From NCBI RefSeq assembly GCF_037076425.1, contig NZ_AP028127.1, forward strand, positions 1,084,001-1,148,000: a stretch of DNA of 64,000 nucleotides. Direction: 5' to 3'. The notes under the pieces are model-generated. The model was not told where the DNA came from and made no database searches. It saw nothing but the letters and a program-made list of their open reading frames with translations. Each line of letters opens with the position of its first letter. Positions within the stretch are counted from its first letter, which is position 1. The translations under genes and the position numbers were made by a program. This stretch comes from Turicibacter faecis. Lineage in GTDB: Bacteria; Bacillota_I; Bacilli_A; MOL361; Turicibacteraceae. Shown piece by piece: positions 1 to 64,000 of this stretch.

Positions 1-278
1 AAGGTTTAGAGATAAACTTTTATTAGGAGACTAGAAGGCAATGGAGATAGGCATCGGACGCTCGTTCGTTTAATTGGCTATCGGTCGAGCAGTCGTCACC
101 ATGTCAGACATCTAGGATTGTCCTAAGGAGGGTTACGTGGAACACTTGATTACCCTAATAAAAGGGTGAAACAACAAAGTTGGAAATAGATACGATATTT
201 TCATAAACTTGGCATACAAAGTTTTGGAAAACTGGTGAACACTAAGGGTGTAACAGAATTTGAAAGGAGATTAAGAAG
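1..278. other. Left-edge region without a convincing gene
   Basis: No complete reading frame with a start and ribosome site is visible. One plus-strand frame is open from about base 16 to a TAA near base 133 and reads as an Arg/His-rich peptide, which could be the tail of a decayed gene, but I do not recognise it. The last 40 bases hold the ribosome site (GAAAGGAG) of the next gene. No clear promoter is seen. Confidence 0.4.
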
Positions 279-686
279 ATGAAGAAATTAAACATGGTTT
301 TTAGTACGGCTTTATTAGCCGCAACACTTGGTTTTACAGCGTATGCTAAAGATGAGGTTAAAGAAGTTCCTAATCATCCTCAATTAACAGAGGAACAAAA
401 AGCGGAAGTGAAGCAACAATTTGAAGCCGATTATAAAGAAATGCAAGAAAAATTTAATCAATTAACAGATGATCAAAAAGAAGAAATTTATGAGTTATAT
501 GATAAAGTTAATGTTGCTAAAGTAAAATTATTAGATAAATATGTTGAGCTTGAACTGATGACTGAAGAAGAAGTAGAGGACATTCAAAAACATATGGCAG
601 AAATGTCGGAAAAAATTCGAGAAGAAAAACAATTTATTGGCTTTAAAGCACCTTGTCCAGCTAAACAAACAGAAAAAACGAATTAA
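279..686 (+). CDS. Secreted DUF2680-like helical protein
   Basis: A 135-residue protein with a Sec signal peptide (MKK, hydrophobic core, cleavage after about AYA at residues 21-23). The mature part is almost all charged alpha helix: an LTEEQKAE...LTDDQKEEIYELYDK pattern followed by KLLDKYVELELMTEEEVEDIQKHM. This matches the DUF2680 pattern of small exported proteins in Firmicutes, whose role is unknown. AAAGGAG lies about 8 bases before the ATG. A terminator-like hairpin follows at 794-820, so it is probably a single-gene transcript. Family assignment is from pattern memory and was not searched. Confidence 0.75.
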   Translation: MKKLNMVFSTALLAATLGFTAYAKDEVKEVPNHPQLTEEQKAEVKQQFEADYKEMQEKFNQLTDDQKEEIYELYDKVNVAKVKLLDKYVELELMTEEEVEDIQKHMAEMSEKIREEKQFIGFKAPCPAKQTEKTN

Positions 687-793
687 AGAGGAACATTATT
701 TAACAAATTATTTAAAAGTTGATAAAATTATTGATTTTATCTGTATAAAGATGAATGATATGACTTTATTTGTTAAAAATAAAAAAGAATGGG

Positions 794-828
794 GAATGTC
801 ACTTGAATCAAGAGACATTCTTTTATTT
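794..828 (+). terminator. Terminator after the DUF2680 gene
   Basis: GAATGTC (794-800) pairs with GACATTC (814-820), followed by TTTTATTT. Confidence 0.6.
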
Positions 829-904
829 CTATGCAATGACGAAGAGACCAAAAAGGGGCCTTTTGCATACGATAAATTAGAAAAAAGTAAAGGCGTGTGA
901 AATC

Positions 905-1054
905 ATGAGAGAACATCAACCAACAGTAACCAATCAAACAAAACGGGTGATTTCTGCCACAACTCATCATACATTTAAATTAAAATTAAGTGTTGATGAA
1001 CAAAAAAGAAAAGCCTATTTTGCTCGTATTAGAGGATATCGTGACCGTAAGTAA
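905..1054 (+). CDS. Small basic protein, 49 residues
   Basis: This short frame starts at an ATG and encodes a basic peptide beginning MREHQPTVTNQTKR and ending FARIRGYRDRK. I do not recognise a family. Support for it being real is its position between two terminators and the fact that its last codons form the left arm of a strong rho-independent terminator, which is typical of a short monocistronic gene. The ribosome site is weak (AAAGGCGTG about 10 bases upstream). It could instead be chance. Confidence 0.45.
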   Translation: MREHQPTVTNQTKRVISATTHHTFKLKLSVDEQKRKAYFARIRGYRDRK

Positions 1055-1077
1055 CAGCCACGGTATCCTTTTTTTTG
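1034..1077 (+). terminator. Strong terminator overlapping the small gene's 3' end
   Basis: GGATATCGTG (from 1034) pairs with CACGGTATCC (to 1068), a 10-bp stem with one G-T pair, followed by eight T. Confidence 0.85.
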
Positions 1078-1293
1078 CTCGATAACTAAAAAAATTAAAA
1101 ATTAGACAATTCTCTAATATTCGATTTATTAAAGGTATCTTATCTTATCCAAATAAAGGGGCGAATTTTTTAAAAAAAGGAGCATTTTAGGAGTAGGGGC
1201 ATAGTCTAAAAGAGAAACCCTGTCTTTTTAATCAAAGGAGTTATAGGAAAATAGGGACGAAGAGGGCTTTTATCATCAAAAGGGGAGAGAACA

Positions 1294-1983
1294 ATGTTGT
1301 ATGGGGATCATTTATGGGCTGTGTATCAAATGGCAGCTAAGCAACCGGGGGTCGAGGCGCTCTATTATAAACAGATGATGGAGGGGAACGACCTGTTTTT
1401 AATTGTATGCCACGAGCCTGTTTTCTTTTTTTTACAGCTCGATTGGGTCCAGGCAATGGGGCCGTTTTTACACGTGGAAAAGGAGTGGAGTCGAGGGAAA
1501 CAGTTTCATTGCCGAATTATTTTTCAGTCAGGATGGGAGTGTCTGTTCCAATTTATTGCTCAAAGACCATCGCTAGATGAAGATTTGCGAGTGCTTATCG
1601 ATCATCATCCCATCGTTTATCAGGAACAATCCTTCAAATTAGATAGAATGGAACAAGAAAAGAAAGCTAATGAATTTGCAAAAGTAGCACACAACTTTTA
1701 TATGCATGCCCTCGTTTGGGTGCGACATTTAAAAAATGGGTCCCCGTCAACTTGCCTATGGCGAGAGAGGGAGTTAAAGAAAATATATGAGCAGCTAAAT
1801 GAAAAGGAAAGACGCGCATTAGGAGAGGAAAGGATACAATGGAGTCAACTAACTGCACTTCTTGAATGGGGCGATACGTTGTTAGATGAGGTAAAGCGAA
1901 GACAAGGCCCCCTTCCCCAGGAAGGGCAAATTTTCCGTTTAAAAGAACTAATTAGACAACTTATGGGGGATGGAGGGTCATAA
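1294..1983 (+). CDS. Hypothetical protein, 229 residues
   Basis: The start ATG follows AGGGGAGAG at good spacing. The protein is soluble, with no signal peptide or membrane segment. The N-terminal half looks alpha/beta (GNDLFLIVCHEPVFFFLQLDW). The C-terminal half is helical and basic, with the pattern FYMHALVWVRHLKNG and then repeated E/K-rich helices. The overall arrangement is loosely reminiscent of nucleotidyltransferase-like proteins that regulate or modify small molecules, but I see no convincing G-S-x-x-x-D-x-D active site. Function is unknown. It sits about 100 bases before the SNF2 gene and may share its transcript. Confidence 0.6.
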   Translation: MLYGDHLWAVYQMAAKQPGVEALYYKQMMEGNDLFLIVCHEPVFFFLQLDWVQAMGPFLHVEKEWSRGKQFHCRIIFQSGWECLFQFIAQRPSLDEDLRVLIDHHPIVYQEQSFKLDRMEQEKKANEFAKVAHNFYMHALVWVRHLKNGSPSTCLWRERELKKIYEQLNEKERRALGEERIQWSQLTALLEWGDTLLDEVKRRQGPLPQEGQIFRLKELIRQLMGDGGS

Positions 1984-2085
1984 AAGGATCGAAATGGTGC
2001 AAACTAATCCCATTAAATCTATCATCTCTCGTTTCCTATAAGTACAATTTATGGTAAAATAAAGAGATAAGTGTAGAATGGGAGT

Positions 2086-5000
2086 GTGAGTAACGTGAAC
2101 TTAAATCAAACGCGGATTAAAAATCGAGCAGCCAATCCTGCTGTTTTTTCGCGTGCTCAGGCCTTTTATAACAGTGGGGGAAAAATTCAATACTATGTGA
2201 CGTATGATCCAACTGATTTATATCAGATCTTTGCAGAAGTCGAAGACGATGGACAAACCTATCATATTTTAATTAACTTAGATGACCAGAGCAAGATTCT
2301 TCATGACCAGTGTGACTGTGGAACATTTTTATCTAATTTTGGCTCATGTAAACATGCGATCGCTGTCTTATTAAAGGTTTATGAGGATCAAATTAGAAAT
2401 AAGTTAGTGATTCATTCGGCAGGCGATGAGTCCGATGCCATCATCGATGAATTATTAACGTCATATGAGTTACAATTATCATCGGTTATCCATCAGGAAT
2501 GGAATGAAAAGGATGTAAGTCTCGTTCCCAAACTTGTGATGGGAGATGAGCATCAAGAATTAGGATTTGAGGTATCGGTAAAAAAGCAACGCGCTTATGT
2601 CGTGCGCGATATTTATAAACTCGCGACGGATATTTTAAATGAGAATGTCGTGAGTTATGGCAAGGAGCTTCAGTTTAAGCATTCGATGCTTCAATTTGAT
2701 TTGCAGTCGCGGCCATTTGCTCGATTTATTTGTGAAATTATCCAAGAATACGATGTTTATGCGAAACAACTACCGACGCTTGGCCCCGTTAAGGCGACCA
2801 AGTGCCTAGCTTTAACGCCAAGATGGTTGGACCAATTTTATCAACTGTATCAAGGGCAGACACTAGCCTGTGATATAAGTGGCCTTGCCTCGCAGGTGAT
2901 GACCTTACATCCGTATGAGCCTACGATTGAATTTCGATTGACGCAGGAAGGGACAGATTACTATTTATCGCATAACTTGGGGCCCTTTCGATTAGGCGCG
3001 GGGTTAAACTATTCTTATATTTTTTGCGAACATGAGTGTTTTCGTTGCAGTGAGGCGTTTGTTAAAAAAATATTTCCTATTTTAAGGACATTGACGCAGT
3101 CTTCTCATTATGAATTGCAAATGAACGAGGCTCACATGTCGCGCTTTTTATCACTCGTTGTTCCAAATATTAAAGAGTATATTAAAGATACATCATTAGA
3201 TTTACTGTATGAAACGTTTAAAGTTTATCCCCTAGAGGTTAAATTTTATCTGGATTCGTTAAAACGCGGGGGGATTGGATTAGATGTCCATTTTTGCTAT
3301 GGTGAAACGATAATCAAGGTTCATGAAACTACTGCGTCAACAGGGGCCATTTTGCGAGATGCGTTAAAGGAAACACAGGCTTTAGCAATGGTGGAACAGT
3401 ATCAATTTAAGAAGGGAACCTCGAATGCCTATGCACTAGAAGATGAGGAACTCATTTATTCTTTTTTACAAGATGGGATTGATGAGTTAAAAAAAATAGG
3501 GAGTGTTTATGCATCTGAAAGTTTTAAAGCGATTAAGATTCAGGAACCGAAGAGTTTTTCCGTAGGAATTCGTCTTAAAAACGATTGGCTCAGTTTAAAT
3601 TTTGATGACTTAGAATTTTCGGCCGCTGAATATAAAAAAATCCTTGCTTCTTATCGCCAAAATAAAAAATATTTCCGTCTAAAAGATGGATCATTTATTA
3701 ATTTAAAAAACGACTATGTTGAAAAATTAGCGTCTTTTATGGATGATTTAAGCATTGATGAAAGGCAACTCGATGAAACAGAAATTTTGATCCCTAAATA
3801 TCGGGCGCTATATTTAGATCAATTAATGAAGGTCAGTCCGACGCTTTCTATTAAACGCGATACATCATTTGATGCACTCGTCGAAGAGTTTCATCACGTT
3901 GAAGATGCAGAGTTTTGTATTCCGCCATCACTTGCAAAAACACTGCGCCATTATCAAGAGACAGGTTATCGTTGGTTAAAAACGTTGTCTAAGTATCAAA
4001 TGGGAGGAATTTTAGCAGATGATATGGGGCTTGGGAAAACATTACAGGTCATTTCAGTTCTTGTATCCGAACAAGAAAAAGGAACAAAACCAGCATTGAT
4101 TGTAGCCCCAAGTTCCCTTGTTTACAACTGGGAACGTGAGATTCATAAATTTGCACCGACGTTGAAAACCATCATTGTTCAAGGAACGCCTAAAGTTAGA
4201 GAGCAACTGATTGAACAAGGGGCTAACGTCGATGTCGTGATTACGTCATATGATTTAATCCGACGCGATATTTCTCATTATGAAAATCAAAGATTTAGAT
4301 ACTGTATTTTAGATGAGGCCCATTATATTAAGAACCATAGCACGCTAAGCTCAAAAGCAGTAAAAAAAATTAAGGCTGAGATACGTTTTGCCTTAACAGG
4401 GACACCTATTGAGAATTCATTATCTGACTTATGGTCTATTTTTGATTTTATTTTACCGGGGTATTTTGGGACATATACGCAATTTAAGAAAAAATATGAG
4501 GCTCCGGTGATGAAAAATCAAAATTTAAATTTATTGAGTCGCATTCATCAACAGGTTGCCCCCTTTATTTTACGACGTCTGAAAAAGGACGTGCTGAAAG
4601 AATTACCAGAAAAAATTGAAACGAGTCTCTATTGCGAGATGGATAAGACGCAAAAAGACTTATATTATGCGATGGTTTACGAAATGAAAGAAGAAATGAA
4701 CAGTGAAATTAAAACGCAAGGTATCGAGCGAAGTCGCATTAAAATTTTAGCCTTACTCATGAGATTGCGACAAATTTGCTGTGATCCCGCCCTTTACTTA
4801 GAAAATTATAAAGGGGAAAGTGCGAAGTTGCAGTTATGCTTACAATTAGTTGAAGAATGTATCGCGACGGGGCATAAGGTTTTAATTTTTTCACAGTTTA
4901 CGTCGATGCTTGATATTCTGTCAAAGGCCCTTCAACAAAAAGAAATCGAACACTTAATGTTAACGGGTGCCACAAAAACAAGTGAGCGGTTAGCATTAAC

Positions 5001-5343
5001 TGAACAATTTAACACCGACCACACGCCCGTCTTTCTTATTTCTTTAAAAGCGGGAGGAACTGGATTAAATTTAACAGGTGCGGATGTGGTGATTCATTAC
5101 GATCCATGGTGGAATATGAGTGCGCAAAATCAGGCCACTGACCGTGCCCACCGATTAGGTCAAGAGAAAAAGGTTCAAGTGTTTAAATTATTTGTAAAAG
5201 ATACGATTGAAGAGAAGATTGAGCAATTACAAAAACGAAAACGTGATTTGACAGAAGCAATCGTTCAGGAAGGTGAAACCTTTATTAATCAATTAAGTAA
5301 CGAAGAATTGGTTCAACTTTTTGAGGATGATTATTCATTTTAA
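2086..5343 (+). CDS. SWIM-domain SNF2-family DNA translocase/helicase
   Basis: A 1085-residue ATP-dependent DNA translocase of the RapA/SNF2 class. An N-terminal SWIM zinc finger is visible as C76, C78, C88 and H90 (CDC...CKH). A long middle region follows, then the ATPase: motif I DDMGLGKTLQ near residue 641-650, DEAH at about 742-745, ALTGTPIENS (motif III), and the helicase C-terminal lobe with FSQFTSMLDIL, GGTGLNLTGAD and QATDRAHRLGQ (motif VI). Length and layout match the bacterial SNF2 helicase associated family. It probably remodels protein-DNA or RNA polymerase complexes, but the exact role is unknown. The chosen start is GTG at 2086 with GGGAG just upstream; a second GTG at 2095 is possible. 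Confidence 0.9.
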   Translation: MSNVNLNQTRIKNRAANPAVFSRAQAFYNSGGKIQYYVTYDPTDLYQIFAEVEDDGQTYHILINLDDQSKILHDQCDCGTFLSNFGSCKHAIAVLLKVYEDQIRNKLVIHSAGDESDAIIDELLTSYELQLSSVIHQEWNEKDVSLVPKLVMGDEHQELGFEVSVKKQRAYVVRDIYKLATDILNENVVSYGKELQFKHSMLQFDLQSRPFARFICEIIQEYDVYAKQLPTLGPVKATKCLALTPRWLDQFYQLYQGQTLACDISGLASQVMTLHPYEPTIEFRLTQEGTDYYLSHNLGPFRLGAGLNYSYIFCEHECFRCSEAFVKKIFPILRTLTQSSHYELQMNEAHMSRFLSLVVPNIKEYIKDTSLDLLYETFKVYPLEVKFYLDSLKRGGIGLDVHFCYGETIIKVHETTASTGAILRDALKETQALAMVEQYQFKKGTSNAYALEDEELIYSFLQDGIDELKKIGSVYASESFKAIKIQEPKSFSVGIRLKNDWLSLNFDDLEFSAAEYKKILASYRQNKKYFRLKDGSFINLKNDYVEKLASFMDDLSIDERQLDETEILIPKYRALYLDQLMKVSPTLSIKRDTSFDALVEEFHHVEDAEFCIPPSLAKTLRHYQETGYRWLKTLSKYQMGGILADDMGLGKTLQVISVLVSEQEKGTKPALIVAPSSLVYNWEREIHKFAPTLKTIIVQGTPKVREQLIEQGANVDVVITSYDLIRRDISHYENQRFRYCILDEAHYIKNHSTLSSKAVKKIKAEIRFALTGTPIENSLSDLWSIFDFILPGYFGTYTQFKKKYEAPVMKNQNLNLLSRIHQQVAPFILRRLKKDVLKELPEKIETSLYCEMDKTQKDLYYAMVYEMKEEMNSEIKTQGIERSRIKILALLMRLRQICCDPALYLENYKGESAKLQLCLQLVEECIATGHKVLIFSQFTSMLDILSKALQQKEIEHLMLTGATKTSERLALTEQFNTDHTPVFLISLKAGGTGLNLTGADVVIHYDPWWNMSAQNQATDRAHRLGQEKKVQVFKLFVKDTIEEKIEQLQKRKRDLTEAIVQEGETFINQLSNEELVQLFEDDYSF

Positions 5344-5372
5344 TTGACAAACGATATAATATTGCATAAAAT
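5344..5372 (+). promoter_or_regulatory. Promoter of the trpS leader
   Basis: TTGACA (5344-5349), 17-base spacer, TAAAAT (5367-5372): a near-consensus SigA promoter starting directly after the SNF2 stop codon and reading into the T-box leader. Confidence 0.75.
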
Positions 5373-5404
5373 GAAACTAAATATGAATGCGTTGATTGAG
5401 AAAG

Positions 5405-5619
5405 AGTAATTTAAGACCTATTTTAAAGAGAGTCGATGGTTGGTGTGAATCGATAAATAACTTGAATGAATGGGCTCAGGAGCGGAACTTGAATAAAAAA
5501 AGTAGGGAACCCGGATAACAACCGTTAACAGTTTGAAGTGAAATAACGACAATCGTTATTTAAATGAGGTGGTACCGCGGTTTTAATCGTCCTCTATCGT
5601 GAGATAGAGGGCTTTTTTT
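5405..5619 (+). promoter_or_regulatory. Tryptophan T-box riboswitch
   Basis: A T-box leader that senses uncharged tRNA. Stem I contains the GGTGTGAA element, and the probable specifier codon TGG (Trp) is at 5471-5473 in the context GAATGGGCTC. The T-box sequence TGAGGTGGTACCGCGG is at 5565-5580, overlapping the antiterminator. The terminator is CCTCTATC (5591-5598) paired with GATAGAGG (5603-5610), followed by a T run. A TGG specifier agrees with the downstream trpS gene: low Trp-tRNA charging should raise synthetase expression. The left limit is approximate. Confidence 0.93.
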
Positions 5620-5659
5620 ATGGCCAGGAAAATGAATGAAAACATGAAATTTATATTGA

Positions 5660-6673
<1,014 letters not shown>

Positions 6674-6684
6674 GAAGGGAAAGC

Positions 6685-6711
6685 AGCACTTGAACTAAAG
6701 TGCTCTTTTTT
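6685..6711 (+). terminator. trpS terminator
   Basis: AGCACTT (6685-6691) pairs with AAGTGCT (6698-6704), followed by a T run. Confidence 0.85.
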
Positions 6712-6763
6712 TATTATTTGACTTAACTCGGCACTGTTTAACGAGAAATAAGAGAGGATGTGC

Positions 6764-7300
6764 ATGTGGGTGATGAAAAAGGTATTAATTATTGGAAGTC
6801 CTGGTGCTGGAAAAAGTACATTTGCCAGACGATTACGTACAATCACGGACTTACCGCTTTATTATTTAGATCAAATCTGGCATTGTTCAGATGGGACACA
6901 CATTTTGGAACAGGCATTTGATCAACAATTAGAACGCTTATTACAAAAGGATCAATGGATTATTGATGGAAATTATAGTCGGACCCTCGAACGGCGCTTA
7001 GCAGCTTGTGATACGGTGTTTTTACTTGATTACCCAGTAGAGGTTTGTCTACTGGGGGCAGCTTCAAGAATTGGCCATCAACGGGAGGATTTACCCTGGA
7101 TTGAACGGGAGTTTGATGCCGATTTTAAACAACACATTTTAGACTTTCCTCAAAAAAGATTACCTTATCTGTATGAGCAATTAGCAGCTGTCAAATTAGA
7201 AAAGACAATTATCGTCTTTAAATCGCGGGACGAGGCACAACTTTATTTGAAAAGGTTAGCGAATAAGGGGCGATGCGTGGGAGATAAAAGGGGGGAATAG
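6764..7300 (+). CDS. P-loop kinase-like protein (topology modulation / FlaR-like)
   Basis: A small cytoplasmic nucleotide-binding protein of about 178 residues. The Walker A motif GSPGAGKST lies right after the first beta strand (KVLIIGSPGAGKSTFARRL). Features shared with adenylate-kinase-like proteins annotated as DNA topology modulation or FlaR are LPLYYLDQIWH, WIIDGNYSRTLERRLAACDTVFLLDYP and a basic lid. The substrate is unknown. Three ATGs are possible (6758, 6764, 6773); AGAGAGG at 6751-6757 favours 6764. It sits alone between trpS and the DJ-1-like gene. Confidence 0.75.
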   Translation: MWVMKKVLIIGSPGAGKSTFARRLRTITDLPLYYLDQIWHCSDGTHILEQAFDQQLERLLQKDQWIIDGNYSRTLERRLAACDTVFLLDYPVEVCLLGAASRIGHQREDLPWIEREFDADFKQHILDFPQKRLPYLYEQLAAVKLEKTIIVFKSRDEAQLYLKRLANKGRCVGDKRGE

Positions 7301-7439
7301 GATTCTTTTTGTTGTCGAAACAACTGATTAAACGACGTAATATTGCTATTATTTAGGGTTACTGTGGAAGGTATTGACAATAGTAGCTGGCCTAAATTAC
7401 AATGAGGATAATAGTTACGAAGTTAGATGGGGGCATAAT

Positions 7440-8018
7440 ATGGGGAAGATTTTGGTTTTTTTATTTGATGGGATGACGGATTATGAAATTTCATTTATTT
7501 GTCATGTTTTGCGCACAGACGCGGGGAAAGATATTATCACGGTTGCCTACGAAGATCGTGTGATTAAATCACAGGCAGGATTTAATTTAGACCCTGACTG
7601 TACCTTGTCAGAAGTCGTTGATTTAGATGTTGAAGGATTAATTTTATGCGGGGGGCGCGAGGTAGATATTAAACCTTCATTAATGAGGCTGATTAAACGT
7701 TGTGATAAGGAAAGAAAATTATTAGCTGCTATTGGTACAGCGGGAACCATTATGCTAGCAAAATCAGGGGTTTTAGATGAAGCAACGTATACGACGCCAT
7801 TAACGGCATGGACGACAAAATATCAGTATGTCTATGGGATTCAGGATCCATTTCCTCGAGATAATTATATTGATAAACGATTGGTCCGTGACCGTCATAT
7901 CATTACCGCACAAAGTATCGCTTTTTTAGATTTCACCTTAGAAATTTGTGCATGGTTTAAGTTATTTCAAAATCATCAGGAAAAGCACGCGTTTGCTCGC
8001 TTAGTTAAGGGGGCTTAA
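7440..8018 (+). CDS. DJ-1/PfpI (ThiJ) family protein lacking the nucleophile cysteine
   Basis: A 192-residue flavodoxin-fold protein of the DJ-1/PfpI superfamily: MGKILVFLFDGMTDYEI at the N-terminus, DVEGLILCGG in the middle, and LLAAIGTAGTIML at the nucleophile elbow. In family members with activity the elbow reads A-x-C-x-G; here the cysteine position is glycine (AIGTAG), so classic cysteine chemistry is unlikely. The gene could begin at 7374, but GATGGGGG directly before the ATG at 7440, and the match of the family fold start, favour 7440. A strong terminator follows. Confidence 0.8.
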   Translation: MGKILVFLFDGMTDYEISFICHVLRTDAGKDIITVAYEDRVIKSQAGFNLDPDCTLSEVVDLDVEGLILCGGREVDIKPSLMRLIKRCDKERKLLAAIGTAGTIMLAKSGVLDEATYTTPLTAWTTKYQYVYGIQDPFPRDNYIDKRLVRDRHIITAQSIAFLDFTLEICAWFKLFQNHQEKHAFARLVKGA

Positions 8019-8020
8019 AA

Positions 8021-8055
8021 GATTAACTCTTTATCAAAGAGTTAATCTTTTTTTA
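8021..8055 (+). terminator. Terminator after the DJ-1-like gene
   Basis: GATTAACTCTTT (8021-8032) pairs perfectly with AAAGAGTTAATC (8036-8047), followed by a T run. Confidence 0.9.
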
Positions 8056-8248
8056 TAGGGAAAGATTCGACTCTTCAATTTTCTTTTTTTTGAGTATTCT
8101 TTTAAAAATATGACAAAGATGAACAAAGTTATACAGCTCAAATAAAACAATCCATTACTTTTTTTAGCGAAAAAAGAGGGATATAAACTAGTTAGGCTCA
8201 AGATAGGATATAATGAATGGTAAGAATAAGATGAAATGGGGAGTTTAT

Positions 8249-9706
8249 ATGCCAGACATAAAATCGATCTTATTGCTGTGTTCCTTTTTATGCTTTATTA
8301 CGGGGATTTTTAGTCCAGAAGTGATTATTAGATGGGGGATTCCTTCGGTTAAAACTCGAAAACGCGTGTTATGGACGTTTGGGATGATGACATTACTGCT
8401 TGTTGGGATTAGACAGCTTACGGAGTTTGCATCTGTTGAGGATAGCGCGACGAATCATCAAGGGCAAGGGGTCAATGTAGAGACCTTTGTTTTTTCTAGT
8501 CCAGAGGAGGAGCAGCAAAAAATTTATAAATTAACGTCATCGGTTCAAAATAATCAGTTAGAGATTAAAATTGTGAATCAGCAGATGGCATCGGATCGTG
8601 CGGTAGAGAAGGCTCCTGAGGGCTATGAGTTCGTTCAATTAGACGTAAACATTACAAATAAAATGGATGAACCGTCTACGATAAATCTTGCAGATCTTCA
8701 ATTACAGACTGAAACATTAGAGTTTCTTCTACCGATGAAAGATCATTTACCTACACAAAAACTGGAGTTATTACCGCAGGAAAGTAAGACTGTTTCACTC
8801 GTCTATTTGCAACCGACCAAACAGGAGCAATTAATGTTCTCTTATTTGCCAACGTCATCTGAGGAGGAGACATCTGAAGAAGAGGAAGTCAGTGTGAGTC
8901 AAATTGGCGATATAGTGAAAGCAAAGCAGGCGATGATTCAAGTGCACGAGGTTAAACGAGAGGCCTCAAAAAAAGAGGGATATGAGACACTTTTAATTTC
9001 CTTAAGTCTTAAGAATTCAACGGATATGACGGTTAATTATTATCCTTTTCACTTTTCACTTGCTGCCGACGGGTTAACCCAGCGGGTGAAACCAACCATT
9101 GATATGAGTGAGGTAAAAACACTTGGAATAAGTGAGCTCGTGGGTGGAGGAATGGTTAGTGGGACATTAATTTTTGAAATTCCACAGGGGATTCAACAAT
9201 TACGTCTTCATTATGATGAACCTTCTTTGTTTTCAACACAATCCATTGAAATTGATTTAACCTCAACGAATGAGGAGGCAACACCGCTACAGCCAGAAGT
9301 TAAATTAAATGAGCAGTGGCAAGCGAGCGACGCTCTTAATGACCATCACTTAGAGGTTACAAAGGTGGAATTCGTTAAGGAGACAAAATATACAAAAGCT
9401 AAAGATCATCAGCAATTTGTTATTGTCGGGGTTGAGTTGAGTAATCAATCGACTGAAAAGCAGGACTATACTGCCTTTGATTTTAAATTAATAAATGAGC
9501 AAGGACGCCTTATTTTACCTAACTTATTGTTAATTGATAATCAGTCAGAGTTAACAAGTGGTTCGCTCGAACCTTCAGAAAGTGTTCAAGGCTACCTATT
9601 ATTTGAAGATACAGATCTTTATACAACTTATCACCTCTTATATTCACCGTCACATTGGAAATCAGGTGAAGGTCTAATAAAGGAACTTCATCCATCTGGG
9701 GAGTAA
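8249..9706 (+). CDS. Membrane-anchored protein with DUF4352-like Ig-fold repeats
   Basis: A 485-residue envelope protein. Two hydrophobic segments lie near the N-terminus (SILLLCSFLCFITGIF and a second around LWTFGMMTLLLVGI). They are followed by an extracytoplasmic part with about three related beta-sandwich units. Each carries the pattern 'V/L-K/E-V... Y-x-F/L-V-x-L/V-x-V-x-I/L-x-N' seen in DUF4352/TRF2-like Ig domains (for example GYEFVQLDVNITNKMDEP, GYETLLISLSLKN, HQQFVIVGVELSNQS). An acidic linker (SSEEETSEEEE) separates units one and two. Function is unknown. The upstream ATG at 8213 overlaps a TATAAT box, and GGGGAG lies before 8249, so 8249 is chosen. Confidence 0.7.
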   Translation: MPDIKSILLLCSFLCFITGIFSPEVIIRWGIPSVKTRKRVLWTFGMMTLLLVGIRQLTEFASVEDSATNHQGQGVNVETFVFSSPEEEQQKIYKLTSSVQNNQLEIKIVNQQMASDRAVEKAPEGYEFVQLDVNITNKMDEPSTINLADLQLQTETLEFLLPMKDHLPTQKLELLPQESKTVSLVYLQPTKQEQLMFSYLPTSSEEETSEEEEVSVSQIGDIVKAKQAMIQVHEVKREASKKEGYETLLISLSLKNSTDMTVNYYPFHFSLAADGLTQRVKPTIDMSEVKTLGISELVGGGMVSGTLIFEIPQGIQQLRLHYDEPSLFSTQSIEIDLTSTNEEATPLQPEVKLNEQWQASDALNDHHLEVTKVEFVKETKYTKAKDHQQFVIVGVELSNQSTEKQDYTAFDFKLINEQGRLILPNLLLIDNQSELTSGSLEPSESVQGYLLFEDTDLYTTYHLLYSPSHWKSGEGLIKELHPSGE

Positions 9707-9838
9707 TGCCTCAATGGGGGAGAAGCAAATAAAATTTTATGAGGGAAAATGGTGACCTCATTCATTATTTTTGGACACACCTTATCGTTAAACGGGATGG
9801 CATTTGTAGATGAAATAGAAAGGGATTGGGGATAAGAG

Positions 9839-10612
9839 ATGAAACAGCAGTTATTTAATGAATTAGTATTGGAAGAACAACGCCCCTTCTCAAAGTGGGA
9901 TTATAGTTATTTAAAAGAGACGCAGCGGATGGTTCAGTTTCCTTTAATATGGAAATTCCCCCAGGTGATTAAGCCTTATTTACGGGATGGAGAATGCCTC
10001 GTACAGATGAATAGATTAGATGAAACTGATTGGGCTAGTTTCACTTCTTTGTCAAAGAGGACAGTTGCTCTAGAAACGAAGGAAGACCATTTATTAAAGA
10101 CGAGACAACCTTTAAATAATTTAGGGATTAAGGTAGTCTTTGGTGATGAAGGAGCATTGTTACCTTTTGAGAACGAAACCTTTGATGTGATGATTAATCG
10201 CAATCAAAGGTTTCAGGTGGATGAGGTCTCTCGGGTCTTGCGCGAAAATGGGTACTTTATTACCCAGCAAATTGGTGGATTAAGTAATGGTGAATTAAAT
10301 GTTTGGTTAAACGTGGAACCGACGAGTTATTCCAATTGGCGCCTTCAAGTCGCAGTAGAACAATTGAAAGAGTCTGGATTCACGATTATTGAGGTGAAAG
10401 AGGATATCTCTAAAACTCGTTTTTATGATATAGGGGCAATTGTTTATTACCTGAAGACGATGACCGAGCAAATTCCTGATTTTTCCGTTGAAAAATACTT
10501 TGATCGTTTAGTCACAATGAAAAAGGTGATGGACGAAGAGGGACATTTAGATGTTACAAGGCATCGATTCTTAATTGTTGCAAAGAAAGAAACGAACGAA
10601 AATATGGAATAG
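9839..10612 (+). CDS. Class I SAM-dependent methyltransferase-like protein
   Basis: A 257-residue protein with the C-terminal half of a Rossmann methyltransferase: LPFENETFDVMINRN (motif IV region), then VDEVSRVLRENGYFITQQIGG, the usual post-motif helix and strand. The N-terminal glycine motif is degenerate. It resembles methyltransferases of the UbiE/Methyltransf_11 type. The substrate is unknown. GGGATTGGGGATAAGAG precedes the ATG. It stands alone and ends in a hairpin/T-run. Confidence 0.7.
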   Translation: MKQQLFNELVLEEQRPFSKWDYSYLKETQRMVQFPLIWKFPQVIKPYLRDGECLVQMNRLDETDWASFTSLSKRTVALETKEDHLLKTRQPLNNLGIKVVFGDEGALLPFENETFDVMINRNQRFQVDEVSRVLRENGYFITQQIGGLSNGELNVWLNVEPTSYSNWRLQVAVEQLKESGFTIIEVKEDISKTRFYDIGAIVYYLKTMTEQIPDFSVEKYFDRLVTMKKVMDEEGHLDVTRHRFLIVAKKETNENME

Positions 10613-10639
10613 GAGATCATAGGAAGGAGCTGTCGTAAA

Positions 10640-10681
10640 ATGACTTATCTTCAAAAGTCATAGAGCGAGAGGCTCTTTTTT
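10640..10681 (+). terminator. Terminator after the methyltransferase gene
   Basis: Two short stems in tandem, TGACTT/AAGTCA and AGAGC (10662-10666)/GCTCT (10672-10676), followed by seven T. Confidence 0.7.
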
Positions 10682-11168
10682 TGTGCTCGTTTATAAAGGT
10701 GAAGACTATTGACTGAAAATATTCTTCTCATTTTGTTAGAAGCATGCATATCAATCGGAGTTTGTATTTTTGATAGTAGGTAAGCAATTGACTCTGTTGA
10801 TTACTGGAAGAGTGAAGCTGAGACTCTACTTGTTTCTCTTTGACTAGTTCTTAAATTAATTGTCTAACTTCTTAATCTGTGTGTAATTTTGATAAAATAA
10901 ATTAAAAGAAGTGAAGGGGAATTTGGTGTAAACAATCATGGCGGTGTTTAAAAGAAGAGCAATAATCTATAATAGATTTAGGTTTATCAATTTTAAGAGG
11001 ATAAGGTAAGGAAAAGTTAATTTAATAGCACGGGAAAACGCATTTAGAAATGAAATGTTTGATTAATCGATTGAGGGGAATGAATAAATTTTTAGAGAAA
11101 CGGATTTTTTTACTTAATTTTTAAGGTATAATTTTTATTAAAAGTAGCCAGTGCTAGGAGGACTAACC
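10682..11168. other. Long AT-rich gap upstream of the Wadjet operon
   Basis: About 490 bases without a supported gene. Near its right end TATAAT (11127-11132) is a likely -10 box for the jet operon, with only a poor -35. A minus-strand copy of the recurrent AAxTTAGACAATT motif lies at 10858-10870. The AGGAGG site of jetD is at 11156-11161. Confidence 0.5.
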
Positions 11169-12149
11169 ATGCAATTTTTAAAAGACTATCCCCGTAAAAA
11201 AATTACGTTACAGGAAATTGAACAGCATTATCTATTAAAGGATTATCGAGAGTTATATGATTTTATTTTAAGTCTCATTGAACAAGAGGTCATTTCCCCA
11301 ATTAAAAGTAGCGGAAGGAATGGGAAAAAACCATCATTGTATAAAAGTTATCGCCTTAAGATTTCTCTTGAAAATGAAAAAACTTTACAGGACGAGGTGA
11401 CGTATGTGTTTCACCCCCTATTAAATCAGGAGTATTATTTAAATCATCTTAAGCAATACCAATTAGATCGAGAATCTATCTTGAAAATAAATGATTTTTT
11501 TAAAAATAAACGAGAGTTGTTACAAAAATCTACGTCGATAAACGAACGCAGTTTTCAAATTTTTACCCAAGAGAAGTTTTTAGCAACTGAAGGAAAGCGC
11601 CTATTAAAAAATTTAGGTCTTTCTCTAGAAGATTTAAATTTATATGAAACGGCGGAACCGTTAGCTTATTTTAGCTTATCTAAGAAGACACCACAAACCA
11701 TTTTAATTATTGAAAATAAAGATACCTTTTATAGTTTACGGAAGCATTTGATGTCTGGAAAGACAACCATCTTTGGTGAGGAGGTTCAGACGCTCATTTA
11801 TGGGGGTGGAAAAAAGGTCTGGAAAGGCTTTTGTCATTTTGAGGAAAGTGTTGAGCCATTTTTGCTTCATGAATTAAATCGATTTTATTATTTTGGAGAT
11901 TTAGATTATGAGGGAATTTTAATTTTTGAACAGTTATGTGCCGAGTTTTATTGTGAACCCTTAGTGTCAGCTTATGAGGCCATGGTTAAAAGGGGGGCTA
12001 GTCTCTCTTTACCAAAAACAAAAGAAGGGCAAAATCGGAATGAGAAAGGTGTGTTTTTTAGTTATTTTGAAGAGACATCGCAGATGAGGGCCATTTTAGA
12101 GGCTGGTTTGTATATTCCACAAGAAATCGTAACAATGAGTGATTTTTAG
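11169..12149 (+). CDS. jetD: Wadjet subunit JetD (Toprim nuclease)
   Basis: JetD is the nuclease of Wadjet, which cuts closed-circular plasmid DNA after the JetABC motor has extruded it. This protein has 326 residues. A winged-helix-like N-terminus is followed by the conserved INERSFQIFTQEKFL segment and a Toprim fold with E182 (LIIENKDTF) and D244/D246 (YFGDLDYEG), the metal-binding acid triad of topoisomerase VI/JetD-type enzymes (DUF2220/DUF2399 group). The reading frame opens at GTG 11151, but AGGAGG at 11156-11161 fits the ATG at 11169. It is the first gene of a four-gene operon, 12 bases before jetA. Confidence 0.88.
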   Translation: MQFLKDYPRKKITLQEIEQHYLLKDYRELYDFILSLIEQEVISPIKSSGRNGKKPSLYKSYRLKISLENEKTLQDEVTYVFHPLLNQEYYLNHLKQYQLDRESILKINDFFKNKRELLQKSTSINERSFQIFTQEKFLATEGKRLLKNLGLSLEDLNLYETAEPLAYFSLSKKTPQTILIIENKDTFYSLRKHLMSGKTTIFGEEVQTLIYGGGKKVWKGFCHFEESVEPFLLHELNRFYYFGDLDYEGILIFEQLCAEFYCEPLVSAYEAMVKRGASLSLPKTKEGQNRNEKGVFFSYFEETSQMRAILEAGLYIPQEIVTMSDF

Positions 12150-12161
12150 GAGGTCTGGTAA

Positions 12162-13763
12162 ATGCAATATGATTTTTTACGACAGTTTCAAACACGGATG
12201 AAAAAAGTTGGAGCCTATGCTGTCCTTTTTAAGAATAGTTTAGCAAAAACAACATGGAAAACGTACGGATTTGAGGAGTCGTTTGAACAAGTTAATTTAC
12301 TATTTTCCGTGTTGCTCTACATTATGGAGAGTTCTTTAAAAGAAGAGCCTTGCACAATGGATGATATTGCTAATTTTATTGATCAGTTAAACCTCTCTGT
12401 TTATCAAAAGGCGTTATCGTATGAAGAAGCTAAGGAATTGGCTAATTTTATTGTGGATGTCGTATTTTGCAACGAGGGGCGCCCGATGTATTTTGAAAGT
12501 TATAATTATGAGAAAAAGGGGTATGAACCGATTCATATTAGTTTTATTGCAAATGAGATCGTTTACCTTGAGGAAGGTGTTCGGCGAACATCGTATTCTT
12601 TAACGGATGCAGGCTATGAGTTAATGTTATCAACGCTTGAGGTGGATCGTCATTTACAGTTAACGATTCAGGAGATGGTTTTCAAGTTACATTTAGAAAA
12701 AGCGACGTATGATAAAGCTGTCGATGATGTGAAAAGGATTTTTGATTTATTACGCATGCAGTGTCAAAGGATTGAAGGGGATATGCGAAAAATTAGACAA
12801 AATGCCTTGCTTTACTCTGCCAAAGATTACCAAGAACGGATTGAACAAGATTTAACGATGATTCAAGAAACAAAAACGAAATTTTTAGGTTACCGGGAAA
12901 ATATTAAACATCGAGTGGAAGAACTTGAAGAAAAAGATATTGCCATACAAAAATTGATGGATGACGAGCGTGAAAACTTACAACACTTAAAAACAATTGA
13001 ACAGTACTTAAACCGAGCGCTTGATGAACATCAACGAATTTTAAATTCTCATTTTGATTTAAAGATTCTGTATGGAAAGGAATTAGAAGGGCTGATTCAA
13101 ATGAGTGGGATTCGGCGCTTTAATTTTCGGACAGAGCTTTATGACGTTTTATTAAAAAAACCCGATGTTTTAGAATCGATGGACGATTTTTTAAGACCAC
13201 TCTGGATGCGCCCCCTTCATAAAACATACGATTTAACGAAAAGTTTTGCCCCTCAGCGCCCCCTTTATAAAAGGAAAAAGGAAGAAGAGTTTTTTGAAAC
13301 ATTTGAAGAGGAGTCATTCGAGGAATTTATGGATGAGCAAAAAAGGCAACGACTGATTCGTTATAAAGAGAGTCTATGTCTAATTTTAAGTTTTGTGATT
13401 AAATCAGGAAGCCTTGAGTTGAATGAGTTAAAAGAACAGTTAACACCACAAGATATCCAGGTGTTAATTCCGACGGTTGAAATCTTTAAAGAAATTGTGA
13501 TTGAATTATTGCAAGCAAAAGAAATCGATATCGAACAATTAAAAAGAGAACAACTTGAGCGGACATTTGAACAAACGTTGGAATTTCAACTCAATCGGTG
13601 TTTACTTGATGTGTTAGAAGAATCTTTTATTAATCAGCAGATTCAAAAAATAGAAGTGATGCGAACAAAAGAGAATGAAGTCGTTAGATTTGAAGAGGTC
13701 GTAGACGAAAACGGGTGGAAAAAGAGCATTCAATGTTCTAATATTCGATTCGAGGTGAGCTAG
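12162..13763 (+). CDS. jetA: Wadjet subunit JetA (MukF/kleisin-like)
   Basis: A 533-residue protein in the position and with the character of JetA, the kleisin that bridges the JetC ATPase heads and carries JetB. It has an N-terminal helical/winged-helix region (residues 1-170), a long charged coiled coil (about 200-320) and a helical C-terminal part. There is little motif-level conservation, so the call rests on order, size and the unmistakable JetC and JetD partners. GGAGGT lies before the ATG. The next gene starts on the base after its stop codon, implying translational coupling. Confidence 0.8.
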   Translation: MQYDFLRQFQTRMKKVGAYAVLFKNSLAKTTWKTYGFEESFEQVNLLFSVLLYIMESSLKEEPCTMDDIANFIDQLNLSVYQKALSYEEAKELANFIVDVVFCNEGRPMYFESYNYEKKGYEPIHISFIANEIVYLEEGVRRTSYSLTDAGYELMLSTLEVDRHLQLTIQEMVFKLHLEKATYDKAVDDVKRIFDLLRMQCQRIEGDMRKIRQNALLYSAKDYQERIEQDLTMIQETKTKFLGYRENIKHRVEELEEKDIAIQKLMDDERENLQHLKTIEQYLNRALDEHQRILNSHFDLKILYGKELEGLIQMSGIRRFNFRTELYDVLLKKPDVLESMDDFLRPLWMRPLHKTYDLTKSFAPQRPLYKRKKEEEFFETFEEESFEEFMDEQKRQRLIRYKESLCLILSFVIKSGSLELNELKEQLTPQDIQVLIPTVEIFKEIVIELLQAKEIDIEQLKREQLERTFEQTLEFQLNRCLLDVLEESFINQQIQKIEVMRTKENEVVRFEEVVDENGWKKSIQCSNIRFEVS

Positions 13764-14486
13764 ATGGATTATACGCGTGAAGAGATACGGCTAAGCCAAC
13801 AGATTTTTTATTATTTACTAAAACATCGAGAGTTAAATGAACAGAAGGAGAAGGAACTTTATTATGCTTATACGGCAAATGAGGCGGTCATTGAACTGGT
13901 TAAAGGTCAAGGTGAAATTGCCAGTTGTCTCATCCAACGTTATGGGAGTAGTATTTATTTAATTCCCGAGGAAGAAAATGAATTTTTAGGTTTTTCTAAG
14001 GTAGAATTGAAAAAGCTGTTATGTAAATCTCAGGCAACGGATAAAGATTATTATTTATCACAATTTATTATTTTAACGTTATTAGTTGAATTTTATGACG
14101 GACAAGGACAAAGTGCGAAAAGCCGCGATTTCATTCGTGCCGGTGAGTTGCAAAATATTATTTCTGAACGTTTGAAAGAAGGGGCTAGTTATTACGATGA
14201 ACAGGAGCAACAACAATTAGGAATTGCTTATCAAAATATGCTAGAAGCTTTTGAGTCACTTCGAAGTAGTGATCGAATGAATCGGCAAAAAACCACAAAA
14301 GAAGGGTTTTTGTCTGGAATTTTAAAGTTTTTACAAGATCAGCAACTCATTGATTATATTGAAGAAGATGAAATGATTTGGACAACGAAAAAATTAGATC
14401 AATTAATGGATTATTATCTTTTAAGTCAAAATAATTTTAAGCGGGTTCAACAGATTTTAAAGGAGGTTTCAGATGAGCCGCATTAA
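13764..14486 (+). CDS. jetB: Wadjet subunit JetB (MukE-like)
   Basis: A 240-residue mostly helical acidic protein of MukE/KITE size between jetA and jetC. In the complex this subunit would bind the kleisin and DNA. It begins directly after the jetA stop (TAGATG) and overlaps the start of jetC by 14 bases, so the four genes are made as one unit. The C-terminal half (FLSGILKFLQDQQLIDYIEEDEMIW) looks like a winged-helix. The call is from context and fold-like pattern. Confidence 0.8.
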   Translation: MDYTREEIRLSQQIFYYLLKHRELNEQKEKELYYAYTANEAVIELVKGQGEIASCLIQRYGSSIYLIPEEENEFLGFSKVELKKLLCKSQATDKDYYLSQFIILTLLVEFYDGQGQSAKSRDFIRAGELQNIISERLKEGASYYDEQEQQQLGIAYQNMLEAFESLRSSDRMNRQKTTKEGFLSGILKFLQDQQLIDYIEEDEMIWTTKKLDQLMDYYLLSQNNFKRVQQILKEVSDEPH

Positions 14487-17400
14487 TCGAATTCGGATTG
14501 TTAATTTAAATTATAATCATCAGGCCTTTCGGATTGATGATGAGTGCTTTGATTTGGCGACTGAAAATACGTTATTTTCTTTACGAAATGGGGGAGGAAA
14601 GTCCGTTTTTATTCAAATGATAACCGCCCTTTTTGTTCGTAAAGGATATCGTCATGCGGGAGATCGGAAGTTTGAAAGTTATTTTACGACGAATCAACCG
14701 ACGTTTATTATGGTCGAGTGGTGCCTTGATCAGGGGGCAGGTTATGTTTTAACTGGAATGATGGTACGGAAAAATCAAGAGATAAAAGATGAGGAGAATA
14801 GTCCTGAACTTGAAATGATCAACTTTATTTACGAGTATGAGAGTGAAAATGAATACGATATTAAACACATTCCCATTCTTATTCAAGAAGGAAATAAGAA
14901 GTCTTTAAAAGGGTTTCATGTGTGCCGCCAATTATTCGAGTCGTGTAAACAAAATAAACAATTAAACTTTTATTACTATGACATGTACCAACCGGCGAGA
15001 AGCCGGGAGTATTTTTCTAAGCTACGGGAGTATCAAATTTATTCAAAGGAATGGGAGACCATTATTAAGAAGGTTAACTTAAAGGAGTCTGGACTTTCAG
15101 AGTTGTTTAAAGATGCGAAGGATGAGAAAGGGCTTATTGAAACGTGGTTTTTAAAAGCAGTTAAAGATAAATTGAATCAGCATCAAAATCGGGTGAAGGC
15201 TTTTGAAGAGTTAATGACAAAGTATGTGAATCAGTATAAAAAGAATGAAGAGAATTTTAAACGCCAAGAAGGAATTTTACTGTTTCGTCAAGAGATGGAG
15301 ACGGTACTGACACTTGAGGAGCAACTGTTAAGTCATGAATCGACGATGCTTAAGTATCAAGAGGAGTTAGCAAAGCTATATGAGATTTTAGAACTATTAA
15401 GGAAAGAAACGCTTCAATTCAAAGAGGAGGCAGAAAGTCAGTTAACCGAGTTTAAATTACAAACACATCAACTTCTATATGAACAAAGGTCATTAATCAT
15501 TCATGGGTTGATGGATGAGTTAGTGGAATTAGGAAAGGAACAAAAGCGACAAATTCAACAATTAGAGCAGTTAAAAGCGCAAGAAGGAAAAATACAAAAG
15601 CAGGCGTATATTTATGAGGCTGCTCGAAGCTATCAGACGTATGTTCGAGCTTCAGAGGACGTTCAGCGCGCAGAGTCGGCGTTAGAGGTGGCGAAAAAAA
15701 GTGAACAAGAGTTGCTTCCACGCCTACAGGATTTGGGTTATAGTTTAAGTGTCGTGTATGAGGAGGAACTGGAGCGAAAAACTAAAGAAGTTGAAAAAAT
15801 TGGCTGGGATTTAAAAGATAAAGAACAGGAACGATTACGTGCGCAGCGAGAGATCCAATTAAAACAAGAGGAGCGGCAAACCCTTTCGCAAACAATCGGC
15901 CGATTAGAGGCGATGCTTTCTCAATTTGAACAAGAAGAAAAGCGATTATCGACTCGCTACTTAGAACCGTTTGAAAGAAATCTAGAGGGATTTTATTTAA
16001 ACGGCTGGCTCGAGACAAAGGTTGAACAGATTACAAAGGAATTAGACGAGGCGAAAAAGCAAAACAAAAAACTGTTAGAGGAAGAGCTTAAACTTAAGGA
16101 ACAACACCATCAGGTTAGTCGAGATTTAGAGGATTTAAAAGAATCGTTAGGATTGGTGAAAGCTAGTGTCCAAACGAGCCACGAAAAAATGCAGAGGTTA
16201 GAGGAAGAACTTAGAATTCGCCATAACATAGGACGCTATATTGAATGGCCTGAAGATAACGTATTTGATAAAGATGGAATGATTGAGGCCTTCCGCCAAA
16301 AGCGTCAAGTGATTGAAGAAGGATTACGTTCTTATGAACGTGAAATAGATCGTTTAAAGCAAGAAAAACGACAATTACAAGCAGGGGATGTGGAAGAATT
16401 ACCAGAAGAATTATCACAGCGATTAAAAGACGTTGGGATTCAACCGATTCGAGGAATCGAGTGGTTAAAACGAAACGGAAATACGATGGAAGTCAATCAA
16501 GCGTTGATTAGAAAAAACCCTTTTTTACCGTATAGTCTCATTTTAAATGAATCACAGATGAAACAATTAAAGGAATTATCCCTTGAAGTGAGCACTTCAT
16601 TTCCTATTCCGCTTTTATTACGTGAATCATTAGAATCAACACCGGTCTTTGTTCACGCATCAGGTTACTGTCAGTTAGATACTTTTCCATTTTATGTCTG
16701 GTTTAATGAAGAATTATTAGACGAGCAACGCCTAGCACAATTACTGCTTGTAAAAGATCATTCCATTGAAGAACTCATGCAAAAGTGTGACAGAAGTCGC
16801 GAGACCCTGAATCATTATGACAACCAATTAGCAACTTTAAGTTACCAACAGTTATCGAAAGACAGTTATCAAAAGGCGAAACGGCAAGTGAAAGAGGCCG
16901 TGGAGTCTCAAGAAAGATTACATCAACAAATTATTGAGTTACAACAGGAAAAAGAGCGACTAAATGCAACATCTGAATCGCTTCAAAAAAATCTAAGGAG
17001 GCTAAAGGATAAAGTTTCTAAGTTAGAGATGAAAGAGAAAGACTTTAGTTTGTTTTTAAAAAGCTATGCGGACTATTTAAAAAATCATCGATTGTATTTA
17101 GAGGCGAAGGAGAATCAAGAACGATTAGTTGAAGAATTAGAAGCTTTGGCGGACCTTCAACAAGATCTTCATCAATCGATTGACCGGTTAAAATCGAGCG
17201 AGCAAAAATTACATTATGATTTAGAGAAAACAAACGAGTCTTTTACACGATTTGTTATCTATGAAGAAGGAACCCTCATTCAAAAGGATGTAGAAGATTT
17301 ATTATCCGAATACGATGCGATTGAAAAACAAATGGAGGGCGCATTTAAGCAAACTCAGGATGAGTTATCTCGGGCGAATGCGCGCTTTAAAGCTGCTGAA

Positions 17401-18885
17401 AGTGAGTTAGATACATTAACTAAACGCTATGAGTTATTAGATGCAGACTATCGTTTTGTAACCTATGATTGTTTGTTAGAAGAAGAAAATTTACATGAAT
17501 TAAGCCGATTAAAGCAACAGTATGAAGAGCAAAAGCAAGTTATTCATGCGTTGGATATCCTTAAAGGAAAAATTGAAACAAAAAAAGAGGGAGAGTACAG
17601 TCGATTAAAACGTGAATTAGGTGAGACAGAGATTTTGGATAAATCACAAGTCATCGTGCGTGATTTTGAGCGGTTATTAGTTGTCAATAATAAACAAGTA
17701 GCGTCGATGGAACAAAAGGTCAAGGATCTTGAGAAGAAAGTGGAAATTTACGAACGTGAAAAATCTAGTTTATCTGACTATCAGCAACCGTTGAGTCAAG
17801 CGTTAGTAATGGACACCTCTTACCGACTATATGAAGAAAGGGATTGGGAATTAAAGCGAAAATTGCTCATCCGTGATTACCGGACAGAAAAAGAAAGTCG
17901 TGGAAAGGTTGAACGTCAGGTTAGTGATGAGTTTCATCGATTAAATCGTCTGAGTTTAGTTGAAGATGAATTTTTCTTAAAGATTCTTTCGCATTTTGAT
18001 AAATATAAATATAATCCTCGCGTGTTTATGGAACAGTATGAACTGAAAAATGAGGTGCTTGAAAATCTAATGGGTCAATTAGCGGTTAATATTCAGATGA
18101 TTGAGCAAGAGAAGGAGACAGTCATTCAATTATTACTTGATTATGTCGAAGAAGTTAACCAACAATTAAAGCTCATCGATCGAAATTCAAGTATTCCTAT
18201 TCGCGGTAAGCGTGTTAAAATGTTAGAAATTGAAATTCCAAAATGGGAAGAAAATGAGCGTCTTTATTATCGACGGATGAACGAGTTCGTTCATTCGGTG
18301 ACGGAACATTGTCTAACATTAATGGAAGAAAACACGCCGGTTGAGGAGTTTATTGGAACGCATTTGAAAACGACCCTCTTATACGATACAATCGTTGGAA
18401 CGGCTAATATTAGAATTCGCTTATTTAAAATTGAAGAGCAGCGGGAATATCCGATTACTTGGGAACAAGTGGCTAAAAATTCCGGAGGGGAAGGCTTCCT
18501 ATCCGCGTTTGTGATTTTAACAAGTTTACTGTCTTTTATGAGAAAGGATGAAACCGATATTTTTTCAAGTTGTGAAGAGGGAAAAGTCTTACTAATGGAT
18601 AATCCTTTTGCGCAAACGAATGCTGCCCATTTGCTTAAGCCCCTTATCGAATTGGCAAAAAAAAATAATACCCAATTGATTTGCTTATCCGGACTTGGTG
18701 GAGATTCCATTTATAGTCGTTTTGAAAATATTTATTCATTAAGTTTAGTTCCATCGAGCTTTAAAAAAGGTTGTTCCTACATGAAAAGTAAACATATTAA
18801 AGGGGAAATCGGCCAACACTTGCTCATTCCTTCGCGGGTTTACATCGAAGAACATCTTGAGGATACAGAGGATTTATTATTTTAA
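14473..18885 (+). CDS. jetC: Wadjet subunit JetC (MukB/SMC-like ATPase)
   Basis: A 1470-residue SMC-type motor that extrudes DNA loops for plasmid surveillance. The N-terminal head has Walker A RNGGGKS at residues 38-44. Most of the protein is two long coiled-coil arms (about 270-620 and 790-1180) around a hinge near 640-780. The C-terminal head has the ABC signature NSGGEG at about 1336-1341 and Walker B VLLMDNPF near 1370, with NPFAQTNA as the D-loop region. The residue after the Walker B aspartate is Asn rather than the usual Glu of SMCs. AAGGAGG precedes the ATG inside jetB. The operon order D-A-B-C differs from the A-B-C-D order of the best-studied Wadjet systems. Confidence 0.92.
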   Translation: MSRINRIRIVNLNYNHQAFRIDDECFDLATENTLFSLRNGGGKSVFIQMITALFVRKGYRHAGDRKFESYFTTNQPTFIMVEWCLDQGAGYVLTGMMVRKNQEIKDEENSPELEMINFIYEYESENEYDIKHIPILIQEGNKKSLKGFHVCRQLFESCKQNKQLNFYYYDMYQPARSREYFSKLREYQIYSKEWETIIKKVNLKESGLSELFKDAKDEKGLIETWFLKAVKDKLNQHQNRVKAFEELMTKYVNQYKKNEENFKRQEGILLFRQEMETVLTLEEQLLSHESTMLKYQEELAKLYEILELLRKETLQFKEEAESQLTEFKLQTHQLLYEQRSLIIHGLMDELVELGKEQKRQIQQLEQLKAQEGKIQKQAYIYEAARSYQTYVRASEDVQRAESALEVAKKSEQELLPRLQDLGYSLSVVYEEELERKTKEVEKIGWDLKDKEQERLRAQREIQLKQEERQTLSQTIGRLEAMLSQFEQEEKRLSTRYLEPFERNLEGFYLNGWLETKVEQITKELDEAKKQNKKLLEEELKLKEQHHQVSRDLEDLKESLGLVKASVQTSHEKMQRLEEELRIRHNIGRYIEWPEDNVFDKDGMIEAFRQKRQVIEEGLRSYEREIDRLKQEKRQLQAGDVEELPEELSQRLKDVGIQPIRGIEWLKRNGNTMEVNQALIRKNPFLPYSLILNESQMKQLKELSLEVSTSFPIPLLLRESLESTPVFVHASGYCQLDTFPFYVWFNEELLDEQRLAQLLLVKDHSIEELMQKCDRSRETLNHYDNQLATLSYQQLSKDSYQKAKRQVKEAVESQERLHQQIIELQQEKERLNATSESLQKNLRRLKDKVSKLEMKEKDFSLFLKSYADYLKNHRLYLEAKENQERLVEELEALADLQQDLHQSIDRLKSSEQKLHYDLEKTNESFTRFVIYEEGTLIQKDVEDLLSEYDAIEKQMEGAFKQTQDELSRANARFKAAESELDTLTKRYELLDADYRFVTYDCLLEEENLHELSRLKQQYEEQKQVIHALDILKGKIETKKEGEYSRLKRELGETEILDKSQVIVRDFERLLVVNNKQVASMEQKVKDLEKKVEIYEREKSSLSDYQQPLSQALVMDTSYRLYEERDWELKRKLLIRDYRTEKESRGKVERQVSDEFHRLNRLSLVEDEFFLKILSHFDKYKYNPRVFMEQYELKNEVLENLMGQLAVNIQMIEQEKETVIQLLLDYVEEVNQQLKLIDRNSSIPIRGKRVKMLEIEIPKWEENERLYYRRMNEFVHSVTEHCLTLMEENTPVEEFIGTHLKTTLLYDTIVGTANIRIRLFKIEEQREYPITWEQVAKNSGGEGFLSAFVILTSLLSFMRKDETDIFSSCEEGKVLLMDNPFAQTNAAHLLKPLIELAKKNNTQLICLSGLGGDSIYSRFENIYSLSLVPSSFKKGCSYMKSKHIKGEIGQHLLIPSRVYIEEHLEDTEDLLF

Positions 18886-19067
18886 GCGTTTAAAAGCATA
18901 TGCTGTGGTCTAGATTTAACGTTGAATGATTTGGGCATATGTGGCAGCTAGTGAAGTAGGGTTTGATAGATGAGCTTTTCTATTTAATTTAAAAAATATT
19001 TAAATGAGAAGAGGAATTTTACGAAAAACTCATTCATCTAGAGGGTAGTTATTGATGTGGAGACGAT

Positions 19068-19098
19068 AAAAAAGGTGACAGTGTTGTCACCTTTTTTT
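19068..19098. terminator. Terminator downstream of the Wadjet operon
   Basis: AAAAGGTGAC pairs with GTCACCTTTT around an AGTGTT loop, with A and T runs on the two sides. It could end transcription from either side. Confidence 0.8.
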
Positions 19099-19166
19099 CA
19101 TGTGTATAAATGGTTAAGGGAGTGGAATGCTAGTAAAATAGGGCTAGACGTAAGGAGAAATAACTA

Positions 19167-19940
19167 ATGACTATCGTTTTAAGTGTTAATCAGTTACAGA
19201 AGGTTTATGAGGGAAAAGTTCCCTATCAAGCGTTAAAGGATATAAATTTTAAATTGAAAAAGGGCGAGTTTGTCGCCATTATGGGACCGAGTGGAAGTGG
19301 AAAATCGACATTATTGCAAGTTATTTCAACGATTGATTCGCCTACAGGGGGAAGCGTATTAATAGATGGGAAAAATCCACATCAGATGGTGAAAGAGGAG
19401 TTAGCTTCATTTCGAAGACGTGAGCTCGGCTTTATTTTTCAGGATTTTAACTTAATTCATACGTTAACGGTGGAGGAAAACATCATGTTACCGTTATCAC
19501 TTGAAGGCGTTCCTGCTAACGAAATAACTAAACGGACACGCGAGGTGGCGAGATATTTAGGGATTGAAGCCCTCTTACCTAAACGGACCTTTGAAATATC
19601 AGGTGGTCAGGCACAGCGTGTTGCTATTGCACGTGCTGTTGCGCATCAGCCCTCATTAATTTTAGCTGATGAACCAACAGGAAACTTAGATTCTAAGGCG
19701 ACAAAGGATGTCATGAACCTGTTGAAAACTTTAAATAAAGAGATGGATAGCACGATTTTAATGGTTACGCATGATGCCTATGTGGCAAGTATGTGTCATC
19801 GCGTCTTATTTATTAAGGATGGTCGGATTTACCAGGAAATCGTAGCAGGGGATCATGAATCTGAGTTTTACCAACGTATTCTTGATATGTTAACCTTTTT
19901 AGGAGGTGATCACGGTGACGTTAATGCAAATCGCCTATAA
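19167..19940 (+). CDS. ABC transporter ATP-binding protein (BceA-like)
   Basis: A 257-residue ATPase of the MacB/LolD/BceA group. Walker A is GPSGSGKST (residues about 40-48), the Q-loop is FIFQDFNLI, the signature is ISGGQAQRVAIARA, and Walker B is LILADEPTGNLDS. It energises the FtsX-type permease encoded next, which overlaps its 3' end, so the two are coexpressed. BceAB systems export or disengage peptide antibiotics such as bacitracin and usually sit beside a BceRS two-component system. None is present here, so sensing would be by an unlinked system or absent. Confidence 0.9.
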   Translation: MTIVLSVNQLQKVYEGKVPYQALKDINFKLKKGEFVAIMGPSGSGKSTLLQVISTIDSPTGGSVLIDGKNPHQMVKEELASFRRRELGFIFQDFNLIHTLTVEENIMLPLSLEGVPANEITKRTREVARYLGIEALLPKRTFEISGGQAQRVAIARAVAHQPSLILADEPTGNLDSKATKDVMNLLKTLNKEMDSTILMVTHDAYVASMCHRVLFIKDGRIYQEIVAGDHESEFYQRILDMLTFLGGDHGDVNANRL

Positions 19941-21810
19941 AAATATTAAGCGCAGTCAAAGGACTTATTTGGCTTATTTGCTGAGCAGTACGGTGACCAT
20001 TTTGTTGTTCTATCTTTTTAGCGCGGCAGCGATGCATCCTAATCTAACGGTTATTGAGAATGGATCAACATTATCTATTGCATTGGGGGCCGGAAATTTT
20101 ATTATTTATGGATTTTCCTTCTTATTTATTGGCTACTCTTCCTGGGCATTTTTAATGTCTCGTGGAAAACAACTCGGGACATATATCATTTTAGGAATGT
20201 CCCCAAAACAAATGAAAAAAATGCTATTTTGGGAAAATGTTTTAATTGGACTTGTTGCTATTGCTCTTGGATTAATAGGGGGGATTCTTTTTTCGGGTCT
20301 ATTCTTTAAACTAGTTAGCAATTTATTTGGAATGGGGGATTTCCAACTTTACGTTCCGATTGTTCCAGTTCTTTTAACAACCGTGTTATTTTTCGGATTG
20401 TTTTTAATCATTGGATGGCTAACGCCTCGCTTTGTGTCGCATCAAAAGATTCTTTACTTTTTGAAAAGCGATCGCTCTTACGCGCAACGAATCCAGTTGT
20501 CTTTACTAAAAATAATTTTATCTGGTTTGGTGTTAGGTGGTTTAATTAGTTTATTAACCCCAAGTATTGGAAGTCGTTTTGGGGAAATGTGGACTCCGCT
20601 TCTTGGAGCGTGTGGTGTGGGATTTATTTTTCTGTTAACTCCGCAACTAGGAGCCATTTATGTGAACGTAAAGAAAAGTTCAAAGGATTATTTAAAGGGA
20701 ATTAATCTATTCGCCACATCTGAGGTTTCTACTTCGTTGAAGGAAAATACAACGATGCTCTCGCTAAATACGCTACTATTAACGGTTGCCTTCTTAACGA
20801 TTTGCGCGCTCGGTTCTATGGAACGTAATGTGCTTAAATCGGTAACATCAATTATGCCATTTCCGTATATCTATATTGAACGTCCGGAAAATACACATGC
20901 CTTAACGGATATCAAACGTTTAGATGATCAATTATTATCAATGGAAGGAGTGGAAAAAATTTCGTATGAGATCTTAAGAAAGGAATATGGCTATGGATTT
21001 TTAAAAGCAAGTGATTTTAATCAAATTCTTATCGCAAAAGGAACCCCTCCAATGGAGTTAGCGTCGCAACGTGTGCTTATATTACCCGGGGATAAGAATA
21101 TGAAGTTAAAAAATCTTTCATTATTGCCGGAGGCAAAGGAACAATTGAACGAATTTTTAACGGGCGATTTAGAGGTTCAAAAAGTAGAACAAATGGTGAG
21201 TCAAACAGGTGCCTATCGTTATATTTATGTGATTGATGATCCCCTTTGGCAACAACTGAAAGATCAAGCGGCAGACAATCTGTCGATTGAATCGTATACA
21301 GCCTACCAGGACAAACAGTGGCTGAATCATTTAAAGGTAGCAGACGAATTAGAAAAAGAGCTAGCACAGGACGAAATAGATTGGGATTATAGCTATTCTT
21401 TTAGTACGTTAGGGCGTTATTACGAATCAGAATTGTTAACGAAAAAACTATGCCTTTTCGTTGGGGTCTCAATCAGTATTATCTTTTTAGTGGCCTCTGT
21501 GAGCCTCATTTATTTTAGACTTTATACCTCGTTAGATCGCGAGCAACAAAAATATCACGCCCTATATAAATTAGGGTTTTCAAGACAAGAGATGTACCAA
21601 ACAATCGGGCGAAAAGTTCGTTGGCTCTTGTGGGCTCCTTTTTCAATCGCTCTTTCGATGATGTGGCTTGGAGTGTTTTATATTGAGTCGCAGACAGCGA
21701 TTAGTATTTTAACATTATCCTTGAAATACAGTACCTTATTTCTCGTCTTATATTTCCTCTTTTACGGAATTGTGGTTCGGGTTTATCGACATAAATTTAT
21801 TGAAGAGTAG
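19915..21810 (+). CDS. ABC transporter permease (BceB/FtsX-like)
   Basis: A membrane permease of about 631 residues with the BceB layout. One N-terminal membrane span is followed by a group of spans around residues 50-300, a large extracellular domain (about 310-500), and three C-terminal spans. The conserved RTYLAYLLSS and LGMSPKQMKKMLFWEN segments near the N-terminus are typical. The frame opens at GTG 19906, but AGGAGG at 19900-19905 suits the GTG at 19915. It overlaps the ATPase gene by 26 bases. Confidence 0.88.
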   Translation: MTLMQIAYKNIKRSQRTYLAYLLSSTVTILLFYLFSAAAMHPNLTVIENGSTLSIALGAGNFIIYGFSFLFIGYSSWAFLMSRGKQLGTYIILGMSPKQMKKMLFWENVLIGLVAIALGLIGGILFSGLFFKLVSNLFGMGDFQLYVPIVPVLLTTVLFFGLFLIIGWLTPRFVSHQKILYFLKSDRSYAQRIQLSLLKIILSGLVLGGLISLLTPSIGSRFGEMWTPLLGACGVGFIFLLTPQLGAIYVNVKKSSKDYLKGINLFATSEVSTSLKENTTMLSLNTLLLTVAFLTICALGSMERNVLKSVTSIMPFPYIYIERPENTHALTDIKRLDDQLLSMEGVEKISYEILRKEYGYGFLKASDFNQILIAKGTPPMELASQRVLILPGDKNMKLKNLSLLPEAKEQLNEFLTGDLEVQKVEQMVSQTGAYRYIYVIDDPLWQQLKDQAADNLSIESYTAYQDKQWLNHLKVADELEKELAQDEIDWDYSYSFSTLGRYYESELLTKKLCLFVGVSISIIFLVASVSLIYFRLYTSLDREQQKYHALYKLGFSRQEMYQTIGRKVRWLLWAPFSIALSMMWLGVFYIESQTAISILTLSLKYSTLFLVLYFLFYGIVVRVYRHKFIEE

Positions 21811-22045
21811 GCGAAACATCACGGTGGGTTATGCCGAAGGATCCTAACGTTCGTTAATAAAGATGTTGAACCATAAGGTCTCACAAGTTAAGCACATTAA
21901 AAAGTAGGGGAAGAAATGCGGAGATTAAAGAGGGAGGCTTAGGAGTTCATGAGGTTAATTGATGGGTGAAAGGATAAGGATTTTTTTAACGATGGGCCTT
22001 TGGAGTGGCTTGTACAGGAAGTAAAAAATGGAAACTTAACGAAAG

Positions 22046-22077
22046 AAAAACCTAGTGATTTATTCACTAGGTTTTTT
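22046..22077. terminator. Bidirectional terminator at the end of the split TetR gene
   Basis: AAAAACCTAGTGA (22046-22058) pairs with TCACTAGGTTTTT (from 22064). It overlaps the last codons of the minus-strand regulator fragment and lies downstream of the permease gene, so it can serve both. Confidence 0.85.
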
Positions 22078-22206
22078 GAGGTTGGGGTGGGTTAAAGGTG
22101 TGTTACTGCTGGCAGCTAAAACACCAACTAGCGAATATTTGATGGTCATTGCCAAATAAGAGGTCAATTGATGTTCTTTTCGCTTTTCCTTGTTTTTGAT
22201 TAAATC
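22060..22206 (-). pseudogene. C-terminal fragment of a TetR-type regulator cut off by IS66
   Basis: The minus-strand frame entering from the IS66 left end (from 22206 down) reads DLIKNKEKRKEHQLTSYLA and ends at a TAA at 22060-22062. When IS66 and one copy of the ATTAAATC duplication are removed, this frame joins exactly in phase with the N-terminal fragment at 24552-25025, giving a regulator of about 204 residues, the normal TetR length. The fragment alone has no start of its own in host sequence; the ATG at 22245 lies inside the IS. Confidence 0.9.
22199..22206. repeat. IS66 target site duplication, left copy
   Basis: ATTAAATC, identical to 24550-24557. An 8-bp duplication is usual for the IS66 family. 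Confidence 0.95.
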
Positions 22207-22289
22207 GTAAGCGCGTAATATAAACATGTCTATTTTGACCTCCAACTTTGAGCTATACTTTAGCTATCAAAGAAAAGGAGGTCATTTTT

Positions 22290-22460
22290 ATGAAGGAAAG
22301 TCCATTAATTGTTCCGATTCAACTTGAAACAGATTCCACTAAAAAAAGAACTCCCATCTGTTGTGTTCAACTGAATGGAAGTGAAATAACTTTTTATCCT
22401 GGGATTAATGACGATCTTTTAAGGAGAGTTCTGACGGAGTTGATGAAAAATGTTAGTTGA
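22290..22460 (+). CDS. IS66 accessory protein TnpA-like
   Basis: A 56-residue protein in the tnpA position of IS66. It is shorter than the usual TnpA (about 100-130 residues) but has the typical C-terminal pattern INDDLLRRVLTELMK and a beta-rich CVQLNGSEITFYPG. AAAGGAGG lies 8 bases before the ATG at 22290, making it a better start than 22248. It overlaps the start of tnpB. Confidence 0.75.
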   Translation: MKESPLIVPIQLETDSTKKRTPICCVQLNGSEITFYPGINDDLLRRVLTELMKNVS

Positions 22461-22806
22461 TTTCACTCATGTTAAAAATATTTTTGTCGTTTGTGGTCGG
22501 ACGGATATGCGTTGTGGGATTGATCGTCTCGCGGGAATTATTACGGATAAATATAATTTAGATTTATTTGATGATGCCTTATTTCTTTTCTGTGGTCTAA
22601 AAAAGGATCGATTTAAAGCACTTTATTGGGATACGGATGGCTTTATCCTCTTATATAAAAGGCTAGAGAATGGGAACCTTCAATGGCCACGAAACCAAGA
22701 AGAAGTCAAAAAGTTAACGAGTCAGGAGCTTCGCTGGTTACTTGAGGGACTCTCTATCCAACAGCCTAAAGCTATCAAACCCGCCCGCAAAGGATGCATT
22801 AATTAA
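22450..22806 (+). CDS. tnpB: IS66 TnpB (IS66 Orf2-like protein)
   Basis: A 118-residue accessory transposition protein. The family pattern is clear: VCGRTDMRCGIDRLAGII near the N-terminus, LFLFCGLKKDRFKALYWDTDGFILLYKRLE in the middle and WPRNQEEVKKLTSQELRWLLEGL near the end. It overlaps tnpA by 11 bases. It is required together with TnpC for IS66 transposition in studied members. Confidence 0.95.
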   Translation: MLVDFTHVKNIFVVCGRTDMRCGIDRLAGIITDKYNLDLFDDALFLFCGLKKDRFKALYWDTDGFILLYKRLENGNLQWPRNQEEVKKLTSQELRWLLEGLSIQQPKAIKPARKGCIN

Positions 22807-22889
22807 AAATGGTAATAAATCCTGTATTTTCTATATAAAGTTGGACATACTAAGACTAATAAAATCATTTAGAAAAGAGGTGAGCCAAG

Positions 22890-24473
22890 TTGAACACGTT
22901 TGAATCAAAACTAATCGAAGAAAATCAGAAACTATTAAAGAAACTGGATCAACAAGCTCAACTACTCGCCCAAAAAGAGGAAAAAATTAATAAGCTCCAA
23001 TTAAAAATGATGGAGCAGACCGACAAAATTGATACGCTTATTGAACAGGTTGAGTTTCTTTCAAAAAAGCTTTTTGGATCCTCAAGCGAGAAAACTAAGG
23101 TTGATCCAGGTCAGCTTACCCTTTTTGGGGATCCTGTATTAGAAGAACCTCTGACAAAGGATGAACCGACAGAGGAAATTACGTATCGCCGTCGTAAGAC
23201 ATCTGGTCGTAAAGCAGAATTAACGAAAGATTTACCTATTGAAGAAGTTCATTGTGAACTTCATGGAGAGGATTGTACATGTGACCATTGCGGTCAGGCC
23301 ATGAAACCAATGGGGAAAAAGGTTGTTCGTGAAGAAGTCTGTTTTGTACCTGCACGATTATATAAGAAAGTTTATATTTCACATGCCTACGAATGTGATT
23401 GTCATGATCCTAATCTTGAAGCTAAATCCATTCGTTGTGCCGAGGTTCCTAAGGGACCTATCCAACGTAGCTTAGCAGGACCAACAACATTGGCTTGGCT
23501 TTTTCATCAAAAATTTGAACTCGGATTACCAACTTATCGCCAAGAGAAAGAATGGTCGTCTTATGGATTAGAAGTAAGTCGGAAAACTCTCTCTAATTGG
23601 ATTATCCGTGCCTCTTTTGATTGGCTAGAACCTTTATATAAACTATTTCTAGATAAATTACGCCAACAAGAGGTCCTACATGCGGATGAAACATATTATC
23701 AGATTTTAAATCGTTCGGATGGAAAACCTGCTACATCAGAGGCTCGAATTTGGTTGATTCGTACCATCAAAGATGTGTCCCATCCCATTGTTTTTTATCA
23801 CGCCGATTTAACACGCGCGAAGTCTGTTATTTTAGAACTACTTCGGTCGTTTAAAGGATGGCTTCATTGTGATGGCTATATAGCTTACAAAGATTTGCCA
23901 AATGTGACCACCGTGGGGTGTTGGGCACATGCACGCCGGAAATTTCAAGAGGTTTCAACGGAACATGGGAAAGCCAAACAAGCCGTTCACTTCTGTAATC
24001 AAATCTTTCGGTTAGAACGAGAGTTGATACACCTTTCCCCTGAGGAACGTCAAATCCAAAGAGAATCAAAAATTCGGCCAATCATTGAATCCTTTTATCA
24101 ATTTATTGAAGGGATTCGTACGGTTAAAGGTAAGTTACAAACAGCGATTGTTTATGCCCAGAACCAAAGACGAGCACTCACAGAATTCTTGTCAAATGGA
24201 CGTTTAGAGATCTCTAATAATTTAGCCGAACAAGCTATTAGACCCGTTGTCGTTGGACGTAAGAATTACCTCTTTTCAACGAGTGTCAAAGGGGCCCAAG
24301 CAAACGCCATGGCATATACCTTAATTGAAACAGCCAAAGCCAACGGATTAAATGTCTATCGTTATTTAACCTACCTTTTTGAAAAACTTCCAAATTGCGA
24401 ATTCTTAGTAAATCCACAGCTATTGGGGGACTTTTTACCCTGGTCAAAAATAATTCAAGAAAATTGTAAATAA
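22890..24473 (+). CDS. tnpC: IS66 transposase TnpC
   Basis: A 527-residue DDE transposase. An N-terminal leucine-zipper coiled coil (residues about 1-65) leads to a zinc-binding region (CTCDHCG near 129-135) and a catalytic core with HADETYYQIL, LHCDGYIAYKDL and the last acid in SNNLAEQAIRPVVVGRKNYLFS. The start is TTG at 22890 with AAGAGGTGAG upstream. The frame is intact over the whole length, so the enzyme is likely functional. Confidence 0.97.
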   Translation: MNTFESKLIEENQKLLKKLDQQAQLLAQKEEKINKLQLKMMEQTDKIDTLIEQVEFLSKKLFGSSSEKTKVDPGQLTLFGDPVLEEPLTKDEPTEEITYRRRKTSGRKAELTKDLPIEEVHCELHGEDCTCDHCGQAMKPMGKKVVREEVCFVPARLYKKVYISHAYECDCHDPNLEAKSIRCAEVPKGPIQRSLAGPTTLAWLFHQKFELGLPTYRQEKEWSSYGLEVSRKTLSNWIIRASFDWLEPLYKLFLDKLRQQEVLHADETYYQILNRSDGKPATSEARIWLIRTIKDVSHPIVFYHADLTRAKSVILELLRSFKGWLHCDGYIAYKDLPNVTTVGCWAHARRKFQEVSTEHGKAKQAVHFCNQIFRLERELIHLSPEERQIQRESKIRPIIESFYQFIEGIRTVKGKLQTAIVYAQNQRRALTEFLSNGRLEISNNLAEQAIRPVVVGRKNYLFSTSVKGAQANAMAYTLIETAKANGLNVYRYLTYLFEKLPNCEFLVNPQLLGDFLPWSKIIQENCK

Positions 24474-24549
24474 AAAGCAAGATTCAGTGTGCCTTTAGTG
24501 TACAACGAACCTTGCTTTTTTTCTATCCGTATTATAATTACCCGCTTAC

Positions 24550-24557
24550 ATTAAATC
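24550..24557. repeat. IS66 target site duplication, right copy
   Basis: ATTAAATC, identical to 22199-22206. The copies read GATTTAAT on the coding strand of the interrupted regulator. Confidence 0.95.
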
Positions 24558-25025
24558 AACCCAGGTGGAAACGATAGCATCTGTATAAAAATGGGTTAAA
24601 AAATCTTTGTAGCCTAATTCTAAACGCTGATGGGTAACGTTTTCTCCATGTTCAATAATAGAGGTGACAACAGCATAAAAATCGTCGTAAAAGATTTTCT
24701 TTAAGGCAGTATGACCTAAAGAGTCATAGGCCCCTATGAGCATCGCCTCATTTTCATCGATGTAATGAATCATAAAAGTGATCGCTTCTTCATATTCGGC
24801 AATTAAATCAAACTGATGAAGGATATCGATGGCTTCTTGTTCAAAAAGCCACTTTAAAAGGTGATAAATATCATTGAAATGATAGTAAAAAGTTTTTCGA
24901 TTGACGTGACAAATTTTAATGAGTTCACTGATAGTAATTTTATTAAAAGGTTTGTCTTTCATCGTTTCCTTTAGCGCATTTGCGAGCGCCCTTTTCGTCA
25001 TAAATGAATGTTTTTCTTGGTTCAT
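24552..25025 (-). pseudogene. N-terminal part of a TetR-type regulator interrupted by IS66
   Basis: TetR-like DNA-binding region: a helix-turn-helix of ISELIKICHVNRKTFYYHFND (residues about 30-50) followed by the ligand-binding helices up to STWVDL, where IS66 begins and adds one Met and a stop. The start ATG at 25025 has AAGGAGG upstream on the minus strand. About 46 C-terminal residues are separated onto the other side of the IS. The truncated product might still fold and bind DNA, but loss of the last helices usually affects dimerisation. It is divergent from the MMPL operon, which it probably controls. Confidence 0.9.
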
Positions 25026-25135
25026 TGGCGGCCTCCTTACAGGTATTTTAGAAGGCTTCCTTTCATTTGGCAATGGTCAATCTAACGAATTTGTGGGGAA
25101 TTTATGAAGGGTCTTTAAATGACGGGAATTTCACA

Positions 25136-25149
25136 GAAAGATGTCTTTC
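25136..25149. promoter_or_regulatory. Possible operator between the TetR and MMPL genes
   Basis: GAAAGATGTCTTTC is a 14-base palindrome (6-bp arms, 2-base centre) in the divergent intergenic region between the regulator and the exporter. That is where a TetR protein would bind. The assignment is inference from position only. Confidence 0.3.
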
Positions 25150-25252
25150 AAGTTGAAAAAGGGTGAATAAAGGCATGAAGCGCTGTTTATGATTAGACGG
25201 TGGCAACTGATTAAAGAAATTTCGTCCTTAGTTTAGAAAGAGAGGGGAGAAG

Positions 25253-27337
25253 ATGAAAAGGTTTTATGAAAAAATTGTCCAGTATAAAAAATGTTTAGTG
25301 GTCTTGTTTACTTTCAGTGCCCTCCTTTGTTTGTGGGTCGGACAACGTGTGGCAGTCAATTATGATATTGCGGATTATCTCCCATCTCATAGTCCATCAA
25401 GTCGTGCCTTAGAGGTGATGGAGGAAGAGTTTGAAGGAGGAATTCCTAATGCGCGCGTTATGATTTCAAATGTAACGATTGCTGAGGCGTTGGAGTACAA
25501 GGAAAAGTTAGCTCGTGTAGAAGGGGTGGAAGCGGTCACCTGGTTAGATGACGCCGTTAATATTTTACAGCCGTTAGCTACCCTTGATCAGGAGCAGGTT
25601 CAAACTTATTACCAAGACAACACAGCCTTATTTACTGTAACGATTAAAGAAGATATGCGTATTGAGGCGGTTCAAAATTTACGTGAGCTGATTGGAGAGG
25701 ATCAGGCAATGAGCGGAAGTGCTGTCTCAACGGCGATTTCTACAACAGCTACAGTGTCTGAAGTTCAATTAATTTCCGTGTTTGCCGTGTTATTTGTCTT
25801 AGTGGTCCTTGTTTTGACGACCACCTCGTGGGTAGAGCCTATCATTGTCTTAGTTGGGCTCGGGGTGGCGATTGCTATTAATAAAGGAACAAATCTGATG
25901 TTTGGTGAGATTTCGTTTGTGACCAATGCCGCCGGAAGTATTTTGCAGTTAGCGGTGTCGTTGGATTACTCCGTCTTTTTATTACACCGATTTGAGGAGT
26001 GTCGTCAAACAAATAGCGATGTGAAGTCGGCCATGGTTGAGGCATTGGGAAAATCAACCCTGTCTATTTTATCGAGTGGATTAACGACCGTGATTGGGTT
26101 TTTAGCACTCGTTCTCATGCAGTTTAGGTTGGGGCCAGACCTTGGCCTTGCTTTAGCGAAGGGGGTAGCCATTAGTTTAATCATCGTGTTTACGTTTATG
26201 CCGGCCCTTATTTTACTTGTTTACCGTCAAATCGATCGCACGAAACATCGTCCATTTGTTCCAAAACTCCAATCGCTTGGAAAATGGGTGAGTCGGCTAT
26301 CGATGCCACTTGTTATCCTCTTTGCTTTAGTCATTGTTCCCTCTTATTTAGCCTCAAATGCCAATGACTACTATTACGGGGCGTCACACATTTTTAATGA
26401 AACGACACAGTTAGGAGCGGATACCTTAGCGATTGAAAAAAGGTTTGGGCAAAATGATACCTACGTGTTGCTTCTGCCCCAAGGAGATTTAGCAACTGAA
26501 ACAAAGCTGTCTCAGGCATTGAATGAATTACCTCAAGTGAAAAGTATCATCTCGTATGTTGATTTAGCGGGAGCAGAAATTCCATTGAGCTATTTAGATG
26601 AGACGACGCGAGCCAAATTGATGTCTGAAAATTATAGTCGCATGGTACTTTCTGTCAATGTGCCCTATGAAGGTGAAGAAACGTTTTCGGTTGTGGAGAC
26701 GATTCGCCATATTGCCAACCAGTATTATCCTGATGATTATTATCTAGCCGGGGAAGGGGTGAGCACCTATGATTTAATGAAGACAATTAGCACAGATATG
26801 ACGAAGGTGAATTTAGTGGCAATTTTAGCCGTGTTCATTGTTCTAGTGTTTTCATTAAAATCGGTGTTACTTCCTATTTTCTTAGTTCTTAGTATCGAAA
26901 CTGCCATCTGGTTGAATTTAGCAATTCCTTATTTTTCAGACACACCGATTTTTTATATCGCTTATTTAATTATTAGTTCTATTCAATTAGGCGCAACCGT
27001 TGATTATGCAATTTTAATGACGGATCGGTATCGAGAAAATCGGATGCAAGGGTCTAAAAAAGAAGCCGTCATTCAAACGATAATGGATGTAACGGTCTCG
27101 ATTTTAACATCAGGTAGTACGTTAACAGTGGTCGGGTTATTGATGGGATATATTTCAAGTAATCAACTCCTTGGCCAATTAGGTCTTTTTATCGGACGAG
27201 GGGCTATTTTTTCACTCATTATTGTGCTCTTTGTTTTACCGGGAATTCTTTATCTATTTGATCATTTTATTATTAAATCTAATCCTGTCTTTTTAACAGA
27301 AAAAGAAGGGGAAGAAGTTGAGGAGGCGCTCGCATGA
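25253..27337 (+). CDS. MMPL/RND-family membrane exporter
   Basis: A 694-residue RND-type transporter with two halves. Each half has one membrane span, an extracellular domain (about 40-170 and 370-510) and a block of five spans. The family proton-relay signatures are present twice: VSLDYSVFLLHRFEE near residue 240 and ATVDYAILMTDRYREN near 580. Such proteins export lipids or hydrophobic compounds with proton energy. The next gene overlaps by 4 bases and encodes a secreted coiled-coil partner. The divergent TetR regulator is split by IS66, so the operon may be derepressed. Confidence 0.9.
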   Translation: MKRFYEKIVQYKKCLVVLFTFSALLCLWVGQRVAVNYDIADYLPSHSPSSRALEVMEEEFEGGIPNARVMISNVTIAEALEYKEKLARVEGVEAVTWLDDAVNILQPLATLDQEQVQTYYQDNTALFTVTIKEDMRIEAVQNLRELIGEDQAMSGSAVSTAISTTATVSEVQLISVFAVLFVLVVLVLTTTSWVEPIIVLVGLGVAIAINKGTNLMFGEISFVTNAAGSILQLAVSLDYSVFLLHRFEECRQTNSDVKSAMVEALGKSTLSILSSGLTTVIGFLALVLMQFRLGPDLGLALAKGVAISLIIVFTFMPALILLVYRQIDRTKHRPFVPKLQSLGKWVSRLSMPLVILFALVIVPSYLASNANDYYYGASHIFNETTQLGADTLAIEKRFGQNDTYVLLLPQGDLATETKLSQALNELPQVKSIISYVDLAGAEIPLSYLDETTRAKLMSENYSRMVLSVNVPYEGEETFSVVETIRHIANQYYPDDYYLAGEGVSTYDLMKTISTDMTKVNLVAILAVFIVLVFSLKSVLLPIFLVLSIETAIWLNLAIPYFSDTPIFYIAYLIISSIQLGATVDYAILMTDRYRENRMQGSKKEAVIQTIMDVTVSILTSGSTLTVVGLLMGYISSNQLLGQLGLFIGRGAIFSLIIVLFVLPGILYLFDHFIIKSNPVFLTEKEGEEVEEALA

Positions 27338-29474
27338 ATCATCGAAAAAAAATAGTGGGAATGTCACTGGTAGCTTGTGTGTCTGTACCTATGCTGTCTC
27401 CAGTGTTAGCCTACGAGGAAAATACGAATAAAGAAGAGGTTGTTTATGTGAATTTAAATGGGGATGGATCGGTGGACGATATTTATGTGGTGAATATTTT
27501 TAATCCGTCGGAAACCGGAAAAATTTATGATTATGGACGGTATAAAACCGTTCGTAATATGACAGGGACTCAAAAGATTCACTATAAAGCGGATGAGGTG
27601 ACCATAAACGCCTCTAAGGAACGGTTATATTATGAGGGGCAACTTGAGACAAAGGAAATTCCATGGAAGATTGAAGTTCGTTATTTTTTAAATGGAAAAG
27701 AGTACGAGGCGAATCAGGTAATTGGAAAAAGTGGGGAGTTAGAGATTCACGTTTCTATTAAGGAAAATGAGTCACAGGCGTCGAATTTCTTTGATCAATA
27801 CGCGTTACAGGCGACCTTTTTATTAGATACGAATCGCTGTGAAAATCTGGTGGCTGAAGGGGCAACCATAGCGAATGTTGGTCATAATAAACAGTTAACT
27901 TATACGCTACTGCCTGGTAAAGGGGCCGAATTTAAGATAACGGCATCGGTCGAGGATTTTGAAATGGAGGCAATGGCAATTAATGGTGTCCCTTTAAATT
28001 TAAATATTGAAGTGGAGGATGAGGAGTTATTAAATAAGGTGACGCAGTTAACGGAAGCGATTGAGCAACTTGATGATGGAGCTTCACAATTAGTTGAGGG
28101 ATCAAGTGATTTAAAAAGCGGGGCAACGGGTGGATTAGAATCAGGGGTTTCGGCCCTTGAGGAAGGAGCCCATACCTTAGAAAATGGGGCCGCCACGCTA
28201 AAAGATGGGGGAACGTCATTAAAAGGGGGCGCCCAAACGATGAGCAATGGAGCGACAACGTTAAATGAGGGCCTTGAATCTTTAAATCAAGGGATTCTCT
28301 CTGTTTCGGAAGCTTTAACTACATTAAATAACCAGTCATCATCTTTAACTGAAGGATCTTCTGAAATAAAGTCAGCCCTAGCCCAGATTCAACAGGCACT
28401 TGACCAAGTCTCTGTGACAACGGATGATTTGAGTGCATTAAGCAACGCATCGGGAGAGATACAAACAGGAATTGATACGCTAGTTACCGGGGCTAATACG
28501 TTAGCACAATCGGTTAGTTATGAGAGTTTCGTTCAAGCGATGGGGCAAAATGGTCTTGATATTCAAGCACTTGGGCAAAATAACATGGAAGTTGCCAATC
28601 AGGTAGAGGGACTCGTGGGTGCGTTAACAGCCCAACTAGGGACGTTACAAGAAGCCGGAATGGATACAAGTGCTCTCGAATCTCAAATTGGACAGCTCAC
28701 TCAAGTCGCGAGTTTATTACGTGCAAATTCTGCGGCCTTTGAGGGAACGAAAACTTATTTTTTAACGCTAAATGGCGCCGTGAGTCAATGGGTTGAAGGG
28801 GCAAGAACCTTACAGACAAGCTATCAGACATTTGATACAAAAATCAACGAACTTGTTCAACTTTTAGGTGGCATGGCCTATCAGTTGACAGAACTATCCA
28901 CGGCAATTGATACACTCGTTTCTTCTTACGAATCGTTAGATTCAGGGATATTAGCTTATACGGATGGGGTTGCTCAACTATTGGCCAACTATGACCAGCT
29001 TGTGAAGGCAGCGGGTCAACTTGTTCAAGGAAGTAGTGACCTAGCAACAGGAGGTCAAACACTTTATCAGGGAACTGAAGCATTATTAAATGGCATCACC
29101 TCGCTGTATGAAGGGACTGGATCGTTACGAAATGGTGCAGGTGAATTAGATGAAGGTGTCGCCAAGCTTTTAGTGGGAATTAGTCAATTAAATAATGGAA
29201 CGCACACGTTAAAAGCCGGAACCGAAACCTTAAAAAATGAAACGTCGGGAATGGATCAAGAAATCACTCGTCAGATTGATGCGCTGCTTGAAGAAATCAC
29301 GGGGGGGGGAGCGAAGACATTGCTTCATTCGTATCGGATAAAAATACCCATGTTGAATCTGTTCAATTTGTCATCAAGGGAGAATCCTTATTGAAAGAAA
29401 AGCAAGAACAAGCCGTTGTGAAAGAAGAGAAACAGACTTCATTTTGGGAGAAGCTTATTCAATTATTTCACTAG
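27334..29474 (+). CDS. Secreted coiled-coil YhgE/Pip-like partner of the exporter, frameshifted at a G9 run
   Basis: A protein with a signal peptide (residues about 1-26, ending VLAYEE), a beta-rich N-terminal domain (30-230) and long helical repeats. The repeats have an 11-residue-like rhythm (GASQLVEGSSDLKSGA, ALEEGAHTLENGAATLKDG) as in YhgE/Pip proteins. As read, the frame ends at 29394 after a run of nine G (29301-29309) with an unnatural tail. Adding one G (or removing two) continues in a sensible frame to a TAG at 29472-29474, ending ...TSFWEKLIQLFH. It is therefore either a phase-variable gene, an off-state copy, or a sequencing error. It overlaps the exporter gene, suggesting the two act together at the membrane. 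Confidence 0.75.
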
Positions 29475-29480
29475 AATGGG

Positions 29481-29516
29481 GGTGGGGCTCATGATGCGTT
29501 AAGGATGAGCCCCACC
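29481..29516. terminator. Long inverted repeat after the MMPL operon
   Basis: GGTGGGGCTCAT (29481-29492) pairs perfectly with ATGAGCCCCACC (29505-29516). There is no good T run, so it may be a terminator or an mRNA-stabilising hairpin. Confidence 0.6.
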
Positions 29517-29711
29517 GTCCTCTTAACCCGTTGACTAATTTTGATGAATATCGTGAGAGGAAAGAGGATTGACAACATCGGAGAATGACTTATTCGGTTA
29601 TTTTATGAGAGATGTGTATGTCACCGTAAAAAAGAACATATATATAGAAGGGATGCAAATGAAAAAATAACATCAATGATTTGCATCAGGATGAAACGAG
29701 GGGGGATTCAT

Positions 29712-30017
29712 TTGTTATTATCAGAAATTAAAGTATCCAAGACACCAATGACACTTTCTTTAGTTGAAGGAGACTCGATTCATGAATCATTAAATGGTCT
29801 TCTTGACCGATTAGTGGCTACCTTTAATGAGGATGAGTTTTATCAGTTAACACAAGGACTTTCAATGGAAGAAAAGTCAGCATTTATTCAATCGTATATC
29901 TTTGAAAACTTAAATGAACAGGGGATTCGAATGAATAAAAAGGAACTTGCACATATTTTGAAGTTATGTCGTGATCTTGTTGATGAACTCGTAGATATGC
30001 AAGCACAAGAAGCATAA
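29712..30017 (+). CDS. Hypothetical small acidic helical protein
   Basis: About 101 residues, soluble, mainly helical and acidic (LNGLLDRLVATFNEDEFYQL, ELAHILKLCRDLVDELVDM). No family is recognised. The frame opens at ATG 29676, but GAGGGGGG at about 29698-29705 is well placed for TTG at 29712. It ends in its own terminator, so it is monocistronic. Confidence 0.6.
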   Translation: MLLSEIKVSKTPMTLSLVEGDSIHESLNGLLDRLVATFNEDEFYQLTQGLSMEEKSAFIQSYIFENLNEQGIRMNKKELAHILKLCRDLVDELVDMQAQEA

Positions 30018-30021
30018 ATGA

Positions 30022-30053
30022 AAAAGGACACTTATTGGGGAGTGTCCTTTTAT
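30022..30053 (+). terminator. Terminator after the 29.7-kb gene
   Basis: AAAAGGACACT (30022-30032) pairs perfectly with AGTGTCCTTTT (30041-30051). Confidence 0.85.
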
Positions 30054-30101
30054 CGTCCACGGGATGAGATTTTTAAAATAATAATAAGGGAGGTTCAGTG
30101 A

Positions 30102-30626
30102 ATGATAAGAAAAGTGCAAACAGATGAATACGGGCTATTAACCGACTTTTTATATGAGGCCATTTTTATTAAAGAGGGAGATGTCCCTCCAGATCGCGCC
30201 ATTGTTTATGAGCCAGAACTGTCACTTTATGTTGATAAATTTGGTGAATCTAGTGACGACGAGGCCCTCTGTTATGTCTTAAATGGCGAAGTAGTTGGCG
30301 CCATATGGGTACGAATAATGGAGGATTATGGCCACATTGATAACCAAACGCCTTCCCTCGCCATGTCCGTTTTAAAGCCATATCGCCATCAAGGAATTGG
30401 TCATCAACTACTACAAGCCATGCTCGATCTACTGGCGAAAAAGGGATATACCGGCGTCTCCCTTTCCGTCTCAAAAGAAAATACCGTCGCCATCCACCTC
30501 TACCAAAAACTCGGATTTATCACCCTCCAAGAAAGAAAAGAAGACCTCCTCATGATGTGCTACCTGGGTTCCCTGCGCCACGTGGGACAATCTTTGATTG
30601 GCATCGTGGCTATCCCCCACTGGTAG
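30102..30626 (+). CDS. GNAT-family N-acetyltransferase
   Basis: A 174-residue acetyl-CoA-dependent acyltransferase. The acetyl-CoA pyrophosphate-binding motif is PYRHQGIGHQLLQAMLDLL (Q/R-x-x-G-x-G/A) at about residues 93-111, followed by GVSLSVSKENTVAIHLYQKLGF, the conserved motif B. The acceptor substrate is unknown. The natural protein probably ended close to MMCYL; the last about 20 residues and the stop codon are supplied by the first unit of the hairpin repeat array that begins at 30566, so the C-terminus has been replaced or extended. Confidence 0.85.
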   Translation: MIRKVQTDEYGLLTDFLYEAIFIKEGDVPPDRAIVYEPELSLYVDKFGESSDDEALCYVLNGEVVGAIWVRIMEDYGHIDNQTPSLAMSVLKPYRHQGIGHQLLQAMLDLLAKKGYTGVSLSVSKENTVAIHLYQKLGFITLQERKEDLLMMCYLGSLRHVGQSLIGIVAIPHW

Positions 30627-31367
30627 GGAGTGGTCCCCTGCGCTAAGGAGTGAGAGAAACGAACTCCTAGCTATCCTCCACTAGTAGGGAATGGTCCCCT
30701 GGCGTACGGGGCATAGCCCGTACATATCCTCAACTGCTAGGGGGTTCCCTGCGCCACGTGGGACAATCTTTGATTGGCATCGTGCCTATCCCCCACTGGT
30801 AGGGAGTGGTCCCCTGCGCTAAGGAGTGAGAGAAACGAACTCTTAGTTATCCTCCACTAGTAGGGAATGGGTCCCCTGGCGTACGGGGCATAGCCCGTAC
30901 ATATCCTCAACTGCTAGGGGGTTCCCTGCGCCACGTGGGACAATCTTTGATTGGCATCGTGGCTATCCCCCACTGGTAGGGAGTGGTCCCCTGCGCTAAT
31001 GAGTGAGAGAAACGAACTCTTAGCTATCCTCCACTAGTAGGGAATGGGTCCCCTGGCGTACGAGGCATAGCCCGTACATATCCTCAACTGCTAGGGGGTT
31101 CCCTGGCGTACGGGGCATAGCCCGTACATATCCTCAACTGCTAGGGAATGGGTCCCCTGGCGTACGAGGCATAGCCCGTACATATCCTCAACTGCTAGGG
31201 AATGGGTCCCCTGGCGTACGAGGCATAGCCCGTACATATCCTCAACTGCTAGGGAATGGGTCCCCTGGCGTACGAGGCATAGCCCGTACATATCCTCAAC
31301 TGCTAGGGAATGGGTCCCCTGGCGTACGAGGCATAGCCCGTACATATCCTCAACTGCTAGGGAATGG
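30566..31367. repeat. Tandem array of 14 hairpin-bearing repeat units
   Basis: Each unit has a left border GGTYCCCTGSG, an internal self-complementary segment, and a right border of the type TATCCYCMACTRSTAGGG followed by AATGG. Three internal hairpins occur. H1 is CCACG...CGTGG (about 32 bases, first at 30578). H2 is CTAAGGAGT...AACTCCTAG (about 28 bases). H3 is GTACGGGGCATAGCCCGTAC (first at 30704). The order is H1-H2-H3 three times (period about 176-177), then five more H3 units, four of them spaced exactly 54 bases apart (31108, 31162, 31216, 31270, 31324). There is no open gene and no cas-like or integrase-like gene nearby. A solitary copy interrupts the ISL3 transposase at 32329-32372. 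Confidence 0.9.
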
Positions 31368-31438
31368 CGATCGAGGTTATTTCAGAAATGACGGGGTTAG
31401 TTATAAACGATGTTAAAAAGTTAGCTAACAAATCATAG
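31364..31438 (+). pseudogene. Tail of a lost gene, possibly Rpn/PD-(D/E)XK transposase-like
   Basis: Directly after the array an open frame reads AIEVISEMTGLVINDVKKL and ends at TAG 31436-31438, before a terminator. This 'E-I-S-E-x-T-G-L-x-x-x-x-V-x-K-L' pattern resembles the C-terminus of Rpn-family recombination-promoting nucleases. The rest of the gene is missing, apparently replaced by the array. Family assignment is tentative. Confidence 0.45.
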
Positions 31439-31445
31439 AGTGGGT

Positions 31446-31476
31446 AGAGCCTTCTTACGGGAAGGTTCTTTTTTTG
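31446..31476 (+). terminator. Terminator of the lost gene
   Basis: AGAGCCTT (31446-31453) pairs with AAGGTTCT (31462-31469), followed by a T run. Confidence 0.75.
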
Positions 31477-31566
31477 TTTTGAAACGGCATTTTTTTAAAG
31501 GCTCTTTGTCAAATCGTGTGGGTGAATAAAATCTATACATGTAATCAAGAGGAATTAGGCCATTCT

Positions 31567-32903
31567 TTAGACGGCTTGGTTCCTCTTCTTTTTTTGTTCA
31601 AAAGTGTATTTATGAATAATCAAAATTCTTGCTTTGAAATGGTAGAAACTACGGTATCCGAAGGCAATACGTTTAATGACTTTAATGTTATTGTTAATTC
31701 CTTCGAGTACTCCATTGGTATAAGGAGTTTCGATAGTATTTTTGACATAATCTTGATAATGAGTGAGTGTTTTTAAAGCTGTTTTCATTTCGTGTGAAAG
31801 CAGGTCAGAGGGGTGTTGAATGGCATGATGAAATATTTCAAGGTTACGAAGTTTAATAGCCTGTTGGACAGTTTGGTAGAAATCATAAGTCTCCTTTAGT
31901 TCAGGGTCTAGGGCTAATAAAAAGTCAATAATTTCTTGTTGAGAGATCATCTTTTTGAAGCAGTTGGAATAGAAGTAATGAGTGGCACTAAGATCTTCTT
32001 GGGCTTTTAAGAGAAGTCGCCAATAATGTTTGAATTTATTATAAAACTCTTTATTTTGATTCATGAAACGAATGCGTGTTTTATTAAGAGCACGAGAGAC
32101 TAGTTGAACGATATGAAATTTATCTAAAACAATCTTAGCCTTAGGGAATACCTCTTTAATGAGTGTCATATAAGGGGCGTACATGTCAATGACGACGTGG
32201 GTTACACCTTCACGAGCTGCTTTAGAAAATCGCATAAAATAAGTCCTTAGTGTACTTAAGCGACGGTCTTCAACGATATCAATTAGCTTTCCATTGGACG
32301 CATCACAAAAAATGAAGGACATTGCTCCGTTCCCTACCAATGGAGGATACATGCTTCGCATGGCAGGTGACCCTCGGCCGATTTAACCGACTTAAACTCG
32401 TCAAAACAAAGAACTTTTGGGAGAGAATTAAAGGGAAGCGGCTGTTCTTCATAGGAAGAATGAATGACGCGGTTAACGGTTGAATGAGAAACGTTAAGCT
32501 CACGTGCAATATCTGTTTCGGATTTCTTATGACTAGCTTCTAAAAAGATGGCTTGTTTTACGGGAGTGGAAATAAAACAATTAGGGTTAACAAGAGATGT
32601 TTCTAGGGTAAATGTTCGGTCACAATGACGGCATTTATAACGTTGTTTTTTTAAGTCTAGATAAGCATCAAATCCGGAAATTTTGACTAGCTTAATACGT
32701 GAAGTTTTGAAGCCGTGTTTAATGATATTTGAGTCAAAAGAATGACCACAGTGGTAGCAATGAGTCGGTTGAAAAGAAAGAGTTCCCAAAATAAGTTTAG
32801 AACGAACATTCTTAATCTGAGTTTCTTGGATACAATTTTTTGAAAAAGTAATATTTTTATCTTTTAAATCAAGTAAAGTTGAGATACAATTAGTGTGAGA
32901 CAT
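31567..32903 (-). pseudogene. ISL3 transposase gene split by a 44-bp hairpin insertion
   Basis: The first part (32903 down to 32373) has the ISL3 zinc-finger region CYHCGHSF, YKCRHCDRTF, a helix-turn-helix (TDIARELNVSHSTVNRVI) and FDEFKSVKSAEG. The second part (from 32328 down to 31567) resumes at GAMSFIFCDASNGKLIDIVEDR and carries the DDE core (VVIDMYAPY, KIVLDKFHIVQLV) and the end GVLEGINNNIKVIKRIAFGYR. Removing 32329-32372 restores the expected KSAEGAMSFIF junction in frame. The insert is 44 bp, so it shifts the frame and adds a stop. Total length would be about 430 residues, normal for the family. Confidence 0.95.
32329..32372 (-). repeat. Solitary copy of the hairpin repeat unit inside the ISL3 transposase
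   Basis: On the transposase strand the insert reads GGTCACCTGC, then the hairpin CATGCGAAGCATG, then TATCCTCCATTGGTAGGG and AAC before the host GG. Its borders match those of the 30.6-31.4 kb array, but its internal hairpin is different. The insertion point is exact because the surrounding coding frame is known; the end is ambiguous by two G/C bases, which may be a 2-bp target duplication. Confidence 0.88.
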
Positions 32904-33221
32904 AAACCCAATCCTTTCGTGTTTTTTTGGTCGATTACATTGTATAGAATTTGGGACGTTATGTCTCTTTTTTTGTACTTATTTTTTAATTCCAATAAAA
33001 GAGGTGTGGGCATCACCCACACCAAATATTATAGAACCTTTTTAAAAAGATGGGTATAGGTTGCTAAAATCTGACATAGGTATAAAGAGAATGCGTATTT
33101 TATGGAAGATTTTGTGTTCGTTCAATGTCGTGATTCGGCTTTTTTTAAGAATACTTTTTATCGAACGAATTTTTTGATGAAGGATGGACGCTTAATCTTG
33201 TACATCAGGGGGGAATGGGTG

Positions 33222-34508
33222 ATGAAATCAACGTTAGTTTCGAAAGATTTTATGTTAGTGGTCATCGGACAAATCATTTCGTTATTTGGGAATGCGGCGT
33301 TAAGGTTTGCTTTGCCATTGTATTTACTAAACTTAACGGGCTCTTCGGCAGTTTACGGGACGGTGACAGCTTGTGCGTTTATTCCGGCTATTTTATTATC
33401 ACCTATTGGTGGAATCGTGGCGGACCGTGTGAATAAGCGCAATATTATGGTTTTGTTAGATTTTGCGACGGCGCTCCTTCTCGTCCTTTTTTTAGGAATC
33501 GTCGATGTATGGAATCCTGTCGTTTTGATTGCTCTTACGTTGATGATATTATATGGAATCGCCGGGGCTTACCAACCATCCGTACAGGCGAGTATCCCCG
33601 CGCTTGTTCATGAAGATGAGGTGATGGTTGCCAATGCGATCATCAATACGATTAGCTTTTTTTCATCGTTAGTCGGACCTGTCGTTGGGGGGATTTTGTA
33701 CAGTGTCTACGGATTAAAACTTATTTTATGGATGTGCATGGCCTGTTTTGTGATATCCGCTATCATGGAAGTTTTTATCAACATTCCATTTGAACGACAG
33801 GACTCTAGAATGGGGTTGTGGAAGACGGTTCGCGAGGATCTGTTAACAAGCTTTCACTTTATCAAAAAGGACAAGCCCATCATTGGGAAAGTCCTAGTCA
33901 TGACATGCGGGATTAATTTGTTTTTAGCGTCCATGGTGATGGTCGCCCTGCCTTACTTAATCACCGAAGTATTGGATCTTGGAACTTTACCGGTGAATAG
34001 TCTTTATGGATTTGCTGAAGGGGCCCTAGCTGCTGGGGGACTTGTCGGTGGGATTTGTGCCGGAATTTTTGCCAAAAAACTCCCCGTTCAAACGGCGGGA
34101 ACGATGCTCGTTTGTTGCGTCTGTTGCGTGTTTCCACTCAGTGTGTTTCTTCTTGTTTGCTCCTCGGGGCTTGTAAACTACTTCGTTTTAACGGGATGCT
34201 GCTTTTTTATCATGATGTTTTCAACGATTTGTACGGTACAAATGATGAGTTTCGTTCAAAAGGAAACCCCTTCTCACCTCGTTGGAAAGGTGGTCGCCCT
34301 AATCATGACCCTTTCAATGTGCGCGCAACCGCTTGGCATGGCCCTATACGGAATCCTTTTTGAGGCATGCCAGGGCATTGAGTTTATCGTTTGTCTGATG
34401 GCTGGAGCCATTTCATTGGTGATTGCCTTAAAAACTTGTACGATATTTCATCGTTTTGAAGAAGACCTTGGGGTTTTTATTCAGGGAGAACAACGGGAAA
34501 ATTTTTGA
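33222..34508 (+). CDS. MFS transporter (macrolide-efflux-like)
   Basis: A 428-residue permease with about 12 membrane spans. The MFS loop 2-3 motif is GGIVADRVNKRNIM (G-x-x-A-D-R-x-x-x-R/K). The start MKSTLVSKDFMLVVIGQIISLFGNAALRFALPLYLLNLTGSS is typical of the MefA/EntS-like group (NreB, macrolide efflux). The substrate cannot be told from sequence. The frame opens at 33102, but AGGGGGGA at about 33208-33215 fits the ATG at 33222. It is monocistronic with its own terminator and lies directly beside the ISL3 element. Confidence 0.87.
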   Translation: MKSTLVSKDFMLVVIGQIISLFGNAALRFALPLYLLNLTGSSAVYGTVTACAFIPAILLSPIGGIVADRVNKRNIMVLLDFATALLLVLFLGIVDVWNPVVLIALTLMILYGIAGAYQPSVQASIPALVHEDEVMVANAIINTISFFSSLVGPVVGGILYSVYGLKLILWMCMACFVISAIMEVFINIPFERQDSRMGLWKTVREDLLTSFHFIKKDKPIIGKVLVMTCGINLFLASMVMVALPYLITEVLDLGTLPVNSLYGFAEGALAAGGLVGGICAGIFAKKLPVQTAGTMLVCCVCCVFPLSVFLLVCSSGLVNYFVLTGCCFFIMMFSTICTVQMMSFVQKETPSHLVGKVVALIMTLSMCAQPLGMALYGILFEACQGIEFIVCLMAGAISLVIALKTCTIFHRFEEDLGVFIQGEQRENF

Positions 34509-34544
34509 ATCGCTCTGTCAGAAAGGTTTAAAATAGAAGATAGG

Positions 34545-34579
34545 AAAAAATAGGACGGTTTTTTAATCCTATTTTTTTT
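34545..34579 (+). terminator. Terminator after the MFS gene
   Basis: AAAAAATAGGA (34545-34555) pairs with TCCTATTTTTT (34567-34577). Confidence 0.8.
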
Positions 34580-34721
34580 ATTTTTAGTAGTCAACTCCAT
34601 CATGGGGGAGCAGGTGCTTTTTAAAACGGTGGGTGATGGTAGGTTTAAACAGGTTGTTGATTGAATCTTCTAATCAAGTATGATACGATAATAAAAATTT
34701 AGATCAAGGGAGGAATGCGTC

Positions 34722-35276
34722 ATGACCCTTCAACAGGTCGGAACACGAAAGATGGAGACCGAGCGGTTAGTCTTACGCCCCTTTCAGGTACAGGATGCAC
34801 AACAGATGTTTGAAAATTGGGCGAGCGATGAGGAAGTGACACGCTTTTTAACATGGCCTACCCACGAATCGGTACAAGTAACGAAACAAGTGCTTGAATC
34901 GTGGGTGTCATCCTATTCTAATCGGGACTATTATCAATGGGCCATCGTATTAAAGAAAACGGGACAAGTGATTGGAAGCTTGAGTTTAATGAACGTTAAC
35001 AACGAGACGGCAAGCGCTGAAGCGGGCTACTGTATTGGACGTGCGTATTGGAATCAGGGAATCGTAACAGAAGCCTTCAAGGCGATGATTTCTTTTGGGT
35101 TTGAACGGATAGGTCTTGACCAACTAGAGGCCTATCACGATGTTAAAAATCCGGCTTCTGGACGTGTGATGCAAAAATGCGGACTTCAACCGTGTGGTCA
35201 ATGTCTTCGTCCTAATCCAAAGGGAGAAAACGGCGTCGTATGGTGTGAAAAATACATCATCAAATCACCGAGATAA
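34722..35276 (+). CDS. RimJ/RimL-type GNAT acetyltransferase
   Basis: A 184-residue N-acetyltransferase of the RimJ/RimL group (Acetyltransf_3): METERLVLRPFQVQDAQQMF at the start, AEAGYCIGRAYWNQGIVTEAFKAMI as the acetyl-CoA site (residues about 105-130), then EAYHDVKNPASGRVMQKCGL. These enzymes acetylate ribosomal-protein N-termini or small amines; the target here is unknown. GGGAGG precedes the ATG. A terminator follows immediately. Confidence 0.9.
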   Translation: MTLQQVGTRKMETERLVLRPFQVQDAQQMFENWASDEEVTRFLTWPTHESVQVTKQVLESWVSSYSNRDYYQWAIVLKKTGQVIGSLSLMNVNNETASAEAGYCIGRAYWNQGIVTEAFKAMISFGFERIGLDQLEAYHDVKNPASGRVMQKCGLQPCGQCLRPNPKGENGVVWCEKYIIKSPR

Positions 35277-35304
35277 AAAAGCGAGGCATGCCGCCTCGCT
35301 TTTG
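35277..35304. terminator. Terminator after the RimJ-like gene
   Basis: AAAAGCGAGG (35277-35286) pairs with CCTCGCTTTT (35294-35303), nearly symmetrical and so possibly bidirectional. Confidence 0.85.
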
Positions 35305-35453
35305 TTGTCATAAACAGAGTATGAAAATTTTGAGAATTGGATGATGCAACGTTGTTGAATGTGTGACTCGTCACGTATCAATGATTAAAAAATGGCATAG
35401 ACTAATAATAGAACGCTAACATTCTATTTTATTTGGTGAAAGGAAGGGGTACA

Positions 35454-35701
35454 ATGCGTGGGCTAATGTGGATGATGTATGTTGCCTTACTGACTGGAAG
35501 TTGTGTCATGATTGATCTTCATCAATTAAAAAAAGACGGGATCTTGACGAAGGTGTTGTTGTCGAAGGGATGTACTTAGGAATGTGTCTTAGTGTTGTTT
35601 TAGCGAGTGTGCTTCATTTTAATGTATGCCTTGGAATATTCCTAGGACTATTAGTCGGTGGAACATTTGGATTCTCCTTACAAACGAGTAAGAATAAATA
35701 A
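35454..35701 (+). pseudogene. Frameshifted small membrane protein
   Basis: GGAAGGGG precedes the ATG. The first frame encodes a membrane span and then KKDGIL. The frame then has to shift by one base to continue as DEGVVVEGMYLGMCLSVV and a second span pair (IFLGLLVGGTFGF), ending at TAA 35699-35701. The two parts together make a protein of about 80 residues, similar in style to the small membrane protein at 43775. As read, translation stops at 42 residues. It could be real decay or a one-base sequencing deletion near 35545. Confidence 0.6.
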
Positions 35702-35708
35702 AGATAAG

Positions 35709-35738
35709 AAAAAGATGATTCGGGGGGATCATCTTTTT
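35709..35738. terminator. Bidirectional terminator between convergent genes
   Basis: AAAAAGATGAT (35709-35719) pairs perfectly with ATCATCTTTTT (35728-35738). The right arm touches the stop codon of the minus-strand gene. Confidence 0.85.
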
Positions 35739-36408
35739 ACATTCCAAGGTAGTCCATGTATTCAGGAATGGTCATGAGGGGCTGTTGTAGCTTAGTTTTT
35801 ATTTCTTCAGAGACGTTATTTTGTAACACGAGTTCTTGGCCTGCGGCTTCAACACTTTCTAACCAGACATTGACTTTTTGAAGGACGTCTGGATTTTTGC
35901 TTTTTAGTAATTTTCCACAGTTTCGGTAAATTTCAAGAATCGGTTCGGCACACGCAACAGAGGCGCGTAAGACATCAAAGTTATTTTCTCCTGGAAATCC
36001 AGAATTAGAGAGGATGACGATTTTTTTAGGGGTTGAGTCTTGATTTTTCATATCGAGGTGACCGTTGGTTTCCATCATTTGTGGGACTTTTAATGGAATG
36101 AGTCGATCAATAAAGTTTTTGAGAAGGGCGGTCATATTCCACGTATAAATCGGGGTTGCAAAACAGATAATATCTGATTCCCGGTATAGGTTTAATAGAT
36201 GTTCCATTTCGTCGGCAAGTACGCAACGTCCTGGTGTTTTAAACCAACAGGCAAAGCATCCTTGACATTGAAGGATTTTGTAATCTTTTAAATAAACGTG
36301 TTCAATTTCGGCTCCTGCAATGGCTGCTCCTTTTAAAAAAGACGCGGCGATGAGGTGAGTAGCGCTCGCCTTACCTGCAGGGCTACCGTTAAATACAGTA
36401 ACTTTCAT
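35737..36408 (-). CDS. NADPH-dependent FMN reductase / flavodoxin-like protein
   Basis: A 223-residue flavodoxin-fold oxidoreductase. The N-terminal FMN phosphate loop is FNGSPAGKASATHLIA (residues 5-20). LQCQGCFACWFKTPGRCVLADEM is the cysteine-containing segment shared by iron-sulfur flavoprotein-like reductases. FATPIYTWNMTALLKNFIDRLIP is the second FMN-binding region. The start is ATG 36408 with AGGAGGAAAC upstream on the minus strand. Convergent with the small membrane-protein pseudogene. The electron acceptor is unknown. Confidence 0.85.
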   Translation of the reverse strand: MKVTVFNGSPAGKASATHLIAASFLKGAAIAGAEIEHVYLKDYKILQCQGCFACWFKTPGRCVLADEMEHLLNLYRESDIICFATPIYTWNMTALLKNFIDRLIPLKVPQMMETNGHLDMKNQDSTPKKIVILSNSGFPGENNFDVLRASVACAEPILEIYRNCGKLLKSKNPDVLQKVNVWLESVEAAGQELVLQNNVSEEIKTKLQQPLMTIPEYMDYLGM

Positions 36409-36745
36409 GAATAGTTTCCTCCTTTTTACTGCTAAATGAGCGGTTTGATGAACCTCGAAAAGTATACCATCGACGCATTTAAAAGACTATCCACGGGTCG
36501 TAGAGGCATGATTCGCTGCGAGTCGCTAGTGAAGGCGATGTCGTTTTTTATTTCCAATAAAGGTGTTTTGAAGAAAATAGGGGGGGCTAAGGCTGAGTTA
36601 GGGTTTTTTATTTTATTTGGGTTTACAAATGATGGGAGAATACTCTAATAGTATTAGGTAACAAGGGTTGCGTAACATTTGTTTCTTAAAAAATGAAGAG
36701 GTGAGTACGTTAGGATGATATGAATGAAGAAAGAAGGTGTTTGGT

Positions 36746-37174
36746 GTGCCACCTAAAGTTAAATATACAAAGGATGAGATTATTTGGGCAGCACTGGATC
36801 TCGCACGAGAAGGTGGGATTCGCTCGGTGACAGCAAGAGGATTAGCAGAGCGACTAGGGTGTTCAGTGAACCTATTTTTGGCCTTTTTGAGAACATGGAG
36901 GAAGTCCTCGAAGCGGTGCTTAAAACGGCTAATCAGTGATATGAGTCTCGGTTAGAGGCGGGGATTTCTTCGGGTAAGTATCCACCTATGCGATGGGGGC
37001 GGCTCTGCTTGCCATCTTCTTCTTTTTACGTCAAATGAGACGATAGGTTGGAAAGATCACGAACCGTTTGAGGAATGTGAGACGGTTGTGAAGAAGTGGT
37101 CTTACTTGATGAGGGGTCACTTTTTTTGTAAGAATTTTAATTTTATAGGAGCAAATCGATGTCTTTTCAACTAA
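36746..37174 (+). pseudogene. Decayed TetR-family regulator
   Basis: The first 35 codons from GTG 36746 give a good TetR helix-turn-helix (YTKDEIIWAALDLAREGG, SVTARGLAERLGCSV). The frame then has to shift near 36870 to read PIFGLFENMEEVLEAVLK, passes a TGA near 36939, and needs further shifts to read AMGAALLAIFFFLRQ and ETIGWKDHEPFEECETVV. Several frameshifts and a stop make it a true pseudogene. It may once have controlled the alpha/beta hydrolase gene that follows. Confidence 0.75.
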
Positions 37175-37288
37175 AATGAAGAGTTTTAGCATAGAATATA
37201 AAGAAACAATGAGTCGTCAAGAGAGATTTTTTTTAAACATAAAGGGTCAAAACTGGATGGAATCAAAGTGGTGAATGGAGAGGATGAA

Positions 37289-38074
37289 ATGTTAGTCTTT
37301 GATGAATACGGAAACTGGGAGAATCCGACGCTATTGTTGTTACATGGCGCTGGCGTTTTGGATACCTTTTCTGCTCAATATGAAGCGTTTAATGATTATC
37401 ATTTAGTCGTGCCTCATTTATCTGGAGCTGGCGAATCGGCCCATCTTCCATATGAACCGAAGCAAATGGTAGCAGAACTGATTGCGTTAATGGATCATTT
37501 ATCAAAAGAAAAAATCGGCGTGATGGGGCATTCACTCGGTGCCCAACTGGCGTTGTTACTGGTGACGACGTGTCCCGAACGGTTCGCGTTCGCTATTTTT
37601 TTAAGCGCCTGGGTGAATCCAAGCGCCTGGCGTGTAAAGATGTATGAGAGTGTCGCTCCGTTAGGGGCAAAATGGTTACATTTAAAATGGGCCATCCGAC
37701 TTCAAGGAACGTATTGGCATTTAACACAGCAACAAATCGCCTATATGTGTAAGTATTCTCAACACATCACGCCGGCGGTCTATCGCTCGTTTTTTCAGCA
37801 TACGGTCGTGTTGGCCGACCTTTTGGAGTATGACACGTTATCATTACCGATGCTTGCCATCTGCGGTGATCAAGAGATCCGTGCGATGAAGGAATCCCTT
37901 CGCCTACTGGCGAAAAATCCGTATTGTCAGACGATCATTTTAAAACGAGCGGGACATGATTTTGTCATGAAAAAGGCAACAGAGCTCCATCCAGTGTTAC
38001 GAACCTTTATCTCTGCCACTATGCAGGGACAGGAGGCATCAAAAGGGGGGTGGTCGCATGAAGCGACTTTATAA
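37289..38074 (+). CDS. Alpha/beta hydrolase
   Basis: A 261-residue hydrolase. The oxyanion-hole loop is LLLHGAG, the nucleophile elbow GHSLGAQ (Ser at about residue 80), the acid in ICGDQE and the general base His in AGHDFV, so the catalytic triad is complete. The substrate is unknown. The frame opens at GTG 37268, but GGAGAGG fits the ATG at 37289. The pspC-like gene overlaps its 3' end by 17 bases and a flavodoxin gene follows, forming a three-gene operon. Confidence 0.88.
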   Translation: MLVFDEYGNWENPTLLLLHGAGVLDTFSAQYEAFNDYHLVVPHLSGAGESAHLPYEPKQMVAELIALMDHLSKEKIGVMGHSLGAQLALLLVTTCPERFAFAIFLSAWVNPSAWRVKMYESVAPLGAKWLHLKWAIRLQGTYWHLTQQQIAYMCKYSQHITPAVYRSFFQHTVVLADLLEYDTLSLPMLAICGDQEIRAMKESLRLLAKNPYCQTIILKRAGHDFVMKKATELHPVLRTFISATMQGQEASKGGWSHEATL

Positions 38075-38264
38075 AACGCGTAAAGGAAATATGGTTGATG
38101 GGGTGTGCGGAGGAATCGCAAACTATTTAGAGGTAGACCCGACGATTATACGTCTGCTTTGGGTGGCGTTTTGTTTCTTTTATGGCGGAGGATTTTTGGC
38201 CTACCTTATTTGCATGATTATTATTCCAAGGGAACCGCTCGATGAGGAGAATAAGGGGGAATGA
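38058..38264 (+). CDS. PspC-domain membrane protein
   Basis: A 68-residue PspC-family protein: MKRLYKTRKGNMVDGVCGGIANYLEVDPTIIRLLWV is the family signature, followed by one membrane hairpin (FCFFYGGGFLAYLICMIIIP). Such proteins take part in envelope-stress responses. It overlaps the upstream hydrolase gene and shares ATGA with the downstream flavodoxin gene, so all three are translationally coupled. Confidence 0.92.
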   Translation: MKRLYKTRKGNMVDGVCGGIANYLEVDPTIIRLLWVAFCFFYGGGFLAYLICMIIIPREPLDEENKGE

Positions 38265-38962
38265 AGATGAAAGTGACGATGATTCATGGACAAAATCATA
38301 AAGGATCGACGTATCATCTCGCACACCTATTAGCCGATCACTTAGAGGCCGAGGTGACGGAATTCTTTTTACCGAAAGATTTCAATGCGACGTGCATCGG
38401 ATGTGGGCAGTGCTTTTTAACGTCCGAGGAAAAATGTCCACATGCACCAAAACTTAAACCAATCACCGAGGCGCTCGATGCCGCCGATGTCATCATCTTA
38501 GCAAGTCCTGTTTACGTCTACCATGTGACGGGGGCGATGAAATCATTTCTAGATCATTATGCGTATCGCTGGATGATTCATCGGCCAGAAGAAAAAATGT
38601 TTTCAAAACAACTCGTCTGCCTTTCAACAGCGGCAGGAGCTGGAATGAAGCGCACGAATCAAGATTTGGCAGACAGTGCTTATTTTTGGGGAATCGCGAA
38701 GACTTATCGTTATGGGGCGGCCGTACGGGCGACTTCGTGGAAAGACGTCGATGAAAAAATGAAAGCACGCCTTGAACGAGATATGAAAAAACTTGCTCAA
38801 ACCATTAGACGGCGTGATAAAAAAGTTCAACCGGGATTAAAAACAAAAGCCTTTTTTTATTTAGTCTGCAAGATTCATCGTCAGGGCTGGCCGGAGGCCG
38901 ATTGTTCTTATTGGCATGAAAAAGGGTGGGATATGAAAAAACGACCTTGGAAAAAGCAATAA
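38261..38962 (+). CDS. Flavodoxin-family NAD(P)H reductase
   Basis: A 233-residue flavodoxin-fold protein with the FMN loop HGQNHKGSTYHLA (residues about 7-19), CIGCGQCFLTSEEKCPHA (a cysteine cluster typical of this family) and ASPVYVYHVTGAMKSFLDH. The C-terminal extension (residues 180-233) is basic. It is a paralogue-like relative of the 35737-36408 gene. It is last in the hydrolase-PspC operon and followed by a terminator. The start could be ATG 38261 or 38267. Confidence 0.85.
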   Translation: MKMKVTMIHGQNHKGSTYHLAHLLADHLEAEVTEFFLPKDFNATCIGCGQCFLTSEEKCPHAPKLKPITEALDAADVIILASPVYVYHVTGAMKSFLDHYAYRWMIHRPEEKMFSKQLVCLSTAAGAGMKRTNQDLADSAYFWGIAKTYRYGAAVRATSWKDVDEKMKARLERDMKKLAQTIRRRDKKVQPGLKTKAFFYLVCKIHRQGWPEADCSYWHEKGWDMKKRPWKKQ

Positions 38963-38971
38963 CTAAGGTCT

Positions 38972-38999
38972 AGCTGATGCAAGGCATCAGCTTTTTTTA
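38972..38999 (+). terminator. Operon terminator
   Basis: AGCTGATGC (38972-38980) pairs perfectly with GCATCAGCT (38984-38992), followed by seven T. Confidence 0.92.
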
Positions 39000-39095
39000 A
39001 GCAAGCAGGGGTCACACTGAAGGATAAGGGGCATATCTCAATTAGGAGTGGAATACGATAGTAGCAACGGGTTGTTTAAGGAGGTGGCGAGCGGG

Positions 39096-39794
39096 ATGAA
39101 CCTTTTATTACATGATCAAGAGGCCGGTTCAGGTGAACCTTTGTTGTTACTTCATGGAAACGGGGAGGATGGGACTTATTTTAAGCATCAACTTGCCTAT
39201 TTTTCTTCTTCGTATCACGTCTTTGCGATTGATACCCGGGGGCACGGTCAGTCCTCACGGGGAAGTTGTCCGTTTACGATGGATCAATTTGTTGAGGATC
39301 TAAAGCATTGGATGGCGCATCGGAAAATCAAGTCGGCGATTATTTTAGGCTTTTCTGATGGTGCCAATGTGGCGATGAAATTTGCATTTCGGTACCCCAC
39401 TCATGTCCGAGCGTTAATTTTAAATGGAGGGAATTACGATGCGACCGGGGTCAAACGTAGTGTGCAATTTCCGATTGAAGTTGGCTATCGTCTCTGTTGC
39501 TTTTTTTCACGCTATTCATCGGAGGCCCAACGAAACATGGAAATGCTTGGTCTGATGGTGAACGAGCCTCGTTTAACACCTAGGCAACTGGCAACGATTG
39601 AGGTTCCAGTTTTAGTGATTGCTGGTACGCGGGATATGATTAAACGGTCACATACAGAGGCATTAGCTCGGGCCATTCCACGCTCAACCCTCGTGTTCAT
39701 TCGTGGGAATCATTTTATTGCGAGGAAGAAGCCTGAGGCATTTAATCGGGCAGTGGATGACTTTTTAAGACATCTTCAGGAAAAGGAGGGATGA
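39096..39794 (+). CDS. Alpha/beta hydrolase
   Basis: A hydrolase of about 232 residues with LLLHGNGEDGTYF (oxyanion hole), GFSDGANVA (nucleophile Ser), AGTRDMI (acid) and RGNHFIA (His), a complete triad. The substrate is unknown. The frame is open from 39048; AAGGAGG upstream fits an ATG at 39096 or the GTG just before it. It is followed after one base by the SIMPL-domain gene, and then the M42 peptidase, in one apparent operon. Confidence 0.82.
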   Translation: MNLLLHDQEAGSGEPLLLLHGNGEDGTYFKHQLAYFSSSYHVFAIDTRGHGQSSRGSCPFTMDQFVEDLKHWMAHRKIKSAIILGFSDGANVAMKFAFRYPTHVRALILNGGNYDATGVKRSVQFPIEVGYRLCCFFSRYSSEAQRNMEMLGLMVNEPRLTPRQLATIEVPVLVIAGTRDMIKRSHTEALARAIPRSTLVFIRGNHFIARKKPEAFNRAVDDFLRHLQEKEG

Positions 39795-39795
39795 A

Positions 39796-40440
39796 ATGAA
39801 GCCAAAAACATTGACGGTCAGGGGCGTGGCGACGGTTTCACTTCCACCGGATTGGATTGACCTTCAACTTCGCCTAACCACACGGGCCGCAACTTATGAA
39901 CAAACGTTAGCGGAGATGGAGCATCAAATTCAGGGGGTGGCGACCTGTTTAGAAAGCATTGGATTTCTAAAGACGGAAATTAAAACGCAACGATTAGATG
40001 TCTCGCTTGATCGCGAACAGGTGAAAAATGAAGCGGGAGATTATGAGTTTGTCATCATCGGTTACGTCGCACAGTGCGTTCAACATCTTTCCTTTGATTT
40101 AGACCTTGAGCGACTGAGTCAAGTGGTGTTAGCACTTAAACACTGTTCGGCGCATCCAGAGTTTGACGTAACGTACCGCCTCAAGGATCGGAAGCGTCTT
40201 CATTCATTACTTCTAGAGGCGGCGATGGAGCAAGCGATCGAATCCGCTCGCGTCCTCGCGACAGCAGGAAACGTTTCACTGCAATCTATTCATTCGATTG
40301 ATTATCAGGGAAATGCCTGGTTAGGTGGGGAGCACGGCCGGCTTTTAGCCGTCCAAGATGTCACTGAAAAGATGGAGCTTTATCCTGAGGAGATCGAAGC
40401 GAGTGATGAGGTGACGGTTGTCTTTGAAATCGGAGATTAG
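39796..40440 (+). CDS. SIMPL-domain (DUF541) protein
   Basis: A 214-residue protein with the SIMPL/DUF541 pattern: LTVRGVATVSLPPDWIDLQLRL at the start, LxxxGFLKTEIKTQRLDVS in the middle, a stretch of helix EAAMEQAIESARVLATAGNVSLQSIHSI, and EVTVVFEIGD at the end. No signal peptide is visible, unlike many family members, so it is probably cytoplasmic here. AAAAGGAGGG lies before the ATG, inside the end of the hydrolase gene. Function is unknown. Confidence 0.85.
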   Translation: MKPKTLTVRGVATVSLPPDWIDLQLRLTTRAATYEQTLAEMEHQIQGVATCLESIGFLKTEIKTQRLDVSLDREQVKNEAGDYEFVIIGYVAQCVQHLSFDLDLERLSQVVLALKHCSAHPEFDVTYRLKDRKRLHSLLLEAAMEQAIESARVLATAGNVSLQSIHSIDYQGNAWLGGEHGRLLAVQDVTEKMELYPEEIEASDEVTVVFEIGD

Positions 40441-40454
40441 GGGGGAACTTAGTG

Positions 40455-41504
40455 ATGAACAGAGAATTTTTATACGAAATGATTCAAACACCCTCTCCAT
40501 CAGGAGCAGAATATGAATTACAAAAAAAGGTGATTCGCTACATGAAACCTCATGTAGATACGTTTTTAAGTGATGCCACGGGAAATGTGATTAGTGTATT
40601 AAATCCAAGCTCACCGTGTAAGGTACTCCTTGCGGGCCATGTGGATGAAATTGGGTTAATGGTAACTAAAATAACGGAAAGTGGAAAACTTCGGGTAGTT
40701 AACGTTGGAGGGATTCGCGTTCCCCTTTATTTAGGACAAAAGGTGCGTGTCCTGACGGAATCAGGGGTTGTTCACGGAGTGGTTGGTGTGACACCTTCGT
40801 TGCTCGATGATCGTTATTTGCAAGCCGATGACCTTTTTGTCGATATCGGAGCGACCACGAAGGAGGAGGCTTGTCAGTTTGTGAAACCGGGAAGCTACCT
40901 CGTTGCAGATACGGATTATCGTGAACTCTTGAATGACTGTATTTGTGGGCGAGCCCTTGATAATCGGTTAGGGGCCTTTATTGTGATTGAAGCACTGCGT
41001 CGTGCGAAGGAACTGGGCACGACGGTTGGAACTTATTCGGCAACAACGGTCGGGGAGGAGACGACGTTGCGAGGGGCGATTTGGGCGGCTAAACATGTCA
41101 AACCCACACTGGCCATTGTCGTTGATGTGACGTATGCAACAGATTATGAGGATGCCTTTTCTGAGGAAGTCGGAGATATTCGAGTAGGGGGCGGCCCTGT
41201 GTTAGCCAATGGCTCGATTATTCATCCTTTATTAAATAAAACGTTAGAACAATTAGCCGATCAGTGGTCCATCCCATTGCAGTATGAGGCTGCCCCGGGT
41301 CGAACGGGGACCGATGGGGATGCGATTCATCTTCGAAATGATGGAATTCCATTGGCGCTTGTTTCAATTCCGATTCGTTATATGCATTCTGGAAGTGAAG
41401 TTGGATCCTTAAAAGATGTCGAATTAGCGATTGAATTGATCGCTCGCTTCTTATTAAGGGTAGAAGAAGGTCTAGATTTGTCGCCTTACAAAAATCTTCT
41501 TTAA
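40455..41504 (+). CDS. M42-family aminopeptidase (glutamyl aminopeptidase/YsdC-like)
   Basis: A 349-residue metallo-aminopeptidase. Metal and catalytic motifs in order: AGHVDEIG (first His/Asp), CGRALDNRLGA (bridging Asp), TVGEETTLRGA (Glu-Glu), VVDVTYATD (Asp), and near the end PIRYMHSGSEVGSLKD (His). This is the complete M42 set. These enzymes form dodecameric shells that trim peptides in the cytoplasm. GGGGGGAAC precedes the start; GTG 40452 is also possible. Last gene of the hydrolase-SIMPL-peptidase operon. Confidence 0.93.
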   Translation: MNREFLYEMIQTPSPSGAEYELQKKVIRYMKPHVDTFLSDATGNVISVLNPSSPCKVLLAGHVDEIGLMVTKITESGKLRVVNVGGIRVPLYLGQKVRVLTESGVVHGVVGVTPSLLDDRYLQADDLFVDIGATTKEEACQFVKPGSYLVADTDYRELLNDCICGRALDNRLGAFIVIEALRRAKELGTTVGTYSATTVGEETTLRGAIWAAKHVKPTLAIVVDVTYATDYEDAFSEEVGDIRVGGGPVLANGSIIHPLLNKTLEQLADQWSIPLQYEAAPGRTGTDGDAIHLRNDGIPLALVSIPIRYMHSGSEVGSLKDVELAIELIARFLLRVEEGLDLSPYKNLL

Positions 41505-41520
41505 TTTTTTATAAAAAGGC

Positions 41521-41549
41521 TTGCATTTAGGGGATGAGGATGATATGAT
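41521..41549 (+). promoter_or_regulatory. Promoter of the guanine riboswitch transcript
   Basis: TTGCAT (41521-41526), 17-base spacer, TATGAT (41544-41549), about 50 bases upstream of the aptamer. Confidence 0.7.
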
Positions 41550-41601
41550 TAAGCCATGGAAATGATAAAAAATTTCCTACTCCAAATAGTTAAAAATACT
41601 T

Positions 41602-41745
41602 ATCTGTATAATTGTTAAGATATGGTTAACTAGTTTCTACCCACGACCGTTATCTCGTGGACTACAGGTAAAACTTTTGTATGTCCTCATCATACATCCT
41701 TTTTACTTGTGAAACACCGAAATGGCCGTCGGTGTTTCTTTTTTT
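41602..41745 (+). promoter_or_regulatory. Guanine-class purine riboswitch with terminator
   Basis: The aptamer shows the invariant purine riboswitch core: ATAAT, P2 GTTAA/TTAAC (41614-41618/41626-41630) enclosing GATATGG, GTTTCTACC, P3 CACGA/TCGTG (41642-41646/41655-41659), and GGACTACAG closing P1. The J3/1 specificity base (position 74 of the xpt numbering) is C at 41662, so guanine/hypoxanthine rather than adenine is expected. A terminator follows: GAAACACCGA (41711-41720) with TCGGTGTTTC (41729-41738) and a T run. It should switch off the downstream gene when guanine is plentiful. Confidence 0.93.
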
Positions 41746-41815
41746 ATTTTTTAGAACGAAACGTCACTTAGCTAAACGTTAAGGGCGTATTTTTTTATTG
41801 AGGAGACGTTAACAC

Positions 41816-42421
41816 ATGAACAAAACGTTAGATTATTATAACCAACAAGCGTCGCTTTATAATGAAATGACGTTTTCGATAGAATTTGACCAAAAACGCG
41901 CCTTTTTCTTAAAGTATCTTCAACCGGGCGCTCATATTTTAGATTTGGGATGTGGATCTGGTCGGGATAGTCGAGCCTTTTTAGCCCAAGGGTATCGCGT
42001 GACTGCCATAGACGGTTCTATTGAACTGTGTAAAATAGCGAGTGAACAATTAGGACACCCTGTTCGTTGTCAACGATTTGAAGAGCTAGACGATGAAGCT
42101 ATTTATGATGGAGTATGGGCGTGTGCCTCATTACTTCATTTACCGACCCCTGTTTTAAAGGATACGATTTATCGGGTAGAACGTGCCTTAAAACCGGGTG
42201 GATATTTTTATGCTTCATTTAAATATGGAACTTATGAAGGGGAGCGGGATGGACGCTACTTTAATGATTTTACTGAAGAAAAATGGAGGGATGTTTTACA
42301 TGACTTCCCATCTTTAACCCTTCAAGAACTCGAGGTTACAATCGATGTCATTCCTGGACGTGAAGAGATTCGGTGGCTAAATGTCATTATGAAAAAGGCG
42401 AGTAAATTAGGAGGGAGATAA
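41816..42421 (+). CDS. Class I SAM-dependent methyltransferase under a guanine riboswitch
   Basis: A 201-residue methyltransferase: YYNQQASLYNEMTFSIE at the start, motif I HILDLGCGSGRDSRAFLAQGY (residues about 40-60), motif II VTAIDGS, and LLHLPTPVLKDTIYRVERALKPGGYFYASFKYG. This matches the Methyltransf_11/25 type. The substrate is unknown. It is the first gene after the guanine riboswitch, an unusual position: the known targets are purine transport and synthesis genes. GAGGAGA precedes the ATG. Confidence 0.87.
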   Translation: MNKTLDYYNQQASLYNEMTFSIEFDQKRAFFLKYLQPGAHILDLGCGSGRDSRAFLAQGYRVTAIDGSIELCKIASEQLGHPVRCQRFEELDDEAIYDGVWACASLLHLPTPVLKDTIYRVERALKPGGYFYASFKYGTYEGERDGRYFNDFTEEKWRDVLHDFPSLTLQELEVTIDVIPGREEIRWLNVIMKKASKLGGR

Positions 42422-42429
42422 CAGAGGGG

Positions 42430-42487
42430 AAACGTTCCAATTGGGAACGTCCCCGAAGTTACCCAATGCTAGGGGATGTTTGTCGTC
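42430..42487. repeat. Hairpin region resembling a diverged array unit
   Basis: ACGTTCC-AATT-GGGAACGT makes a strong stem within flanking GGGG/CCCC. It is followed by TTACCCAATGCTAGGGGATG, whose second half matches the right border of the 30.6-kb array units (TGCTAGGGAATG) at 11 of 12 bases. It may be the terminator of the methyltransferase gene, a diverged copy of the repeat, or both. Confidence 0.4.
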
Positions 42488-42563
42488 TTTTTCAACCCAA
42501 TGGGATTGGGGGAAGGCGAGTCGTAGTAAAGGGTTAAGATTGGAAGAGATAGGAGGAGTTTGA

Positions 42564-43736
42564 ATGCGATGGAAGTTATGGAAAGTAAGTGGGCTTATGG
42601 TGAGCCTCCTTGTCTTTTTGAGCGGATGTCAGAATGCGGTTGATCCAGTGCCTGACGAGAAGGTTGAGGCTTTGGAACCTGTACTTGAGGAAAATACGGT
42701 CGTTGCTGATTCAGTAGAACCGGACGATGTTGAGGAGGTGCCCACGCAATCAACGGAAGTGGGGAAAATCCATTTTATCAATACGGGCAATTCAGATGCT
42801 ATTTTAATTGAGAATGGCGGCGAATTTGCGATGATTGATACGGGGGATACGGATGATGATGCAACGGTGGGTGCTTATTTGAGACAGCAGGGTGTGACGC
42901 GATTGTCTTATTTAATTTTAACGCATTACCATGCGGACCATATTGGGGGAGCTGATACGGTGTTAAGGGATTTTGAGGTTGAGACGACGCTTGTTCCAAA
43001 TGGTGATGCGAATACGAACGTTTATCGGGAGTATATTGAGGCACTTTCGATGAAGGGATTGAAGCCAAGTGTCCCGCTAGAAGGGGCAACCTTTCATTTA
43101 GGGGAGGCCACGCTGACGTTGTATAATACGTCAGGGGGGCACAGCAATGAAAATAATAATTCGTTAGTTGTTTTATACGAACATGGCGACGATCGGGCGT
43201 TGTTTACCGGGGATGCAGAAGCTGAAATTGAGCAGACGTTAGAGGTTGGCACAGTCGAATTGTTAAAAGTGGGCCATCACGGATCTAAAACGAGTTCAAG
43301 TTCTTCTTTTATTAATCAGCTTCGGCCGAAATATGCGGTTATTTTGACGGGGCAACCCAATCAATATGGTCATCCACATGAAGAAACATTACAATTATTT
43401 GCCTCAAAAGGAATTTTGGTTTATCGGACAGATGAACAAGGGCATCTCGTTTTTCAATCGACCGGACATGGGTTTGAAACGGCGCTCAGCCCGGGATCTT
43501 ACACGCCAGGTCAAGGGCGTTTAACACCAGAGACGAACCCCTCGAATTCGCAGCCCCCTCAATATAAAGATGATAATCCCAATGGAATTTATGACCAAGA
43601 GCCAACAGGGCAACGGGAATCGTATCAAAATTGTACGAAGTTAAGAGAGGTTCATCCCGACGGCGTTCCAAAAGGGCATCCGGCGTATGAGTCGAAGCAT
43701 GATCGCGATAAAGATGGCTGGGCGTGTGAGCGATAA
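42564..43736 (+). CDS. Lipoprotein with ComEC-like metallo-beta-lactamase fold and excalibur domain
   Basis: A 390-residue exported protein. Lipobox FLSGC ends the signal peptide (Cys about residue 22), followed by an acidic linker (25-65). The metallo-beta-lactamase domain (68-300) starts GKIHFINTGNSDAILIE, holds the zinc motif THYHADHIGG near residues 120-129, and later ALFTGDAEAE and KVGHHGSKTSSSSSF. This is the competence-type (ComEC/Rec2) subgroup, some of which are DNases or phosphodiesterases. The C-terminus (about 352-390) is an excalibur calcium-binding domain: NCTKLREVHPDG... HDRDKDGWACER. It likely acts as an extracellular nuclease or hydrolase. GGAGGAG precedes the ATG. Confidence 0.9.
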   Translation: MRWKLWKVSGLMVSLLVFLSGCQNAVDPVPDEKVEALEPVLEENTVVADSVEPDDVEEVPTQSTEVGKIHFINTGNSDAILIENGGEFAMIDTGDTDDDATVGAYLRQQGVTRLSYLILTHYHADHIGGADTVLRDFEVETTLVPNGDANTNVYREYIEALSMKGLKPSVPLEGATFHLGEATLTLYNTSGGHSNENNNSLVVLYEHGDDRALFTGDAEAEIEQTLEVGTVELLKVGHHGSKTSSSSSFINQLRPKYAVILTGQPNQYGHPHEETLQLFASKGILVYRTDEQGHLVFQSTGHGFETALSPGSYTPGQGRLTPETNPSNSQPPQYKDDNPNGIYDQEPTGQRESYQNCTKLREVHPDGVPKGHPAYESKHDRDKDGWACER

Positions 43737-43774
43737 AACCAGCTAGCTTTTATTAATCATAGGAGGGTGATTTC

Positions 43775-43999
43775 GTGAAATATACGACATCAGAAGAAGA
43801 GGTTAATGTAAAAAAAGAAGTTGAAAACAAAAGAAAGGTGGATCATCTCGCGTTAGGCATCGCGTACGGATGCTCCTTCGGTTTAATGATAGGGACTTGT
43901 TTATGGCCATTTTTTGGTTTTATCTGGGTTGTTTATGGCCAGTTAGCGGGGATGATGGTTGGCATGGCGATGGGCTACTACAAAGAGGGCAGGAAATAG
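43775..43999 (+). CDS. Small two-span membrane protein
   Basis: A 74-residue protein. A charged N-terminus (KYTTSEEEVNVKKEVENKRKVD) is followed by two glycine-rich membrane spans (LALGIAYGCSFGLMIGTCLWPFF and VVYGQLAGMMVGMAMGYY). The style (G-x-x-x-G-rich small integral protein) is common in Firmicutes and of unknown function. The start is GTG with AGGAGGG upstream. Confidence 0.7.
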   Translation: MKYTTSEEEVNVKKEVENKRKVDHLALGIAYGCSFGLMIGTCLWPFFGFIWVVYGQLAGMMVGMAMGYYKEGRK

Positions 44000-44442
44000 G
44001 GAGGAGAAATTCTAGTTCTTGCCTCTATATTAGATTCTGTTAGATGTGGACATTAAAATTTTCATCGACACTTAGAAATGCGGTAAATTCATATTTTAAA
44101 AAAAGTGAACGGAGGCTGCTATGTGGTAGAAAATTTTATCCTATGAAAAGATTGAATTTCTTTCATAGCTATTTAAAAAAGTGATGGAATAATTTTAATG
44201 ATGTTTCAACGAAGTAAACCACCAACTAGTTATATGGATTCAAGGGATGTGAGTACATTAAAGACGATAAGGACCATATAAAAGGGAAAATACTTGCTTA
44301 TTCTGACTTTTTTCCAAACTAATTAGGGGTTAATATTTAAGAGGATAGAAGACGCGGGATTTTATGCGACTGAAAATAGTTTCATTTTGATTTAATTATG
44401 TATAATAAAACTAGTTATAACAGGATGAGGGGAGAAATTTTA
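44000..44442. other. AT-rich gap
   Basis: About 440 bases without a supported gene. Short frames are broken by stops in all phases. The last 20 bases hold the ribosome site (GAGGGGAGA) of the next small gene. Confidence 0.5.
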
Positions 44443-44637
44443 TTGAAGGGTATTCATAACTTTATCCAAAAATATGGTCAATCAATCGTAACCGTAACTA
44501 TGATCTTACTCATCTTCTCTATAGGCTTTGGGAAAGCGACTGTCTTAAAGAGTGTCATTATATTTTTACTCGTTCTTTTATTAGCTTTTATGCCTGATAA
44601 GTTTTTTGACGATGAAGATAGTGATGAAAAACGTTAA
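44443..44637 (+). CDS. Small two-span membrane protein
   Basis: About 64 residues: KGIHNFIQKYGQSI, two hydrophobic segments (VTVTMILLIFSIGFG and SVIIFLLVLLLAFMP), and an acidic tail (DKFFDDEDSDEKR). The frame opens at ATG 44398, but GAGGGGAGA about 10 bases before TTG 44443 makes TTG the better start. Function is unknown. Confidence 0.6.
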   Translation: MKGIHNFIQKYGQSIVTVTMILLIFSIGFGKATVLKSVIIFLLVLLLAFMPDKFFDDEDSDEKR

Positions 44638-44796
44638 TTTATTGAGAAGTTTCTCGAGGTAAATAAAAAGTAAGGATGGATTCCAATAACTCGGTTTAGT
44701 TCGTATTATGTTTAGCAATAGGTGGGGTATTTGGGATACTTGCTTGGAATATGAAATGAAGATAAGGACGGATCATTTAAATCGTTGACGAACGAA

Positions 44797-44826
44797 AGAG
44801 TGGTGAAATTTTCACCACTCTTTTAC
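44797..44826 (+). terminator. Terminator
   Basis: AGAGTGGTGAAA (44797-44808) pairs with TTTCACCACTCT, followed by TTTTA. About 160 bases downstream of the small membrane-protein gene. Confidence 0.8.
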
Positions 44827-44960
44827 ATTTACCAGGTAAGATTAAGATTATTTTAAAACGGGACCTGATAATAAAGGACGTCGGATCAATACTTTTCCAA
44901 TTTTTAACGATTAAGGTCTCTAAAAATTAAATTTCCGTATTTTTATCTAACAACGTTTGT

Positions 44961-45038
44961 TTTATAATCAGTAAAACTCAAACTAACCTATTTTTGTATT
45001 TTTCTTTGAAAAAGAGACAGAGTAGGTTAGTTTTTTTA
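44961..45038 (+). ncRNA. Possible short transcript ending in a strong terminator
   Basis: TATAAT near 44962-44967 is followed within 15 bases by AAACTAACCTA (44980-44990), which pairs perfectly with TAGGTTAGTTT (45023-45033), and a seven-T run. No open frame lies inside. This could be a small RNA of about 60 bases or simply a long-loop terminator. Confidence 0.3.
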
Positions 45039-45066
45039 TCATGAAGTGGAACAAAGCACTTCATCC

Positions 45067-45197
45067 CAAAATCCCCTTCATCGTTGCCAACAGGGGCAGG
45101 ATCAAGGGGATTAGAAACAGTTAAGAGATTGATAAAAATAAGATTAACAGAGGGGGATGAATAGTTCGTTTGATGAACTATTCAATATATCTTATGA
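45067..45197. repeat. Dispersed double-hairpin repeat, copy A
   Basis: First hairpin AAATCCCCTT...AAGGGGATT (45069-45112), then a linker of about 50 bases shared with copy B (contains GATTGATAAAAATAAGATTA), then a second hairpin GAATAGTTC (45159-45167)/GAACTATTC (45175-45183), then CAATATATCTTATG. The linker is almost identical in copy B at 49624-49750, while the hairpin arms differ in sequence but keep pairing. Confidence 0.85.
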
Positions 45198-45309
45198 GCG
45201 AATAGGCTTTGCGTGACAGTTGAAAAGAAGGTTTTTTATCAAGGTTATTTTCATTGATAGATGCCGATAGATCTTGTCGAATGCGTGCGTTAGCTGTTGG
45301 GGAATGGTT

Positions 45310-45913
45310 GTTAAATCGCAATTGTCGTTAGTGAGGCAACGTTTCCTCTAGTTGTTGCTCGAATAGAAGAAGAGGCATTAGTCGTTGATGATGGTGATGG
45401 AATGGCTAGTGTAGCGATTAATGGCAGCGTAGTTATGATGGTACTAGACATTGAAATTTCAAAAGTGATGATGGTTATGATAATTCCGCATGAACTATAA
45501 TCGGCAAGTGGAGCAGGGGCACTGAGTATCACCGTCGATGGCCGTGTAGTGATAACAGTTAATGATTCAAATATGTTCTAGGCAGCATATACAAATATCT
45601 CGATGCATGAGCCAAACGGCGGATGGTAGACAGTATTATTTGATACAGCGCACTCGTATGCTCAAACACTCTATATTGAAAACACTAATGATTTACCTAT
45701 TCAAACTCAGTTAATGGTATCGCGTTGCCCTAGTATTAATTGTGCTTGTTTCTTAGGGGAACCACGAGAGGTAATTCGGATTTTGCCTTTCATAATGATA
45801 CGCCTACTAGTTATGTAGGGGGCATTGTTATTAACGAATGTCTAGATCAACTTCTTGAGAATCGTGTTATCGTCATGGAATCTCACAAGTCTGTTAGAAA
45901 TCCAGAGTTGTGA
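45310..45913 (+). pseudogene. Wrecked gene of unknown family
   Basis: A plus-strand frame reads continuously as protein-like sequence (EATFPLVVARIEEEALVVDD, then ALSITVDGRVVITVNDSN, then YTNISMHEPNGGW, VLFDTAHSYAQTLYIENTND). It is interrupted by TAA, TAG and TAG stops and at least one frameshift near 45755, after which it continues as SDFAFHNDTPTSYVGGIV and ends at TGA 45911-45913. The beta-rich, low-charge character suggests an exported or surface protein. No family is recognised and no start codon was located. Confidence 0.6.
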
Positions 45914-46171
45914 TAATACCTGTTAAATGGATGAAAGAGCTAGAGTGCCCCTCATAGCCCTTTTTTATAGATTTATTAAGAAATTAGATAATTGTTCCCG
46001 GGTGAGAGGATGAAAAAATCCTGATGTTACATCGACAGATGCATGCTCTTTTCATCTTTATTGCGACTCGTTCGGCGATAATGTGCCAAAACGAATAAAA
46101 AAACTAAAGAGAAATTGCAATATTTTTATTTATAAAGACATAAAATGTATCGAAAAGAAGGGGGATTGGGA

Positions 46172-46738
46172 ATGAAAAAGTACTGGTATGTTTTTGTCGC
46201 TTTGTTTGTTTGCCTCGTGTCATTGCTGTCGGTATATTTCATCGTTTCGCTTGACGCTTATGATCCTGATGCGCCTGAGGACGAAAAGTTAATTCAAAGG
46301 TACGAAAAAGAAGTAGGGTCTGAAATTGATGTTATTTATGACTTTGTTGAGGATACAGGGGATTCCCTCAGCTATTGGATTGATCATGAAAATAGAACCA
46401 TCACTGATCATGTGACCTTACGTTACTCGATGGAAAATCTGACCGATGAACAAAAGGATAGCCTCGCACGCTTATCCTTAGAACTTGCAACGTTACAGTA
46501 TGAAAAAAATAAGTGGGCGATAAGAAAAGATTTTCCCGGCTATACGCATACAGTCGAGGTGTTAGCGATTAATAATAGCGATCATATTTATAATTTGCAC
46601 TACGACTACGATGTCCTCCGTCAAACCATTACAGACGTAAATCGTGAGATGTCTGAGGCCTCTCAATCCATGGACCAATTTTCAATACAATATATCGAGG
46701 ATCACCACACGACATTGTATTGGCGTAACTATTATTAA
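46172..46738 (+). CDS. Membrane-anchored hypothetical protein
   Basis: A 188-residue protein with one N-terminal membrane anchor (YWYVFVALFVCLVSLLSVYFIVS) and an acidic extracytoplasmic domain (residues 30-188, for example DAPEDEKLIQRYEKEVGSEID). No family is recognised. GGGGGATTGGGA precedes the ATG at 46172, so this start is preferred over 46145. It lies in a gene-poor, decayed region. Confidence 0.65.
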   Translation: MKKYWYVFVALFVCLVSLLSVYFIVSLDAYDPDAPEDEKLIQRYEKEVGSEIDVIYDFVEDTGDSLSYWIDHENRTITDHVTLRYSMENLTDEQKDSLARLSLELATLQYEKNKWAIRKDFPGYTHTVEVLAINNSDHIYNLHYDYDVLRQTITDVNREMSEASQSMDQFSIQYIEDHHTTLYWRNYY

Positions 46739-46869
46739 CGGCTGAGTAAAGAAGCTTTTTTGGGGGAGGAAGAGTAAATTTTGCGTTCATACTAGGAGGT
46801 TTTGTGTTCAAATAGAAACACCGTTGTAGGAAGTGGCACCACTCACCACCTGTGAGGAGACTAAGAGTC

Positions 46870-47047
46870 ATGAGTTTAAAGAAATGAAGATGATTTTGAT
46901 TTAGAACAAGCCGAGTTATTGTTAAGTGAATTGGATTCGTTTTTTTCGGAAAAAGAGATAGAGGATGATTCAATATTGACGAGATTTGACAACTTAGGGA
47001 AGTCATTGTGCATGGGAGCACGAGATGAAAATCAATACAAGAATTAA
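46870..47047 (+). pseudogene. Frameshifted small acidic protein
   Basis: GAGGAGAC lies before an ATG that reads MSLKK and then a stop. Skipping one base gives NEDDFDLEQAELLLSELDSF and continues to TAA 47045-47047, directly before a strong terminator. The ribosome site, acidic helical sequence and terminator suggest a once real gene of about 58 residues broken by one extra base near 46884. Confidence 0.55.
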
Positions 47048-47048
47048 G

Positions 47049-47072
47049 GCGGAATGATTCCGCTTTTTTTTA
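47049..47072 (+). terminator. Terminator of the broken small gene
   Basis: GCGGAA (47049-47054) pairs with TTCCGC (47058-47063), followed by eight T. Confidence 0.85.
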
Positions 47073-47764
47073 TGCTGTTTAGAGCATCAAACGGCTATCA
47101 ATCACGTGGTCGCAGGCGTAGGAGGACTTCCGTTATCATGAAATTTCTTCTTTAAAGCGTGAGAAGCTTTTTTAAAAATATAAAAATTAGATAATTTTTA
47201 AATAACGGAGAGGATGAAAATCCAAAAGAGATGGGAAGAACTAAAAATTCTACGATGAATAGTCCACAGAACGCTCAACGTCTCCTTTTTATTTCCATTA
47301 TAAGGATTTTAAAAACGAGCAGAAGACTTCGCATCATGCCTTTATTTTTCAACAACTGCTATTCATTGTTTTTTACGCGTTTGAAAGGGTTCTTTTGAAA
47401 AAATGATCATAAGTCATATTGAGGGTGCAAAAAACATAAAATTATCATGTGTTTCGACTCACTGTAGGGATAGGATGATCATATTCGAACGAGAAATTTA
47501 AAAATTTGACGAGCAAGGAGGAGCTTTATCGGGCTTCAACGGGGATGTGGCGTGAAAACGATCGTACTATAAATGAGTTTAATAAAGTAGCCGTGAGTTA
47601 AATGAGGGATCTCAGGATGGATAAATAGGGTGGGAGGAAATAGAAGTACCCATTGAAGCAATGAACTGCATTAAATCTGGAATCAAGCGCTATTTACTTT
47701 AAGATGAAGTTCTTCCTATCGGATGAATATGCCGATAGGTGAAATGTAAAAGGGAGGCGAAGAG
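47073..47764. other. Long gap with no supported gene
   Basis: About 690 bases, all frames broken. Visible items: a copy of the recurrent AAATTAGATAATT motif at 47184-47196, and a perfect hairpin CCTATCGG...CCGATAGG at about 47715-47740, just before the ribosome site of the next gene. The hairpin might affect its translation or end an upstream transcript. Confidence 0.5.
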
Positions 47765-48895
47765 ATGATTAAAAAAGTTTTAGTTGCATGCTTACTTCTA
47801 ACCTTGATGGGATGTCAAAGGCTTAAGGACGAGGTCGTAGAAAGGTTTTGGCATCCCAAACAGGAGCAAAGTGAATTGAAAGAGTCAACTAAGGAGGTTA
47901 AGGAAAGAAAAGAGATCACACAAACTTTAACGAATTCTGATTTACAGCAGTTAAATGTTTATTTGAGTCATTTAAGTAATAGTGGGTTTGAAACGTATAA
48001 TAAAGAAAATCTCAATCATGATCAACTATTAGAGTTCGGCCTTTGGTTATATCTGGGGAATATGGTGAAAGTAGAATCTAAAGAAATAGATGGCGTTTAT
48101 TATAGCGTTTTTAATTATGATGAGTTTAGCCATAAAATAAGTCAATATTTTGATTGTGAATTAGAGAAAAAAGGCAACGATGAATGGCTGTTTCAAGATA
48201 ATAATTATTATCATCCGTTATTAGAAAGCGAATATCCGCTCAATACGGTCACTCAAGTTGATCGTATATATGATAATGGGGATAATAGCTTTTTAGTTGA
48301 AGGGCTGGTTTATCGATTTGAATCATCTATGGACACTCATATTTATGAACAGTATTTGCAACCCAAATCCACATGGAGTCCTTCAATGGAAAGTGAATTA
48401 ATCGGAAATATCACGACCACGCTCGTTTATTCAGATAAATTAAACCATTATGTTATTGAAGATTATCAAGCTAAGTATTATCCGAGCGACGAAGGGGTAG
48501 AGAGTGAATCGAGCAATAACGAAGAATTCTCCTATAGCTATAAAAAGGACTACCTAGATAAACTAGACTTTATAGAAGAAGGCATGAGTGATTTAGATTA
48601 CCTCTATGATAGTGGAACAACAGTCGACTTCGTTGAGGCAGAAGGAACACGCCTTAAAAGATGGGATGACATGCTAAATGAAATATATAGCTTATTAAAA
48701 ACTCAACTTACAGAAAGTGAGATGAAAGAATTAAAGAGTAAACAACTAGCTTGGATCGAATATCGAGATAAGACTGCCGAGAATGAAGCAAATGCAGCAG
48801 GGGGCGGATCCCTAACGACCGTCGTCTACAATAGCACATTAGCTACCCTTACAAAAGAACGATGTTATGAATTAGTAAACACCTACCTCGAATAG
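47765..48895 (+). CDS. Lipoprotein with C-terminal LprI/DUF1311-like domain
   Basis: A 376-residue exported lipoprotein: signal peptide with lipobox LMGC (Cys about residue 18), a basic/acidic linker, a central domain (60-250) of unknown type, and a C-terminal domain (about 285-376). The last matches LprI/DUF1311: LKRWDDMLNEIYSLLKTQL, LKSKQLAWIEYRDKTAENEA, GGGSLTTVVYNSTLATLTKERCYEL. The normal cysteine pair of that domain is reduced to one Cys. GGGAGGCG precedes the ATG. Function is unknown. Confidence 0.8.
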   Translation: MIKKVLVACLLLTLMGCQRLKDEVVERFWHPKQEQSELKESTKEVKERKEITQTLTNSDLQQLNVYLSHLSNSGFETYNKENLNHDQLLEFGLWLYLGNMVKVESKEIDGVYYSVFNYDEFSHKISQYFDCELEKKGNDEWLFQDNNYYHPLLESEYPLNTVTQVDRIYDNGDNSFLVEGLVYRFESSMDTHIYEQYLQPKSTWSPSMESELIGNITTTLVYSDKLNHYVIEDYQAKYYPSDEGVESESSNNEEFSYSYKKDYLDKLDFIEEGMSDLDYLYDSGTTVDFVEAEGTRLKRWDDMLNEIYSLLKTQLTESEMKELKSKQLAWIEYRDKTAENEANAAGGGSLTTVVYNSTLATLTKERCYELVNTYLE

Positions 48896-49040
48896 ATTTA
48901 ATGTCAATACGAATAAGGGACGATGGACTAACTATCGCTAATGAGAAGATCAAATGAGAGGAAATGACGCCGATAGTTTAAGGGGTAAACTTGAACTTGC
49001 ATCAAGCATTCATCCGTTCTCGTTTTTCAGATGTATAAAA

Positions 49041-49110
49041 AAACAACGGGTTGTAGGGGAATCCGTTGTTTAATAAAAGGCGTTTATGGGGGAATAAACG
49101 TCTTTTTTAA
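49041..49110 (+). terminator. Two tandem hairpins after the lipoprotein gene
   Basis: AAACAACGG (49041-49049)/CCGTTGTTT (49063-49071) and AGGCGTTTAT (49078-49087)/ATAAACGTCT (49094-49103), the second followed by a T run. Confidence 0.8.
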
Positions 49111-49142
49111 TCTAAGAAATTTAGGAAGAGTTAAAAAGTTAG

Positions 49143-49514
49143 CTAGCAACTTTCTTTTGCTGTTTTCATCGCCTCGTTTAAATGGGCCAATATGATGTTC
49201 ATCGCGCGAATCAGATTAGAAAAGCGGGTATAGGTGGAACTCCCTTCTTTCGCGCGACTAAGGCCTGACGTACTCTTATTTTTGATAGAGGTAATTTGGG
49301 CAATCGCTTGCTCTAGATCCTCCTTTGAATAGGAACATGTTTTATTGAGTAGAAGATTCTGGGCGATGTATAAAGCCTTAATCCTGTTTTTAGAGAGCGA
49401 AAATGAAGGAGAACCCTCCTTTAATTTAGGCTGTATTTTTTCACAATTCACAATCGATGATTCAATAACTTTTAAAGTGTCCTTCATTTGTTGTTCTGTC
49501 AATGAATCCATCAC
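49143..49514 (-). CDS. Hypothetical helical protein
   Basis: A 123-residue soluble, all-helical basic protein (LTEQQMKDTLKVIESSIVNC, RIKALYIAQNLLLNK, FSNLIRAMNIILAHLNEAM). AAAGGAGG lies about 6 bases before the GTG/ATG start on the minus strand, supporting it as a real gene. No family is recognised. It may be a small regulatory or toxin-antitoxin-like protein, but nothing in the sequence shows this. Confidence 0.6.
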   Translation of the reverse strand: MMDSLTEQQMKDTLKVIESSIVNCEKIQPKLKEGSPSFSLSKNRIKALYIAQNLLLNKTCSYSKEDLEQAIAQITSIKNKSTSGLSRAKEGSSTYTRFSNLIRAMNIILAHLNEAMKTAKESC

Positions 49515-49623
49515 GGTATCCTCCTTTATTGAAATATCCCTCTATTATAACAAACATACGCACTTCAAGCGATGTTATGAGGTGGGTTAGTTTTCTTAAT
49601 TTTTATTAGAGGTAAACATAGAA

Positions 49624-49750
49624 AAATCCCCATTCTTGTTGTTGGGCGGTAACAAGAATGGGGATTGAAAACGGTTAAGGGATTGATAAAAATAAGATTA
49701 ACAGAGGGTGATGAATCAATCGCTTGGCGATCGATTCAATATATTTTATG
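49624..49750. repeat. Dispersed double-hairpin repeat, copy B
   Basis: First hairpin AATCCCCATTCTTGTT (49625-49640) pairs perfectly with AACAAGAATGGGGATT (49651-49666). The shared linker follows (GATTGATAAAAATAAGATTA inside), then a second hairpin GAATCAATCG (49713-49722)/CGATCGATTC (49727-49736), then CAATATATTTTATG. Compare copy A at 45067-45197. Confidence 0.85.
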
Positions 49751-49790
49751 CTTCTGCTACCGTTTTGTGAGTGTCATCGGGCTCCTTTTT

Positions 49791-50000
49791 TTACTGTTCA
49801 TATTCGTCTTCATCGTCGTCTTCATATTCAATCACACAAGGGTATCTCATGATCCGAACACCCATGAAGAGGTTGAGACAACTTATGGCGCCCCAAAATA
49901 TATCCCATGCGGATGGGGTAGTAAACAATTTGGGAATCCGTAGGATAAGACAAAAAATACTTAATAGGATGATCATCATCCCCATTCGTTTGTTAGACAA
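49791..50000 (-). CDS. Small membrane protein
   Basis: A 69-residue protein with two hydrophobic stretches (MGMMIILLSIFCLILRI and WDIFWGAISCLNLFMGV) and a strongly acidic tail (EYEDDDEDEYEQ). The start is TTG at 50000 with AGAGAGG about 9 bases upstream on the minus strand; ATG at 49985 is an alternative. The overlapping plus-strand frame (49665-49943) has no such support and is rejected. Function is unknown. Confidence 0.6.
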   Translation of the reverse strand: MSNKRMGMMIILLSIFCLILRIPKLFTTPSAWDIFWGAISCLNLFMGVRIMRYPCVIEYEDDDEDEYEQ

Positions 50001-50039
50001 TGACTGATACCTCTCTTTTCTAAATGCTTGTTCATTTCA

Positions 50040-50513
50040 TTTTATCATAATTTGGCGATTTAGGGTACCATTGTAGGTAGGCGAGTTCAATTAATCTGTT
50101 TATTTGGATGACGCTGGTGCGGGGGGATGAATAGGGAGTGTCGGCAGGTTGTTTGACGATGGTGTAGGGGGGACTGTCGGGTTCTTTTTTTGAGTGGCAA
50201 CCCGGCTTGTTGATGCGCTTTTTTAACCGCTAGGTTGAGAGAAGCCTCCCTGAATCAAAGAAGAAGGTTCATCGCTAGATTCGAGAGGATTTTTTGGGGA
50301 AGATATGATTCGTGATTCAAACAAGAGAGCGGATAAGTGGGGGAATCGAATTTCACAAGAAAAGTCATCTGGTGAACAAGCCTCCTCATCTTCAATGAAA
50401 AAAATGATTGAATTTGACGAAAAACATATTAAAATAGACATATTGGTGCTTTATTGAAGGAGTGCAACAAGATGTTACGCCATAAAATGGCGGTTTAGGA
50501 GAGTAGGTAAAGA
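50040..50513. other. Gap with no supported gene
   Basis: About 470 bases. G-rich short repeats (GGGGGGATGAATAGGGAGTGTCGG, partly echoed by GGGGGGACTGTCGG) and a hairpin near 50170-50200 are visible. The rest reads like decayed coding sequence without an intact frame. Confidence 0.4.
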
Positions 50514-51098
50514 ATGAGTCGTCAGAAATTGAATGTGAAAAAGCTAGCTAAAGTTAAGAAGCGATATGGCTTAATCGGGGTCATTTTTGTTATCGTGGCA
50601 ACCCTGGCCGGTAGTTATGTTGAAGATTATCTTTCTTCACGGTCTGCGGCGTCGCTTCAAGTGTTTGAAACGAATGGGATTGAACTTGAGCCGGTGATTT
50701 TAAAACGTGTCGTCGATGGAGATACGTTAGTCGTGACGAATGCAAATCGGGAGGAAGTTCGAGTTCGCCTCATCGGAATGGATACGCCTGAAAGTGTGCA
50801 TCCGGATCAAGAAAAAAATACGGAAGCGGGCGAGTTGGCGAGCCAGTATACGAAGTCAGTGTTAACCGTTGGACAGACGCTATATTTGGAGTATGATGTT
50901 CAAAAAACGGATCGTTATCATCGCGTGCTAGCCTATGTGTGGTTAACCGATGATGTCAATCCAGATGATATCGCCACGAACATGTTAAATGCGAAATTGG
51001 TGGCCGACGGCTATGCGGTGGCGAAAGAGTTTAAGCCGAATGTCAAATATTCGAGTCTTTTAAAACAGTTAGAATCAGCCGCGAACAACGAGCGCTAA
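50514..51098 (+). CDS. Secreted/membrane-anchored thermonuclease-like protein (SNase)
   Basis: A 194-residue staphylococcal-nuclease-fold protein. An N-terminal anchor (YGLIGVIFVIVATLAGSYV) is followed by the nuclease domain: VVDGDTLVV (metal-binding Asp), VRVRLIGMDTPE (catalytic Arg, then Asp and Glu), KNTEAGELASQYTKSVL, and YDVQKTDRYHRVLAYVW (second catalytic Arg region). It degrades nucleic acid outside the cytoplasm. AGGAGAG precedes the ATG. A terminator follows. Confidence 0.92.
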   Translation: MSRQKLNVKKLAKVKKRYGLIGVIFVIVATLAGSYVEDYLSSRSAASLQVFETNGIELEPVILKRVVDGDTLVVTNANREEVRVRLIGMDTPESVHPDQEKNTEAGELASQYTKSVLTVGQTLYLEYDVQKTDRYHRVLAYVWLTDDVNPDDIATNMLNAKLVADGYAVAKEFKPNVKYSSLLKQLESAANNER

Positions 51099-51126
51099 AT
51101 CGGTGGTTAAAGACTAAAAATCATCG

Positions 51127-51170
51127 TCAAAAGGTTCATCGTCCGATGGAGGGCGGTGAGCTTTTTTTAT
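51127..51170 (+). terminator. Terminator after the nuclease gene
   Basis: AGGTTCATCGTCC pairs imperfectly with GGGCGGTGAGCTT, followed by seven T (about 51164-51170). Confidence 0.65.
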
Positions 51171-51444
51171 TTATCTCATCGGTCAACACGACTATTATTT
51201 AGAAAAACTATGAAGGAACGAATTTTTTACTGAGGGTAATCTAACTTGTGACCCACGGGATTAAACAGGAAATGCTTCCTATGAAGCAGGACAATATAAT
51301 CGGGGCGTTATTTTTAAATCTGAGAATGTCGGGAACGCTTCAAAAAACCATAAAATGATAGCGAGAGGCCTTTATTCAAGGCGATGGGAACTTTTTACAA
51401 TCGCTACCTGCTGGGGAAATGTGGCGAATAATCATAAAAAGAGA

Positions 51445-51473
51445 TTGAACATTTGTTCGAATTTGTTTATAAT
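51445..51473 (+). promoter_or_regulatory. SOS-type promoter with LexA (DinR) box
   Basis: TTGAAC (51445-51450), 17-base spacer, TATAAT (51468-51473). The -35 overlaps GAACATTTGTTCG (51447-51459), which fits the Gram-positive LexA box CGAACN4GTTCG except for the first base. The following UvrX/YolD operon should therefore be DNA-damage induced. Confidence 0.88.
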
Positions 51474-51497
51474 AAAGGAAGAAAAGGAGGGAATTGG

Positions 51498-52946
51498 ATG
51501 AAACAGCGGGTGTATATGGCGATTGATCTGAAAAGTTTTTATGCTTCGGTGGAATGTCGTGAACGCGGTCTCAATCCGATGACGACCCATTTAGTTGTTG
51601 CCGATGAAGGTCGGAGTGAGAAAACAATTTGCCTAGCGGTTACTCCCTCGCTCAAATCATTAGGCCTTTCGGGGCGTCCGCGTTTGTTTGAGGTCGAGCA
51701 AAAAGTTCAAGAGGCAAATGCCATCCGTAAACAAAGAGCCCGTTGTTCATATTTGACGCAGGCCTCATCTGATGCCCAAGCATTGAGGGCATCGCCTGAA
51801 CTGGCGATTTCCTATATCGTTGCTACGCCAAGAATGGCTTACTATTTGGAGTATAGTACCCGAATTTACGAGGTGTATTTGAGGTATATCGCACCGGAAG
51901 ACATTCATGTGTATAGTATTGACGAGGTGTTTATCGATGCCACCGACTACTTAACACTTTACCAAATGACGGCGCACGAGTTAGCAAGGACCATCATTCA
52001 CGACGTTTTAAAGACAACCGGCATTACGGCAACTGCTGGGATAGGCCCTAATTTGTACTTATGTAAAGTTGCGATGGATATTGTCGCGAAGAAGATGCCT
52101 CCCGATACCTTTGGCGTGCGGATTGCTGAGCTTGATGAAACATCTTATCGAACCTTATTGTGGCATCATCGTCCGCTCACGTCATTTTGGCGGGTTGGAA
52201 AAGGTTATGCCGCTAAACTGGAGGCCCATGGGATGTATACGATGGGGGATGTGGCTCGGATGTCGTTAACTGAGCGCGGGGAACAATTGCTGTATCACCT
52301 ATTTGGTGTGAATGCCGAACTCCTGATTGATCACGCATGGGGTGTTGAGTCGTGTACCATGGCGGATATTAAAGCCTATGAACCTAAACATCACAGCATC
52401 AGCTCGGGTCAAATTCTACCGACAGGGTATCCGATTAATAAAGCACGATTAGTCGTCCGCGAAATGGTCGAATCTCTCGTGTTTGAGTTGCTCGAAAAGG
52501 GACTCGTGACTCCTTCCGTTGGATTAACCCTTTGTTACGATTCCACGCGCGGTGTTCCTAACGCAAGTCGAGGCACTAAAAAATTGGCGTCGTACACGTC
52601 TTCGACCCGATTACTGAAGCAGGCCGTGACCACTTTATTTGATGATATCGTGGATCAAAGACAACGCGTTCGTCGAGTATCTCTTGTTTTTTCTGAAGTG
52701 AGGAACGCGCAAGAAATCAACGACGCTCCTGTGGTTCAACAACTCGATTTATTTACAAACGTTCAGGTGTTGCAACAAAAGGAGCAAGAACAGGAGGCAG
52801 ACCGTCAAAAGGAACGTCGGCAACAAGAGGCAATGTTACAGATCCGTCAGAAGTTTGGAAAGAACGCCATTTTAAAAGGAATGAATCTCGAAGAAGGAGC
52901 TACTGGAAGAGATCGCAATAATCAAATAGGAGGACATCGCGCTTAA
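51498..52946 (+). CDS. uvrX: Y-family DNA polymerase, UvrX/YqjW type
   Basis: A 482-residue error-prone translesion polymerase. Catalytic acids: D10 in MAIDLKSFYASVECRERG, and the SIDEVFID motif near residues 140-147 (Asp-Glu). TAGIGPNLYLCKVAMDIVAKK is the typical helix-hairpin-helix region. The type is the UvrX/YqjW subgroup found with YolD proteins on Bacillus plasmids and chromosomes. The frame opens upstream at 51453, but that lies inside the LexA-controlled promoter; AAAGGAGGG fits the ATG at 51498. Confidence 0.93.
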   Translation: MKQRVYMAIDLKSFYASVECRERGLNPMTTHLVVADEGRSEKTICLAVTPSLKSLGLSGRPRLFEVEQKVQEANAIRKQRARCSYLTQASSDAQALRASPELAISYIVATPRMAYYLEYSTRIYEVYLRYIAPEDIHVYSIDEVFIDATDYLTLYQMTAHELARTIIHDVLKTTGITATAGIGPNLYLCKVAMDIVAKKMPPDTFGVRIAELDETSYRTLLWHHRPLTSFWRVGKGYAAKLEAHGMYTMGDVARMSLTERGEQLLYHLFGVNAELLIDHAWGVESCTMADIKAYEPKHHSISSGQILPTGYPINKARLVVREMVESLVFELLEKGLVTPSVGLTLCYDSTRGVPNASRGTKKLASYTSSTRLLKQAVTTLFDDIVDQRQRVRRVSLVFSEVRNAQEINDAPVVQQLDLFTNVQVLQQKEQEQEADRQKERRQQEAMLQIRQKFGKNAILKGMNLEEGATGRDRNNQIGGHRA

Positions 52947-53381
52947 ATGACAACGAATCATTATCAAGATATCATTCATCTTTCTTATCGCAAATCAACC
53001 CGCCGCCCTCAGATGACGAATAGGCAGCGGGCGGCTCAATTCGCGCCTTTTGCTGCCTTGACAGGACATGAGGCCGCCATAAAAGAAGTTGCGCGACTAA
53101 CCGATGCAAAAGTTGAATTAGATGAAACACGGATAGGGGCGCTTCATGCCGCCCTTCATACGGTTGCTTTAACAATAAAGAACGCGCCTTTAGTCAAGGT
53201 GACGTATTTTAAGCCCGATGATAAAAAGGGAGGAGGCACCTATGTGACCGTTCAAGAACGCGTGCGAAAAATTGATGCGTATCACCAACAACTCGTGTTT
53301 AAATCGGGTGCTTTTATTCCTATTATGGACATCCTCACCATCGAATGTCTCGATCCGGTGCATGAAGGCTCGCTTGACTAA
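52947..53381 (+). CDS. YolD-like protein
   Basis: A 144-residue YolD-family protein: MTNRQRAAQFAPFAALTGHEAAI is the family signature, with KVTYFKPDDKKGGGTYVTVQERVRKID in the middle. It starts on the base after the polymerase stop codon, and the pair is typical of YqjX-YqjW. It is thought to assist the UvrX polymerase during the SOS response. Its expression is driven by the LexA-box promoter upstream. Confidence 0.93.
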   Translation: MTTNHYQDIIHLSYRKSTRRPQMTNRQRAAQFAPFAALTGHEAAIKEVARLTDAKVELDETRIGALHAALHTVALTIKNAPLVKVTYFKPDDKKGGGTYVTVQERVRKIDAYHQQLVFKSGAFIPIMDILTIECLDPVHEGSLD

Positions 53382-53529
53382 GACCCGACCGTTCATTTGA
53401 TTTGACTGGGGGATGAAGGTCATCATGTTGGGTATGTTAAGGGAGAGGGTCAGTCATACTAGTAGGGAAGGTCGTTTGATGGGTACCTTTTTTTAAACTA
53501 GCCGTTAAAGTGGAGAAGGAGTGGATGAG

Positions 53530-54225
53530 ATGAGTTGTACATGTGGCGTGGGCCAATCTTGCACGTATAAGGTGCCTATTTTCCAAGCGTTTAATTGTGA
53601 AGAAACGAAGGCGTTGTTAAAGGTGATTAAACGCAAAACCTATCAAAAAGGAGAGATGGTATTTCGTGAGGGTGAACCTGCCGATACGCTTTGGATTGTA
53701 AACGAAGGGAAACTCAAAATTTTTAATTATACGAAAGATGGAAAAGAACAAATTCTTCATTTGTTGGGTGAGGGTGATTTTTGGGGCGAACTCCAATTGT
53801 TTCAAGACACGACGTTTAATTGTTATGCCAAAGCGATTGAAGATTGCCGATTCTGTTTGATTACGAAACAGCATTTTCAACAGTTAATGCTTAAAAAACC
53901 AGAAATGAGTTTAAAAGTGTTAGAAGTCCTTAGCCAACGCTTGATTCATTTAGAGCAGTTAACACTTATGTTATCGAACCAAGACCCCGAGAGTAAGTTG
54001 GCCTATTTACTCTTAGAGTTAGCCAAGAAAGAGGGCGTCCAAGTTGGATCTAAAATGGTGATTCGTTTACCCTTTACACGTGAAGAAGTGGCAAATTATA
54101 CAGGGCTCACACGGGAAACCGTGAGTCGAAAGTTACACCAGTTGAGTGAAAAAGGAATCATCAACATCATCGGTCATAGGAAAATAGAAATCCTAGACGT
54201 CGCGTATTTGAAGGATCTGCTCTAG
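53530..54225 (+). CDS. Crp/Fnr-family regulator with N-terminal cysteine cluster
   Basis: A 231-residue transcription factor. The N-terminus SCTCGVGQSC carries Cys 3, 5 and 11, placed like the Fe-S ligands of FNR. A cNMP-binding-type beta barrel follows (YQKGEMVFREGEPADTLWIVNEGKLKIF), then the dimer helix and a winged helix-turn-helix (FTREEVANYTGLTRETVSRKLHQL). It probably senses oxygen, NO or redox state. It is convergent with hcp, and an FNR-type site lies in front of hcp, so hcp is a likely target. The start is ATG 53530 (AAGGAG nine bases upstream); GTG 53521 is also possible. Confidence 0.87.
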   Translation: MSCTCGVGQSCTYKVPIFQAFNCEETKALLKVIKRKTYQKGEMVFREGEPADTLWIVNEGKLKIFNYTKDGKEQILHLLGEGDFWGELQLFQDTTFNCYAKAIEDCRFCLITKQHFQQLMLKKPEMSLKVLEVLSQRLIHLEQLTLMLSNQDPESKLAYLLLELAKKEGVQVGSKMVIRLPFTREEVANYTGLTRETVSRKLHQLSEKGIINIIGHRKIEILDVAYLKDLL

Positions 54226-54234
54226 GTGCTAATA

Positions 54235-54270
54235 AAAAACCACTCCTTGAATTCAAAGAGTGGTTTTTTT
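54235..54270. terminator. Bidirectional terminator between the regulator and hcp
   Basis: AAAAACCACTC (54235-54245) pairs perfectly with GAGTGGTTTTT (54258-54268). Confidence 0.9.
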
Positions 54271-54271
54271 G

Positions 54272-55921
54272 TTAAGCTTTTAAGAACTCGTTTAAATCTT
54301 CTTCAACGGTTGAAATGCCACCGATGGCAAAGTTTTCAACTAAGACTTGGAGGACATTAGGGGATAAGAAGGCGGGTAAGGTTGGGCCTAGGTGAATGTT
54401 TTTCACACCGAGGGCTAGTAGGGCTAGTAAAACGATGACCGCTTTTTGCTCATACCAGGCAATGTTATAGGCGATAGGTAAATCATTAATGTCTTCAAGC
54501 CCTAAGGCTTCTTTTAATTTCAAGGCGATGACGACTAATGAATAAGAGTCGTTACATTGTCCGGCATCTAATAGGCGTGGAATGCCGTTAATGTCGCCCA
54601 GATTTAATTTATTGTATTTGTATTTGGCGCATCCGGCTGTTAGAATGACGGAATCTTGGGGTAATTCTTTGGCGAAATCAGTATAGTAGGTACGCTCTTT
54701 ATGGCGACCATCACACCCGGCCATGACGACGAAGTTCTTAATCGCCCCCTCTTTGATGGCACCTACGACCGAATCGGCAAGGCTCAACACTTGATGGTGG
54801 GCAAATCCTCCGATGATTTCTCCTGTTTCAAGCGGTGTCGGAGCGGCGCACGTTAAGGCGTGTTCAATCACGCAACTGAAATCTTTTGTCCCATCAGCGA
54901 GTGTTTTGATCACCTTGAAGTCAGGGTGCCCCGTATTTCCAGTTGTATAGACGCGCTCAGTATAGGTGCATCCTTGACGTGGGGGAACTAAACAGTTAGT
55001 TGTAAAGACAATCGGCCCATTGAAGGTTTCGAATTCTTTTGTTTGTTCGTGCCAAGCGTTTCCGTAGTTTCCAACGAGATGTGGATATTTTTTTAGTTCA
55101 GGATAGTAATGGGCAGGTAGCATCTCGCTATGTGTATAGACGTCAACCCCGGTATCTTGCGTCTGTTCTAATAGTTGTTTGAGGTCGTGAAGATCGTGTC
55201 CAGTGATTAAGATTCCGGGGCGGTTTTGAACGCCGATATTCACCTTTGTTAATTCCGGGTGCCGAAATGATGAGGTATTCGCTTGGTCAAGAAGTGACAT
55301 CGCTAAAACCCCAACATTTCCTAATTCAAGGGCAAGCGTTGTATAGGCGCTAACATCTAGGTCGGGCTGGATTAAGGTAGCCATGAAACGATGCAGGTTA
55401 TTAAATAGTTCATCGTCAGTAAATCCTAATTTTTCGGCATGCGACGTATAGGCAGCCAGCCCTTTAAGTCCGAATAAAATCAGTTCGCGTAGGGAACGGA
55501 TGTCTTCATTTTCTGTTGTGGAATGAATCGCAACCGATAAGGCTTTTTTAATCATACTTTGTTTATGGTCGACCTCAAAGTTGACGATATCGTGTGTTAA
55601 AATAGGAAGATTAGTGTGGATTAGGCGTTCTTTTAATTGGTTTCTTAAGCGGATGCTTTCTTTAATACGTGTGACGAATTCTTCTTCATCAAAATTGGCG
55701 TTCGTGATGGTAGCGAACAATCCTTCTGTGACAAATAAATCGACCTCGCGGACGAGTTCTTTCTCTTCTTTCACCTCAAGCGCTAAACAAGATAATCCAA
55801 TAAGGGAGTAAATAAAAGTATCCATTAAGGCGGTCAGTTCGGGTGATTTTCCGCAAACCCCAAATACGGTACAGCCTACTCCTTTTGCTGCTTCTTGACA
55901 TTGATTACAAAACATAGTCAT
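54272..55921 (-). CDS. hcp: Hydroxylamine reductase / hybrid-cluster protein
   Basis: A 549-residue hybrid-cluster protein. The N-terminal Fe-S ligands are C5, C8, C17 and C23 ([20 protein letters not shown]), the Cx2Cx8Cx5C spacing known for this family. Hybrid-cluster ligands appear in [35 protein letters not shown] and AGQCNDSY. In known members it reduces hydroxylamine or NO and protects against nitrosative stress in anaerobic cells. AGAGGTG precedes the ATG on the minus strand. Confidence 0.97.
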
Positions 55922-55951
55922 TCTTTCACCTCTTTTTCATTTGTTAAGGTT

Positions 55952-55993
55952 ATTTTATCGATGAAGAGGGAAGTTGAATGTGATTGAAATCAA
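55952..55993 (-). promoter_or_regulatory. hcp promoter with FNR/HcpR-type site
   Basis: GTGATTGAAATCAA (55980-55993) matches the FNR consensus TTGATN4ATCAA in 9 of 10 positions. On the minus strand a TAAAAT box (55957-55952) would place the site centre about 41.5 bases upstream of the transcription start, the classical class II activator position. The probable partner is the Crp/Fnr gene at 53530. Confidence 0.65.
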
Positions 55994-56059
55994 ATTTGAT
56001 AAAAAGAGGCACGCCTTTTAGGTAAAGGCATAGGATATAGTAACTTGTTGAAGGGTGGG

Positions 56060-56626
56060 ATGGATGTGAAGAAGTGGTTATTCGCTGGAAGTGTTCTTTT
56101 TTGTTCGGTGTTATTAGTGGCGTGTGAGTATTTTGATCAGACGAATGAGGTGAAAAAGGTCAAAGAGACGCCTGTGGTTCAGGAAAAATCAGAGGTTAAG
56201 GATCCGGTCGTTGAGGAGCAAAAAACCGAAGCTGAAAAACCAACGGCACCAAAAGAGGCTGAACGGGTTAAATTAGGGGAAACCATTGGGAATGATCAAA
56301 TTGAAGTGACCTTTTTAAATGCTTATTATACGGATGATCGCAATGAGTATTGTGACGTGAAGGCGGATAAAGTGCTGGTTATTGAGTATGAGTATAAAAA
56401 TTTAGCGGTTGAGGATGGATTTTCGTTATTTGAAGGCATTCATTATCAAGTGTATGATGGAAGCGGGCATTTGTTAAAAAATTACCCATCGATGGAAGCC
56501 CGTTATGGTGGAGAGGTCTCAATCGGACGCTCAACAACGGGATCAGATGCGTTGGCGGTCGTCGGGGATCAGACCCATTATGAAATTGAAATAGGGGACG
56601 TCATTGTTGAGTTTGATTTAGAATAG
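56060..56626 (+). CDS. Lipoprotein with DUF4352/DUF5067-like Ig domain
   Basis: A 188-residue exported protein with the lipobox LLVAC (Cys about residue 22), a charged spacer rich in K/E/P (28-75), and a beta-sandwich domain starting LGETIGNDQIEVTFLNAYY with DKVLVIEYEYKNLA, the pattern of the DUF4352/DUF5067 superfamily. Function is unknown. The frame can be read from TTG 56045, but AAGGGTGGG favours ATG 56060. The next gene begins 26 bases after its stop. Confidence 0.75.
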   Translation: MDVKKWLFAGSVLFCSVLLVACEYFDQTNEVKKVKETPVVQEKSEVKDPVVEEQKTEAEKPTAPKEAERVKLGETIGNDQIEVTFLNAYYTDDRNEYCDVKADKVLVIEYEYKNLAVEDGFSLFEGIHYQVYDGSGHLLKNYPSMEARYGGEVSIGRSTTGSDALAVVGDQTHYEIEIGDVIVEFDLE

Positions 56627-56652
56627 ATTTAAACGTGTGAAGGGGGAGTGGC

Positions 56653-57195
56653 GTGCGACAATGGATTAATTTTTATTATTATCTCCCGTTAGAACGTTAT
56701 GAAGCCCACGTTTTAACGGTTGAACTTGGCAAGGAAGCGATGACGGATGCTCAGGAGTTGTTCGACGTTTATCAACGCGCGCTCGGTATTTTTGAATGTG
56801 TCTTTTCAATGGATGATGAGGTAATGCTTGTCATCAATACTTATCCGTGTGATGGCATTAATCCGCGCCCTCGCTCGATTAAACCGTATCTAAAGAATGA
56901 ACGACTCCATCGCACGTTGAATGCCTTCATGGAGAAGGGACCACACGAAGAAGACATCATGCATTATTATTTAACGTGTCGATGGGGTGAACTAAAGAAT
57001 AAAAAACTCATTTTACATTTGTGTCAACATGACCTCGTCAAAGGAGTCAAACCGATGAATGACTACTATTTCATCCAGTTAGAAAAAAAACGTTGTGTTC
57101 GGATGCAAGATGACCGGTTTATCGATTTGATTTTTAAGGATGAAACCGATAAAACACGGATGATCGAGCGTCTTTTAGCAAAAAACCTTCTTTAA
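56653..57195 (+). CDS. DUF3885-like protein
   Basis: A 180-residue soluble protein. The segments QELFDVYQRALGIFECVF and PRSIKPYLKNERLHRTLNAF, followed by KPMNDYYFIQLEKKRCVRMQDDRFIDLIF, suggest the DUF3885 family, small immunity-like proteins sometimes found beside polymorphic toxins. The match is from memory and not certain. The start is GTG 56653 with AAGGGGGAG upstream. It may form a pair with the preceding lipoprotein. Confidence 0.55.
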   Translation: MRQWINFYYYLPLERYEAHVLTVELGKEAMTDAQELFDVYQRALGIFECVFSMDDEVMLVINTYPCDGINPRPRSIKPYLKNERLHRTLNAFMEKGPHEEDIMHYYLTCRWGELKNKKLILHLCQHDLVKGVKPMNDYYFIQLEKKRCVRMQDDRFIDLIFKDETDKTRMIERLLAKNLL

Positions 57196-57315
57196 CAATC
57201 GTTTAACCGAAGAAGCGGGAGCCCCTATGGGGATGAACCGAAAACAGCACTTGCGATAAGGAAATTCCTTTGGAAAAATCCTTGGTCCTATTAAAGGCGT
57301 CATCTTTTAAACAAC

Positions 57316-57357
57316 ATAAAAAGGCAACCTGATGAACCATCGTCGGATTGCCTTTTA
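57316..57357. terminator. Terminator
   Basis: AAAAGGCAACC pairs with GGATTGCCTTTT (one mismatch). It ends the DUF3885-like transcript. Confidence 0.75.
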
Positions 57358-57460
57358 GTTTTGTTTAGCATGCATGATAAAAAACGGAGGTGGCATATCT
57401 TAAAGAGAAGGGAGTGGTGAGAGATTATAAAAAAGATTTTGTTGAAGGTAGGGATACAAG

Positions 57461-57742
57461 ATGCATTTAGGGGAAGAAATTCGAGTGAAACGTGAGGCGA
57501 TGGGCCTCTCGTTAGAAGAGCTCGCCCATCAATTAGGCGTACCCTCTTGGAAAGTGGCAAACTGGGAGGTCAATCAGGAGTATCCAAGCGAGGGACAATT
57601 AAGAAATTTAACGGCTATTTTAGGAAAATTAGAGGAAGACGTTGCTCACCCATCACCTACTTTGGATTGGAGCTTCATTTATATGCTGCTTTACTTATTT
57701 GTCTGCGTTACTGTGTTAATATGGATCGTTTTTTGGTGGTAG
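57461..57742 (+). CDS. XRE-family HTH protein with C-terminal membrane anchor
   Basis: A 93-residue protein: the XRE helix-turn-helix (EEIRVKREAMGLSLEELAHQ, LGVPSWKVANWEVNQEYPS) is followed by a single membrane span (FIYMLLYLFVCVTVLIWIVFWW). Membrane-tethered regulators of this form are common in Firmicutes, and targets are unknown. A perfect terminator follows 18 bases after the stop. Confidence 0.87.
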   Translation: MHLGEEIRVKREAMGLSLEELAHQLGVPSWKVANWEVNQEYPSEGQLRNLTAILGKLEEDVAHPSPTLDWSFIYMLLYLFVCVTVLIWIVFWW

Positions 57743-57760
57743 ATGGCCACCTATCTAGTC

Positions 57761-57791
57761 AAAAAGGGCCCCTGGATCAGGGGCCCTTTTT
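57761..57791. terminator. Perfect bidirectional terminator
   Basis: AAAAAGGGCCCCTG (57761-57774) pairs perfectly with CAGGGGCCCTTTTT (57778-57791). It serves the XRE gene and the convergent MazG-like gene. Confidence 0.95.
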
Positions 57792-57803
57792 GAGATGAAT
57801 TTG

Positions 57804-58112
57804 TTACTTGGTTGATTTTAGGACGATATTTTTTTCAAAGCCGCCTCGGGCGTTTTTCTTCTCTAAACGTTTGGCTAAAAGGTCTTGTTCCTCATAACCT
57901 AGTTTTTGGGCAAGGGCAAATAAAACTTCTAAAACATCTGCCAATTCTTCAAGGTTTTGATCCGTCTTAAATTCGGCAACTTCCTCGTCTAATTTTTTAA
58001 CTAAATAGTCAAATGCCACTTCATCACTAACGACTTCAATTTCCGCCGTTTTTCCTGAGGCCTGAATAATGTCTGGAATAAGATCACGAACTAATTTATC
58101 ATAAGTTAACAT
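57804..58112 (-). CDS. MazG-like nucleotide pyrophosphohydrolase
   Basis: A 102-residue all-helical hydrolase: YDKLVRDLIPDIIQASGK, KKLDEEVAEF (E-x-x-E metal ligands), EELADVLEVLFALAQ (second E-x-x-D) and RGGFEKNIVL. This matches the phosphoribosyl-ATP pyrophosphohydrolase-like house-cleaning family. The frame opens at 58145; AAAGGAGCC fits the ATG at 58112. Confidence 0.88.
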   Translation of the reverse strand: MLTYDKLVRDLIPDIIQASGKTAEIEVVSDEVAFDYLVKKLDEEVAEFKTDQNLEELADVLEVLFALAQKLGYEEQDLLAKRLEKKNARGGFEKNIVLKSTK

Positions 58113-58226
58113 GCTATCGGCTCCTTTATTTTCAATTACTTTCATTATAGTTTAATTAGTGGCTATCTGTCAAAAGACCTCAAAAAGTGATAAAATAAAG
58201 AAAACAGAAGGTTTGGGAGTGAAAAG

Positions 58227-60665
58227 ATGAGGCAACTTCGCAGTATTACAGGTTATGATGATTATTTATATGACCATTTTAAAGAAAGCTTCAAAAAAGC
58301 AAAAAAGATTGATATTATTGTTTCTTTTTTGATGGAATCAGGTGTTAAACTTTTAGAAAAACAATTTTTAGAGATTCGTCATCAACAAATTCCTATCCGT
58401 ATTTTAACAGGAAACTATTTAAATATTACACAACCCTCTGCCTTGTATCGCTTGAAAGAAATTTTTGGTGATGTTGCGGATATCCGTTTTTTTAATGAAC
58501 CTCGGCGCAGTTTTCATGCCAAGGCCTATTTCTTCTACTACGATGAAGGGGCCGATATGTATATTGGATCATCTAATTTATCCAAATCGGCACTCACTGA
58601 AGGGGTGGAATGGAATTTTAAACTTGACCAAGACACGCACCCTCAGGAATTTGCCGAATATGCACGGGTTTTTGAAGATCTATTTTATAATTATTCGATT
58701 GTGGTGACGGATGCGGAGTTAGATTTTTATTCTAAAAATTGGAAAAAGAATAAGATTTATCAGACTCCGACCTTTTTGCAACAAAAATTGACGGAAGATA
58801 TTGAGGAGGAAAAGGAAACCTATGTGGTTGATTTGTATCAACCCCGAGGGGCCCAAATCGAGGCACTTTATCATTTGAAGAAAACACGGGATGAAGGATT
58901 TGATAAAGGCGTCGTGGTTGCGGCGACGGGAATTGGTAAAACGTATTTAGCTGCATTTGATTCGCGAGACTACCAACGAATCTTATTTATTGCGCATCGT
59001 GAGGAAATTTTAAGACAAGCGTACCGCAGTTTTGGAAATGTTCGCCCGCTAAGTGAACGTGGATTTTTTATGGGAGGCATGAAAGAAACGCACAAGGATA
59101 TTATCTTTGCCTCGGTTCAAAGTTTAGGAAAGGAAGAAAATTTACATTTATTTGATCCTCATTACTTTGATTATATTGTGATCGATGAGTTTCATCATGC
59201 AGTCGCGTCTAATTATCAGCGGATTTTGCAATATTTTAAACCGAGATTTTTACTAGGGATTACGGCTACACCTGACCGGCTTGACAGTAAGGACGTCTTG
59301 GCTATTTGCGATTATAATGTGGTGTATGAGGCTCCGTTAAAAAAGGCCATTAATCATGGGTGGTTAGTGCCATTTCGCTATTATGCGATTTATGATGAAA
59401 CGATTAACTATGATCAATTAACGTATCGTAATGGGCGTTATCAAACTGAGGAACTCGAAGATGCTTTAAATATTCACCAACGTGCAGAGTTAGTATTTAA
59501 TCATTATAAAAAGTACCGTTCGGTTCGGGCACTTGGATTCTGTGTGAGTAAACGGCATGCGGATTTTATGAGTGAGTATTTTAATGAACAGGGGATTTTA
59601 GCTTGTGCCGTTTATAGTGGTGATGGAGGGGCGCAGACACTTCCACGAGAAGAGGCCCTTACCAAACTTTCAAAGGGTGAGATTCAGGTGATTTTCTCAG
59701 TGGATATGTTTAACGAAGGACTCGATATTGCCGCACTGGATATGGTACTTATGCTACGACCTACTGAATCGCCAACGATTTTCATGCAACAACTCGGTCG
59801 TGGACTCCGCTTGTCGAAGGATAAACAGTATTTAAATGTGCTCGATTTTATTGGAAATTATAAAAAAGCCAATCTCATTCCGTATTTAATTACTGGGACG
59901 ACTAAAAAAGAGTTTAAACGGGCAAGTGAAGTTATTCGTGAGGAGACGCTGTTACCAGAAGGGTGCTTTATCGACTTCGATTTTCAATTAATTGATTTGT
60001 TTGAAAAAATGGAGAAATCAACTCAAAAAATTGAGGATTTAGTGGTAGAAGAATATGAACGGGTAAAGGATGAACTCGGACATCGTCCGACTCGTGTTGA
60101 GTTTTTTACACTGATGAATGAGGGCATTTACCATCTCGTTAAAAGTAAAGCAAAATTAAATCCATTTAAAAATTATCTAGCGTTTTTACAACGACAACAC
60201 GATTTATCACCAGAGGAAGAGGTGTGGTTATCAACCCCGGCCGGGGCTTTCTTAACCATGATTGAAAAAACATCCCTTTCAAAAACATATAAGCTACCGA
60301 CCTTTTTAGCGTTTATCCAAAATGGGGTCCTTCAATTAAAAATTGATGACGATGATTTATACCGAGCCTTTTTGGACTTTTATTCAAAAGGATCAAATGG
60401 GGTAGATTTGCTAAGAGATAAGGGAACAGCCAATTTTAAAGAATGGGGCAAAAAGGAATACGTTAAACTCGCCCGAAAAAATCCCGTTCACTTTTTATGC
60501 CAAAGTGAATCTGACTTCTTTAGCAAAGACGATCAACAGGTCTACCTTCATTCGGACTTAAAACCTTATCAAGATAACCCTTTATTTATCGCTCATGTAA
60601 AAGACGCGATTGACCTAAGAACTCAAGAATTTTACAAAACAAGACTTGAAAAACTGAAGGGATAA
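58227..60665 (+). CDS. PLD-nuclease / SF2 helicase fusion protein
   Basis: An 812-residue protein with a phospholipase-D-type nuclease domain at the N-terminus (residues 1-180; catalytic HxK in RRSFHAKAYFFYY, followed by GSSNLSKSALTEG) fused to a superfamily II helicase: Walker A AATGIGKT near residue 231, DEFHHA near 320, ITATPDRLD, SVDMFNEGLDI and QQLGRGLRLSK (arginine finger). The C-terminal 250 residues are an unassigned helical region. Such PLD-helicase proteins occur in prophages and defence islands and are thought to process DNA. It stands alone beside the SIR2 operon. Confidence 0.88.
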   Translation: MRQLRSITGYDDYLYDHFKESFKKAKKIDIIVSFLMESGVKLLEKQFLEIRHQQIPIRILTGNYLNITQPSALYRLKEIFGDVADIRFFNEPRRSFHAKAYFFYYDEGADMYIGSSNLSKSALTEGVEWNFKLDQDTHPQEFAEYARVFEDLFYNYSIVVTDAELDFYSKNWKKNKIYQTPTFLQQKLTEDIEEEKETYVVDLYQPRGAQIEALYHLKKTRDEGFDKGVVVAATGIGKTYLAAFDSRDYQRILFIAHREEILRQAYRSFGNVRPLSERGFFMGGMKETHKDIIFASVQSLGKEENLHLFDPHYFDYIVIDEFHHAVASNYQRILQYFKPRFLLGITATPDRLDSKDVLAICDYNVVYEAPLKKAINHGWLVPFRYYAIYDETINYDQLTYRNGRYQTEELEDALNIHQRAELVFNHYKKYRSVRALGFCVSKRHADFMSEYFNEQGILACAVYSGDGGAQTLPREEALTKLSKGEIQVIFSVDMFNEGLDIAALDMVLMLRPTESPTIFMQQLGRGLRLSKDKQYLNVLDFIGNYKKANLIPYLITGTTKKEFKRASEVIREETLLPEGCFIDFDFQLIDLFEKMEKSTQKIEDLVVEEYERVKDELGHRPTRVEFFTLMNEGIYHLVKSKAKLNPFKNYLAFLQRQHDLSPEEEVWLSTPAGAFLTMIEKTSLSKTYKLPTFLAFIQNGVLQLKIDDDDLYRAFLDFYSKGSNGVDLLRDKGTANFKEWGKKEYVKLARKNPVHFLCQSESDFFSKDDQQVYLHSDLKPYQDNPLFIAHVKDAIDLRTQEFYKTRLEKLKG

Positions 60666-61076
60666 GGCTTATTGGGAAAGATATAATTTAGGGATAGGGT
60701 AAGTTACCCGGTTATGTAAATATAAGATACAAGGATTCTGTTGAGGGTAGCGTGAATTCTATGTTATTAGAAAGGTTTGAAAATATTTATCGCTTATTTG
60801 TTTGGAAAAATTCAAAATATATTGCAAGATGTTTGAGCGGGTTACATTAGGATGAACACTAAATACATCAAAAAGAGGGCCTAATAGCTCTTTTTATATT
60901 ATAAAAATTAGATAAATCTTTAAATGTAATTTATGAATAATAATGTTAATCTTTGAATATTCTATACAAAAAATGGGGATAGTAATGATGAAATTTAGAT
61001 GCATCTTGCATTATAGGAGATTTTCTTTTATAAATGAAATAAGTTAAAAATTATAGATTATTATTCAGGAGGGAAT
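60666..61076. other. AT-rich gap between the helicase and SIR2 genes
   Basis: About 410 bases without a gene. A hairpin with T run (AAAGAG...CTCTTTTT, about 60871-60896) may end the helicase transcript. AAATTAGATAAAT at 60905-60917 is a further copy of the recurrent motif. The last bases carry AGGAGGG for the SIR2 gene. Confidence 0.5.
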
Positions 61077-62159
61077 ATGGACAATCATTTAAACGAAGAA
61101 AAAAAATATGAGATTAAGTATTCAAAAACAGAGTACAACCAAATGATAGAGGTTATATCAGAAGCCGAAAGTAGTAATAATCTAGTATTTTTTATAGGAG
61201 CCGGGGTCTCTATTTCTCAAGGATATCCTAATTGGAATGAGTATGTTGATAAATTAATTAAATATTGGACCTTTCATCTTGAGGATTTAATTGACGAGGA
61301 GATTACAACAGAAAAAGAGGTCCAAAGGCAAGATATGTTAGTATTGGATCAATTATTAGAAAATAGGATGGATAAAAAAAGAAAAGTAGATTTAGTTCAC
61401 CATATGATTAGGAAATATACCAAAATTAGTGGAGATAAAGTTGGATCTACGAAACGGTTTAATGAAAATGTATTGAATTTTGAAAGGTTTTATTTTAAAG
61501 ACTTGCCAGTTTGTATTGAAAAAAATGAAATATTATTCCATTTGCTAAATTTAAACGCAACCTATATCACAACCAATTATGATTTAGAGATAGAAAATCA
61601 TTTTCAAAAATATGCAAAAAAGGATATTGAGATTCTCAAAGATCTAAGTGAGGTTTCTTCTAATCTTAAGGCCAATAGCGTGATTCACTTACATGGGAGC
61701 CCTGATGGAAATCCTGATTATTTTATCAGTTCGGCTAGTTCGTATACTAATTTGTATTATCCTAATGATGAAAATAGGGAAGTTTTACGAAATTTTAAAC
61801 AAATTATTCAAGATAAAAGCGACCCCAAAATTATTTTTATTGGTTGTAGTATGGAGGAAGATGAAGTTTTATCTATTCTACGATTAGCTCACGATGTAGA
61901 AAAAGACCAAAGAAAAGAAATGCAATATTATGCACTTTTGAAATATGATAATCACCTTAACCCGCAAATAAAGGAACCTCATCATAGTCATTTTGAGGAT
62001 TATATGCAAACTGTAAAAGGTGTAACTGTTGTTTGGTACGGAGATGAGTTTAGTGATTTGCCAAAATTCTGTGAAAGACTGGTTACAGATGTGTCTTTAA
62101 AAAGGGAGGACAATATATCTAACCCTGAAAGCGATTGGAGGATTTTAAATGGGGAATAG
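61077..62159 (+). CDS. SIR2-domain protein, probable defence effector
   Basis: A 360-residue SIR2-like (SIR2_2 type) enzyme. The NAD-binding loop is FFIGAGVSISQGYPNW (residues about 39-54), the catalytic Asn lies in TTNYD (about 165-169), the catalytic His in HLHGS (about 204-208), and FIGCSMEEDEV is the later nucleotide-binding loop. Bacterial stand-alone SIR2 proteins of this kind deplete NAD+ upon phage infection and are usually encoded with a sensor. AGGAGGG precedes the ATG. It overlaps the next gene by 11 bases. Its codons and base content are markedly more AT-rich than genes to the left, suggesting transfer. Confidence 0.9.
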   Translation: MDNHLNEEKKYEIKYSKTEYNQMIEVISEAESSNNLVFFIGAGVSISQGYPNWNEYVDKLIKYWTFHLEDLIDEEITTEKEVQRQDMLVLDQLLENRMDKKRKVDLVHHMIRKYTKISGDKVGSTKRFNENVLNFERFYFKDLPVCIEKNEILFHLLNLNATYITTNYDLEIENHFQKYAKKDIEILKDLSEVSSNLKANSVIHLHGSPDGNPDYFISSASSYTNLYYPNDENREVLRNFKQIIQDKSDPKIIFIGCSMEEDEVLSILRLAHDVEKDQRKEMQYYALLKYDNHLNPQIKEPHHSHFEDYMQTVKGVTVVWYGDEFSDLPKFCERLVTDVSLKREDNISNPESDWRILNGE

Positions 62160-64000
62160 TGTGATAGAGGTTATCAATAAACATATAAAAAATAAAAATT
62201 ATTTATTCTTAGACCGTGTGTTTAAAAATTATGATAATCTTTCTAGTGAGAAAGCATTAAATTTATTAAAAGAAGCTTTAAAGTCTGATTTAGTAAAACA
62301 ACAAGCAGCCACATATACAGCCGATTATCCATTTTTTTGGAAACAAATTGCTCACTACTATAATCAGTTTGATAAAGAAGAACAAGAAGATATTCTACAA
62401 TTGATTAAAAATTTAAAACAATATAATGAAATAACAGCTAAGCCTATCTACAATATTATTATTAATGCATTCACGGATATTGAAAAAAAAGGAGAATATT
62501 TAAGCTTTTTAATTAAAGCTAATAATCTTTATGATTTTATAGAAGATAATGAATTGAAATGTTTATGGTTGATAGAGAAAATTACATCGAAGAAAAGTTC
62601 TTATATAAAACCGGATTATTTCAAAACCATTCAATTTGATTTTAATTTCTCATTATGGAAAGAATTAATTAAATATTTAACTAGTATAGACGAAACAATG
62701 GTGTATTTTTCGTTTGCATCTATTTTAGAAAATGAAGAAATGAAGTTATTATTTTTATGTTTAAAAGAAAATAAAATCCTTTATCAAGGAACGTTGAATT
62801 TTCCTGAAGAGTTTTACCGTTTAAAAATAATCCAACGGTTGTTGATTAATATTGATTTAGAACAGGGATTAGAAGAGAGTGTATTAACAAATCTTATAGC
62901 AAATATTGATGTTTCATTTAAATTTTATGGGAAAGAAATGAATGAATTCGTAAAGAAACACCAAGAATTATTTCCAAAATCAATTTCTTCAGATTATTTT
63001 ATGAATGGTTTAGAATTTGGAGAGTGGGGATGGATTCAACAATATCCTTATTTGTCTATAAATATGATTTTAAATCAACCTCTAGAGAAAACTGTAAAGC
63101 TTTTATTAGAACATAAGAAGGCAATCGATCTTGATGATTTAAAGGAACAGTCTGTTGAGGGACAACGAAAAGAATTATCGAAATTGTTTACAGAAGGTTA
63201 CGTAGTAGATCATAAAGAACAAATTATTGCCTTCTTGAAGGAACTCATTGTAAATGATACTTTATGTGTAAGATATTGTGGAAGTATCGTAGAATTTTTT
63301 GTTTCCTCGAAAGATAGAACGAAGGAGAATATTGATTTATTAATAGAGTTTATAAAAAAATTTAAAATAAGCAATGATTTTAATATTGAAATGGGTAAAT
63401 TATATTGTTTTTTATTTAAAAATGATTATATTGAAGAACAACGAGTAAAGGATTGCTTCTTTGGGTATAAAGTGGATAAGCTTTCAATAAAAAATATTTT
63501 TCGTAATAAACAAGAGGGCCCATATATAGATATTAATATATACATTAATACGGAGGTTGGAAGATATTTTGAAGCACTGCGAGTATTAGATGATAAAGTA
63601 TTCAATGAGGAAGATATTCAAGTTTTAGTACTTCAGAAGTTTCATGAAACCCCTGAAAAATATAAAAAATATGTTATTGGTCAATTTCCAATTTTATGGA
63701 GTAAAATTCCTGGATTTGTACTCACTATAGAATCTTATCAAGGGTATTCTTATAAATATAGAATAGGAAAAAATGATTTAGAATTCTTTAAACCAATCAT
63801 AAGAGAAGTGTTAGAGAAGGATGATTTTGATGATGGGATAACAGTATTTAATTCAATGATTATTTTATTTGAAACAACGTCTCCTCAAGAGATACTAATC
63901 CGTAATCATGAATATTTTGATAAACTCTCATTAAAAATGTTAGCTGGTTATTTAGAAAATGATTATAAATTTAAATATGGTGAAGACTGGATAATTTATC
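62149..64000 (+). CDS. Very long partner protein of the SIR2 gene (runs off the window)
   Basis: The frame starts at ATG 62149 (GGAGG nine bases before, inside the SIR2 gene) and stays open to the last base: at least 617 residues, incomplete at the C-terminus. It is soluble, charged and alpha-helical, with repeat-like units (for example EKALNLLKEALKSDL, EDILQLIKNLKQYN, ENIDLLIEFIKKFK), no membrane spans and no enzyme motifs that I recognise. The overlap shows it is cotranslated with the SIR2 protein, suggesting the sensor, scaffold or inhibitor of a two-component defence system. Base composition is as AT-rich as the SIR2 gene. Confidence 0.75.
   Translation, partial: MGNSVIEVINKHIKNKNYLFLDRVFKNYDNLSSEKALNLLKEALKSDLVKQQAATYTADYPFFWKQIAHYYNQFDKEEQEDILQLIKNLKQYNEITAKPIYNIIINAFTDIEKKGEYLSFLIKANNLYDFIEDNELKCLWLIEKITSKKSSYIKPDYFKTIQFDFNFSLWKELIKYLTSIDETMVYFSFASILENEEMKLLFLCLKENKILYQGTLNFPEEFYRLKIIQRLLINIDLEQGLEESVLTNLIANIDVSFKFYGKEMNEFVKKHQELFPKSISSDYFMNGLEFGEWGWIQQYPYLSINMILNQPLEKTVKLLLEHKKAIDLDDLKEQSVEGQRKELSKLFTEGYVVDHKEQIIAFLKELIVNDTLCVRYCGSIVEFFVSSKDRTKENIDLLIEFIKKFKISNDFNIEMGKLYCFLFKNDYIEEQRVKDCFFGYKVDKLSIKNIFRNKQEGPYIDINIYINTEVGRYFEALRVLDDKVFNEEDIQVLVLQKFHETPEKYKKYVIGQFPILWSKIPGFVLTIESYQGYSYKYRIGKNDLEFFKPIIREVLEKDDFDDGITVFNSMIILFETTSPQEILIRNHEYFDKLSLKMLAGYLENDYKFKYGEDWIIY

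Follow-up and report, generated by a model that had tools for sequence, protein, structure and literature searches.

Paired-hairpin units beside cargo genes in Turicibacter faecis and its relatives: candidate spacers between exchangeable cassettes

Two hairpin repeats, copy A and copy B, lie in a 64,000-nt stretch of Turicibacter faecis DNA (the window; contig NZ_AP028127.1, positions 1,084,001 to 1,148,000). They belong to a family of structured units. The stems of these units covary, the units cluster beside cargo genes, and in one pair of cassettes the border of similarity falls inside the unit. Our preferred reading, held with slightly more belief than doubt, takes A and B as worn copies and the hairpin units of the genus as terminator or insulator spacers between cargo cassettes, which also supply homology for exchange. 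Here and in closely related species, the spacer probably halts transcription and provides a common border for recombination. The swappable cargo genes that the spacers border include many anti-virus defence genes. How such genes gather and are reshuffled in mobile islands is an open question, and a repeat that marks the borders gives a handle on it. With such a repeat, cassettes can be cut from genomes by rule, new cargo sites can be predicted, and exchange becomes testable in strain collections.

Copies A and B in the window

Copy A (45064-45206) and copy B (49619-49760) have a linker and two hairpins, h1 and h2, in common. On re-reading the sequence, both lie where the first-pass annotation had placed them (45067-45197 and 49624-49750). 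The linker that it described as shared has a 20-nt core found exactly twice in the window; in shuffled sequence, with up to 3 mismatches allowed, matches average 0.08. A and B form a gapless alignment of 91 nt with 85% identity. Each folds far better than its dinucleotide shuffles (z of -5.0 for A and -5.3 for B; 0 of 200 shuffles as good). Both hairpins are present in the minimum-energy fold of copy B. In copy A the centroid structure includes both, and the minimum-energy fold pairs h2 differently.

All parts of the two copies are read on the plus strand. Upstream of copy A, sequence and fold reveal a terminator-like hairpin (AAACTAACCTA .. TAGGTTAGTTTTTTT, 44980-45038) that is the counterpart of T-b in the island unit described below; the segment 44976-45045 folds at -18.6 kcal/mol. 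A short hairpin, ATGAAGTG..CACTTCAT (45041-45064; fold -9.2 kcal/mol), lies between it and h1 of copy A (AATCCCCTT..AAGGGGATT, 45070-45112), which is recognized by sequence, by fold and by the covariance models R1 and R2. The long linker follows at 45113-45155, carrying GATTGATAAAAATAAGATTA at 45127-45146, and is common to B and to a copy in G003 C10. In the h2 alignment, h2 of copy A (TGAATAGTTC..GAACTATTCA, 45158-45184) has all its pairs formed. Upstream of copy B, a remnant of the right half of the upstream terminator (GGGTTAGTTTTCTT, 49584-49597) was recognized in the sequence by eye. The h1 of copy B (49625-49666; sequence, fold, R1 and R2) is a 16-bp stem without mismatch, AATCCCCATTCTTGTT/AACAAGAATGGGGATT, whose minus strand carries a T-rich tail. 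The long linker at 49667-49709 has GATTGATAAAAATAAGATTA at 49681-49700, and h2 (TGAATCAATCGC..GCGATCGATTCA, 49712-49738) has a single central A-C mismatch in the h2 alignment. The arms had been described as different between A and B yet still paired. They are, except that the B h2 arms GAATCAATCGC/GCGATCGATTC contain that one mid-stem A-C mismatch. A and B are real family members, but not dramatic by themselves.

A genus-level family concentrated in cargo clusters

The first-pass annotation had proposed a dispersed family, to be given up if only two copies existed and no covariation was significant. Further copies exist beyond A and B, and covariation is strong. A search with the linker, which it had suggested, returns the exact linker only twice in the window's own genome (G000), but BLAST finds weaker relatives of h2, and these also carry h1. 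The genus set comprises five genomes, one per species. R1, a covariance model built from seven copies, gives ten matches above 70 bits in G000 and one in G003. Seven of these 11 strong copies trained the model, so four are new. Below them, scores drop to 31.8 bits for the next match in G000 and to 37.3 for the best of the weaker matches across the genus. Copy A scores 98.0 bits (45064-45206) and copy B 106.7 bits (49619-49760), both being members of the training set.

Eight of the ten strong G000 copies, all except A and B, fall in two stretches at 655-663 kb and 2001-2016 kb. These eight have a short linker. The linker claimed to be conserved is indeed common to A and B, but its long form is found only in a subtype made up of A, B and one G003 copy. 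As judged from the aligned copies, the constant part of the family is the hairpin pair, which in the islands is part of a larger unit with putative terminators upstream.

R2 models h1 only, with loci counted once for both strands at E 0.01. It finds 11 loci in G000, 19 in G001, 13 in G004, 3 in G003, 1 each in G005 and G006, and 0 in G002 and G007; h1 is thereby present in four of the five genus species. The loci are tightly clustered. All 11 in G000 are inside the two islands, 18 of 19 in G001 are at 95-104 and 443-464 kb, and 12 of 13 in G004, which gave no sequence to the training set, are at 650-704 kb. Serine-recombinase islands are not the only setting, since 10 of the 19 G001 loci and 10 of the 13 G004 loci lie outside them. 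Copies A and B, absent from the R2 training set, barely score (A, 16.5 bits, E 0.028; B, 17.2 bits, E 0.015). Both are missing most of the upstream unit: A retains a T-b-like hairpin and B part of one.

In a class-wide draw of 198 genomes searched with R2 at 1e-6, eight match. Four of these are from the genus, one is G005 and three are distant genomes. Outside the family, h1 occurs in 3 of 190 genomes at a single locus each, so the h1 hairpin alone is not unique. An order-wide search returns the same eight genomes as the family search. The exact linker has no match in a wider genome contig collection, the h1 and h2 patterns have none in a viral contig collection, and the whole unit has none in phage or plasmid collections. 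The 16-base T-b pattern matches eight viral contigs, and chance matches are expected at such a pattern length. No description of the family was found in the accessible literature, which covers PMC4177764, PMC4503421 and PMC5398294 but few subscription papers.

The repeats had also been likened to an array near 30.6 kb. That likeness is not supported: R1 and R2 give no match there at the E-value limits used, and the array consists of 177-nt and 54-nt units in tandem. It spans 30517-31421 of the window, at the 3' end of an ORF at 30102-30626.

Architecture and covariation of the unit

In the islands of its own genome the unit is about 270 nt long, as seen when 11 copies are aligned with their flanks. 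Its order is the same in seven of eight island copies: GGCTAATCATG..CATCATTAGCCTTTTCTTA (T-a), TCCCGCTAC, AACTAACC..GGTTAGTTTTT (T-b), a short hairpin, h1, linker, h2 and a TTATAG-like end. Within these seven, T-a is lost in I1b, and the TTATAG-like end is changed in I1a and replaced in I2b. The eighth copy, I2a, is without the upstream part. T-a and T-b are two terminator-like hairpins on the coding strand, upstream of h1, and fold in one copy at -20.0 and -31.7 kcal/mol, respectively. In G001 and G004 the shared sequence is longer, reaching about 550 nt, and h1 sits close to its middle. On reading by eye, the element seems to have the orientation of the next downstream gene in nearly all cases.

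The suggestion that structure is under selection is supported by covarying stems in both hairpins. Covariation, measured on aligned sequences against shuffle, slide and arm-swap controls, is strong in h1 and present in h2. The h1 alignment, A3, holds 23 sequences from three species, 16 of them distinct by their outer arms; it leaves out A and B, whose tips have diverged, as well as two miscut rows of alignment A2. In A3, 94.3% of cells are paired, 11 of 17 pairs have changed on both sides, and both-side changes affect 61 cells. None of 500 shuffles reaches these pairing and change counts, although the aligned sequences are related and shuffle counts are therefore not probabilities. In the outer stem, 10 of 12 pairs have changed on both sides. 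Sliding the partner arm by 1-3 columns lowers pairing to 36-52%. Swapping whole arms among the 16 distinct hairpins, drawn from the same 23 rows, gives 71% pairing versus 95%.

The tip of h1, GTTG/CAAC, is nearly invariant (CAAYNGTTG..CAACNRTTG), while the lower stem is free to vary but stays paired. In none of the 16 distinct hairpins do the two positions immediately under the tip both form Watson-Crick pairs. A lower stem that changes in pairs under a near-fixed tip is a clean case of selected structure. For h2, with A and B included (11 rows, 10 distinct), both-side changes occur in 5 of 12 pairs, a count reached by 0 of 500 shuffles. Its three central pairs contain a mismatch in 9 of 10 rows, the exception being A.

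Terminator-like features

The tails of h1 were scored at 49 loci, a set that leaves out A, B and locus L132 4060. A T-rich tail on at least one strand is present at 35 of 49 loci, versus 29.5% of random sites, and on both strands at 16 of 49 versus 2.4%, the random sites being unmatched for hairpin context. The G+C-rich stem and T-rich tract of an intrinsic terminator are seen in h1, by its tails, and in T-a and T-b, by sequence and fold. A stock terminator scanner does not report h1; its loop rule of 3-8 excludes most of these hairpins. As between RNA and single-stranded DNA, the T-rich tails after h1 favour RNA terminators.

A promoter-like sequence, TTTAAA-17-TATAAT, lies at L053 14163-14191, downstream of the unit in a cassette with an HNH gene. 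Counts of promoter-like sites are the same as in shuffles. The combination of h2 with the TTATAG end was considered as a cassette promoter and given up as the leading reading, as its -35 side is not kept and the better promoter-like site is downstream. Together, the T-rich tails, the T-a and T-b folds and the promoter-like site after the unit are what a predicted insulator would have.

Another terminator-like hairpin, of about 60 nt, is found at 49071-49133 of the window. It recurs at three places in G000 (641550, 1151103 and 2015197) and at two in G003 C35; two of the recurrences are at or in the islands.

Island cargo and a probably exchanged cassette

Both G000 islands carry large serine recombinases with Resolvase, Recombinase and Zn-ribbon domains. 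Phage-like genes are present too: an amidase in the first island, and a single-strand binding protein and holin in the second. No phage structural genes were noticed on reading the island ORFs by eye. The cargo between elements includes a type II methyltransferase with a restriction enzyme, as well as a second methyltransferase accompanied by GmrSD-type and HEPN proteins. An HNH protein, a UzuA-like GIY-YIG protein and a type IIG enzyme together with a helicase also belong to it.

The HNH gene is present in both islands with a unit on either side, and its two copies, compared over 789 nt, are 97.1% identical. Between islands, the unit after the gene is 78.6% identical and the unit before it 86.7%, the highest of all pairs among seven units (72.9-86.7%; I2a excluded). 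Past the flanking units, similarity drops below 50%. The drop from 97.1% in the gene to 78.6% in the downstream unit, a value within the general range for units, suggests that the exchange broke inside the unit. Since the upstream pair is the most alike, part of that unit may travel with the gene. A further block (L053 15372-16051, L054 14982-14304) comes after a unit in each island, but in a different order. In all, one cassette has both borders in units and one block has a single border there. The genomes compared are one per species, hence no empty site is seen. The HNH protein has one distant relative in the genome contig collection (an Izimaplasma MAG, 42% over part of the protein) and none in the viral contig collection.

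Four serine-recombinase islands in three species seem to be inserted at or next to Walker A (GxGKT) coding sequence (L070, L071, L054, L072, L074, L075, L129, L059). The targets are a type IV restriction-helicase gene (G000, G004), a comFA-like gene (G000) and comGA (G001); the Walker A pattern was not found in the right-hand fragment of G004. Both comGA fragments are named by Pfam, comFA by context, and the G004 recombinases by sequence likeness only.

Proposed role of the units and alternatives

We infer that the units terminate transcription and that homologous recombination is the agent of exchange. Transcription arriving from either side would be stopped, insulating each cassette. The next gene or gene set follows the unit; in the single case inspected, it has its own promoter-like site past the unit. 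Dispersed and alike, the units could let homologous recombination swap, duplicate or delete whole cassettes and leave the genes uncut. The same stems and T-rich tails would also suit ordinary intrinsic terminators of foreign genes, which arrived with the cargo, have no part in exchange, and pile up in islands since foreign genes are there. The hairpin near 49071-49133 is likewise scattered in the genome and in G003, as this would lead one to expect. We nevertheless regard this reading as unlikely: whole units are alike (72.9-86.7%) between unrelated cassettes, and the HNH cassette has its border inside a unit. Covariation of both hairpins and the TTATAG-like end conserved after h2 would be at home in a structured RNA, regulatory or cis-acting, made from its own promoter. 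Such an RNA is distinctly unlikely, given the strong terminator-like hairpins directly upstream, promoter-like sites no commoner than in shuffles, and the lack of any Rfam family above gathering score among the window elements and six island or array loci.

The near-constant tip of h1, the lower stem that is free yet paired, and the non-Watson-Crick step under the tip in 16 of 16 distinct hairpins could instead mark folded-DNA recombination sites, attC-like, in which tip and step are recognized by a recombinase acting in trans. The differing cassette order of the islands would agree with this. An integron integrase, however, is over cut-off in 0 of 5 genomes, plain homology is enough to account for an exchange in which no exact crossover point is shown, and the T-rich tails suit terminators; we consider such sites very unlikely. 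Taken further, the clusters would be an integrase-less system that moves unit-plus-gene defence cassettes through a trans recombinase, perhaps one of the islands' serine recombinases or one from the host. The lower stem could vary freely in such a system, and the tip and weak step would be kept. We hold this scheme to be highly improbable. Scarcely credible is spread by a transposase, as a palindromic repeat of the REP/BIME or MITE kind. Paired hairpins that are dispersed and have central mismatches bring it to mind, as do Y1-type transposase genes in four of five genomes, but the seven Y1 genes of G000 are far from the element clusters and have identical scores, like multi-copy insertion sequences of an IS200-like element, and the copies are almost confined to cargo clusters.

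Relation to known systems

Compared by description, the spacers that we prefer are closest in working to the promoter early stem-loop (PeSL) elements of T4-type phages. PeSLs are repeated intergenic stem-loop elements on the borders of cargo genes, and the shuffling of genes among relatives is attributed to them (Arbiol et al. 2010 and Comeau et al. 2014, as cited in PMC4503421). The units too are repeated intergenic stem-loop elements bordering cargo. PeSLs carry an early promoter, whereas the promoter-like site here lies downstream of the unit. The units differ further in having several hairpins and in being bacterial, located in serine-recombinase islands and in clusters on the chromosome.

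The BOX elements of Streptococcus pneumoniae are composite, modular intergenic stem-loop repeats spread over the genome. The likeness, by description only, is that of modular intergenic stem-loop repeats in a Gram-positive genome; the units here, in contrast, are almost confined to cargo clusters. Phage morons have their own promoter and terminator. They resemble the present arrangement as added cargo behind a lysis module, each insulated, but here one unit type recurs between different cargo genes across two islands.

Integron attC arrays also have hairpin-forming repeats between cargo genes, with a cassette order that varies between arrays. They differ in that the unit here has terminator-like hairpins and its cassettes may hold several genes. 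The integron itself was rejected on profile TIGR02249, over cut-off in none of the five genomes. Tyrosine-recombinase matches in these five are only sub-threshold, and such matches are also seen in all 14 control genomes. The invariant RYYYAAC and GTTRRRY boxes of attC sites were likewise rejected for h1, whose arms read AAY and RTT with the last or first base variable and whose outer stem pairs change. REP/BIME elements, which have an associated REP transposase (RAYT, Y1 family) next to the repeats, were rejected on the positions of the seven Y1_Tnp matches in G000, none of which is inside the regions at 643-668, 1129-1134 or 2000-2023 kb.

The window locus as the probable remains of a cargo array

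The interval between A and B holds two ORFs as cargo, both on the plus strand. One, at 46145-46738 (197 aa), has no Pfam or NCBIfam family; the other, at 47765-48895 (376 aa), has a C-terminal LprI domain (PF07007, E 7.4e-19). Over 48082-48479, the LprI-domain gene has DNA-level relatives in G003 C49 and at two G000 positions, 416852 and 418217. Downstream of B is an SNase-domain gene (50514-51098, plus strand; PF00565) with a DNA match in G003 at L057 2565-2937, ahead of which lies an element at L057 2320-2470. The G003 copy with the long linker sits between a type IV restriction-like gene and an SNase gene.

Two further plus-strand genes anchor the locus. The left anchor (41816-42421) is SAM methyltransferase-like, on weak NCBIfam methyltransferase matches that are all under cut-off, and matches G001 438583-439163, before the G001 cluster, and G004 623786-624368. 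The right anchor (51453-52946) is DNA polymerase IV-like, with NCBIfam under cut-off, and matches G001 459445-460495, inside the cluster span. The G001 cluster at 443-464 kb thus starts between the anchor-gene matches and extends past the second. As judged from reading the ORFs, its putative cargo includes an aldo/keto reductase, a GNAT enzyme, a MerR-like regulator, a transporter and an IS256-like transposase. With one anchor match before this cluster and the other inside its span, and with an SNase gene behind the long-linker copy in G003 too, A and B are most likely remnants of a larger cargo array, at a site that still holds one in a relative.

Elsewhere in the window, a T-box leader (5383-5597) and a purine riboswitch (41584-41684) are both over the Rfam gathering score.
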